A stretch of 42,148 nucleotides of DNA. Source: Candidatus Roseilinea mizusawaensis (GTDB lineage: Bacteria > Chloroflexota > Anaerolineae > J036 > Brachytrichaceae). This document shows positions 1 through 42,148 of this stretch, piece by piece (position 1 is the first letter of the stretch; every line of letters starts with the position of its first letter). Location of the stretch: the NCBI GenBank assembly GCA_016841965.1, contig JAEANN010000048.1:1-42148 (forward strand), given 5' to 3'. Below the pieces are notes generated by a model, which was not told the DNA's origin, did no database searches, and worked only from the letters and a program-made list of their open reading frames with translations. Position numbers and translations under genes: made by a program.

Positions 1-430
1 CGCCGGCCTCGTCCTCGAGGCCGGCCACCCAGCATCATGAGTCATCGGCGTCGCAAGGACGCGCCGCGAGAGCGAACTGCCACCGCTCGCCGGCCTCGTC
101 CTCGAGGCCGGCCACCCAACATCATGAGTCATCGCGGCGCAAGGACGCGCCGCAAGAGCGAACTGCCACCGCTCGCCGGCCTCGTCCTCGAGGCCGGCCA
201 CCCAGCATCATGAGTCATCGGCGTCGCAAGGACGCGCCACAAGAGCGAACTGCCACCGCTCGCCGGCCTCGTCCTCGAGGCCGGCCACCCAGCATCATGA
301 GTCATCGGCGGCGCAAGGACGCGGCGCGAGAGCGGATTGGCACCGCCCAACATCATGAGCCATCGCGCCGCGAGAGCGGATTGACACCGCCCAACATCAT
401 GAGTCATCGCGGCGCAAGGACGCGCCGCAA
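1..430. repeat. 87-bp tandem repeat array with embedded hairpin
   Basis: Near-identical units begin at about 1, 88, 174 and 261, giving a period of 86-87 bp. Each unit contains a perfect 10-bp inverted repeat (GCCGGCCTCG, loop TCCT, CGAGGCCGGC; 2-25 in the first unit) followed by a segment containing ATCATGAGTCATCG and GCAAGGACGCGCC. After about 341 the units shrink to about 44 bp and lose the hairpin, with starts at 341 and 385. Short ORFs crossing the array on both strands are repeat translations, not genes. The contig starts inside the array, so the true copy number is unknown and the repeat probably caused the assembly break. Confidence 0.93.
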
Positions 431-435
431 AGCAA

Positions 436-478
436 GCCGGCCCCGATGAACAGGATGTCGCCATCCACCGGGGCCGGC
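436..478 (-). terminator. compound hairpin downstream of katG
   Basis: A 10-bp perfect outer stem (GCCGGCCCCG at 436-445 with CGGGGCCGGC at 469-478) encloses an inner stem GGATG/CATCC (453-457 and 462-466) with a TCGC loop. It lies just beyond the katG stop codon on the minus strand, so a terminator or 3-prime stabilising structure is plausible. On the minus strand it is followed only by a weak T-rich stretch (TTGCTTTGC). The outer stem resembles the hairpin in the neighbouring tandem repeat. Confidence 0.5.
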
Positions 479-520
479 CATTCGACTTGCACACGCTCAA
501 AGCGCGCTGCGTGCCAGCGA

Positions 521-2921
<2,401 letters not shown>

Positions 2922-4040
2922 CTAATCGCGCAGCCCCTCATTCACATACTGGGTGATTTCGCTCACGCTCAACTGCTCAATGCCCAATTTGTCCAGCGTG
3001 CGACCCCGGCGCCAGTAATCGGTGCGATGCACGATGCAGGCCAGTTGCACGATGCTGTCCATCGCCCGCACCGACACCCCATAGCGCTGGCCGAGCGCTG
3101 CAATGGGCACCAAGCTCATCGGCACGTCCTCGAACAGGTAGCGATGATTGAGCGTGGCCGGCGCTTTGATGCCATAGTAGCCCGGCTGGTTATGGATAGC
3201 CTCATTTAGATCAGCGCCGGTAGCGTTGTAAGCCATCTGCAGCCACTCCATTGCATTGCGCGCGCGGATGCCCAGCGCCGCCGCAACCGTCACCCGCTCG
3301 CGGTCGAGCACCTCCAGCACGCGCGCCACCGACGGCGTGACGCCGTCAATGTAGAACTGGAAGTCGCCGTTGGTGGACTCGATCCGGCCTGCATTCAGCA
3401 GCGTCAGGGCGGGATGGAAAATGGCGCCCATGTTGTTCAGCCCGGTGTTCAGCACGTTTACACCGTCGATGAACTGAGGATAGGCCGGCATGAGCGCCGC
3501 CAGGACATCCGCCGTGCGAATAGCCGGCAGGGCAGCCAGCGGCACTGCTTCCTTGATGCGGAAAATGCGCGCCTGCGCCGGCCCATCCGACCGGCTAGCG
3601 TAGATGAACGTTTCCGCCTCGGCGACCGTCACATCGGCATGGCAGCCCTTGTCGCGCAGCACCTTGGCAAACTCGATCGCCCCACACGTGCGGCCTGGGT
3701 GCAACACCACGATTTGCCCGTCGCGCAGGTGCGGCGCCGCATGGGCGGCGATCTCGGCATGGGCCGAGGACGGCGTAACTACCATTAACACACGTGATCG
3801 CTTGACAGCCTCGCCGATATCTGATGTGACGCAATCCAGCCGGCCAAACCCGCGCGGCCCACCGTCGTAGCTTTCTAGATCAATGCCGCCGCGCTTGCAA
3901 ATGGCGCTGATGCGATCAAAAGTGCGGTTGTACAAGGTGACCCGACAGCCTATCAGCGCCAGGTGCGCGGCCATGGCCTTGCCGCCGTTGCCGGCGCCGA
4001 TTACGGTGTAGTCTGTGTGTCCGTTTGTATGAGGGGTCAC
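2922..4040 (-). CDS. NAD(P)-dependent opine (octopine/nopaline) dehydrogenase family protein
   Basis: The family reductively condenses an amino acid with a 2-oxo acid, or runs the reverse oxidation; the substrate here cannot be read. The N-terminal Rossmann fold carries GAGNGG (residues 15-20). The C-terminal helical domain contains HRYLFEDVPMSLVP, typical of the octopine/nopaline dehydrogenase C-terminal domain. The length of 372 residues is normal. The start is GTG, with AAGGAG about 9 nt upstream; that Shine-Dalgarno overlaps the stop codon of the preceding cobalamin-binding gene. The 12-bp gap makes a two-gene operon very likely, which suggests the two enzymes act on the same amino-acid-like compound. 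Confidence 0.85.
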   Translation of the reverse strand: MTPHTNGHTDYTVIGAGNGGKAMAAHLALIGCRVTLYNRTFDRISAICKRGGIDLESYDGGPRGFGRLDCVTSDIGEAVKRSRVLMVVTPSSAHAEIAAHAAPHLRDGQIVVLHPGRTCGAIEFAKVLRDKGCHADVTVAEAETFIYASRSDGPAQARIFRIKEAVPLAALPAIRTADVLAALMPAYPQFIDGVNVLNTGLNNMGAIFHPALTLLNAGRIESTNGDFQFYIDGVTPSVARVLEVLDRERVTVAAALGIRARNAMEWLQMAYNATGADLNEAIHNQPGYYGIKAPATLNHRYLFEDVPMSLVPIAALGQRYGVSVRAMDSIVQLACIVHRTDYWRRGRTLDKLGIEQLSVSEITQYVNEGLRD

Positions 4041-4052
4041 GAGATTTGCTCC

Positions 4053-5705
4053 TTAACAAGAGTGCAGCGATGCGCTGTACAAGAGTGCAGTGATGCGCTG
4101 TTGCTCTGAGATGGGGTTGCCATCGGCATCCACGGCGTCGCACGCGCCGCGCGCAGTGATGCGGGTGTTGATCTGGCCGCGCGCAAAGCGGCTGTTCTTT
4201 AGTTGCGGCGCATCGAGCAACCCCAATTTCACGGCGCGCGCCAAAGTATCCGGATCGATCAGCGGATCGCTGACGCCGGGGCCGGCCAGCGCCCGAATCG
4301 CATCCAGCAACACATGCGCTTCGGCGGCCAAGAAGGCGCGGCGCTCCTGGATGGCCGGGTCAGCCGTCATATCCGGCGCGCCGCGCACAGCCGTCTCGAT
4401 CACCCGGCGCGCCAGATTGCACGACTCGATCACGTCCTCGGCAGTTGCGGCGTGGTCGGCCTCAGTATGTCCCACCACGTGCACGATGTGCGGCTTGACA
4501 GCCATTTGCACATAGACGCTGGCCGCCAGATGCGCGCGCGCCGCGTCGATATCGAGCGGGTAACTCAGCAGGCCGGTGCGCGTCTGGCGCCAGATGCGAA
4601 AGTGGTCGCCGGCCAACGGGGCAATCAGATCGAGCATGGTCAGCATCTTGGCCAGATCCATCTGATCGCTCAGGCCGGGCGGGCTGTTGAACATGAGTTG
4701 GGCGATATAGTCTCGCACACCAAAGGCGCGCGCGTTGTATGCAGACAAGTACGCCGACACAACACACACCACATCGGACGCGTCGCGCATGCCCCAGTGA
4801 TGCGGCTCGTTCAATTCTACCGGGATATTTTGCGCGCCATACCAGGCCATCACTTGTTGATGCTCGCGGATCGAGCCTGCCAGGTCCCACGGGCCACGCC
4901 CGTCCATCTGGTTGAACCAGAAAAGGGGGATGGCGCACCAGGCAATGTTGATGGTATCGACATACAGCTCGGCCAGGCGGATGAAATCGTCGGTGCCGGA
5001 GTATGTGCGCAGGAGAGGATAATTGCCGCGCCGGCTGGCTGCGTACAGCGCGCGATAGTCGTCGGCGCTGCGCACCGGCGCACCGCCGGCGCCCTTGCGA
5101 CGCGCATCCTGGCGCTCCGGGTGGAAGAAGTTCTCTTGCGCGTCCTGGTCGGTGCCCAATGAGATCACATCTAGCGCGCGCGCCTCGGCAATCTGCGCAA
5201 TCCCATCCAGCGTAGCCTGCATCGTGGGCAGCCCGAAGTGATGCCGGATGAGCGGAAACGGGGACTTCCAGCGGATACGCGCGACGGCAGTCTGTGGGAA
5301 GTCGGTTTCGTCGACTGCGCCGGCAGCCTGTCCTTTCAACCAGGCCAGCACATCGGCGTCAGACTCGGCGCCGGCGAAGACGTGCTCGAAGAAGCCCAAC
5401 GCCTCGGCGCGCGCCGCGACCGGTGGGGTGCCGGCGAAAGCAAATCGCACGCCGGCTGCGCGCAAGTCGTCGGCGGCCTCGGCAAACTCGCCGAGCAACC
5501 GTTCGCCGGTTTCTGGGGTCAGGCGATACGAAACGCCGACCAGGTCAGCGCCCGTTTCGCGCGCCGCAGCCAGCACTTTCTCGATCGACACAGCCGGGCC
5601 AAGAAATACTGTGCGCCAACCGGCTGCTTCGGCCAGCCGAAGGAAATGCGAGACGCCGGCCACATGCACACACTCGCCCAGCGCCCCTGCCACAACGGTT
5701 TTCAT
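4053..5705 (-). CDS. Cobalamin-binding domain fused to a mutase-like barrel domain
   Basis: Residues 1 to about 130 look like a B12-binding flavodoxin-like domain. His14 and Gly17 of the DxHxxG motif are present (CVHVAG), but the Asp position is Cys12. A SYRL segment and GTPP occupy the places of the later SxL and GG motifs. Residues from about 150 to 550 form a long domain with several His- and Asn-rich segments (FWFNQMDGRGPW, ELNEPHHWGMRDASD) and resemble the catalytic barrels of cobalamin-dependent amino-acid mutases such as glutamate mutase E. That assignment is an inference. ATG at 5705 is preferred because GGGAGG lies 5 nt upstream; an in-frame GTG at 5711 overlaps this site. It is the first gene of the operon with the opine dehydrogenase. 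Confidence 0.65.
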   Translation of the reverse strand: MKTVVAGALGECVHVAGVSHFLRLAEAAGWRTVFLGPAVSIEKVLAAARETGADLVGVSYRLTPETGERLLGEFAEAADDLRAAGVRFAFAGTPPVAARAEALGFFEHVFAGAESDADVLAWLKGQAAGAVDETDFPQTAVARIRWKSPFPLIRHHFGLPTMQATLDGIAQIAEARALDVISLGTDQDAQENFFHPERQDARRKGAGGAPVRSADDYRALYAASRRGNYPLLRTYSGTDDFIRLAELYVDTINIAWCAIPLFWFNQMDGRGPWDLAGSIREHQQVMAWYGAQNIPVELNEPHHWGMRDASDVVCVVSAYLSAYNARAFGVRDYIAQLMFNSPPGLSDQMDLAKMLTMLDLIAPLAGDHFRIWRQTRTGLLSYPLDIDAARAHLAASVYVQMAVKPHIVHVVGHTEADHAATAEDVIESCNLARRVIETAVRGAPDMTADPAIQERRAFLAAEAHVLLDAIRALAGPGVSDPLIDPDTLARAVKLGLLDAPQLKNSRFARGQINTRITARGACDAVDADGNPISEQQRITALLYSASLHSC

Positions 5706-6044
5706 TTGCACCTCCCGTGTGCTGAATCAACATACAGCCTGCGCACACCCCATCGCGCGCGCGATGCGTCGCGCAATCGATGAATTGAGGATCGAAAGAG
5801 AGACGAACCCTACCGCTCAGCTCATGATTCTAACCGCAACAAGAGGCAGTCGACTTCTGGGCGCGCAAAGCTGCAACTTGTGCGCGCCAACGCGCCACGT
5901 CCTCGTGGCACGAGCCTCTCTTGAAGACTGCTAGGCAGTTCACACCCACAAATCGACATGTCACAGGCCGGCATCGTCAAAGGTCTGTTATCCTAGAGCA
6001 ACTGATACTTTGCAGCGTCCGTGCTGCGCATGTGGAGGTGAGCC
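5706..6044. other. divergent intergenic region with small hairpin
   Basis: These 339 bases separate the minus-strand cobalamin gene from the plus-strand c-di-AMP receptor and should hold both promoters. I see no ORF with codon character and no RNA gene. A small perfect hairpin (GCCACG, loop TCCT, CGTGGC) lies near 5894-5909; its TCCT loop matches the loop of the hairpin in the 87-bp repeat. No promoter could be called with confidence. Confidence 0.5.
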
Positions 6045-6341
6045 TTGAAACTCGTAATGGCCGTGGTGCAAGCCGACGCAGCCGCCAAAACGGCCGAAGC
6101 CCTGATCGAGGCGGGTTTCCGAGTCACGCGGATCGCCACAACCGGTGGTTGGTTGCGACGCGAAAACACGACACTCCTCTCGGGTGTTGAAGACGAGCGG
6201 GTGGAAGAGATGCTGGCCGTGCTGCACCGTCTGGGCGTGCGCACAGCACAATCGGCCCCGGACAACACCCCAGAGAATGCCGCCACTGCCGGTCGCGGCA
6301 TTGTCTTCGTCATGGACGTCGAGCGATTCGAGCACTACTGA
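6045..6341 (+). CDS. Cyclic-di-AMP receptor, PII-like (DUF970/DarA family)
   Basis: This is a small trimeric PII-like protein of the family that binds the second messenger c-di-AMP (DarA/PstA). Its downstream partner is generally unknown. The 98-residue product has the family signature in order: TTGGWLRRENTTLLSGVED, with the NTTLL-G ligand loop, and a C-terminal GRGIVFVMDVERFEHY strand. The start is TTG at 6045, supported by GGAGGTG about 5 nt upstream; the in-frame ATG at 6057 would cut off the first strand. It is a single-gene unit, divergent from the cobalamin operon. Its presence implies c-di-AMP signalling in this organism. Confidence 0.92.
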   Translation: MKLVMAVVQADAAAKTAEALIEAGFRVTRIATTGGWLRRENTTLLSGVEDERVEEMLAVLHRLGVRTAQSAPDNTPENAATAGRGIVFVMDVERFEHY

Positions 6342-6484
6342 ACGCTCTATCCGGCCAGCTAGTAGTAGAACCAGATCACGCCGCTGTACCGAGGCAGCGC
6401 CAGCCTCAAGCCTTCGCACAACAGCGCCTCGCCGGGTGTCTGGGCTATTCATTGATTTGCGACTTCCCCACAGCGTTTACCACA
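6342..6484. other. intergenic stretch with a possible protein-coding relic
   Basis: No complete gene is visible here. On the minus strand, codons 6448-6359 read IAQTPGEALLCEGLRLALP then RYSGVIWFYY and a stop, with a stop codon directly upstream. This has the look of the C-terminal end of a carbohydrate-active enzyme, but 29 codons are too few to prove it. Confidence 0.25.
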
Positions 6485-6640
6485 GAACGCCCGTTCAGTA
6501 GAACGCCCGTTCAGTAGAACGCACGTTCAGTAGAACGCACGTTCAGTAGAACGCCCGTTCAGTAGAACGCACGTTCAGTAGAACGCACGTTCAGTAGAAC
6601 GCCCGTTCAGTAGAACGCCCGTTCAGTAGAACGCCCGTTC
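6485..6640. repeat. Ten 16-bp tandem palindromes (GAAC-N4-GTTC)
   Basis: Units start at 6485, 6501, 6517, 6533, 6549, 6565, 6581, 6597, 6613 and 6629. Each is a 12-bp site GAACGCCCGTTC or GAACGCACGTTC, followed by the 4-bp spacer AGTA. The only varying base is the C/A in the centre; the order of variants is C,C,A,A,C,A,A,C,C,C. Every site is a perfect GAAC-N4-GTTC palindrome, the same core as SOS (LexA) boxes of Gram-positive bacteria. The array ends about 145 bp upstream of the serine protease start. Confidence 0.97.
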
Positions 6641-6783
6641 AGGTCTATCTGCTTTCGGCGGGTGCCGGCCCAGAAAAAGCAATCTATCGATCTTGGCGTC
6701 GATCTTAGCAGCATCTCAGAAAGCGCTGCTATAGCTATGACTGTCACAGGTTGGCCGGCGATGACATACCGCTTTGTGAAAGC

Positions 6784-7623
6784 ATGAACGAACAGCCCGC
6801 ATTGCAATCGGGGCGATGGCAATATCGCATCCGGCACTGGCGCGCACAGGGGCGCAACGCGCTGATTTTTGCGTCTGGCGTGCTGGCTGCTCTGCTTGGG
6901 TTGCTGCTCTACAGCGTCCTTGTTCCTGCCCCTGCGCCGCTGACAGTGCGGGATATCAACGAAGCGGTAGCACAGGCCATGGCATCGGCTACGCCGCCGG
7001 CTGCGTTTTCGTCGCAAGTCTATCAAATCATCCAGCCATCGCTGGTGCTGATCGAGGTGACATCGACAGACCGCGACGGCAAATCGCGCAACGGTCTTGG
7101 CACAGGCGTAGTGGTCAATGTTCAGGGCGCCATCTTGACCAGCCTGCATGTGGTGACCAATGCAACCGAGATCGCATTAACGTTTGCCGATGGCACCGAA
7201 GCCACCGCCGAGGTGGCCGTGCGACAACCCGAGAACGACATCGCTGTGCTGCTGCCAAGTCGGCTGCCGGCAGTGTTGGCGCCGGCTGTGCTGGGCAGCC
7301 CCGGCGCCATGCGCGTCGGCGACGAGGCATTTGCAGTTGGCCACCCGCTGGGCCTGTACAGCTCGATGAGCGCCGGCGTGATCTCTGGCTTCGACCGCAC
7401 CTTTCAACCAGACAAGGACGGGCCGCGCCTGAAAGGGCTGATCCAGTTCGATGCAGCGGTGAATCCTGGCAATTCCGGCGGGCCATTGTTGAACCGGCGC
7501 GGCGAGGTGATCGGCATTGTGGCCGGGCTGGTCAATCCCACCGAGCAAGAAGTCTTTATCGGCATTGGCTTTGCTGTGCCAATCGACGTGGCAGGCGGCG
7601 CCGCCGGCGCCCCGCCGTACTGA
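6784..7623 (+). CDS. Membrane-anchored trypsin-like (HtrA/S1C-type) serine protease
   Basis: This is probably an extracytoplasmic protease tethered by one N-terminal membrane helix (about residues 27-50, NALIFASGVLAALLGLLLYS). The catalytic triad is visible: His in TSLHVVTN, Asp in ENDIAVL, and Ser in the classic GNSGGPLLN. The protein is 279 residues and ends right after the protease domain (FAVPID then a Gly/Ala-rich tail), so it has no PDZ domain, unlike DegP/HtrA. ATG at 6784 is preferred; a TTG 33 nt upstream is in frame. It is followed after 21 bp by moxR, so it may be the first gene of the MoxR/VWA operon. The ten-palindrome array lies directly upstream. Confidence 0.88.
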   Translation: MNEQPALQSGRWQYRIRHWRAQGRNALIFASGVLAALLGLLLYSVLVPAPAPLTVRDINEAVAQAMASATPPAAFSSQVYQIIQPSLVLIEVTSTDRDGKSRNGLGTGVVVNVQGAILTSLHVVTNATEIALTFADGTEATAEVAVRQPENDIAVLLPSRLPAVLAPAVLGSPGAMRVGDEAFAVGHPLGLYSSMSAGVISGFDRTFQPDKDGPRLKGLIQFDAAVNPGNSGGPLLNRRGEVIGIVAGLVNPTEQEVFIGIGFAVPIDVAGGAAGAPPY

Positions 7624-7644
7624 CAGGACACAGGTGACAGGTGA

Positions 7645-8655
7645 ATGAGTAACAACGGAAGTTCTGCCAATGGGCTGCCCATGGAGCGGCTGCTCTACGA
7701 AGTCAAGAAAATCATCGTCGGCCAGGATCATTTGCTGGAACGGCTGATCGTGGCATTGCTGGCGCGCGGCCACATTCTGGTCGAAGGGGTGCCGGGGCTG
7801 GCCAAGACGATGGCGATCAAGACGCTGGCCGAGGCGATTGGCGGCGAGTTCAAACGTATCCAGTTCACGCCCGATCTCGTCCCGGCCGATCTGGTCGGCA
7901 CGCGCATCTACAACCAGAAGACAGGCGAGTTCAACACCTCGCTTGGGCCGGTGTTCACCAATCTGCTGCTGGCCGACGAGATCAACCGCGCGCCGGCCAA
8001 AGTGCAGAGCGCGCTGCTCGAGGTGATGCAGGAACGCCAGGTGACGATCGGACGCGAGACATTCGCCGTCCCTAAGCCATTTCTGGTGCTGGCCACACAG
8101 AACCCAATTGAGACAGAAGGCACCTATGCGCTGCCAGAGGCGCAAGTCGATCGCTTCATGCTCAAAGTGCTGGTCAGCTACCCCAGCCCCACCGAGGAAT
8201 TCGTGATTGTCGAGCGTATGACCGGCGCTGTTGAGAAAGTGCAAAAGGTTCTGAGCACCGACCAATTGCTGGACTTGCAGAAGCAGGCCGGCCAAGTATA
8301 TGTCGATCCTGCGCTGATCGAGTATGCCATTCGCCTGGTGACAGCTACCCGCGATCCTGGGCAGGTCGGCCTCAAGGATTTACAGCACTACATCCTGTTC
8401 GGCGCAAGTCCGCGCGCTTCGATCAACTTGATCCTGGCCGCCAAAGCGCTGGCGTTTGTGCGTGGCCGCACGTATGCACTGCCTCAGGATGTTTTGGACA
8501 TGGCGCTCGACGTGATGCGGCACCGGATTGTGTTGTCGTACGAAGCGCTATCCGACAACATCTCCAGCGACGACGTGCTGAACAAAATCCTCGGCCGGAT
8601 TCCGATCCCAGTGGTGCCGCTGCATGAGCACGCCAAGCTCCGCGTTAGCGCCTGA
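7645..8655 (+). CDS. MoxR-family AAA+ ATPase
   Basis: MoxR ATPases act as chaperone-like remodelling enzymes, usually together with VWA-domain partners encoded beside them. Walker A is GVPGLAKT (residues 48-55) and Walker B lies in LLADEINR, followed by sensor-1-like LATQNPIE and the C-terminal helical lid (VMRHRIVLSYEAL). The length of 336 residues is normal. A short AGGTGA precedes the ATG. The 3-prime end overlaps the start of the DUF58 gene by 32 nt, which indicates translational coupling and co-expression. Its client is not known from sequence. Confidence 0.96.
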   Translation: MSNNGSSANGLPMERLLYEVKKIIVGQDHLLERLIVALLARGHILVEGVPGLAKTMAIKTLAEAIGGEFKRIQFTPDLVPADLVGTRIYNQKTGEFNTSLGPVFTNLLLADEINRAPAKVQSALLEVMQERQVTIGRETFAVPKPFLVLATQNPIETEGTYALPEAQVDRFMLKVLVSYPSPTEEFVIVERMTGAVEKVQKVLSTDQLLDLQKQAGQVYVDPALIEYAIRLVTATRDPGQVGLKDLQHYILFGASPRASINLILAAKALAFVRGRTYALPQDVLDMALDVMRHRIVLSYEALSDNISSDDVLNKILGRIPIPVVPLHEHAKLRVSA

Positions 8656-9571
8656 CACGCCGGCCACCGACCGTCGGGCGCCCGAACGCATTCTGCAACG
8701 TCTCGACTGGCAGGTGATCCGCCGGCTCGACGGCCTGCTGCAAGGCGACTATCGCACGCTGTTCTACGGCTACGGGGTGGACTTCGCAGACTTACGCGAA
8801 TACCAGCCGGAGGACGACATCCGCTATATCGACTGGAACGTGACGGCGCGCATGGACACGCCCTACGTTCGGCAGTACGTCGAAGACCGCGAGATCACTG
8901 CCTGGTTCCTGCTCGACCTCAGCCCATCGGTGGATTTTGGCAGCGCGCAAAATCAGCGCCTGAAACGCGCCATGCTGGTGGATTTCGTCACCACGCTGGC
9001 CCGGCTGTTGACGCGCCACGGCAATCGCGTCGGCGCGATGTTCTACACCAGCCGCGTGGAACGCACAATCCCTGCGCGGGGCGGGCGTATGCAGGTGCTG
9101 AGACTGGTCAACGATTTGCTCAAGCAACCACACCTGGACAAATCCCCACTCACCGATCTGGCGCCGCTTTTTCAGGCCGCGTTAAACAGCATTCACCGGC
9201 GCGCGTTGATCTTTGTCGTCTCGGACTTTATCAGTGCGCCGGGTTGGGAGCGCATGCTCAACCAACTGAACCGGCATCATGAGGTGATCGCGGTGCGTCT
9301 GTGGGATCGCAGCGAAATTGAGTTGCCAGACATCGGGCCGGTGATCCTGCAAGATGCAGAAACGGGTGAGCAACTGTACGTAGACACGCGCGATCGGGAA
9401 TTCCGGGCGCGCTTTGCCGAAGCAACCCGACAGCGCGAGGCCATGCTGTCCGAGGCGTTCAAGCACGCCGGTGTGGATGTGCTGCCTCTCTGCACCGAGG
9501 ACGATCTGGTGCGCGCAATCACGCAGTTTGCAGCGGCGCGCCGGCAACATGCCAGCAGCAGGCGGAGATGA
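8624..9571 (+). CDS. DUF58 domain protein (MoxR partner, VWA-like)
   Basis: DUF58 proteins are regularly encoded immediately downstream of moxR and have a degenerate VWA-like fold. The family core is clear: GDYRTLFYGYGVDFADLRE, then YQPEDDIRYIDWNVTAR, then EITAWFLLDLSPSVDFG, where DLSPS occupies a MIDAS-like position. There is no obvious membrane segment, so the product is probably cytosolic or peripheral. It has 315 residues. The start overlaps moxR by 32 nt and the next VWA gene begins 9 nt after its stop. A later in-frame start would lose little conserved sequence, so the exact start is less certain. Confidence 0.94.
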   Translation: MSTPSSALAPDTPATDRRAPERILQRLDWQVIRRLDGLLQGDYRTLFYGYGVDFADLREYQPEDDIRYIDWNVTARMDTPYVRQYVEDREITAWFLLDLSPSVDFGSAQNQRLKRAMLVDFVTTLARLLTRHGNRVGAMFYTSRVERTIPARGGRMQVLRLVNDLLKQPHLDKSPLTDLAPLFQAALNSIHRRALIFVVSDFISAPGWERMLNQLNRHHEVIAVRLWDRSEIELPDIGPVILQDAETGEQLYVDTRDREFRARFAEATRQREAMLSEAFKHAGVDVLPLCTEDDLVRAITQFAAARRQHASSRRR

Positions 9572-9580
9572 GGTGAGAAC

Positions 9581-10585
9581 ATGCGTTTCATCTGGCCCGC
9601 GCTGTTGTCGCTGCTGATATTTGTGCCGATTCTGGCCGGCTTGTATGTGCGGCTGATACGCCAGCGACAGCGTACACTGGCCCGTTTTGGCCACTTTGGG
9701 TTGACGCAAAGCAGCACACGCCGGCTCGACGCCCGCCGCCACGTGCCACCGGCGCTTTTCCTGTCTGCCCTGACGCTGCTGATCGTGGCAATGGCCCGAC
9801 CAGAAGCTGTAGTCAGCGTACCGCGGGTGGAAGGCACTGTCATTCTGGCCTTCGACGTATCGGGCAGCATGGCCGCCGACGATCTCAAGCCGACGCGCAT
9901 GGAAGCCGCCAAAGCTGCGGCGCGCGACTTTGTAGAGCGCCAACCACCCGGCGTCCTGATCGGCGTCGTTGCGTTTAGCGATGCCGGCCTATCTGTGCAG
10001 GCGCCATCGGACGATCCGGTCAAGATACTGGCAGCCATCAATCGTCTGACGCCCCAACGCGGCACGTCACTGGGCAGTGGCATCCTTGCCGCGTTGAACG
10101 CCATCGCGGCCAGTGAAGCGCCCGCCACCAACTACTACAGCAACAAAGACCTGACACCTACACCGGCCCCTACCCCGGGCCGCAAAGGAACGCACAAGTC
10201 AGCGGCCATCGTGTTGTTGACCGATGGCGAAAACACCACGCCGCCTAATCCCCTGGAAGCCGCCCAGATCGCCGCCGAGCGCGGTGTGCGTGTCTACTCT
10301 GTTGGCATCGGCAGCGCCGAAGGGGCCGTTCTGAATATCGAGGGATTCTCGATTCGTTCGCGGCTCGACGAGGCAACACTACGGCAAATTGCCCAGCTCA
10401 CCGGCGGCAAGTACTTGAACGCAACTGACGAAGCCGAATTGCGCGCGATCTATCAGACGCTGAGCCCACAACTGGTGGTGCGCGCGCAGACCATGGAGAT
10501 CACATCTGTGCTTGCGGGGGCCGGCCTGCTGACACTGTTGATCGGCAGCGCGCTGTCGATGGTATGGCTGGGGCGGCTGCCGTAG
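9581..10585 (+). CDS. VWA-domain membrane protein, BatA-like
   Basis: The architecture is BatA-like: an N-terminal membrane helix (about 4-24), a second helix (about 57-72), a VWA domain (about 85-300) and a C-terminal helix (about 305-330). The MIDAS motif is intact: DVSGS at 92-96, a following Thr in the RGTSLGSG segment, and LLTDGEN. It therefore probably binds a metal and a protein ligand, facing outside. It is co-transcribed with moxR and DUF58. In such clusters the VWA proteins are thought to be partners of the MoxR ATPase in complex assembly or stress responses; the exact task here is inferred. Confidence 0.93.
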   Translation: MRFIWPALLSLLIFVPILAGLYVRLIRQRQRTLARFGHFGLTQSSTRRLDARRHVPPALFLSALTLLIVAMARPEAVVSVPRVEGTVILAFDVSGSMAADDLKPTRMEAAKAAARDFVERQPPGVLIGVVAFSDAGLSVQAPSDDPVKILAAINRLTPQRGTSLGSGILAALNAIAASEAPATNYYSNKDLTPTPAPTPGRKGTHKSAAIVLLTDGENTTPPNPLEAAQIAAERGVRVYSVGIGSAEGAVLNIEGFSIRSRLDEATLRQIAQLTGGKYLNATDEAELRAIYQTLSPQLVVRAQTMEITSVLAGAGLLTLLIGSALSMVWLGRLP

Positions 10586-10592
10586 TCGATAG

Positions 10593-10637
10593 TCAGAAGT
10601 CAGATAACAGATAACAGACAACAGATCGCAGACGGCA
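10593..10637. repeat. degenerate 7-bp tandem repeat (CAGATAA-type)
   Basis: Between the two VWA genes the sequence reads as consecutive 7-mers: CAGATAA, CAGATAA, CAGACAA, CAGATCG, CAGACGG, preceded by a further partial unit. It does not code and does not contain the Shine-Dalgarno of the next gene. It is one of several unrelated short tandem duplications in gaps of this window. Confidence 0.75.
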
Positions 10638-10676
10638 CACTGTGGCATACGCGACACAAAGGAAGGGAGGGTGTTG

Positions 10677-11768
10677 ATGGATGTTTTGTGGCCGGGTTTT
10701 CTGGCCTTGCTTGGGTTCATCCCGCTGGCAGTCGGGCTGTACATCTGGATGTTGCGCCGCCGGCGGCGCTATGCCGTGCGCTACTCCAGCCTGTCATTGC
10801 TGCGCGCCGCAGTGCCGCGCCGATCATCGCTGCGGCGTCATCTTCCGTTTGCACTGTTTGCTGTGGCGCTCACCAGCCTGGTCATGGCGCTATCGCGCCC
10901 GGTCGCCATTGCCAGCGTGCCATATGGTCAGGCGACGATCGTGCTGGCCATCGATGTCTCGCGCAGCATGTGCGCGACCGATATTGAACCGAATCGGTTG
11001 CAAGCTGCGCAAAAAGCAGCGCTGTCGTTTATCGAGCGCCAGCAGCGCGGCATGCAGATCGGGATTGTGGCATTCGCCGGCTTTGCCGAAGTGGTCCAGC
11101 CGCCCACCGATGATCGGGACGCCTTGCGGGCTGCCGTCGAAGGGCTGTTAGTGGGCTACCGCACCGCCATCGGCAGCGGCATTCTGAAGTCGATCGACGC
11201 GATTGCAGAGGTCGACCCGAACGTCGCGCCCAGTCTATCGGAGCGAGATCTGGCGCGTGGCGCGCCCCGCCCAACGCCGGTGCCACGCGGCGCATACGCG
11301 CCGGCCATCATTGTGCTGCTGACCGACGGGGCCAGCAACGCCGGCCCGCTGCCGCTCGACGCGGCACAACAGGCGGTGGAACGCGGCCTGCGCGTGTACA
11401 CGATTGGGTTCGGCACCGAGCGCGGCGCGACTTCTTTCCCATATTGCGGGCCGCAACTGGCTGGCCGCGAGCCAATGCCCAGCGGCGGGCCATTTTTTGG
11501 CGGCGGCATGGGTGGTATGGGAGGCGGAGGCCGATTCCGTCGCGGCATCGATGAAGAGACGCTGAAGAAAGTGGCCGAACTCACCGACGCGCAGTATTAC
11601 TCTGCCGAGAGCGCCGGCGAATTGCAACAGGTTTTCGAGTCGCTGCCGATGCATCTCATCACTAAACACGAGACGACCGAGGTCAGCGTTGTATTCGCCG
11701 GCCTGGGCGCTTTGCTGGCAGCACTGGCTGTCACACTGTCGCTGGCCTGGCAACCGCTGCCGCAATGA
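10677..11768 (+). CDS. VWA-domain membrane protein, BatA/BatB-like (second copy)
   Basis: This paralogue of the preceding gene has the same plan: a helix at about 6-24, another at about 57-72, a VWA domain with MIDAS DVSRS (93-97) and LLTDGAS, and a C-terminal helix near the end. It differs by an insertion rich in Gly and Phe (GGPFFGGGMGGMGGGGRF) between the last VWA strands and by a Pro-rich loop before the TDG motif. The two may form a heteromer. ATG at 10677 is chosen because GGGAGG ends 6 nt upstream; the in-frame GTG at 10671 abuts that site. The 91-bp gap to the previous gene holds a short tandem repeat, so it could also be partly independently expressed. Confidence 0.92.
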   Translation: MDVLWPGFLALLGFIPLAVGLYIWMLRRRRRYAVRYSSLSLLRAAVPRRSSLRRHLPFALFAVALTSLVMALSRPVAIASVPYGQATIVLAIDVSRSMCATDIEPNRLQAAQKAALSFIERQQRGMQIGIVAFAGFAEVVQPPTDDRDALRAAVEGLLVGYRTAIGSGILKSIDAIAEVDPNVAPSLSERDLARGAPRPTPVPRGAYAPAIIVLLTDGASNAGPLPLDAAQQAVERGLRVYTIGFGTERGATSFPYCGPQLAGREPMPSGGPFFGGGMGGMGGGGRFRRGIDEETLKKVAELTDAQYYSAESAGELQQVFESLPMHLITKHETTEVSVVFAGLGALLAALAVTLSLAWQPLPQ

Positions 11769-11794
11769 ATCAAGGACGAGGCGTGACCCATCAA

Positions 11795-11832
11795 GCCACA
11801 CCCAAGAACCCAAAAACCCAAAGAACCCAAGA
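11795..11832. repeat. short ACCCAA-type tandem repeat
   Basis: The sequence cycles through CCCAAGAA, CCCAAAAA, CCCAAAGAA and CCCAAG, with a period of about 8-9 bp, just upstream of the probable rpmF promoter. Nothing suggests coding. Confidence 0.65.
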
Positions 11833-11839
11833 TGGATAT

Positions 11840-11868
11840 TTGAAAGGCTTCCCCAATTAGGCTAGAAT
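11840..11868 (+). promoter_or_regulatory. probable sigma-70-type promoter of rpmF
   Basis: TTGAAA at 11840-11845 and TAGAAT at 11863-11868 are separated by exactly 17 bp, an excellent vegetative promoter match. The leader to rpmF would be about 85 nt. The same -10 hexamer TAGAAT occurs in the probable dnaA promoter. Confidence 0.7.
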
Positions 11869-11959
11869 TACGCTTTGCTCAATTCAAGATTGACTCGATC
11901 GGAGCGCGCCGACAAGGCGCGCGATTGATGTCTATTGATGTCTAAGGAGTAGTTCAAAC

Positions 11960-12160
11960 ATGGGTCCACTGCCAAAGCGCAAGTTTTCTCACGGCCGCAC
12001 GCACCGACGCCGCGCACATGACGCGCTGACGCCCATTCAACTTGTGGCTTGCGACAACTGCGGTGAGATGAAACCGCCACACGTCGTCTGCCCATCCTGC
12101 GGGTATTATCGTGGGCGGGAAGTCGTCACCATCGACACCGGTAAATCTGACAAGAAGTAA
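11960..12160 (+). CDS. rpmF: 50S ribosomal protein L32
   Basis: This is a small zinc-ribbon protein of the large ribosomal subunit. The 66-residue product starts MGPLPKRKFSHGRTHRRRAH, a basic tail typical of L32, and carries two CxxC pairs (CDNC and CPSC) that make it the zinc-binding form. The Shine-Dalgarno AAGGAG lies about 10 nt before the ATG, downstream of a strong promoter match. As in many bacteria, it sits directly before fatty-acid synthesis genes; here fabD follows after 18 bp and no plsX or fabH lies between them. Confidence 0.97.
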   Translation: MGPLPKRKFSHGRTHRRRAHDALTPIQLVACDNCGEMKPPHVVCPSCGYYRGREVVTIDTGKSDKK

Positions 12161-12178
12161 ATTTGTGAGATAGGCTCG

Positions 12179-13081
12179 GTGACCACCGCTTACGTTTTCC
12201 CCGGCCAAGGCTCTCAGTTCGTCGGCATGGGCAAGGAACTGGCCCGACTGCGCCCGGTCGTCAAAGGCTTTTTCCAGCGCGCCGACGCTGCGCTGGGATT
12301 TGCCCTCTCAAGGCTGTGCTTTGAAGGGCCGGAATCTGAACTCAACGACACGCTCAACACCCAGCCGGCGATCTTTGCTCACAGCATCGCCGCTCACGCC
12401 GCCGTCGAAATGTCGGGCGAAGTAGAAGCGCCGTCGTTCGTCGCCGGCCACAGCCTGGGCGAGTTGAGCGCGTTGTGCGCCGCGGGCGCACTGACATTCG
12501 AAGACGGCATCCGTGTGGCGCGTGAGCGCGGCCGGCTGATGAAACTGGCCGGCGAGCGTCAGCCCGGCAGCATGGCCGCTGTAATCGGGCTTGACACAGA
12601 CGTTTTGCGCGCAGTATGCGCCGAAGCCAGTCAAGCGCATCCGCCAGGCGTCGTTGTGGCCAACGACAATTGCCCCGGCCAGGTCGTCATTTCTGGCGAC
12701 AAAGAAGCCGTGACTGCCGCCAGCGCGATGGCCAAAAGCCGCGGCGCCAGGCGCGTCGTGCCGCTGGCCGTCAGCATTGCCTCGCACTCACCGCTGATGG
12801 CCAGCATTGCCGAGGAGTTCGCGCGCGTGGTGGCCGGCACGCCCTTCCAAGCAGCGCGTATCCCGCTGGTTGCCAACACCAGCGCCACACCTATCACCCA
12901 CCCCGATGACATCCGCGCCGAGTTATGCGCCCAACTTACCTCGCCGGTGCGCTGGACAGAAAGCGTGCAGTGGATGCGCGCGCAGGGTGTGAACACTTTC
13001 GTGGAGATCGGGCCAAAAGACGTGCTCATCAATCTAATCAAGCGCATCGCCGACGACGCGAACACGCGCGCCATCGGCTGA
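12179..13081 (+). CDS. fabD: Malonyl-CoA:ACP transacylase
   Basis: FabD moves the malonyl group from CoA to acyl carrier protein to feed fatty-acid elongation in the cytoplasm. The 300-residue protein has the GQGSQ loop (9-13), the nucleophile Ser92 in GHSLGE, Arg117 for carboxylate binding, His203 in ASHSPLM, and the C-terminal EIGPKDVL. The start is GTG at 12179, which gives the standard N-terminus; the preceding Shine-Dalgarno is weak. It forms an operon with rpmF upstream and fabG downstream, although an AT-rich 86-bp gap precedes fabG. Confidence 0.97.
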   Translation: MTTAYVFPGQGSQFVGMGKELARLRPVVKGFFQRADAALGFALSRLCFEGPESELNDTLNTQPAIFAHSIAAHAAVEMSGEVEAPSFVAGHSLGELSALCAAGALTFEDGIRVARERGRLMKLAGERQPGSMAAVIGLDTDVLRAVCAEASQAHPPGVVVANDNCPGQVVISGDKEAVTAASAMAKSRGARRVVPLAVSIASHSPLMASIAEEFARVVAGTPFQAARIPLVANTSATPITHPDDIRAELCAQLTSPVRWTESVQWMRAQGVNTFVEIGPKDVLINLIKRIADDANTRAIG

Positions 13082-13090
13082 ATTGATGAT

Positions 13091-13147
13091 TTGTGATTGA
13101 CAATTTTGGATTACGGCAAGGCCGACGTTCAATCGTCAATCGCACAA
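13091..13147. repeat. imperfect inverted repeat between fabD and fabG
   Basis: TTGTGATTGACAATT (13091-13105) and AATCGTCAATCGCACAA (13131-13147) are inverted copies with a few differences, separated by about 25 bp. The position just upstream of fabG, which lacks a clear Shine-Dalgarno, would suit an operator or an mRNA structure. This is only suggestive. Confidence 0.45.
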
Positions 13148-13167
13148 TTCACAATCAAAAAATTCAA

Positions 13168-13914
13168 ATGAGTCTGACCGGCAAATCCGCAATCGTGACA
13201 GGGGCCTCGCGCGGCATCGGTCGCGCGATTGCCATCGACCTGGCGGCGCGCGGCGCGTTTGTAGTTGTAAACTACAACGCTAGCGCAGCCGCTGCGCAAG
13301 AAGTGGTTCAAACAATCGAGTCCGCCGGCGGCAAAGCTATCGCCGTCAAAGCCGATGTAAGCCGCATGGATGAGGCAGTGGCGCTGGTGAAGGCCGCTAC
13401 CGACGCTTTCGGCAAGGTGGACATTCTGGTCAACAACGCCGGCACGACGCGCGACACGCTGTTAATGTCGATGAAGGAAGAAGACTGGGACACCGTCATC
13501 GACACGGATTTAAAGAGCGTGTTCAATTGCTGCAAGGCTGTGGCGCGCCAAATGATCCGCCAGCGCGGCGGGCGGATCATCAACATTTCATCGGTGGTGG
13601 GGCTGGCCGGACAGGCCGGCCAGACGAACTATGCCGCAGCCAAAGCCGGCATGATTGGCTTCACCAAATCGCTGGCCAAAGAGCTGGGATCGCGCAACAT
13701 CACCGTCAACGCGGTGGCGCCGGGGTTCATCCCGACCGCGCTCACCGACGTGCTTACAGAAGAGCAAAAAGAAGCGGCCATCAAGCTCACCCCCCTGGGG
13801 CGCTTTGGCAAGCCCGAAGAGGTGGCATATGCGGTATCATTCCTGGCGAGCGAGGAAGCTGCATTCATCACCGGCGTCGTGTTGTCTGTGGATGGGGGCC
13901 TGGTGATGCAATAG
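13168..13914 (+). CDS. fabG: 3-oxoacyl-[ACP] reductase
   Basis: FabG catalyses the NADPH-dependent reduction of 3-oxoacyl-ACP in each fatty-acid elongation round. It is an SDR fold of 248 residues. The cofactor motif is TGASRGIG (11-18), followed by NNAG (89-92). The catalytic triad is Ser142, Tyr155 and Lys159 (YAAAK). The C-terminus ends with VDGGLVMQ, typical of FabG. ATG at 13168 is preferred over the longer reading frame because the family begins at this point; the Shine-Dalgarno is poor. Its location after fabD supports fatty-acid synthesis rather than a generic SDR role. Confidence 0.95.
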   Translation: MSLTGKSAIVTGASRGIGRAIAIDLAARGAFVVVNYNASAAAAQEVVQTIESAGGKAIAVKADVSRMDEAVALVKAATDAFGKVDILVNNAGTTRDTLLMSMKEEDWDTVIDTDLKSVFNCCKAVARQMIRQRGGRIINISSVVGLAGQAGQTNYAAAKAGMIGFTKSLAKELGSRNITVNAVAPGFIPTALTDVLTEEQKEAAIKLTPLGRFGKPEEVAYAVSFLASEEAAFITGVVLSVDGGLVMQ

Positions 13915-13952
13915 GCCCCCGCGAGCCGGTCGCTTTTGGTGCTGCAAAAACC

Positions 13953-14288
13953 ATGAACGGCAAAGCAACTATCTCTCCGCAGGTCGTCTTGCAAGTGGCC
14001 CGCATCACCACGCTGGCCACGCCGGGCGTGCTTGGCCTGGTGGAGGATGAATCCCCCCGCAGCCCAAGCGCCGGCAACTTGACGAAGCACACCCTGCGTG
14101 GCATTGTGGCATCTATCGAAGACGGCGCCGCGCATATCGGTGTGCACATCATCGCCGCATCAAACGTCCCGCTGGTGCGACTGGCGCGCCAGATTCAGAT
14201 CAACATCGCTAACGCGATCGCAGAAATCGCAGGCCTGGAAACCGCAACTGTCGATGTAACAGTTGAAGATGTGGGGGTGGCGATATGA
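13953..14288 (+). CDS. Asp23/Gls24 family envelope-associated protein
   Basis: This 111-residue protein has the family pattern: an N-terminal strand ISPQVVLQVARITTLATPGVLGL, then a variable loop, then GVHIIAASNVPLVRLARQIQINIANAIAEIAGLETATVDVTVEDV. Asp23/Gls24 proteins are abundant, often membrane-tethered and linked to envelope homeostasis in Gram-positive-type bacteria. The gene directly precedes nusB, a conserved neighbourhood. The start at 13953 lies 38 bp after fabG, and the stop is followed 22 bp later by the nusB GTG. No transmembrane helix is seen. Confidence 0.9.
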   Translation: MNGKATISPQVVLQVARITTLATPGVLGLVEDESPRSPSAGNLTKHTLRGIVASIEDGAAHIGVHIIAASNVPLVRLARQIQINIANAIAEIAGLETATVDVTVEDVGVAI

Positions 14289-14310
14289 ACACTGGCGCGA
14301 GCGTGCACCT

Positions 14311-14754
14311 GTGAAAGCCAAACGTGAAGCGCGCATCCTGGCGCTGCAAGTACTGTACGAAGCAGACACTGCCCAGCATCAGGCAGGGGAGGTCTTACAA
14401 CGCCACCTGCGCGACTGCACCGGCGATCCAGACAACCCGGCCAACAACGTCACCACGCGCGACTATGCCATCCGCCTGATCAGCGGCATCGTCAAGAATT
14501 TGGCCGAGCTGGACAACTTTCTAGGGCAGTGCGCCCCCGACTTTCCAGTCAGCAATCTCTCGCCGATCGACCGCAATATCCTGCGCGTAGCCGTCTACGA
14601 GATGCGCGCAAACCTTGCGCCGGTGCGCGTGGCGGTCAATGAAGCCGTGGAGATCGCCAAGCAATATGGCAGCGACACGTCGCCACGTTTTGTGAACGGG
14701 GCCTTGGGCGCGGCTGTAGCCAGATTGTCGGCAGCACACGAGTTGATGGCATGA
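14311..14754 (+). CDS. nusB: Transcription antitermination protein NusB
   Basis: NusB binds boxA RNA with NusE (S10) to prevent premature termination in rRNA operons. The 147-residue product starts MKAKREARILALQVLYEAD, the usual NusB opening, and has the conserved C-terminal segments LSPIDRNILRVAVYEM and PVRVAVNEAVEIAKQYG, ending with FVNGALGA. GTG at 14311 is preferred; an upstream in-frame start at 14263 would overlap gls24 and add an unusual extension. Its stop codon overlaps the tatA start (ATGA), indicating translational coupling. Confidence 0.94.
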   Translation: MKAKREARILALQVLYEADTAQHQAGEVLQRHLRDCTGDPDNPANNVTTRDYAIRLISGIVKNLAELDNFLGQCAPDFPVSNLSPIDRNILRVAVYEMRANLAPVRVAVNEAVEIAKQYGSDTSPRFVNGALGAAVARLSAAHELMA

Positions 14755-15350
14755 GCGGAACCATCCTGGGCATTGGGCCGCTGGAGATCATTATCATCGC
14801 CGTACTGGTCCTGCTTGTATTCGGGCCAGAACGGTTGCCAACCTTGATGCGCCAGGCCGGCCGCACCGTGCGCAAGCTGCGCGATTTCTACGTCCGGTTT
14901 GCCACCGACCTGCGCACCGAATTGACACCTTTTGAAGAAGAGATCAAAGTGCTGCGCGAGGTCACCGACGAGTTGCGCCGTGACTTGGCAGAGATTCGAG
15001 ATGCAGCAGATCTGCGCACCGCCGTTCAGCCCATCATGATCGACACGTCTGTGCCGGCCAACGCCGGCAAGACCGCATCAGTCGTTAGCCCGGCCGACGG
15101 CGCTGCGCCGTCATCACCGGCAGCGCCGGCCACAAACGGCGCAACTACGGCCGCTGTGAACACCGCCGAGCTTGCCCGGCCAAGCACCGCCGACTCGACG
15201 CAAACGACAGACAACAGGACACCGGCTGCTCCGCGCGTAGCGCGCAATGGCGCTGCACCTCCGCTTTCCCAGGACAACCCGTGGGCGCAGCTCGGCCAGA
15301 CTGCCCGCACTGACGCGCTCGACGACGATAACCCCTGGATGGCCATCTAG
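14751..15350 (+). CDS. tatA: Twin-arginine translocase subunit TatA/TatB-like
   Basis: This is a subunit of the Tat pore that exports folded proteins. The N-terminal helix GPLEIIIIAVLVLLVFGPERLP ends in the FGPERLP hinge and is followed by an amphipathic helix (MRQAGRTVRKLRDFYVRFATDL). The C-terminal 110 residues are low-complexity, rich in Ala, Pro and Thr, and end in NPWAQLG and NPWMAI motifs. At 199 residues it is longer than most TatA proteins and closer to TatB in length. It overlaps nusB by 4 nt. tatC follows after 182 bp that contain short repeats. Confidence 0.9.
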   Translation: MSGTILGIGPLEIIIIAVLVLLVFGPERLPTLMRQAGRTVRKLRDFYVRFATDLRTELTPFEEEIKVLREVTDELRRDLAEIRDAADLRTAVQPIMIDTSVPANAGKTASVVSPADGAAPSSPAAPATNGATTAAVNTAELARPSTADSTQTTDNRTPAAPRVARNGAAPPLSQDNPWAQLGQTARTDALDDDNPWMAI

Positions 15351-15390
15351 CGCGTAATCACCTGCCACGATCCCATTCACAACCCACTCA

Positions 15391-15505
15391 CACCAGATTA
15401 CACCAGATGGCAGGCAAACGTGCGCCTTTGTCCCACCAGAGCCGGGCGACACGTCAGGTAGCGCCCTGAGACCGGCAAGATCGCGTCTCTCAAGATCGCG
15501 TCTCT
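15391..15505. repeat. two short tandem duplications in the tatA-tatC gap
   Basis: CACCAGATTA at 15391 is followed directly by CACCAGATGG at 15401. CAAGATCGCGTCTCT occurs twice in direct tandem at 15476-15490 and 15491-15505. The rest of the 182-bp gap shows no gene. A TATAGGATAAT stretch just before tatC may be part of a promoter. Confidence 0.8.
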
Positions 15506-15532
15506 GTTGGCCGGTATAGGATAATAAACAGT

Positions 15533-16315
15533 ATGGCAGAGCAAGTGAACGTCAATCCTGCAGAGCAGGAAGAAGGGATGACCCTTCTCGACCACATGCG
15601 CGAGCTGCGCGAGCGGCTGTTCAAAGCTGTCGTAGCCATCGTGATCGGTGCAACTCTCGGGTTGATCTTCTCAAATCAAATTCTGCATTTGCTGATCGCG
15701 CCTTACGGGAACAAGATCGTCACGATCGCGCCTACGGAAACGCTCACCAACACATTCGTTGTGTCTTTGACGTTTGGCGCAGCGGTGGCGATGCCGGTGG
15801 TGATCTACCAAATTCTGGCATTTGTCATGCCGGGGCTGCTGCCCAACGAGAAGAAGTGGGTACTGATCGGCGTGCCCACTGCCACATTGCTTTTCGTGAT
15901 CGGTGCAATCTTTGCCTGGTTCATCATGCTGCCGCCGGCGCTTGGATTCCTGACCACTATCAATACCGATGTGTTCGAAGTACAACTGCGCGCAGACGAT
16001 TACATTCCCTTTGTCACCGGCGTGCTGTTCTGGATCGGCGTGGCATTTGAGATGCCGGTGGTCATTTTCGTGTTGGCCAAGTTCAACGTCTTGACGGCGC
16101 GCGTGCTGGCCAAACAATGGCGCTATGCCGTGGTGTTCATTGCCGTGCTGGCAGCCCTGATCACCCCCACCCCCGACCCGGTCAATATGAGCATCGTCAT
16201 GGCGCCACTGTTCGTGCTCTACGGCATCAGCATTGTGATGGCAGCCGTTGCCCGACGCGGGGCAACAACGCCGGCCATCCTGGACCCTGACGAGGCGCCG
16301 AAGGAAATGAAATGA
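15533..16315 (+). CDS. tatC: Sec-independent protein translocase TatC
   Basis: TatC is the multi-spanning receptor that recognises twin-arginine signal peptides. The 260-residue protein shows the family opening MTLLDHMRELRERLFKAV, the periplasmic loop before FGAAVAMPVVIYQILAFVMPGL, LLPNEKKW, and six hydrophobic segments. It ends in a short charged tail. Its stop overlaps the DUF952 gene start (ATGA). Together with tatA upstream, this gives a minimal two-gene Tat system. Confidence 0.97.
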   Translation: MAEQVNVNPAEQEEGMTLLDHMRELRERLFKAVVAIVIGATLGLIFSNQILHLLIAPYGNKIVTIAPTETLTNTFVVSLTFGAAVAMPVVIYQILAFVMPGLLPNEKKWVLIGVPTATLLFVIGAIFAWFIMLPPALGFLTTINTDVFEVQLRADDYIPFVTGVLFWIGVAFEMPVVIFVLAKFNVLTARVLAKQWRYAVVFIAVLAALITPTPDPVNMSIVMAPLFVLYGISIVMAAVARRGATTPAILDPDEAPKEMK

Positions 16316-16926
16316 TCCTACACTTGATTCCTCTAGAGACGTGGCGTCAGCTTGCGCCTGGCCAACCCTATGCGCCGGCATCACTGCAGACCGAAGGGTT
16401 CATCCATTGCACAGCAGGTGACGCGCTGCTGATCGAAGTAGCCAATACTGTGTACCGATCACAGCCCGGCGAATTTCTGGTGCTGGAGATCGACGAAACC
16501 AAAGTGCAGGCCGAGGTGCGTTGGGAGGCGCCGGCGCGCCCGACGGCGCACTCGGCATCAGGCGCGCTGGCCGCAGCCAGCACGGCCCTGCCGCCTGAAG
16601 CGGCTGCCGAGTTCGGCTTGCCGCAAACCACCAGCACAGAGCCGGCGCAGACCGCTATTTCATTCCCCCACATCTACGGCCCACTCAACCGCGATGCGAT
16701 CGTCGGTGTCCGCTACGCTGTTCGCGCAGCCGACGGCACGTTCACCGGCATCGAGCCAATTGCCAATACACCCGCCGGCCTGAACCTGAAGACACCCTCA
16801 CAACTGGCCGGTGAACTGGTCGATGCAACCGGCGAATTCTCTGACGCGCTGGCGCGCTTCAAGGATCATGTCGAAGCGCGCATGAACGAAATGGACAAGC
16901 AAATCAAGCGCCGGCTGGGCGAGTAG
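16312..16926 (+). CDS. DUF952 family protein with insertion
   Basis: The DUF952 pattern is visible as ILHLIPLETWRQL, TEGFIHCTAGDALL, EFLVLEID and, later, FPHIYGPLNRDAIVGV. The family is usually a compact domain of about 100 residues; its biochemical role is not established. Here the domain is interrupted by an Ala/Thr/Pro-rich insertion of about 40 residues (about 75-115), and a C-terminal extension follows that ends in a charged, probably helical segment (KDHVEARMNEMDKQIKRRL). It has 204 residues. It is coupled to tatC by a 4-nt overlap. Confidence 0.82.
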   Translation: MILHLIPLETWRQLAPGQPYAPASLQTEGFIHCTAGDALLIEVANTVYRSQPGEFLVLEIDETKVQAEVRWEAPARPTAHSASGALAAASTALPPEAAAEFGLPQTTSTEPAQTAISFPHIYGPLNRDAIVGVRYAVRAADGTFTGIEPIANTPAGLNLKTPSQLAGELVDATGEFSDALARFKDHVEARMNEMDKQIKRRLGE

Positions 16927-16950
16927 CGCGCGATCCTATCGCAAACACAC

Positions 16951-18651
16951 ATGCCATCGCTAAACTTTAACCGCTTCTATCGTTACGCCGAACTAACCGA
17001 CATCCTGCAGCGCTTCGACAGAGAGTTTCCCCACTTGTGCGCCCTGACATCGATTGGCAAAAGCTACGAAGGCCGCGATATCTGGCTGGTCACCCTGACG
17101 AACACCGAAACAGGCGGCGATACTGACAAGCCGGCCTTTTGGGTCGACGCCAACATTCATGCCACCGAGGTGTCGCCCTCGACCTGTGCACTGTACGCCA
17201 TTCACAAATTCCTGAGCGAATACAACACCAGCGCACAGATCAAGCATACACTCGACAGCCGCGCCCTCTACATCGTGCCGCGCATGAACCCAGACGGCGC
17301 AGAGATGTACCTGGACGAGCGGCGTCGCGCAGTGCGCTCAAGCACGCGCCCCTATCCGCTGCCAGAAGAACTGGACGGCTTGCACGAGGGCGATGTGGAT
17401 GGTGATGGGCGTGTGCTGTTGATGCGCATTAAGGACCCAAATGGCCCCTGGAAAGTTCATCCTGACGAACCGCGCTTGTTAATCCCACGTGAGCCAGATG
17501 ATCTGAGCACAGCCGGGCCGTACTACCGCGTGTTGCCCGAAGGAATGATCCGCAATTACGACGGCGTGACCCTCAAGATTGCACCGCGCCTGGAAGGGCT
17601 GGACTTGAATCGCAACTTCCCGATCGAGTGGGCCGTGGAAAGCGAGCAAAAAGGCGCCGGCCCCTACCCCACCAGCGAGCCGGAGGTGCGCGCAGTCGTT
17701 CAATTCATCGTCGATCATCCCAACATCACAGGCGGCATCTCATTCCATACCTATAGCGGGGTATATTTGCGGCCCTACGGCACACGACCGGACGACGATT
17801 TTCCAGCCGAAGACCTGTGGACATACCAAGACATCGGCAAGGCTGCCACCCGCATGACCGGCTATCCGGCGGTATCTGTCTTTCACGAATTCAAGTACCA
17901 CCCCAAGCAAACCATCAAGGGGGTTTTCGACGACTGGATGTACGACCACCTGGGTGTGTACGCGTGGACATGCGAATTGTGGAACCCGCTGGGACAGGCC
18001 GGCATCGAGATGAAGAAGCCTGATGGCAGATATCAGTTTATCGAATGGTATCGGGATCACCCGGTCGAGGATGACCTGAAGCTGCTGAAGTGGAACGACG
18101 AGGCGTTGCAGGGCAAGGGATTTGTGCCCTGGTATTCCTTCCAGCATCCGCAACTGGGCGAGGTGGAGCTGGGCGGTTGGGACGAGGCATATTGCTGGCG
18201 CAACCCACCGCCACACCTGCTGGAGAAAGAGATTGCGCCGCACGCAGAGTTCATCTTGTGGCACACGGCGATATCGCCATGCCTGTCTTTCCGCGAAATC
18301 CTGGTCGAGCCGGTGAGCGAGGGCGCATACCACATCACCGCCGTGGTAGAAAACACCGGCTGGCTGTCCACCAGCATCACCACGCGGGCTACAGAGAAAA
18401 AACTCGTCCGGCCTTGTGAAGTGGAGTTGCTGCTGCCAGAAGGCGCATCGCTGGTGAGTGGCCTGCGCAAGTCAGAGATCGGGCATCTGGCCGGGCGGGC
18501 GCTTAAGAAAGCCGGCTTGTACAGCGCCGACCCAACCGATGACCGGGCTAAACTAGAATGGGTGTTGCGCGCGCCACGGGGATCTCAGATCACAATCATG
18601 GCTGCCGGGCCGCGTGTTGGCCGTATCAAAACCACAATCGGGTTGCAGTGA
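16951..18651 (+). CDS. M14-family zinc carboxypeptidase
   Basis: This metallopeptidase probably trims C-terminal residues or peptides. Zinc ligands are visible as His70 and Glu73 in NIHATE and His266 in GISFHTYSG, with general base Glu342 in WTCELWNPLG. Substrate-binding residues lie in PRMNPDG and LDLNRNFP. No signal peptide is seen, so it is likely cytoplasmic. At 566 residues it is much longer than a minimal M14 domain; the last 180 residues (after about 390) form an extra domain that may be beta-rich. Its stop codon directly precedes the pterin dehydratase start, with 1 nt between them. Confidence 0.92.
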   Translation: MPSLNFNRFYRYAELTDILQRFDREFPHLCALTSIGKSYEGRDIWLVTLTNTETGGDTDKPAFWVDANIHATEVSPSTCALYAIHKFLSEYNTSAQIKHTLDSRALYIVPRMNPDGAEMYLDERRRAVRSSTRPYPLPEELDGLHEGDVDGDGRVLLMRIKDPNGPWKVHPDEPRLLIPREPDDLSTAGPYYRVLPEGMIRNYDGVTLKIAPRLEGLDLNRNFPIEWAVESEQKGAGPYPTSEPEVRAVVQFIVDHPNITGGISFHTYSGVYLRPYGTRPDDDFPAEDLWTYQDIGKAATRMTGYPAVSVFHEFKYHPKQTIKGVFDDWMYDHLGVYAWTCELWNPLGQAGIEMKKPDGRYQFIEWYRDHPVEDDLKLLKWNDEALQGKGFVPWYSFQHPQLGEVELGGWDEAYCWRNPPPHLLEKEIAPHAEFILWHTAISPCLSFREILVEPVSEGAYHITAVVENTGWLSTSITTRATEKKLVRPCEVELLLPEGASLVSGLRKSEIGHLAGRALKKAGLYSADPTDDRAKLEWVLRAPRGSQITIMAAGPRVGRIKTTIGLQ

Positions 18652-18652
18652 G

Positions 18653-18934
18653 ATGGGCATACTATCCCGCGAGCAAATTCACGAACAGTTGTCCGCAGTT
18701 GCCGGCTGGTCGCTCACCGAAGCCGGCGAGATCACGCGCACCTTCGAGCTGCCCAGCTTCCCCCAGGCGCTGCTCTTCGTCAACGCAATAGGCTGGCTGG
18801 CCGAAGCAGCCAATCATCACCCCAACATTGTCATCCGCTACCACCGCGTCACACTCACCCTGTCGACACATGATGCCGGCGGCTTGACTGCCAAAGACTT
18901 TGACCTGGCGGCGCAGATCGACGCGCTGGTGTAA
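18653..18934 (+). CDS. phhB: Pterin-4a-carbinolamine dehydratase
   Basis: This small enzyme dehydrates 4a-hydroxytetrahydrobiopterin and is also used as a generic pterin-related protein in bacteria without aromatic amino-acid hydroxylases. The signature is complete: EAANHHPNIVIRYHRVTLTL followed by THDAGGLTAKDFDLA. It has 93 residues. ATG at 18653 is chosen over the longer frame because the family starts with LSREQIHEQL. It is translationally coupled to the carboxypeptidase gene. No hydroxylase gene is nearby. Confidence 0.94.
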   Translation: MGILSREQIHEQLSAVAGWSLTEAGEITRTFELPSFPQALLFVNAIGWLAEAANHHPNIVIRYHRVTLTLSTHDAGGLTAKDFDLAAQIDALV

Positions 18935-18962
18935 AAACGTACAACACCCAGCATCCAATACC

Positions 18963-18990
18963 AGATACGCAATACGAGATACGCAATACG
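18963..18990. repeat. 14-bp direct repeat AGATACGCAATACG
   Basis: AGATACGCAATACG occurs twice in tandem at 18963-18976 and 18977-18990 in the convergent gap between the pterin dehydratase and dnaA. The second copy also forms one arm of the adjacent hairpin. Confidence 0.85.
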
Positions 18991-19009
18991 CATTGCGCGT
19001 CGCGTATTG
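18984..19009. terminator. hairpin between convergent genes
   Basis: CAATACGC (18984-18991) pairs with GCGTATTG (19002-19009) across a 10-nt loop. It lies between two convergent genes, where a bidirectional terminator would be expected. There is no clear T-run on either side. Confidence 0.4.
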
Positions 19010-19032
19010 GCGCAGGCGATGCAGTGGCCGGC

Positions 19033-20448
19033 CTACGTAGTGACATTGAGATAGAGCTGCTCGCGTAAGGTCATCACATCGCGGCGCAGTTGGTCTTCCG
19101 ATTCCAGGCGCTCCTTCACACGCTCGACACCATGGATGACAGTGGTATGGTCGCGCCCGCCTAGCAACGCGCCGATCTCTGGCAGCGAAGCATCCGTCTC
19201 CTGGCGCACCAGATACATGGCCACCTGTCGCGGCTGCACAAGCTCTTTGCTGCGCGAGGAAGACACAATCTCCTGAACCGAGATATTGTAGTACTTGGCG
19301 ACCGTCTCGATCACTTGAGACGGGCTGATGTGCGCACGCCGGCCTACCAGATCAGCCAGCGTGTCACGGGCAAATTGCACCGTGATCGGGCGGCCTGTCA
19401 TCTCCGAAGTGGCAACCAGACGGGTCAACGCCCCTTCCAGCTCGCGCACATTGCTCTGAATCTGCTTGGCGACAAACTCGATCACTTCCTGCGGTAGGCT
19501 GGCCTGTCGCTGGGCGGCTTTGGCTTGCAGAATAGCGATACGGGTTTCCAGGTCGGGCGGGGCGATGTCGGCCATCAAGCCCCACTCGAACCGGCTGCGC
19601 AGTCGGTCTTCGAGCGTGACCATCATCTTGGGCGGCCGGTCGCTGGTAAGCACAATCTGTTTGTTGGCGCTATAGAGCGTATTGAAGGTGTGGAAGAACT
19701 CTTCCTGAGTGCTTTCTTTGCCGGCGATGAACTGCACGTCGTCCATCAGCAACATATCAACAAGGCGGTACTTGTTGCGGAAAGCCTCGGTGCTCTGGCT
19801 GCGAATAGCCATGATGAGTTCGTTCATGAAGGCTTCGGACGTGACGTAGCAGCAGGTCATGCCACGCCGGCGCGCTTCGTGGCCGATCGCATGCAGCAAA
19901 TGCGTCTTGCCCAGGCCGGCGCCGCCGTATAGAAAAAGCGGGTTGTACCGATCGGCCGGCATCTCTGCCACAGACATAGCCGCCGCATGCGCCATGCGAT
20001 TGCCAGACCCCACGACAAACGTGGCAAAGGTGTAGCGTGCATTCAGTCCGTCATTCAAAGCGCTGTTCCAGGCGCCCTTCGCGCGAGGCGCAGGTGTGGG
20101 CGCCGGCGCCGGTGTCAAGTACTGCGCCTGGTCTTTGGCAGCGGCAGGCTCGCGCATCACCGCAGCAAGATCGGGCTGCGCAATTGACGCAACCCCGCCG
20201 TGCTGGGACACCAGCACAAACGTAACATCCACACCACGCCCCATCCGCTCAGACAGTACACGCTTAAACTGGCCGAGCATGCGGTGCTCCATCCATTCCT
20301 TGATGTAGCCGTTGGGCACACCGATAACAAACTGCCCGTCTTCATAAGTCACCAGGCGCGCAGACTTGATCCACGTCATGTAGCTGCCACGCCCGATGTT
20401 TATCTCGATCTCACCCAGGGCAGATTGCCAAGCTTCTTCTGGCCTCAT
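19033..20448 (-). CDS. dnaA: Chromosomal replication initiator DnaA
   Basis: DnaA binds DnaA boxes at oriC and melts the origin. Domain I is at 1 to about 80 ([27 protein letters not shown]). A Pro/Ala-rich domain II follows (about 95-125). The AAA+ domain has Walker A GGAGLGKT (175-182) and Walker B LLMDDVQF. Domain IV carries the DNA-binding signature [15 protein letters not shown]. It has 471 residues. ATG at 20448 (MRPEEAW) fits family length; the reading frame extends 40 codons upstream, but that part lies across the probable promoter. No dnaN follows. The upstream gap holds DnaA-box-like sites. Confidence 0.97.
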
Positions 20449-20540
20449 GACTGACTCCGCGTTTCGATTCAGGTATCCCACACACACAACAGCGACCCAC
20501 AAGACCTTGTGGGATTGCCGGCTGCGCTGCGGGACTTCGC

Positions 20541-20568
20541 ATTCTACGCAGCCGGCTAGCACAATCAA
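20541..20568 (-). promoter_or_regulatory. probable dnaA promoter
   Basis: On the minus strand TTGATT (20568-20563) and TAGAAT (20546-20541) are 16 bp apart. The leader to the dnaA ATG would be about 85-90 nt. The -10 hexamer is identical to that of the rpmF promoter. Confidence 0.6.
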
Positions 20569-20574
20569 GAGCTT

Positions 20575-20700
20575 GAATTAATCCAACCTTAAAAATGGCC
20601 CAGGATTTAAGTTTTGCCTTTTCGTGTGACTAAAGTTGTGGAAAATGCCGGCATAATCTGTGGGTAAGTCGCCCACAGATGTGGACGACATGCAAACCTA
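20575..20700. other. candidate oriC / DnaA-box cluster
   Basis: Three DnaA-box-like 9-mers in one orientation occur at 20637 (TGTGGAAAA), 20659 (TGTGGGTAA) and 20680 (TGTGGACGA). They match TGTGGATAA at 8, 8 and 7 of 9 positions. They are spaced 22 and 21 bp apart, about two helical turns, so they lie on one DNA face. An AT-rich stretch (about 20576-20625) lies between them and the dnaA promoter and could be an unwinding element. The location next to dnaA fits either an origin or dnaA autoregulation. Confidence 0.55.
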
Positions 20701-20718
20701 TGAGGAGTTTGCAGACTT

Positions 20719-21963
20719 ATGAACATGCCGAACAAAAAAAAAGCGTTCAGTGTTCGCGCCGTTCAGTGCGACTATCGCGCACAAGATGACGAGGTATATG
20801 CTGCGCTCAAGCGGGCCACCGATCCGCTGCACCGCGCGTGGGACAGACTGCAACGCGCGCGCCGGATCGCCGTCAAGTTCAACCAGGACAAGATGGACCA
20901 GGCGGTCGTGCTCTACGAAGGCCAGCGCCAGCAACTGGTGACCGACAAGGTTGCCCGCGCCACGCTGCGGCTGCTGCGCGAGCGGACAAGCGCCGAGATC
21001 AATGTCGTCGATGTCAGCTTCTACCAGGTCTATTCTGGCGCGGAACCGGATTCCACCACTCAGATCCGGCATATCCTGGATGAGTTTGGCGTGACCTACG
21101 TGAACGGCAACACCGGCCCCATCCGCTGGTATCAGACGCCGGGCGGCGGCCAGATGTTCGGACAATACCCGCTGCATCCGGCCATCGCTGAGGCAGACGC
21201 AGTGGTGTCGGTGCAGAAACTGAAGAGCCACGCTTTCATGGGCGTCACTCTGTGCCTGAAGAATCTGTTCGGCCTGATGCCGACCCAGCCCCTGGGCCGG
21301 CCCCGTTTCTACTATCATCACCTCGTGCGCATGCCCTACATGCTGGCAGACATCGGTCGCATCCTCAACCCCGCGCTCAACATTCTGGACGGCACGGTGT
21401 GCCAGGCCGGCGAGGAATGGGGGCCGGGCGACCACCCCCGCATCGGCAATGTGCTGATCGCCGGCGATCACGTCATCGCCACGGACGCTTGTGGCGCGCA
21501 CCTCATGGGCCACGATCCGCAGGCCGATTGGCTGACCCCACCCTTCCACCGTGACCGCAACGCGCTGAAAGTGGCAGCCGAAGGCGGATTCGGGACAGTC
21601 GATTTGAATGAGATCGACTTCGTTTCCGAAGTTCAGGCGCCGGTCGCAGAATTTCACACCAAGATCACCGACTCGCGGGAGATGGTGCAGAGTTGGCGAC
21701 GCACCACCGCCGAGCAAGGATTGCGCTATGCCGAGATGCGCCACGTGCTGGCCCGTCAGTATGCCGGCGAGTACATCCTGATGCAAATGGGCGAAGTCAA
21801 GTGGCACGATCCGAGCGGCGTCTTGCAGCGCAGCCGGCGCATCCTGTCTGGCGAACATCCAGAACAGGCCATGTTTTTCAAATACGTCGACCCCGATGAG
21901 GCCGAAGGCGAGCACTTCGAGGTGTACGAGCGCACACTCAAAGAAATGCAGACACGCGCATAA
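20719..21963 (+). CDS. DUF362 domain protein
   Basis: The DUF362 core is recognisable: RIAVKFNQDK, then a segment on daily-ligand-free residues INVVDVSFYQV, then KLKSHAFMGVTLCLKNLFGLMP and GDHVIATDACGAHLMGHDP. The family is often annotated as iron-sulfur or uncharacterised; I see no 4Fe-4S cysteine cluster here, so that domain is absent. It has 414 residues and no signal peptide. GAGGAG lies about 11 nt before the ATG. It is followed after 53 bp by a DapA-superfamily gene, and the two probably form a catabolic operon of unknown substrate. Confidence 0.82.
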   Translation: MNMPNKKKAFSVRAVQCDYRAQDDEVYAALKRATDPLHRAWDRLQRARRIAVKFNQDKMDQAVVLYEGQRQQLVTDKVARATLRLLRERTSAEINVVDVSFYQVYSGAEPDSTTQIRHILDEFGVTYVNGNTGPIRWYQTPGGGQMFGQYPLHPAIAEADAVVSVQKLKSHAFMGVTLCLKNLFGLMPTQPLGRPRFYYHHLVRMPYMLADIGRILNPALNILDGTVCQAGEEWGPGDHPRIGNVLIAGDHVIATDACGAHLMGHDPQADWLTPPFHRDRNALKVAAEGGFGTVDLNEIDFVSEVQAPVAEFHTKITDSREMVQSWRRTTAEQGLRYAEMRHVLARQYAGEYILMQMGEVKWHDPSGVLQRSRRILSGEHPEQAMFFKYVDPDEAEGEHFEVYERTLKEMQTRA

Positions 21964-22016
21964 AGCCCAGCACGCAACCCAAACAACGCTCTACCCCACA
22001 ATCAGGAGTACCCCTA

Positions 22017-22922
22017 ATGACCGAGAACTGGCGAGGCAGTTTTGCCATTCCAATGACGCCATTCGACGACAAAGATCGCATCGACGAAGACGTGTTGCGC
22101 GCCGAAGTGGAGTTCTGCGTGCAGGCCGGCGTGGGCGGGCTGATGACGCCGCTGCTGGTCAGTGAATTCATGGCGTTGTCAGAAGATGAGCGCCGGCTGA
22201 TGATGCGCATTCCCGTCGAGCAGGCCAAAGGCCGCGTGCCGGTGATCGTCAACGTAGCTGCCGAGAACACGCCTCTGGCGGTCAGCTACGCCCACTACGC
22301 CATGCAAATCGGCGCAGACGGCGTGATCGCCATGCCCCCCTACGCGCTCAGGCCCGACTGGGAAATCATCTTCGACTACTTCAAAGCCATTTCAGACGCC
22401 GTTAGCGTGCCGGTGTGGATTCAAAATGCCGGCATCGTCTCGCTGACAACCGACCAGTTGGTGAAGCTGTGCGAGCAGATCGAGCATGTCAGTTGGGTCA
22501 AAGAAGAAGTGGAGCCAAGTCCGCGCATGATTGCCGCGCTGGTGGCGCGCAACAGCCCACACGTCAAGGGCGTGATGGGCGGCGTCGGTGGACGTTACCT
22601 CATCACCGAGTGGGCGCGCGGCTCCAAAGGGTGCATTCACGCCTGCCAGTTCTGCGACGTGTTGCAGGATGTGTGGAACCTGCTGGAGGCCGGGCAACTC
22701 ACCGAAGCCGGCGACCTGTTCGAGAAATTGCTGCCGGGGCTGGTGTTGGAAGGGATGCTGGGCATGGCCTTCAGCAAAGAGATCATGATCCGGCGCGGCG
22801 TGTTCAAGAATAACCGCATGCGCATGCAGGCCAAAGGGCTGACTGCCGACGACCTGCGCGAGATCGATCGCGTCTGGGAGCGCATTCAGCCATACCTGCG
22901 CCGGCCTGCGCCACACGCATAG
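22017..22922 (+). CDS. DapA/NAL-superfamily aldolase or lyase, atypical active site
   Basis: This is a (beta/alpha)8 class I aldolase-type protein of 301 residues, with AGVGGLMTPLLVSEFMALSEDERR at the start and the Schiff-base lysine Lys162 in WVKEEVEPSP. The usual GTTGE motif is LLVSE (46-50), so the two threonines are missing. The catalytic Tyr of the YN motif is replaced (QN at 136-137). True dihydrodipicolinate synthase is therefore unlikely; a different oxo-acid lyase or dehydratase fits better. AGGAG lies 9 nt before the ATG. It is co-directional with DUF362, and a strong hairpin follows the stop. Confidence 0.85.
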   Translation: MTENWRGSFAIPMTPFDDKDRIDEDVLRAEVEFCVQAGVGGLMTPLLVSEFMALSEDERRLMMRIPVEQAKGRVPVIVNVAAENTPLAVSYAHYAMQIGADGVIAMPPYALRPDWEIIFDYFKAISDAVSVPVWIQNAGIVSLTTDQLVKLCEQIEHVSWVKEEVEPSPRMIAALVARNSPHVKGVMGGVGGRYLITEWARGSKGCIHACQFCDVLQDVWNLLEAGQLTEAGDLFEKLLPGLVLEGMLGMAFSKEIMIRRGVFKNNRMRMQAKGLTADDLREIDRVWERIQPYLRRPAPHA

Positions 22923-22926
22923 CGCA

Positions 22927-22949
22927 GCGACGTTGCGCGCCAACGTCCC
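22927..22949. repeat. small palindromic element (copy 1)
   Basis: GACGTTG (22929-22935) pairs with CAACGTC (22941-22947) around CGCGC. The 13-mer GCGACGTTGCGCG is shared exactly with a second hairpin at 24188-24208, so this looks like an interspersed REP-like element. Confidence 0.6.
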
Positions 22950-22969
22950 TACAGCAATCTGGAACTCAC

Positions 22970-23002
22970 ACCCTCCCGCAGGCAAGTCGCCTGTGGGAGG
23001 GT
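22970..23002 (+). terminator. strong hairpin after the DapA-like gene
   Basis: A 14-bp stem (ACCCTCCCGCAGGC with GCCTGTGGGAGGGT, one G-U pair in RNA) closes a 5-nt loop AAGTC. It lies about 50 nt past the stop codon and is followed by ATCATTTCC, a weak T tract. It is probably an intrinsic or mRNA-stabilising terminator. Confidence 0.65.
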
Positions 23003-23107
23003 ATCATTTCCTCGGCGTCTCGACACACTGCTGGAACAACTGCGCCCACACACACGTTTATATTGTTGATGCACGACGTTTCCGCTACTCCAAAGGAGGT
23101 GATCAGA

Positions 23108-23686
23108 ATGAGCCACCGAGCCTCGCGGAGCGTGCGAAACCTGACGATTGCGCTGTGGGCGCTTCTGGCCGTGCCAGGCCTGGCCGGCTGCACCGTGCGC
23201 ATGACCACCCCCGATCATGCGCCAATTGCCGCCACAACACCGCACATCATCCCCGTCTCGATCGCCGTCTCGGCGACCGTGTTATTGCAGGCTGCGCCAC
23301 TGGGCGACGCGCCGGCCCAAGCCGTCTATGCGCTGGTTGTGAACGACAACGACTGGGACCGACTCGCCGGCCAGATTCCAGAGGCCGCCCTGCAAGCTGG
23401 GCGCCAGGCCAGCGCTGCCGGCCACGCCGTCGTTGTTGCGTTTGCCGGCGCCAAAGGCAGCAGCGGCTATCAGGTCAACTTGCGCAAGGCCACGCTGCAA
23501 GCCGATGAGTTGACCATCACTGTGGCAGTGACGGCGCCCGGCGCGGACGACATCGTTGAGCCGGCCAGCACACTGCCTTTCGTGTTGGCGATCATCCCGC
23601 GTGATGCGCTGGCCACAATTCATTCATATGTGTTCGTCGATGAAGGTGGACAATCGTTGATCCGCAGCCGGATCACAGCGCCCTGA
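23108..23686 (+). CDS. Hypothetical lipoprotein
   Basis: I do not recognise a family. The N-terminus (residues 1-28) is a lipoprotein signal peptide: RSVRN, a hydrophobic core LTIALWALLAVPGLAG, and the lipobox LAGC with Cys28. The mature part has 165 residues and alternates short hydrophobic strands, suggesting a small beta-rich domain with sequences such as VYALVVNDNDWDRLAGQIP and TLPFVLAIIPRDAL. ATG at 23108 is fixed by an exceptional Shine-Dalgarno, AAAGGAGGTGATC, complementary over 13 nt to the usual 16S rRNA 3-prime end. It appears to be a single-gene unit. Confidence 0.82.
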   Translation: MSHRASRSVRNLTIALWALLAVPGLAGCTVRMTTPDHAPIAATTPHIIPVSIAVSATVLLQAAPLGDAPAQAVYALVVNDNDWDRLAGQIPEAALQAGRQASAAGHAVVVAFAGAKGSSGYQVNLRKATLQADELTITVAVTAPGADDIVEPASTLPFVLAIIPRDALATIHSYVFVDEGGQSLIRSRITAP

Positions 23687-23689
23687 TCC

Positions 23690-24443
23690 TTACCGATCAT
23701 CAGGCAAGGCGAGGGCAAGGAGCAGAACCATGTCGCAATGATTCGTGCGATTCCTTCTGACGTTCGCCATAGCGCTCTCACTGACCCCATCTTTCAACAG
23801 CACAATCCAGGCTGAAAAGCCACCGGAAGCGCGGTGGCTTGAACGGGCTGCGCAGAGCCTCAGCCGGCCATTCGCAAATACCCCTTCAACTGTTGTGTTC
23901 AGCGGCGCGTGCAGACGGAAGCGCACATCCCACGCTTTCGGCCATCCCGGCAACAACACGATTTGATCGCCCTCAGCCTGCATCAGCATAGCCTGCACGG
24001 TAATCATGCCGGCTGTGCCGTGATCGTGGTCTGGGATCCAGTCAAAGTTCGGCCCCCAGAATGCCGGGAAGCGGCTGCCGGCGTGCTTGCTTGCAAAGCG
24101 GTCTGTAATCATCTGGCGTACCTCTTCGGTCAGACCAAGACAAGCGGCCTGGATGCTGTCCTGGCACCAGCCCCGATTGTGCCGATAGCGACGTTGCGCG
24201 AACGTCGCACGCGCCGGGTCGAGAGTTGATCTGTTGCAGGCCAAAGCGCACACGCACACGACCAATCTTCAGCAGTCGCCCCACTTCGCTCCAGGCGTCG
24301 CGCTTGCTCACGTATAAAAGCAGGTCGCCGTTCGATTCGACCCACACATTCAGGCCCATATCGCCGTTGCCGAGCGGCATCGAGCCGGATGAATTCAGGC
24401 TGGGTGTCGTCCACGTCACGTTGTACTCTGACAGGTTTTGCAT
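23690..24443 (-). pseudogene. Decayed DUF5703-type glycoside hydrolase with large internal deletion
   Basis: Two homologous pieces lie in different frames on the minus strand. The N-terminal piece (from ATG at 24443) reads SSGSMPLGNGDMGLNVWVES, then NGDLLLYVSKRDAWSEVGRL and KIGRVRVRF, which matches the start of DUF5703-containing glycoside hydrolases. The C-terminal piece (from about 24160) reads SRFPAFWGPNFDWIPDHDHG, then MLMQAEGDQIVLLPGWPKAW and DVRFRLHAPLNTTVEGVFANG, the usual end of such enzymes. The several hundred residues normally between them, including the catalytic domain, are missing. A palindromic element (24188-24208) sits at the scar. A perfect 9-bp hairpin (23817-23840) lies inside the C-terminal part. 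Confidence 0.78.
24188..24208. repeat. small palindromic element (copy 2) at deletion scar
   Basis: GCGACGTT (24188-24195) pairs with AACGTCGC (24201-24208) around GCGCG. It shares the exact 13-mer GCGACGTTGCGCG with the element at 22927. It lies where the two halves of the decayed glycoside hydrolase meet. Confidence 0.7.
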
Positions 24444-24503
24444 TCCGACAGTCTACAGGCACGCGCCGGCGCGACCCACAGAGCCCTGCTACCATAGCGT
24501 CCC

Positions 24504-25274
24504 ATGAGCAACCTGACAGGAAAAGTAGCAATCATTACCGGTTCGACCGGCGGCATGGGCGAAGGGATTGCGCGGCGTCTGGCGCAGGAGGGCGCCAGCA
24601 TTGTGATCTCGGGCCGGCGCGCCGACCAGGGCGAGCGCGTGGCGCGCGATATTGCGGCGCTGGGCGCGCCAACCCTGTTTGTGCGCGCCGACGTGGGCCA
24701 GGAAGCGGACTGCGTGACGCTGATTCGCGCCACGGTCGAGCGATTTGGCCGGCTGGACATCCTGGTGAACAACGCGGCCGCCACGCCGGTGGAGCCGGCA
24801 GGCGAGCAATCCGCCGAATTGTGGGACGCCGTGTTCGCCGTCAACACGCGCGGCCCGTGGGTGTGCATTCGCGAGGCCATACCTGTCATGCGCCAACAGG
24901 GCGGCGGCAACATCGTGAATATCGGATCGACGATGGGCTATCGCGGCTGGCTGAACCGGCTGGCCTATGCCACCTCTAAGGCAGCCCTGCTTGCCATGAC
25001 GCGCACACTCGCCCGCGAGCTGGCCGGCGATCACATTCGTGTGAACTGGGTCACCGTGGGCTGGGTCGCCACCCCCAACGAGATCGACCTGCGCAACAAG
25101 ACGCACGGTGACGGAGCAGCCTTCCTCAACGAGATGAACAGCAAAGCGCCGATGGGCCGATTGGAAACGGTCGAAGATATCGCCGAGGGAGTCGCTTACC
25201 TGGTTTCTGACCAGGCCGGCCATGTCACCGGCTGCGAACTCAACATCTCCGGCGGCATGTTTGTGCATAGCTAA
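24504..25274 (+). CDS. Short-chain dehydrogenase/reductase
   Basis: This is a classical SDR of 256 residues. The cofactor motif is TGSTGGMG (12-19), with NNAA (89-92) and a catalytic triad of Ser142, Tyr155 and Lys159 (YATSK). Arg38 and Arg39 after the second strand suggest NADP(H) preference. The C-terminus is GGMFVHS. The substrate is unknown; the neighbours (decayed glycoside hydrolase, CE15-like esterase) suggest a sugar or polyol. The start lies 60 bp from the divergent pseudogene start, and no convincing Shine-Dalgarno is seen. Confidence 0.93.
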   Translation: MSNLTGKVAIITGSTGGMGEGIARRLAQEGASIVISGRRADQGERVARDIAALGAPTLFVRADVGQEADCVTLIRATVERFGRLDILVNNAAATPVEPAGEQSAELWDAVFAVNTRGPWVCIREAIPVMRQQGGGNIVNIGSTMGYRGWLNRLAYATSKAALLAMTRTLARELAGDHIRVNWVTVGWVATPNEIDLRNKTHGDGAAFLNEMNSKAPMGRLETVEDIAEGVAYLVSDQAGHVTGCELNISGGMFVHS

Positions 25275-25310
25275 CGATTCCTACAGCCGCCGGCGCGACC
25301 CCATCTGTCC

Positions 25311-25336
25311 ATCCAATCCACCGATCCAATCCACCG
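25311..25336. repeat. 13-bp tandem duplication ATCCAATCCACCG
   Basis: The 13-mer is repeated exactly at 25311-25323 and 25324-25336 in the short gap between the SDR and the esterase. Confidence 0.85.
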
Positions 25337-25375
25337 ATCACAAGCTGGCAGTCACAGACGCCGAAGAGGGCCACC

Positions 25376-26461
25376 ATGAACCAGATCACACACACCGACC
25401 TGCCCAATGTTCTCCGCGACGCCGACGGCCGCCGTATCACAAACGCAGCCGAATGGGGCCGCCATCGCCGGCAACTGCTCAGCCTCATCGAGATCGAATA
25501 CGGCGCGCTGCCGCCCACCCCACCCGCAACCACAGGCGTGGAACTGCATCGCCACGCGATGGGCCGGTTGGGGAATGCCTGCCACATCCAATACCGGCTC
25601 GCCACTGGCCCGAACGGTACCTTCACCTTTCTGCTCGATGTGCTCGCGCCGGCATCCGAGGGCGCGACCGAGAGCGCGCATCCGGTCGTGCTTACGGGCG
25701 ATGGCTGCTGGGGCTTCGTGGCAGACGACATCGCCGCCGAGGTATTGCGACGCGGCTACGCGCTGGCCCAGTTCATCCGCACCGAAATCGTGCCCGACGT
25801 GTATCACACCCACGACCAACGCAACGCCGGCCTGTATGCCGTCTATCCCGACGGAGACTATGGCGCGCTGGCCGCCTGGGCCTGGGGCTACCATCGTTGC
25901 ATCGACTTTCTGACCACGCTGCCCTATGTGGACGCCACGCGGATTGTCGTCACCGGCCACTCGCGCGGGGGCAAGGCTGCCCTGGTGGCCGGGGCCACTG
26001 ACGAACGCATCGCGCTGACCGCCCCCAACAACTCTGGCTGCGGTGGAGCAGGATGCTTCCGCATTCAGGGCGCAGGCAGCGAGACACTTAAGGATATCGT
26101 GACGCGCTTTCCCTACTGGTTCAGCCGGCGCCTGGCGTCTTATATCGGGCGCGAAAATGATCTCCCGTTGGATCAGCACTTCGTCAAGGCGCTGGTCGCG
26201 CCGCGCGCGCTGCTCAGCACCGAGGCGCTTAGCGACCTGTGGGCGAATCCGAGCGGAACCTTCCAAACGCACCTTGCGGCGCGGGAGGTGTATCGCCTGC
26301 TGGGCAATGAAGCGCGCATCGGCATCTGGTACCGCGAGGGCGGTCATGAGCAGGGATTGGCCGACTGGCGCGCGCTGCTCGACTTCGCCGACTGGCATCT
26401 GCTGGGCAAAGCGCCGGCGCGCCGATTCGACATCGACCCATTTGCAGAACCACGCGCCTGA
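25376..26461 (+). CDS. Carbohydrate esterase, CE15 (glucuronoyl esterase)-like
   Basis: This is an alpha/beta hydrolase of 361 residues. The nucleophile Ser196 lies in VVTGHSRGGKAAL, which resembles the GCSRxGK motif of CE15 enzymes, and NNSGCGGAGCFR is another family hallmark. The C-terminal catalytic His is likely in EGGHEQGLADW. CE15 enzymes split the ester between glucuronoxylan and lignin, although many relatives have other substrates. No signal peptide is visible, so if it acts on polymer fragments it does so inside the cell. It converges with the GH13 gene 29 bp away. Confidence 0.83.
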   Translation: MNQITHTDLPNVLRDADGRRITNAAEWGRHRRQLLSLIEIEYGALPPTPPATTGVELHRHAMGRLGNACHIQYRLATGPNGTFTFLLDVLAPASEGATESAHPVVLTGDGCWGFVADDIAAEVLRRGYALAQFIRTEIVPDVYHTHDQRNAGLYAVYPDGDYGALAAWAWGYHRCIDFLTTLPYVDATRIVVTGHSRGGKAALVAGATDERIALTAPNNSGCGGAGCFRIQGAGSETLKDIVTRFPYWFSRRLASYIGRENDLPLDQHFVKALVAPRALLSTEALSDLWANPSGTFQTHLAAREVYRLLGNEARIGIWYREGGHEQGLADWRALLDFADWHLLGKAPARRFDIDPFAEPRA

Positions 26462-26490
26462 CACATCCGGGGCTTCACTGCGCGCCTCCC

Positions 26491-28143
26491 TCAGCGCAGC
26501 CAGCGCACAACCCGCGCGCCCCAGGGTTCGATCTGTGTGGATGTTCCCCAGATCAGATCGCCGGCCCCCGTCAACGTCACCGGCGCCGCAGCCTGGTCGA
26601 TCGCCGGGTCAGCGGCCCGATCGCTGAAATTGAGCGCGACAAACACAACCTCGTCTGGCGACCAGCGCCACATCGCCAGACATGCCGGGCACCCCGGAAT
26701 CTGTGTGAGCAATTCAAACTCTGCACTGCGCAGGGCGGAATGGCCGGCGCGCAGCGCAGCCAGCGCGCGATACGTGTTGAGCAGCGAGTCCGGGTCAGCG
26801 TCCTGCTCCTCGACCGATACGCCGTCGGCGGGGCGGTTGTAACGATCCGCCGGCCTGAACCAGGTGGTCATCAGCGGGCCGCTTTCGCCGGCATACCAAT
26901 CCATCGGCTCGCGTCGATATTCGTCCCAGTAGGGGGCGCCGTTGCCCTTCATGCCGCGCATACCGATCTCCTCGCCATAGTAAACGAACGGCACACCCGG
27001 CGTGAGCAACACCGCGGCGGCAGCCAACTTCATCTGCGGCAGGTTTCCACCCACCTCTGAGGCAATGCGGTTCGTGTCGTGGTTCGAGGCAAAGCGCGCC
27101 AGTTGTGCGCCGGACAGATACAGCCGTTGCAAGGCGCGATAAGGGTCGCGCAGAAATCCGGTATCGCGTTCTGCATTCAGCACGCCGTCGCCGCCGCGCT
27201 CTGGATTGCCGTTGAACATGCCATACCACGGAAAGTCGAACAGGGCATCGAAACCATTGCGGAAGTAATCGGCCAGCACACGCTCGTTGCCATCCCACAC
27301 TTCACCCAGCAACACTGCATTGGGATGTTTCGTTTTGACCGCATCGCGCAGCTTCTGCCAGAAGGCAAACGGCACACCCTTCGCGTAATCACAGCGCAAG
27401 CCATCGACACCCAGGTCGAGCCAGAAAAGAGCCGACCCGATTAGATAATCCACAACCTCCGGCCGGTTGTGATTCCACTCTGGCATTTGCCGCACATTAG
27501 CGAAAGACGCATAGGCCGTGTTGCCGGGATTGGTGAACTGGAACCATTTGGTGTACGCCGAGTCCGGCTTGCCGTAGGCGTCCTGGAAATACGGATGCCG
27601 TGTCGAGGTGTGGTTGGCAACAAAGTCAACGATCATGCGCATCCCGCGGCGATGCATGTCATCGAGCAGACGCTTGAAGTCATCCAGCGTGCCAAACTCC
27701 GGGTTCACGTCAACATAGTCGGCCACGTCATAGCCGTGATAACTGGGCGACGGATAGTGCGGCGTCAACCAGATGGCCGTCACGCCGAGCGATTGCAAGT
27801 AGTCGAGCTTCTGTTCGATCCCGTTCAGATCGCCGATGCCGTCGCCGTCCGAATCGGCAAAGCTGCGCGGGAAGATCTGGTACACGATGGCCTCGCGGAA
27901 CCACGCCGGCGCATCGATGCCCGCTGCGACGGCAGTCGGGGTGGCCGTGGCGGGCGTGAGCTGCGTGGGGGCGGGAGTTGCAGTTGGCGCCGCTGTGGCT
28001 GTCGCGGTCGCCGGCGACGGGGCCGGGGTTGCAGTGGATGGAATCTGGGTTGCCGTCGGCGTGGGGGCAACCGGCGAGGGCGTCGCACAGGCAACCATAC
28101 TCAGCATCAGCGCCACAGACACAACAAAATGGGTGTGCTTCAT
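26491..28143 (-). CDS. GH13 alpha-amylase-family lipoprotein
   Basis: This secreted enzyme probably hydrolyses alpha-glucans at the cell surface. The signal peptide has a lipobox ending at Cys19 (LSMVAC). Residues 20-74 form a Thr/Pro/Ala-rich linker, and the GH13 domain runs from about 78 to 480 with a C-terminal beta domain. The conserved regions are DFVANHT (173-179), the nucleophile Asp252 in GLRCDYAKG, acid/base Glu281 in GEVWDG, and NHDTN (354-358) with Asp356. At 550 residues it is full length. ATG at 28143 is preferred over a frame extension of 38 codons because it gives the signal peptide. It is divergent from the nitroreductase. Confidence 0.95.
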   Translation of the reverse strand: MKHTHFVVSVALMLSMVACATPSPVAPTPTATQIPSTATPAPSPATATATAAPTATPAPTQLTPATATPTAVAAGIDAPAWFREAIVYQIFPRSFADSDGDGIGDLNGIEQKLDYLQSLGVTAIWLTPHYPSPSYHGYDVADYVDVNPEFGTLDDFKRLLDDMHRRGMRMIVDFVANHTSTRHPYFQDAYGKPDSAYTKWFQFTNPGNTAYASFANVRQMPEWNHNRPEVVDYLIGSALFWLDLGVDGLRCDYAKGVPFAFWQKLRDAVKTKHPNAVLLGEVWDGNERVLADYFRNGFDALFDFPWYGMFNGNPERGGDGVLNAERDTGFLRDPYRALQRLYLSGAQLARFASNHDTNRIASEVGGNLPQMKLAAAAVLLTPGVPFVYYGEEIGMRGMKGNGAPYWDEYRREPMDWYAGESGPLMTTWFRPADRYNRPADGVSVEEQDADPDSLLNTYRALAALRAGHSALRSAEFELLTQIPGCPACLAMWRWSPDEVVFVALNFSDRAADPAIDQAAAPVTLTGAGDLIWGTSTQIEPWGARVVRWLR

Positions 28144-28224
28144 ACCCCGATTGTAAAAGGGGATTTGGTCTGTTTCGTCTATACTGGCGCTGTATCTGGA
28201 CACCACGACAGCAGGGAGGCAAGC

Positions 28225-28743
28225 ATGGAGTTCTTCGACGTTGTGCAGTCCCGACATTCGATCCGTTCGTTTGTGGACAAGCCGGTGGAGCCAGAAAAGC
28301 TACACCAACTCTTGGAAACTACCAACCGCGCGCCATCAGGAGGCAACTTACAGGCTTATGAGATTTTCGTGGTGCGCAACCCGGAACGACGCGCGGCGCT
28401 TGCGCGGGCGTCACTCGGACAGGCATACGTCGCCAGCGCGCCGGTCGCTCTTGTTTTCTGCGCAGATCCGAGTCGGTCGGCCACGCGCTATGGCGATCGG
28501 GGAGGCCGGCTCTATGCGATACAGGACGCCACCATTGCCTGCACCTATGCCATGTTAGCCGCAACCGCTCTGGGCATGGCCAGCGTGTGGATCGGCGCGT
28601 TCAGCGACCAGCAGGTCTGGCAAATCATTGGGTCACCAGAGGGACTGGAACCGATCGCCATTCTGTCAGTGGGCTATGCGGCAGAGCAGCGCGAGCCTTC
28701 GCGCCGGCGCGCGCTCGACAGCATCACGCACTATCTGGATTAA
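28225..28743 (+). CDS. Nitroreductase-family FMN-dependent oxidoreductase
   Basis: This is a small flavoprotein of 172 residues. Residues RHSIRSF near the N-terminus (10-16) and APSGGNLQAYEIFVV (36-50) are the FMN-binding signature, followed by IQDATIACTYAMLAATALGMASVWIG, which shapes the dimer and cofactor site. Substrates could be nitro compounds, quinones or flavins; the sequence does not distinguish. GGGAGG precedes ATG 28225 at good spacing, so the long upstream frame is a shadow of the amylase gene. Confidence 0.93.
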   Translation: MEFFDVVQSRHSIRSFVDKPVEPEKLHQLLETTNRAPSGGNLQAYEIFVVRNPERRAALARASLGQAYVASAPVALVFCADPSRSATRYGDRGGRLYAIQDATIACTYAMLAATALGMASVWIGAFSDQQVWQIIGSPEGLEPIAILSVGYAAEQREPSRRRALDSITHYLD

Positions 28744-28782
28744 GCCGGCCAGACCCGTGTATGATCAAGTAGATGTGTTCGT

Positions 28783-29451
28783 ATGACGATCGGTCATTCC
28801 CATGCACGCCGGCCGCGCGTTATCGACCTGCGTGATGCCTCGCAATATCAGTTGATCTGCGAGTTAGATATGCGCAACCCGATGGACTTCCTCGGGCGCT
28901 ACATGTTCAGGCTTCACCTTGGCAGCTTGGCCTTCTACATTTTCGCAGCAGTTACAGCCGGCATGTTCATCGCGGAACTGACCAGCCCCAGCTACACCCA
29001 AGCGTCAAGAGTAGCTCAACTCATCCTGGCGCTGATTGGCTCGGTGGTCATCGCGCCGATTCATGAAGGCATCCACGCCATCACGTACAAGCTCATCGGC
29101 GCGCCGGCAGTCAAGTTCGTCGCCGAGTGGCGCAAGGGCGTGATCTACACAATTGCCGACCGCTTCGTGATCGACCAGCGCGAGTACCTGTGGCTGGCTG
29201 TGACGCCGCTGTTCGCCATCAACATTGCGCTAGGTGGGTTGTATTTGCTCACGTCGGAATACAGTTTGTTCATCGCCGGCCTGTTGTGCTTGCATACCCT
29301 CTCTTGTATTGGCGACATCGCCATCGTCAACTTTCTCTGGGAGCGCCGCGACCAGACCATCTTCAGCTACGACGACTACACCTTGCACAAGAGCTACTTC
29401 TACATGCAACGGTCAGGTGATGCGCCGAACGGGGCGGCCAATCAGAGATAA
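28783..29451 (+). CDS. DUF3267 family membrane metalloprotease-like protein
   Basis: DUF3267 proteins are small membrane proteins with a zinc-protease-like HExxH. Here HEGIH is at 94-98, within the second of about four hydrophobic segments (about 48-64, 78-102, 142-160, 166-188). A second motif with a conserved acidic residue (LSCIGDIAIVNFL) would supply a further ligand. It has 222 residues. Site-2-protease-like activity has been proposed for the family by fold; the target is unknown. The glycosyltransferase gene starts 8 bp downstream. Confidence 0.85.
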   Translation: MTIGHSHARRPRVIDLRDASQYQLICELDMRNPMDFLGRYMFRLHLGSLAFYIFAAVTAGMFIAELTSPSYTQASRVAQLILALIGSVVIAPIHEGIHAITYKLIGAPAVKFVAEWRKGVIYTIADRFVIDQREYLWLAVTPLFAINIALGGLYLLTSEYSLFIAGLLCLHTLSCIGDIAIVNFLWERRDQTIFSYDDYTLHKSYFYMQRSGDAPNGAANQR

Positions 29452-29459
29452 TCATCGGC

Positions 29460-30629
29460 GTGATCATCGGCATCGACGCCAGTCGGTCGTCAGGAACAAT
29501 TCAGACCGGCACCGAGCAATACTCGCGCGAGGTCATCCGAGCGCTGGTGGAGATTGCGCCACACCATCGCTTTTGGCTTTACACGCGCAGCGCGCAAGGC
29601 GCGCACACACTTGCTATGGATATAGAACAGCCCCACCGCCAGGCACACGTTCAACTGATCCGCCGGCGCCGGCTATGGACGCACATCGGCCTGGGCATGG
29701 AGATCATGCGCCGGCCCCCAGAGGCGCTGTTCATCCCAGCGCACGTCCTGCCGGTCACGTTGGCGCTGCCGGGACAAGCCGGCCGGATACGCAGCGTGAT
29801 CACCCTGCACGACATCGGCTACCGGCATTTCCCGTCGGCACATCCCTGGCAGCAACGCCTCTATCTGGACTGGAGCGCCCGGTTTGCGGCGCGACATGCA
29901 TCGTCCATTGTGGCGGACTCCGAAGCAACGCGCCAGGACATTCATCGTTTCTATCGCGTCCCGCTGGATCGCATTCGTGTGGCATATCCCGGCGCTGTCA
30001 GACTGCCCAACGTGTCTGAGGACCAGCGCCGGCTGACGCTGGGCCGGCTGGGTTTGGATGGTAGCCAGACGATTGTGCTGCATGTGGGGACGCTGCAACC
30101 CCGCAAGAACCTGCGCCGCCTGATTCGCGCGTGGGGGCGGATGTTGGAAAACTCTCCAGCCGAGCTGCCGGCCCCGCTACTGGTGCTGGCGGGCGCTCCC
30201 GGCTGGGGGGGCGAAGCCGCGCGGGTGCAGGCCGAGATCCAGGCACAAGGGCTATCGCATAGCATCCGGCTGATTGGATACATCACGGAAGAAGAGAAAG
30301 CAGTGTTGCTGAGCGTTGCGCGCGCGCTGGCCTTTCCATCCCTGCACGAGGGGTTTGGCTTTCCTGTGCTGGAAGCGCAATCGGCTGGCGTGCCGGTGGT
30401 GTGCAGCAACACGTCGTCCTTGCCCGAAGTGGCCGGCGATGGGGCAATTCTGGTGAACCCGCTGGACGAGCAGGCCATTGGCAACGGTCTTTTTCAGGCC
30501 ATGCACGATGCAGCGCTTCGATCCCGGTTGATCGAAGCCGGCGCCCGCAATGTGATGCGCTTCACCTGGCAGGCATGCGCGCGTGTCATCTTCGAGGCCT
30601 TAATATCACACGTCCCCTCAGCCACATGA
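29460..30629 (+). CDS. GT4-family glycosyltransferase
   Basis: This is a GT-B glycosyltransferase of 389 residues. The N-terminal half begins IIGIDASRSSGTIQTGTEQY and includes SVITLHDIGYRHFP. The C-terminal half has the nucleotide-sugar site HVGTLQPRKNLRRLI, then FPSLHEGFGFPVLEAQSAGVP with the GT4 E-x7-E acidic pair, then VCSNTSSLPEVAGDGAILV. It probably builds surface polysaccharide from a UDP- or GDP-sugar. The start is GTG at 29460. Its stop overlaps the WecG/TagA gene by ATGA, so the two enzymes are translated together. Confidence 0.95.
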   Translation: MIIGIDASRSSGTIQTGTEQYSREVIRALVEIAPHHRFWLYTRSAQGAHTLAMDIEQPHRQAHVQLIRRRRLWTHIGLGMEIMRRPPEALFIPAHVLPVTLALPGQAGRIRSVITLHDIGYRHFPSAHPWQQRLYLDWSARFAARHASSIVADSEATRQDIHRFYRVPLDRIRVAYPGAVRLPNVSEDQRRLTLGRLGLDGSQTIVLHVGTLQPRKNLRRLIRAWGRMLENSPAELPAPLLVLAGAPGWGGEAARVQAEIQAQGLSHSIRLIGYITEEEKAVLLSVARALAFPSLHEGFGFPVLEAQSAGVPVVCSNTSSLPEVAGDGAILVNPLDEQAIGNGLFQAMHDAALRSRLIEAGARNVMRFTWQACARVIFEALISHVPSAT

Positions 30630-31444
30630 CTCCATCATCACCAATCTCACTGTCTGATGCCGTGTCCGTCGAGAGCCGCGCGCCGGGGCTGCGCATCCTG
30701 GGTGTGCGCATCGACGATGTCACCTCCGCACAGACGTGCGATCGCGTGATGGCTCTGGTATCAGGAGGAGGAGCGCACCAGATCGCCACAGTCAACCCTG
30801 AGTTCATCGTGGCTGCGCAACGCAACCCGCAATTTGCCGAGGTGCTTGAAAAGACTGTGCTAAACGTGCCGGACGGCGCCGGTGTGTTGTGGGCCGCGCG
30901 GCGGCTGGGACAGCCCTTGCGAGAGCGCGTTGCCGGCGTCGATCTGGTGGAACATCTCTGCGCTGTAGGGTCGCAATACCGCTGGCGCGCCTTTTTTCTG
31001 GGAGCACGCGAGGGCATCGCCGAGCGCGCAGCAGCCATCATGGCATTCAAATACAGCGGCCTGCTGGTTACGGGCACGCACGCCGGCTCACCTCGCATAG
31101 AGGATGAGGCCGAAATCGTGGCGCGCGTGCGCAAGGCGCGCCCCAACCTGTTGTTTGTAGCCTATGGCGCACCGGCCCAGGACTTGTGGCTGGCGCGTAA
31201 TCTGCCGATGATCTATAGCGCCGACCGCCTGGCCGATGAGCCGCCAGGGCTGGTAGGCATGGGCGTAGGCGGGGCATTCGATTTTCTGGCCGGCGCACGA
31301 CAACGCGCGCCGAAGTGGATGCAAGATGCCGGCCTGGAATGGCTGTACCGCCTGTTGCGCGAGCCACGACGCTGGCGCCGGCAACTAGCACTCGTTCAGT
31401 TCGTGTGGCGCGTGGCGTGGGCATCCGTGCGAGCGAAACAATAG
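30626..31444 (+). CDS. WecG/TagA/CpsF-family glycosyltransferase
   Basis: This family adds ManNAc(A)-type sugars to lipid-linked intermediates of teichoic acid, enterobacterial common antigen or capsule. Conserved segments are ATVNPEFIVAAQRNPQF, NVPDGAGVLWAARRLG, GVDLVEHL, FVAYGAPAQDLWLARN and GAFDFLAGARQRAPKWMQ, ending in the arginine-rich LLREPRRWRRQ that binds membrane. It has 272 residues. ATG at 30626 overlaps the preceding stop codon and replaces the longer upstream frame. With the GT4 enzyme it suggests assembly of a surface glycopolymer. Confidence 0.94.
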   Translation: MTPSSPISLSDAVSVESRAPGLRILGVRIDDVTSAQTCDRVMALVSGGGAHQIATVNPEFIVAAQRNPQFAEVLEKTVLNVPDGAGVLWAARRLGQPLRERVAGVDLVEHLCAVGSQYRWRAFFLGAREGIAERAAAIMAFKYSGLLVTGTHAGSPRIEDEAEIVARVRKARPNLLFVAYGAPAQDLWLARNLPMIYSADRLADEPPGLVGMGVGGAFDFLAGARQRAPKWMQDAGLEWLYRLLREPRRWRRQLALVQFVWRVAWASVRAKQ

Positions 31445-31477
31445 ATACCGGCGCATGCAAGCCGCGTACAATGACCC

Positions 31478-33334
31478 GTGACATCCGACATGGATAGCGG
31501 ACTCCACACCAGCCCGGGCGCCAACGAGGCCCCAAGCAACACGTTATTCAGCGCCGGCCAGCAAGGGTCGCGCGCTGCTCAGCCGTCTAATGACCCGTCG
31601 CGCGATGTCATGATGGCATTGCGCGGCCTGCCGCTGTTTTCACGCCTGACAGACGACGAATTCAAGTTCGTAGCTGCACTCCTGCGCTCGGACTCCGCCA
31701 ATCAAGGCCAATTGGTTTATGAAATCGGAAGCGGCAACACCAACCTGTACATTTTGCGGCGGGGGCGTGTCGCGGTGCGCTGGACCAACCAGTACGATAT
31801 CGAGCAACGCCGGGTGCTGTATGCCGGAAGCGTATTCAATGAACTAGCGTTCCTCACCGGCATTCGCTGCCGCGACACCGCCGAGGCACTTGAGCCAAAG
31901 ACGATGCTGTGGTACCTGCCACGCAAAGATTTCCAGGATCTGTTGAGCCGGCGCCCGGATATCAAGTCGCGCCTGGTGTATTCGCAAGAGGCGCTCGACG
32001 TGCTCAACAAAGTGCGGCGCATCGATTGGCTGCGGCCCGATGAGACGGTGATCATTTTTGAGAAGCGGCACTGGTGGGTGTTTGCCCGAGTTGTCATTGT
32101 CACGCTTGCAATTGTCGGGACGCTAATCGGTCTGCTGACTCTGACACCGGCTGCCGACCTACTTGGCGCTGCGCTGCCGATTCTCGTCAGCTTGATCGTT
32201 GCGCCAACGGCGCTGTTTCTCATCTGGGCTTTCATCGACTGGCAGAATGACTTCTTCGCCGTCACCGACCAGCGTATCGTGCACCGCGAACGAGTGTTGC
32301 TGATTCGTGATGACCAGGATGAAATTCCACTCAACCGCGTGCAAGATGTCACCGTCATCCGCGAAGGCACGAACATTCTGCAAACATTGGTGTTTCTGTT
32401 TTTGGACGTTGGCAATATCTCCGTCGAGGCGCTGGGCACCAAGTCACAGATTGTGTTCAAAGATGTGGGGAAGCCAGATGACATCAGCTACCAAATCTTT
32501 GTGCAGCGCGCGCAGGCTTTGGGCGCCACGCACCTGACCGAGCGAGCCAAAATTCGAGCCGAGCTGCGACGCGAGCTGGGACTGGCCCCACGCTTACCGG
32601 CCAAACCTATCGAACGCAAGACGACCCGCCCCAAACTGTTGCGAGATCGCCTGACTCGCATCCGTCGCACTCTGGGCCACCTGCGACAGACGCTTCTGCC
32701 ACGCATGCGACTGATCGAAGGTGACCAGATCACCTATCGCAAACACTGGCTGGTGCTCATCCAACGCGCCGGCCTGCAATTTGCACTGTGGCTGACATAC
32801 ACCACCGCAATCCTGATCTTGTTCATCACGCAGCCCGAAATTCGGGGTGTGCTAAGACAATTGATCCCTGCTATGTTGACGGCCCTTGTGGGCACGGGCC
32901 TGTTCATGTGGTTTGTCTGGGAATACGAAGACTGGCGCAACGACGTGTATATCGTCACGCCAGATCGCATCATCGACAGCAAACGGTCGCCATTCGGGTT
33001 GCAGGGCACACAACGCCGACAAGCTAGCATGGGCGCCGTGCAAAATGTGACTTCCGCCACACGCGGCGTGATCGATTTGTTGTTCGACATGGGCGATGTG
33101 ACTGTGCGCACCGGGGGCGCAGAGGGGGCATTGGTGTTCGAGCGCGTCTATAACCCACATGGCGTGCAGCGCGACATCACCACCCGACTCGAAGCCTATG
33201 CCGCAAGCCAGCGCGCCAGAGAAGCCGAGCAGCGCAACCGCGAGCTGGCCGAATGGATCGCCATCTACGATGACCTGAGAGGATTGCACAAGCGTGAGTC
33301 GAGCCAAAACGCAAATCAGGATAGCGTAAGATAG
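31478..33334 (+). CDS. cNMP-binding domain fused to two membrane PH-like (YdbS/DUF304) modules
   Basis: Residues about 46-165 form a cyclic-nucleotide-binding domain (LPLFSRLTDDEFKFVAALLR, then YILRRGRVAVRW, then NELAFLTG). Two transmembrane helices follow (about 198-220 and 229-253), leading into a bPH_2/DUF304 domain (DFFAVTDQRIVHRERVLLI). After a basic linker, a second pair of helices (about 433-485) leads into a second bPH_2 domain (DVYIVTPDRIIDSKRSPFG). The Arg-rich PRE-type motif of the first domain hints at lipid or nucleotide binding, but function is unknown. It has 618 residues. The start is GTG at 31478; ATG at 31490 is an alternative. Confidence 0.85.
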   Translation: MTSDMDSGLHTSPGANEAPSNTLFSAGQQGSRAAQPSNDPSRDVMMALRGLPLFSRLTDDEFKFVAALLRSDSANQGQLVYEIGSGNTNLYILRRGRVAVRWTNQYDIEQRRVLYAGSVFNELAFLTGIRCRDTAEALEPKTMLWYLPRKDFQDLLSRRPDIKSRLVYSQEALDVLNKVRRIDWLRPDETVIIFEKRHWWVFARVVIVTLAIVGTLIGLLTLTPAADLLGAALPILVSLIVAPTALFLIWAFIDWQNDFFAVTDQRIVHRERVLLIRDDQDEIPLNRVQDVTVIREGTNILQTLVFLFLDVGNISVEALGTKSQIVFKDVGKPDDISYQIFVQRAQALGATHLTERAKIRAELRRELGLAPRLPAKPIERKTTRPKLLRDRLTRIRRTLGHLRQTLLPRMRLIEGDQITYRKHWLVLIQRAGLQFALWLTYTTAILILFITQPEIRGVLRQLIPAMLTALVGTGLFMWFVWEYEDWRNDVYIVTPDRIIDSKRSPFGLQGTQRRQASMGAVQNVTSATRGVIDLLFDMGDVTVRTGGAEGALVFERVYNPHGVQRDITTRLEAYAASQRAREAEQRNRELAEWIAIYDDLRGLHKRESSQNANQDSVR

Positions 33335-33395
33335 GGGATCGGTTAAGCTGATTGCCAGATAAGTTCATTGCCACAGATGTCACAGGTGAGTCGCT

Positions 33396-33932
33396 ATGGT
33401 CAGAGAGATTCGCAAAATCGGCGATCCAGTGCTGCGGCGCAAAGCTAGGAAAGTCGAGAAGATCAGCAAAGAGACGCAGAAACTTCTTGACGACATGCTT
33501 GAAACCATGCGCGCCCGCAACGGTGTTGGCCTGGCCGCACCACAAGTCGGAGTGCTACAGCGCGCCCTGGTCGTCGAGATCGAGGCCAACGAGAAGATTG
33601 CCGGCAGCGGCGTCACCTACGCGCTGATTAACCCGGAGATCGTGCGCCGGTCCCAAGAGAGCTGGACAGACCAGGAAGGATGCCTGTCCATTCCAGGCTG
33701 GCGGGGCGAAGTCGAGCGGCCCTGGAGCGTTGTCGTCAAGGCGCTGGATCGTCAGGGTAAGCGCATCCGGCTGGAAGCTGAAGGCTGGGTGGCCCGCGTC
33801 TTGCAACACGAAATCGACCATCTGGAGGGCGTCTTGTTTATCGACAAACTGATCGCGCCCGATCGGCTGTGGCGGGTCGAAGAAGGCAAGGAAGAAGAAA
33901 CCGCACAGGAAATGGTGCTGCCCACGCCCTGA
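33396..33932 (+). CDS. def: Peptide deformylase
   Basis: It removes the formyl group from the N-terminal methionine of new proteins. All three motifs are present: GVGLAAPQ (43-50), EGCLS (94-98, with metal ligand Cys96) and HEIDH (138-142). It has 178 residues. A modest Shine-Dalgarno (AGGTGAG) precedes the ATG. It lies between the cNMP/PH gene and the FemAB-like gene. Confidence 0.97.
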   Translation: MVREIRKIGDPVLRRKARKVEKISKETQKLLDDMLETMRARNGVGLAAPQVGVLQRALVVEIEANEKIAGSGVTYALINPEIVRRSQESWTDQEGCLSIPGWRGEVERPWSVVVKALDRQGKRIRLEAEGWVARVLQHEIDHLEGVLFIDKLIAPDRLWRVEEGKEEETAQEMVLPTP

Positions 33933-33985
33933 CGGATACCAAACAAGTATTGCGTGCCATGCATTCAGTAGCGAGTTGAACTGCC

Positions 33986-34990
33986 GTGAAGACAGACACC
34001 TACACCGCGCCGGATGTGTTTGACCTGCTGGCAAGCGAGTGGAATCCACTCCTTCGGCGCTCAGCCACCAACACGTTGTTTCTGACCCGCGAATGGCAGC
34101 GCGTGTGGTGGGATGCGCTGGGCGAAGGCGATCTATGCGTGCTGACGATGCGCGACGAGGCCGGCCAACTGACCGGGATCGCGCCGTTGTTTTTCAGCAG
34201 TGGCGAGATCAGCGGCGCGCAGGTGGCGTTCGTCGGATGCCGTGAGGTGTCCGACTACCTGGACTTTATTTTCGAGCGGGGCCAGGAGCCGGCCTGCTTC
34301 GCAGCGCTGCTCGATTATCTGGCCGGCGAGGACTGCCCAGCGTGGCGCGAGATCGGCCTGTGCAACATACCAGAGACTTCGCCCACACTGTCTGTGCTGC
34401 CGGGCATGGCCGCCGCACGCGGATGGCAGGCTGAAACACGTTTCGAAGATGTCTGCCCCATCGTACAGTTGCCGGCGACATTTGAAGACTACCTGGCTAT
34501 GCTGGACGGCAAAGAGCGCCGCGAGCTGACGCGCAAGCTGCGCCGCGCCAGCGAAGATGTGCACCTGGTGTTTGCCCAGGATGCCGGGTCGCTCGACCGC
34601 GACATGGACGACTTTATCCGGCTGATGACAGCCTCGATGCCGGACAAAGCTGCGTTTATGACGCCGCGCATGAACCGATTCTTTCACATGGCTGCGCGCG
34701 CCATGTTCGAGGCCGGCTGGCTCGAACTATCATTCCTCGAAGTGAACGGCGATCGCGCGGCGACCTATCTCAATTTCATCTATGACAACACGGTGCTGGT
34801 GTACAACTCTGGCCTCGATCCTCACAAATACGCCTACCTCAGCCCTGGCCAAGTCTTGCTGGGGCGATTGATCGAGAAAGCCATCCACGACCGCCGCCGC
34901 GCCTTTGACTTTTTGCAGGGCAATGAGGACTACAAATACAAGTTCGGCGGCAAAGACCTCAAGCTGTACACACTCTATATTTCACGCTGA
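33986..34990 (+). CDS. BioF2/FemAB-like acyltransferase (GNAT superfamily)
   Basis: This protein of 334 residues has the BioF2-like acyltransferase layout: NTLFLTREWQRVWWDALGEGD at the start, IAPLFF in the first half, and LSFLEVNGDRAATYLNFIYDNTVLVYNSGLDP followed by DFLQGNEDYKYKFGG in the second. Such proteins are found in polysaccharide or exopolymer gene sets and resemble FemX-type aminoacyl transferases, but the substrate here is unknown. The start is GTG at 33986. It has no membrane segment. Confidence 0.85.
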   Translation: MKTDTYTAPDVFDLLASEWNPLLRRSATNTLFLTREWQRVWWDALGEGDLCVLTMRDEAGQLTGIAPLFFSSGEISGAQVAFVGCREVSDYLDFIFERGQEPACFAALLDYLAGEDCPAWREIGLCNIPETSPTLSVLPGMAAARGWQAETRFEDVCPIVQLPATFEDYLAMLDGKERRELTRKLRRASEDVHLVFAQDAGSLDRDMDDFIRLMTASMPDKAAFMTPRMNRFFHMAARAMFEAGWLELSFLEVNGDRAATYLNFIYDNTVLVYNSGLDPHKYAYLSPGQVLLGRLIEKAIHDRRRAFDFLQGNEDYKYKFGGKDLKLYTLYISR

Positions 34991-35063
34991 CCCGACGACC
35001 TCAGGGTTGAAGGCGCCGCCCGGCCCCATGTCCGATCGCGCCAGCGCCCACACAAGCAGAAAG

Positions 35064-36131
35064 ATGGAAGAAAAACTGGCAAGCATCGAAGCACGCTATC
35101 AAGAACTGACAGCGCAGATGGCTGATCCGACCATTGCGAACGACTACACGCGCTACGCCGAACTCGCCCGCCAGCAGAGCGAACTGCAGGAAATTGTTGA
35201 AAAGTACCGCGCCTGGATGAAAGCCAGACACGACCTGGCCGAAGCCGAGGCGCTGGCCGATAGCGACGACGCCGACCTGGCAGATATAGCCCGCGCCGAG
35301 ATCGAGCCACTCCAGCGCCAGATCGAATCCCTGCGATCACAATTGCAATCGCTGCTGGCGCCCAAAGACCCGAATGATGAAAAAGATGTGATCGTCGAAA
35401 TTCGGGCCGGCGCCGGCGGCGATGAAGCCGGGTTGTTTGCTGCCGATCTGGCGCGCATGTACATGCGATACGCCGAGGCGCACGGCTGGAAAGTGGAGAT
35501 TCTGGACGAAAACGAAACCGGCATCGGCGGATACAAAGAAATCATTTTCGCTGTGCGCGGCAAGGGCGCCTACTCGCGGCTCAAGTTCGAGAGTGGCGTG
35601 CATCGCGTGCAGCGCGTGCCGGCTACCGAGGCCAGCGGCCGCATTCACACCAGCACCGCCACCGTCGCCGTCTTGCCCCAGGTAGACGAAGTCGAAATCA
35701 ATATCCCGGACAAGGACATCGAGATGGAGGTCTACAAATCGCAGGGCGCCGGCGGCCAAAATGTGCAAAAAAACTCGACCGCCGTGCGGCTGCGCCACAT
35801 TCCGAGCGGCTTAGTCGTGCAATGCCAAGACGAGCGCAGCCAGCTCCAAAACCGCCTGCGCGCGCTAAGCATCCTGCGCGCCCGCCTGTACGCCATCGAA
35901 CAGAGCAAGATTAACGCTGCGATCACCGAAGCCCGCCGGGATCAGGTCGGCACCGGCGAGCGCAGCGAGAAAATCCGCACCTACAACTTTCCGCAAAACC
36001 GCGTCACCGATCATCGTCTGGAGAAGTCAGTGTACCGCCTCGAAGCGGTGCTGAACGGAGACCTGGACGAGTTTATCGACGAGATGGCTGCCCGCGAGCA
36101 AGCCGAGCGCCTTCAGGCCGCAGCAATCTGA
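35064..36131 (+). CDS. prfA: Peptide chain release factor 1
   Basis: RF1 recognises UAA and UAG stop codons. The codon-recognition motif is P-A-T at 186-188, inside RVPATEASGRIHTSTATVAV, the RF1 rather than RF2 form. The catalytic GGQ is at 230-232, but its surroundings are GAGGQNVQKNSTAVRL instead of the common GGQHVN. It has 355 residues, the usual size. ATG at 35064 is chosen because RF1 proteins begin MxxKLxxIxxRYxEL; ATG 35028 has no Shine-Dalgarno. The prmC gene, whose product methylates Gln232, starts 1 nt after its stop. Confidence 0.97.
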   Translation: MEEKLASIEARYQELTAQMADPTIANDYTRYAELARQQSELQEIVEKYRAWMKARHDLAEAEALADSDDADLADIARAEIEPLQRQIESLRSQLQSLLAPKDPNDEKDVIVEIRAGAGGDEAGLFAADLARMYMRYAEAHGWKVEILDENETGIGGYKEIIFAVRGKGAYSRLKFESGVHRVQRVPATEASGRIHTSTATVAVLPQVDEVEINIPDKDIEMEVYKSQGAGGQNVQKNSTAVRLRHIPSGLVVQCQDERSQLQNRLRALSILRARLYAIEQSKINAAITEARRDQVGTGERSEKIRTYNFPQNRVTDHRLEKSVYRLEAVLNGDLDEFIDEMAAREQAERLQAAAI

Positions 36132-36132
36132 A

Positions 36133-37017
36133 GTGGAAGACGTGACGCAAGCGCGCGTGGATACAACGCTTCGAGCCGCCATTGCCCGCTTTCATCAGGC
36201 CGGCATCGATAGTCCGACGCTGACAGCGCGTTTGCTGCTGGCTGCCGCGCTGCACAAACCGCGTGAATGGCTCACCGCGCACAACGACTACCTGCTGAGC
36301 AGCGAACAGTCAGACGCTTTCGAGCAACTCGTCACGCGCGCGCTGGCGCATGAGCCACTGGCATACCTGCTCGGCCGTCGTGAGTTCTACGGCCTGGAAT
36401 TCACCATCGACCCGCGCGTATTGATTCCGCGCCCGGAAACAGAGTTGTTGGTGGAGCAGGCGCTGGAATGGCTGCGCCAACCGTCCCCAGAGCAGGCCGC
36501 GCACACAGTGGATGCCATCGACGTGGGCACCGGCAGCGGCGCCATTGCGATTGCCATTGCCCATCACGCCCCCACGGCGCACCTGATTGCCACTGATCTT
36601 TCGGCTGCAGCATTGGCGGTCGCGCGCCTTAATGCCATCCGACACCGGGTCGATGCGCGCATTGCGTTCGTGCAAACCGATTTGCTGGACAATGTGCCCT
36701 ATCGCGCGCGCGTCATTACGGCCAACCTGCCCTACGTCAGCAGCGAGGAAATCGAAGCGTTGCCGCCGGAGATTCAGGCCCACGAACCGCGCATGGCCCT
36801 GGATGGCGGGTGCGATGGTCTGACCCTGGTACGCCGGTTGCTGGGCCAGTTGGCGGCGCATCTGTTGCCGGGCGGAGCGGCATTCTTGGAGATCGGCGCT
36901 TCACAGGGGCCGGCCGCGTTGCGCGCTGCCACCGCAATACTGCCCGCAGCGCACATCGCGCTCGACCAAGATTTGGCCGGCCTGGACCGCGTGCTGAGCG
37001 TGGTGATGCCGGAGTAA
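36133..37017 (+). CDS. prmC: Release factor glutamine methyltransferase
   Basis: PrmC methylates the GGQ glutamine of release factors. The SAM-binding motif is DVGTGSG (130-136), and the substrate site is NLPY (198-201) in place of the more common NPPY. An N-terminal helical recognition domain (1 to about 80) includes HEPLAYLLGRREFYGLEF. It has 294 residues. GTG at 36133 lies immediately after the prfA stop. It forms a conserved prfA-prmC pair. Confidence 0.95.
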   Translation: MEDVTQARVDTTLRAAIARFHQAGIDSPTLTARLLLAAALHKPREWLTAHNDYLLSSEQSDAFEQLVTRALAHEPLAYLLGRREFYGLEFTIDPRVLIPRPETELLVEQALEWLRQPSPEQAAHTVDAIDVGTGSGAIAIAIAHHAPTAHLIATDLSAAALAVARLNAIRHRVDARIAFVQTDLLDNVPYRARVITANLPYVSSEEIEALPPEIQAHEPRMALDGGCDGLTLVRRLLGQLAAHLLPGGAAFLEIGASQGPAALRAATAILPAAHIALDQDLAGLDRVLSVVMPE

Positions 37018-37022
37018 CACGC

Positions 37023-37865
37023 ATGGAATCATCGACTTTCAGTGCTCACCCTGCCATCAGCCTGCTGGCGTTCGATCTGGACGGCACGGTGTTGAGCGAA
37101 CAGTTTGTCATCTCGCCGCGCGTCATAGCTGCCATACAAGCAGCCAAAGCGCGCGGGGTTCGCGTCACCATCGCCACCGGCCGGCCCCCAGGCGTGACAC
37201 TGCCCTACGCCGAGATGATCGGCGTCAATGCGCCAATTCTGTGCCTACAAGGCGGGCTGGTCTATGACACAACGACACGCCACACATTGCGCCATCTGCG
37301 CTTGCCTCATCAATTGGCCTGCGAGTTGGTCGAATTGGAGCGCGCCTATCCTCAATGGCAGGCCGTCGCTTATCTCAATGGCAGCATGTTCATATCGTCG
37401 AAGCGTTATGACGACGCCTTCTATGAATCGCTGTTGGGCAAGGACTACTCGCTGCACACAGATGTATGCGGCGCGCTGGCCGGCGATGACCCAGACAAGG
37501 TGCTGTTCATCATCGACCCCCCCGACGCAGCAGCAATCCTGGAGGTGTTGGGCCGATTGGTGGGAGCGCGGGCCAGCGTTGTGCAGTCTCACGCCCGCTT
37601 TGTTGAAGTGAACCCGCTGGGGGCCACCAAAGGGGCCGGCCTGGCCTGGCTGGCGCAGTACCTGGGCCTCACACGTGGGCACGTCATGGCGATTGGCGAT
37701 CAGGATAACGACGCTTCGATGATCGCATGGGCAGGGATCGGCGTAGCCATGGGCAATGGCAGCCCGGCAGCGCACGCTGTGGCCGACTGGATCGCACCAC
37801 CCATCCACGAAGACGGCGCGGCAGTCGCCATCGAGCGCTTTATCCTGGGTGCGCAGGGAGCATAG
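37023..37865 (+). CDS. Cof-type HAD-superfamily phosphatase
   Basis: This is a haloacid-dehalogenase-type sugar- or nucleotide-phosphate phosphatase. It has the motif I nucleophile FDLDGT (residues 17-22), motif II TIATGRPP, the cap-domain region between, LGATKGAGLAWLAQYLG, and motif IV GDQDNDASMI followed by GIGVAMGNG. It has 280 residues. ATG at 37023 is 5 nt past the prmC stop, so the gene is probably co-transcribed with it. The substrate cannot be predicted. Confidence 0.94.
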   Translation: MESSTFSAHPAISLLAFDLDGTVLSEQFVISPRVIAAIQAAKARGVRVTIATGRPPGVTLPYAEMIGVNAPILCLQGGLVYDTTTRHTLRHLRLPHQLACELVELERAYPQWQAVAYLNGSMFISSKRYDDAFYESLLGKDYSLHTDVCGALAGDDPDKVLFIIDPPDAAAILEVLGRLVGARASVVQSHARFVEVNPLGATKGAGLAWLAQYLGLTRGHVMAIGDQDNDASMIAWAGIGVAMGNGSPAAHAVADWIAPPIHEDGAAVAIERFILGAQGA

Positions 37866-37878
37866 CGCCTCTTGGCGC
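37865..37878. terminator. short hairpin between convergent operons
   Basis: GCGCC (37865-37869) and GGCGC (37874-37878) form a short stem with a TCTT loop, overlapping the end of the Cof-type gene. A CATGCAAATTTT stretch follows on the plus strand, so a weak terminator for the plus-strand operon is possible. Confidence 0.35.
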
Positions 37879-37888
37879 CATGCAAATT

Positions 37889-38956
37889 TTAACGGCCGGC
37901 CAGGGCAGCTTCGGCTACCAGCCGGCGTTGCTGCATCGTGGCAAACAGCGCCTGGCGTCGGTTACGCCGGGCGACGGCCATTTGAATAATGTTGCTGATC
38001 GCCTCGCCGTAGGAGTAGCCGGCAGCCCGACAAGCGCCGATAAATCCACCCTCGGCTGTGATGTCGGGATTGGGATTGACATCCACAACATACGGCTGAC
38101 CCTGGCGATCGACGCGCAGATCGACACGCGCATAGTCGCGGCAACCGAACACGCGATACGTGTCCAGCACGATGCGCTCGATCTGGGCGCGCAACTCGTC
38201 TGAAACTTGCACCTCGGTAATCACGGGCATGGCATTCCAGTCCACACTGGTGGGCACCCATTTGCTGTCCCAGGTCACCATGCGATGGAAAGGATTTTCG
38301 ATAGCGGAGAAATCAATCTCGCGCAGCGGGAGCACGCGCGGCCGGCCATTGCCCCACACGCCAACGTTGATCTCACGTCCATCCACGAACTGCTCGACCA
38401 GGGCTGCTTCTTTAAATGTTTCGTTGACATACGTCACCCGCCGGCGCAGGCTATCCAGATCGTGCACGACAGCATCACGGGTGACGCCGGCTGAGCAATG
38501 CTGGCTCACCGGCTTGACGATGGCCGGAAATTGATCCCATACCGTGACATCGTCGGCAGATTTGAATTCGCGGCCGGCCGGGGTAGGGATGTCCCACCGT
38601 TGCAACAGACGCTTGGCGCGGCCCTTCTCGACCGAAAGCCGAAGCGTCGCCGGCGGGTTGCCGGTGTAGGTGAACCCCAGCGTCTCCAGGTCTGCGCAGA
38701 TACGGGCGTCACCCCCCACTTCATCTTCGACGCCCTCGCACCAGTTGAAGACGATCCATTTGGCCGGGTCGAAGCGCTTGATAACCTCGGTCACATCTTT
38801 CCAGAACTCGACGATGCGAACCGGATGGCCGATTGCCTCGAGACATTCCACCATGTAGCCGGCATGCCGCCTGGCCTCCTGAGCTTCCTCAGCAGACCAA
38901 CTCTTGTAATAGTTATAGAGCAACAACACCGGCGCTCGAAGTTTTGCTTGCAGCAT
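37889..38956 (-). CDS. Ddl-like ATP-grasp ligase, copy C
   Basis: This is an ATP-grasp enzyme related to D-Ala-D-Ala ligase, which joins a carboxylate to an amine through an acyl phosphate. The N-terminal FNWCEG (70-75) replaces the Ddl HGxxGEDG type motif. TGNPPATLRLSVEKG and FPAIVKP bind ATP. CRDYARVDLRV (from 272) and DVNPNPD (292-298) supply metal ligands; the DVN motif and the trailing GGF replace the Ddl ExNxxPG. It has 355 residues. It is the last gene of the operon with copies A and B and the GNAT gene, 12 bp after the GNAT stop. True Ddl activity is unlikely. Its substrate is unknown. Confidence 0.85.
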   Translation of the reverse strand: MLQAKLRAPVLLLYNYYKSWSAEEAQEARRHAGYMVECLEAIGHPVRIVEFWKDVTEVIKRFDPAKWIVFNWCEGVEDEVGGDARICADLETLGFTYTGNPPATLRLSVEKGRAKRLLQRWDIPTPAGREFKSADDVTVWDQFPAIVKPVSQHCSAGVTRDAVVHDLDSLRRRVTYVNETFKEAALVEQFVDGREINVGVWGNGRPRVLPLREIDFSAIENPFHRMVTWDSKWVPTSVDWNAMPVITEVQVSDELRAQIERIVLDTYRVFGCRDYARVDLRVDRQGQPYVVDVNPNPDITAEGGFIGACRAAGYSYGEAISNIIQMAVARRNRRQALFATMQQRRLVAEAALAGR

Positions 38957-38968
38957 GTCTATATTCCT

Positions 38969-39511
38969 CTACTTCAGCCGCTTTGAGTAAATGAACAGGT
39001 CATCGCCGTCAGCGTAATAGTCGGGCACGATAGCTACGCGGGTAAATTGCTGCGACTGGTACAGCCTGCGGGCGGGAGCATATATGTCGGTTGACGAGGT
39101 GTAGATGACCATCAGGCGGGCGCCATCCTCAATCGCCAATCGCTGCGCCTCGGTCAGCAACAGGCTGCCGGCTCCTTTGCCGCGCGCTGCGCGGTCGACA
39201 CAGATCCAAAACAAATCCCACGTGCCTTTCGTGAGGGCTTCTCGCCCGCAGCAGGCAAATCCAATCATGCGAGAAGTTAACGACGGGCTTTCCTCCCAGC
39301 ATGACAAAAACCGATAGGCCTCATCGGACGGCTGACGCAGGCTTTGCACGAACATGTCATCCACGCAATCGGCATCTGCCGGGCCAAAAATGCCCGAATG
39401 CAGAATCAGGCTGCGCACGAACGGCCGATCATCCGGCGAGGTAGGCACAACGCGCAGAATGGCGTTCTCCCGATTGTGCAGGGCAGTCATAGTCGAGGCT
39501 GTCTCGATCAT
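38969..39511 (-). CDS. GNAT-family N-acetyltransferase
   Basis: This is an acetyl-CoA-dependent acyltransferase of 180 residues. The acetyl-CoA pyrophosphate loop is RAARGKGAGSLLL, following strand DLFWICVD, with the C-terminal segment ARRLYQSQQFTRVAIVPDYYADGDD. It lies between two ATP-grasp genes, 10 bp after copy B and 12 bp before copy C, so it probably modifies an amine in the same pathway, perhaps capping the product or an intermediate. The first eight residues could be excluded by an alternative start at ATG 39490. Confidence 0.87.
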   Translation of the reverse strand: MIETASTMTALHNRENAILRVVPTSPDDRPFVRSLILHSGIFGPADADCVDDMFVQSLRQPSDEAYRFLSCWEESPSLTSRMIGFACCGREALTKGTWDLFWICVDRAARGKGAGSLLLTEAQRLAIEDGARLMVIYTSSTDIYAPARRLYQSQQFTRVAIVPDYYADGDDLFIYSKRLK

Positions 39512-39521
39512 GACATTTCAC

Positions 39522-40589
39522 TCACACAGTTGCCAGCACGCCGCCGGTCTGTGGGACCCACACACCGATGGCGTCATGGACAGGCTGGTTGGCCGGCCGC
39601 TGGCTGCGCTCCAGCGCAAAGCGCAAGATTTGCTCCATCATTTGGCCATAGGTCAAGCCGGCGGCAGCGGCAGCCGTGGCGAAGCCGCCGTCTGGGCTGA
39701 CATCACAATTGCTGTTTACGTCGAGCACCATAGGACGCCCGTTCTTCAGTCTCAGATCGATGCGGCCATAATCGCGGCAGCCCAGCGCCACATAGGCCGC
39801 GAGCGACACTGCCTCGATTTCGGCTTTCAGCTCGGGCGACAGGGGGGCGGGGCAAATGGCCGGGATGCGCTGATATGGCTCGGATGAGGGGTCCCATTTC
39901 GCCTCGAACGTGCATAGCCGGTCGCGCAGATCGCTAAAAGCGTCGTAGATCATGGTGGAGATGCCCAGCACTTGCGGGCGCGCACTCCCCCACACCGACA
40001 CGTTGTACTCGGCGCTGTCGAGGAACTCCTCGATCAACACAGGCCCGTTGAATTCCTGGATGATTCGGGCGGACTGGCACTGCGCCTCGTCCAGATTCAT
40101 CACGACAGAGTCGTGGGTGATGCCATAGGAACAATGCTCGTTAGCCGGCTTGACGATAGCCGGGAACAAGTCTTGTGTGAGCGCATCCTGACAAATTTCG
40201 GCGGGGTCTTCAGCCAGGATCCAGCGCGGAGTGGGCACGTTGTGTTGCTGAAGCGCGTGTTTCATTTTCCACTTGAATTGCGTCACATCCAGCGACTCGT
40301 GATCGGCCCCGGTGAAGGTGTATCCCATGGCCGACAGAACACGGGCTGTATTGGCGTAATAAAATGCCTGGGCCGGCGATCCCTCACACAGGTTGAACAC
40401 CAGCCAATCGTCGGGCGAATACGGCTTAAGCGCCCCGGCCAGATCATGATTCACCTCAACCGGTTCGACCACCCACCCACGCGCTGACAGCGCCGCCGAC
40501 GCATTGCCGATCAGCGTGCGAGTCGCGGCTGTTTCGAAGTCATAGCTCTGTTCGTCCACGCCATACAAAAGCACAACGCGCTGTCTCAT
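39522..40589 (-). CDS. Ddl-like ATP-grasp ligase, copy B
   Basis: This is a second paralogue, with 355 residues if it starts at ATG 40589. FNLCEG is at 65-70, FPAIVKP is the ATP-lysine region, and CRDYGRIDLRL (from 271) leads to DVNSNCD (290-296) and DGGF, as in copy C. A pair of motifs EEFLDSAEYNVSVWG marks the substrate side and is matched by EQFVDGREINVGVWG in copy C, so B and C are closer to each other than to copy A. An upstream ATG at 40658, 6 bp after copy A, would add a basic 23-residue extension; it has AAGAAG nearby. The choice is uncertain. Confidence 0.84.
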   Translation of the reverse strand: MRQRVVLLYGVDEQSYDFETAATRTLIGNASAALSARGWVVEPVEVNHDLAGALKPYSPDDWLVFNLCEGSPAQAFYYANTARVLSAMGYTFTGADHESLDVTQFKWKMKHALQQHNVPTPRWILAEDPAEICQDALTQDLFPAIVKPANEHCSYGITHDSVVMNLDEAQCQSARIIQEFNGPVLIEEFLDSAEYNVSVWGSARPQVLGISTMIYDAFSDLRDRLCTFEAKWDPSSEPYQRIPAICPAPLSPELKAEIEAVSLAAYVALGCRDYGRIDLRLKNGRPMVLDVNSNCDVSPDGGFATAAAAAGLTYGQMMEQILRFALERSQRPANQPVHDAIGVWVPQTGGVLATV

Positions 40590-40664
40590 AGAAAGCCGAC
40601 CCGGTTTGTTGTTGTGGCGCTGCTGCTGTCGTTTCCGCCGTTCGCCGTCGCGTTCCATCGCTTC

Positions 40665-41861
40665 TTACGCGGCCCGACTTCCGTTGAGAACGGCAACCGG
40701 GCTGAATTCCGCCATGCCATATCGCTTAAGCGCGGCGTCGAGCACCGCGCAGACCAAGTCGGCGTGTGTCCAACCTTCGGCCTCAGCCATCAGGGTCAGA
40801 TCGCTGTGTGGGGTGATGCCGGGCAAGCTATTGATCTCCAGGACGTATAACTTGCCATCATCGGTCAGGCGAAAATCGACCCGCCCGTAATCGCGGCAAC
40901 CGGTCACCTTGAACACCTGGTGCGTCAGGCGGCGCACCTCGGCTGTCAGCTTGTCGCCCAGCGGGGCCGGGCACTTGTTGCGATAACAGTCAGCGTAGTC
41001 CAATTTCTGCTGCACGCCGTAGATTGGTTCCAGCTCAGGGGGGTAAGCGCTAAAGTCCACTTCGGTGATGGGGAAGAAGTGAACATCATTCCCGTTACCA
41101 ACCAAGCCGCAGGTAATGTCTTTGCCGTCGATGTAGCTTTCGACCAACGCCGGCTGGCGGTAGGATTCGATTGTCCACGCTACTTGATCGCGCAACTGGC
41201 GCTCATTGCGGACGATGCTAGTGTTGCGGATGCCCATGCCGGTGCCTTCGTGGGCCGGCTTGACAAATAGCGGATACGCAAAGTCCGCGCGAGGGGTGTC
41301 GTCGGGCGACTCGAACACCTGAAACAACGGGATCCGAATGCCGTGGTAATGCAGGATGCGCTGCGTGGTCGGCTTATCCTGGGTGATGGCAGCGGCCAGC
41401 GGGCCAGGGCCGGTATAGCGCAGGCCCATCATCTCCAGAATACCGGGCACCTGCGCCTCGCGGCTCTCGCCCACAAACCCTTCGCACACGTTGAAGCAGA
41501 TATCGGGCTGCCAGGCTGCCAGCCACTCCGGCAGATGCACATTGCCCTCGTGCGCCTGCACGTCGTATCCTCGCGATAGCAACGCAGCGGCATACGAGTA
41601 GGCCGTTTTCTCGCTATCTAGTTCGGCCAGAATGTCGTAAGGTGCGCCCTGGGGCGCGGGGGGAGCGTTTCGGTCGATGGAGACCAGCAATGCAACGCGC
41701 AAACGGCCGGCATCCCGGTTGCGTTTCGAAGGGTCGGCAGATGCCGCGGCAGCGTCTTCTGTGGAGCCGATACGTGAGGGGGGCGCGCCGGTAAGTGAGT
41801 TTGTGGATGCGCGCGGCTGCGCGCCGTTGACGTGGACAGTGAAAGTCTGATTGCTCGACAT
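40665..41861 (-). CDS. Ddl-like ATP-grasp ligase, copy A
   Basis: This is the first gene of the operon, with 398 residues. It has an N-terminal extension of about 50 low-complexity residues (Ser/Ala/Pro/Asn-rich), then LRVALLVSIDRN. FNVCEG is at 123-128, YPLFVKPAHEGTGMGI is the ATP site and flexible loop, and CRDYGRVDFRL (from 322) is followed by EINSLPG (342-348). The latter is the Ddl-like E-x-N-x-x-PG motif that copies B and C have lost. It therefore may keep the ancestral dipeptide-ligase geometry. No convincing Shine-Dalgarno is seen at the expected spacing; GAGGAAG lies about 20 nt upstream. Confidence 0.85.
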   Translation of the reverse strand: MSSNQTFTVHVNGAQPRASTNSLTGAPPSRIGSTEDAAAASADPSKRNRDAGRLRVALLVSIDRNAPPAPQGAPYDILAELDSEKTAYSYAAALLSRGYDVQAHEGNVHLPEWLAAWQPDICFNVCEGFVGESREAQVPGILEMMGLRYTGPGPLAAAITQDKPTTQRILHYHGIRIPLFQVFESPDDTPRADFAYPLFVKPAHEGTGMGIRNTSIVRNERQLRDQVAWTIESYRQPALVESYIDGKDITCGLVGNGNDVHFFPITEVDFSAYPPELEPIYGVQQKLDYADCYRNKCPAPLGDKLTAEVRRLTHQVFKVTGCRDYGRVDFRLTDDGKLYVLEINSLPGITPHSDLTLMAEAEGWTHADLVCAVLDAALKRYGMAEFSPVAVLNGSRAA

Positions 41862-42012
41862 GTCTCAAGCAGATTTGCTTCCTCGCTGTGTTGCTTTCCT
41901 TTCCAAACCAAGCCGGTTATCAACTTTCGATTTTATGGTTCGAGTTGCGCTTGTCAATCTTTTTCACGCTCGGCACAGCTTAAAGTTATTTTTTAACAAT
42001 GTCAAACGCGGC
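41862..42012. other. upstream region of the ATP-grasp operon
   Basis: These 151 bases lie upstream of the first ATP-grasp gene and become AT-rich after about 41920. They should contain its promoter, but none is called because the sequence runs into the artefact at the contig end. Confidence 0.4.
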
Positions 42013-42148
42013 GGGGGGGGGGGGGTTTTTTTTAAAAACCCCCCCCCCCCCCACAAAAGCGAAAACACCCCAACGCGGCGCGCCCCCCCCAAAAAAATTA
42101 ACCCCCCACCCCCCCCCCCCCCCCAAAAAAAAAGGGGTTTGGAATAAA
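42013..42148. other. homopolymer-rich contig end, probable artefact
   Basis: From 42013 the sequence is nearly pure homopolymer runs: G x13, T x8, A x5, C x14, then long C and A runs. This is unlike anything else in the window, and the runs are partly self-complementary. The short ORF translating it (rich in Pro, Gly and Lys) is not a gene. Confidence 0.88.

Follow-up and report, generated by a model that had tools for sequence, protein, structure and literature searches.

A conserved unit of Ddl-like ATP-grasp ligases and a GNAT acetyltransferase in Chloroflexota that may build a small peptide or amide from beta-lysine

The window, that is the whole stretch of DNA analysed here, is an entire contig of 42148 bases (G000:C36) from a genome of 3.86 Mb which is 99% complete. 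At one end of the window four genes on the minus strand form a unit which we call A-B-N-C.

37889-41861, minus strand: the unit A-B-N-C, three Ddl-like ATP-grasp ligases and one GNAT
40665..41861, minus strand: ligase A, 398 aa, PF07478 with E 1e-34, a Ddl-like ATP-grasp amide ligase that co-occurs with KamA
39522..40658, minus strand: ligase B, 378 aa, PF07478 with E 1.1e-22, Ddl-like ATP-grasp, a member of clade D
38969..39511, minus strand: N, 180 aa, a GNAT acetyltransferase, PF00583 with E 1.9e-9
37889..38956, minus strand: ligase C, 355 aa, PF07478 with E 4e-28, a member of clade D and sister copy of B
41862..42148, minus strand: the 5′ flank of A, 287 bases up to the contig end, homopolymer-rich

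An earlier note on this DNA had described a compact minus-strand unit of three Ddl-like ligases and a GNAT, and all four open reading frames are indeed found at these coordinates. The genes are separated by 6, 10 and 12 bases. The note had also given 75 bases as an alternative for the gap between A and B; this value applies if B begins at an internal ATG (MRQRVVLLYG). Judged from the sequence, this ATG near 40589 is probably the true start of B, as it lies closer to the starts of the homologues. The shared motifs could be read as described: FN[VLW]CEG is FNVCEG in A, FNLCEG in B and FNWCEG in C, and CRDY[GA]R[VI]D is CRDYGRVD, CRDYGRID and CRDYARVD, respectively. The motif ends are EINSLPG in A, DVNSN...GGF in B and DVNPN...GGF in C. 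As the note had it, neither a precursor peptide gene nor a transport gene is present inside the unit. The gaps are too small for a precursor gene of the graspetide type, and neither a transporter nor a resistance gene belongs to the core unit.

Upstream of A the contig comes to its end after 287 bases, thus the window gives no basis for judging a promoter or genes farther 5′. The long G, T, A and C homopolymer runs at 41990-42148 look like an assembly artefact and the open reading frames found there are not real. Elsewhere in the window (2922-5711, minus strand) an octopine/nopaline-dehydrogenase-like protein (PF02317) adjoins a protein of 552 aa, which is an unusual pair; the latter has a B12-binding domain and a weak match to methylaspartate mutase E.

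Among named records, those closest to ligase A belong to the Thermoflexales (Anaerolineae, Chloroflexota), with 83% identity to JANWVJ010000002.1 of isolate SKYG113. We searched 60 relatives. Within the same family, strong matches to B are present in 24 of 27 genomes and A is present in 26 of 27; of the 32 other Anaerolineae families, 18 have A as well. The earlier note had held that its proposal would fall if the ordered four-gene set were not conserved elsewhere. The order A-B-N-C is unchanged in 14 of the 15 family loci that were read, which is far beyond chance. The fifteenth locus (L037, genome G006), which is truncated by the end of its contig, has B and N fused into one open reading frame of 517 aa (L037:9572-11125). 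From the conserved order and the B-N fusion we conclude that the unit is under selection and that A, B, N and C very likely act together. A conserved protein of about 106 aa without assigned function, c4 (YYVKGHKCGAITRVRID), is encoded in loci L028-L036 on the strand of A, some 450 bases upstream of it. It is confined to these nine family loci, and we did not count it as a member of the unit.

We then compared the ligases with D-alanine-D-alanine ligase (Ddl). PF07478 is the only full-length-family profile matched by A, B and C, and all three lack PF01820 with its GGxSxExxVS motif. Against the curated NCBIfam Ddl/Van families their best scores are 174, 98 and 111 bits, respectively, compared to a cut-off of 243, and every cut-off is missed. 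The structural models of A (pLDDT 84.9) and C (pLDDT 93.8) match the Ddl fold with Z 32.9 over 298 residues and Z 32.2 over 292 residues, both with an rmsd of 2.4; the first ~50 residues of A are variable and of low confidence in the model. All of the closest solved structures are Ddl/Van enzymes. In A, the residues Lys163, Lys201, Glu241, Arg327, Asp329, Glu342 and Asn344 are invariant in 17 relatives, and in C the residues Lys111, Lys148, Glu188, Lys232-Trp233, Arg277, Asp279, Asn294 and Gly304-Phe305 are invariant. With this fold and with intact residues for ATP and Mg, the proteins are ATP-grasp enzymes of the Ddl type. None of the three has the D-Ala pocket of Ddl. According to an alignment with 1iov and relatives, Y216 of E. 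coli DdlB corresponds to Leu or another residue in A and to Trp in B and C, and S281-L282 corresponds to Ser-Asp in A (S281 is kept) and to Gly-Phe in B and C.

A phylogenetic tree of the copies together with Ddl, which the earlier note had called for, was built from ten real Ddls, 24 rows of clade A and 23 rows of clade D, with both classes (Anaerolineae and apparent Dehalococcoidia) represented. Clades A and D are each supported at 100%, and A, D and some proteobacterial relatives are split from Ddl at 97%. Further, the genome has a separate Ddl: its PF01820 match sits on another contig (C30), away from the unit, and a separate Ddl with PF01820 is present in 45 of 45 good Anaerolineae relatives. 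The copies are thus not plain D-Ala-D-Ala ligases. This identity is ruled out by the missing PF01820, the scores below cut-off, the separate Ddl and the distinct tree clades. Both B and C fall inside clade D. The three-ligase state of the window is therefore most simply read, from the tree, as a later duplication within a two-ligase pathway, in which B and C would derive from one ancestral ligase D. The set of three ligases that the note had put forward is real and conserved in the family, but it is not the ancestral state.

What lies next to A in more distant genomes gives a hint to the substrate. In genomes outside the family, the gene directly upstream of A, which frequently overlaps it, encodes a KamA-type lysine 2,3-aminomutase of about 460 aa. 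Of 80 named loci, 24 have KamA directly upstream of A; in 22 of the 25 genomes with a lone A, KamA is encoded elsewhere. The genome of the window belongs to the latter type, with KamA unlinked to the unit at G000:C45:139106-140461. This copy matches PF04055 and PF12544 (LAM_C) and has the radical SAM motif CxxxCxxC. KamA aligns to the solved lysine 2,3-aminomutase 2a5h with 511 bits, and the positions equivalent to its Arg134, Asp293, Asp330 and Lys337, which contact lysine and PLP, are invariant in 59 of 59 sequences. By sequence, KamA is a lysine 2,3-aminomutase. Among the 32 other Anaerolineae families, KamA is present in 18 of 18 with A and absent in 11 of 14 without A (Fisher p = 2.8e-6); each family is represented by one genome, so that a single event is not counted many times, although the families are still related to one another. 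Three families have KamA and no detected A. Within the family of the window five genomes have A and no KamA match (G007, G015, G018, G019 and G023), all of them drafts which are 78-94% complete.

Class-wide clustering of the 80 loci found no conserved gene of at least 110 aa next to A besides KamA and an MFS transporter. The commonest set in relatives is KamA-A-D-N or KamA-A only. In some Anaerolineae two A-type ligases follow KamA (L064:7747-9845, L087-L090), which is another route to extra ligases than the duplication to B and C. The MFS-type transporter (about 440 aa) precedes a lone A in 11 Anaerolineaceae loci (L118, L126, L127 and eight others) and is possibly an exporter or importer of the product. 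The adjacency of KamA and A in relatives points to beta-lysine. The earlier note had proposed a peptide or amide made without a ribosome or NRPS and then acetylated, and this remains the best reading, but the note had missed KamA as the first enzyme.

A phylum-wide search found A also in a group of genomes of 1.4-1.9 Mb. Eight of these small genomes are almost certainly Dehalococcoides and Dehalogenimonas, because they have about 19-30 matches each to the reductive dehalogenase family PF13486. KamA lies directly upstream of A in 11 of 11 apparent Dehalococcoidia genomes, and in nine of them the two genes overlap by 29-41 bases. Eight of the 11 have the compact operon KamA-A-D-N, in which A, D and N overlap or nearly so; the three without D-N are those of the smaller-genome genus. 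The Ddl N-terminal domain PF01820 was found in none of the 11 genomes with KamA-A. Thus the unit does not serve D-Ala-D-Ala synthesis and persists in the absence of Ddl.

These genomes also bear on a role in the cell wall, in which the ligases would produce or alter a part of peptidoglycan, either its D-Ala-D-Ala end or a cross-bridge of beta-lysine. Such a role would suit the Ddl fold and the Ddl/Van identity of all closest solved structures. Dehalococcoides and Dehalogenimonas, however, have no cell wall, and the eight Ddl-less genomes rich in reductive dehalogenases are of this type. Eight of the 11 Ddl-less genomes with KamA-A also have D-N. Taken with the separate Ddl of the window's own genome and of its 45 good relatives, and with the loss of the D-Ala pocket residues, this makes a role in the cell wall very improbable.

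The fourth protein, N (ACETYLTRANSFERASE), is a GNAT whose nearest solved structure is 2r7h (E 6e-20), deposited as 'putative D-alanine N-acetyltransferase'. Synthesis of N-epsilon-acetyl-beta-lysine by an enzyme of the AblB type was considered and rejected: TIGR03827 matched in 0 of 60 relatives and not in the genome of the window, whereas the positive control matched in 3 genomes. GNATs often act on proteins, and ATP-grasp ligases of other families modify macromolecules or carriers. One could therefore imagine that beta-lysine is attached to a macromolecule or carrier, for example to a RimK/LysW-like carrier or a protein tag, and that no free small molecule is made. A gene for a carrier or precursor is, however, absent from the unit with its gaps of 6, 10 and 12 bases, and in the Dehalococcoidia the genes mostly overlap. 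The ligase sequence also matches Ddl with 166 bits, far above the 27 bits for RimK entries. We regard modification of a macromolecule or carrier as improbable. The substrates of Ddl are free amino acids.

Outside the Chloroflexota, relatives of D with about 30% identity are found together with KamA on plasmids of Thioflavicoccus and rhizobia, and these relatives branch with clade D (96%). Some of the plasmid loci also carry diaminopropionate or diaminobutyrate genes. KamA and an ATP-grasp ligase are thus a recurrent pairing, which on the plasmids looks like secondary metabolism. In the plasmid loci L199, L201, L202 and L205 the KamA and/or ATP-grasp genes cluster with genes for SbnA, ornithine cyclodeaminase, diaminobutyrate transaminase or gamma-glutamyltransferase; we take these loci for probable natural-product clusters, so far uncharacterised, which sit on symbiosis or conjugative plasmids. 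A scan of viral contigs gave two distant relatives only, with 28% identity.

Could the Chloroflexota unit likewise produce an exported natural product, an antibiotic, signal or metallophore containing beta-lysine, with ATP-grasp ligases in place of an NRPS? The plasmid relatives that adjoin genes for KamA, SbnA, ornithine cyclodeaminase or diaminobutyrate transaminase and the MFS transporter before A in the 11 Anaerolineaceae loci would be in line with this. The set in Chloroflexota is, however, near-constant within families and is kept in genomes of 1.4-1.9 Mb, unlike the patchy clusters of secondary metabolism, and a transporter or resistance gene is lacking in the core unit. We therefore consider an exported product unlikely.

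We suggest, with a probability of about 0.6, that A-B-N-C is the ligase and acetyltransferase part of an NRPS- and tRNA-independent pathway to a small peptide or amide from L-beta-lysine. The pathway could proceed in the following steps. First, the unlinked KamA would turn L-lysine into L-beta-lysine, an activity which is known from the family and predicted for this species. Then, A would link beta-lysine to a partner by the first amide bond, at the expense of ATP and by way of an acyl phosphate, in the manner of Ddl; the fold and residues of A argue for this chemistry. The clade-D ligases, one in most relatives and B and C here, could attach one or two more residues, and finally N would acetylate a free amine of the product. 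With KamA-A alone, as in apparent Dehalococcoides, the product would be an amide resembling a dipeptide; KamA-A-D-N would lead to an acetylated compound resembling a tripeptide, and the set of the window to one bond more. Substrates, product, bond order and acetylation site are all predicted here.

By analogy we favour a compatible solute or stress metabolite that stays inside the cell, as the set hardly varies within a lineage and a precursor peptide was not found. Lysine could be fermented as well; the lysine 5,6-aminomutase marker PF09043 had no match anywhere, but its control was equally silent. Dehalococcoidia are not known to ferment amino acids. Apparent Dehalococcoides have one ligase copy, apparent Dehalogenimonas and many Anaerolineae have two, and the window has three. 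Tentatively, the product may be an acetylated beta-lysine oligopeptide which is a core and anciently inherited compound of the Chloroflexota and in which the ligase copy number sets the number of bonds.

So far beta-lysine is known as a constituent of a simple osmolyte and of some antibiotics. If our suggestion is true, the unit would stand for an undescribed class of metabolites in which beta-lysine is joined by ligases of the cell-wall type, even in genomes without Ddl. The Chloroflexota are an abundant phylum which is hard to cultivate and which includes the organohalide-respiring Dehalococcoidia. Genes annotated as 'D-alanine--D-alanine ligase' in this phylum are often not cell-wall genes. 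In addition, the unit supplies new and small peptide-bond-forming enzymes which can be expressed separately.

How does the unit compare with known systems? With the Ddl/Van ligases the three enzymes share the whole fold (Z about 32), the ATP- and Mg-binding residues and the PF07478 C-terminal domain. They differ in that the PF01820 N-domain is missing, every cut-off is missed, the D-Ala pocket is changed and the clades are separate at 97%. The AblA/AblB pathway leads to the osmolyte N-epsilon-acetyl-beta-lysine (PMC1224877, PMC3543383). It has in common with the unit a lysine 2,3-aminomutase and a GNAT, whose action on a beta-lysine product is predicted here, but in our case two or three ATP-grasp ligases are added and the GNAT is not AblB. 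N-acetylglutaminylglutamine amide (NAGGN) is synthesised by a GNAT/ATP-grasp enzyme. The compound is an acetylated dipeptide osmolyte (PMC1224877). Here too, a GNAT and an ATP-grasp ligase would give an acetylated peptide, and one genome has a fusion of B with N; the ligases of the unit are, however, of the Ddl type, number up to three and have KamA as partner. The unit has no linked enzyme of the asparagine-synthetase type, and among the conserved neighbours an amidotransferase was not recognised. Iyer and colleagues reportedly predicted in 2009, by comparative genomics, amidoligase operons with ATP-grasp and GNAT genes and also with GS-like ones. Like the unit described here, these are ATP-grasp and GNAT operons for peptide metabolites. 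A literature search gave no description of the set; the 2009 amidoligase survey lay outside this search, so that an earlier mention is possible. Thus, NRPS-independent peptide pathways with ATP-grasp ligases are already known, and as far as tested it is the combination of KamA with a pair or trio of Ddl-derived ligases and a GNAT which is new.
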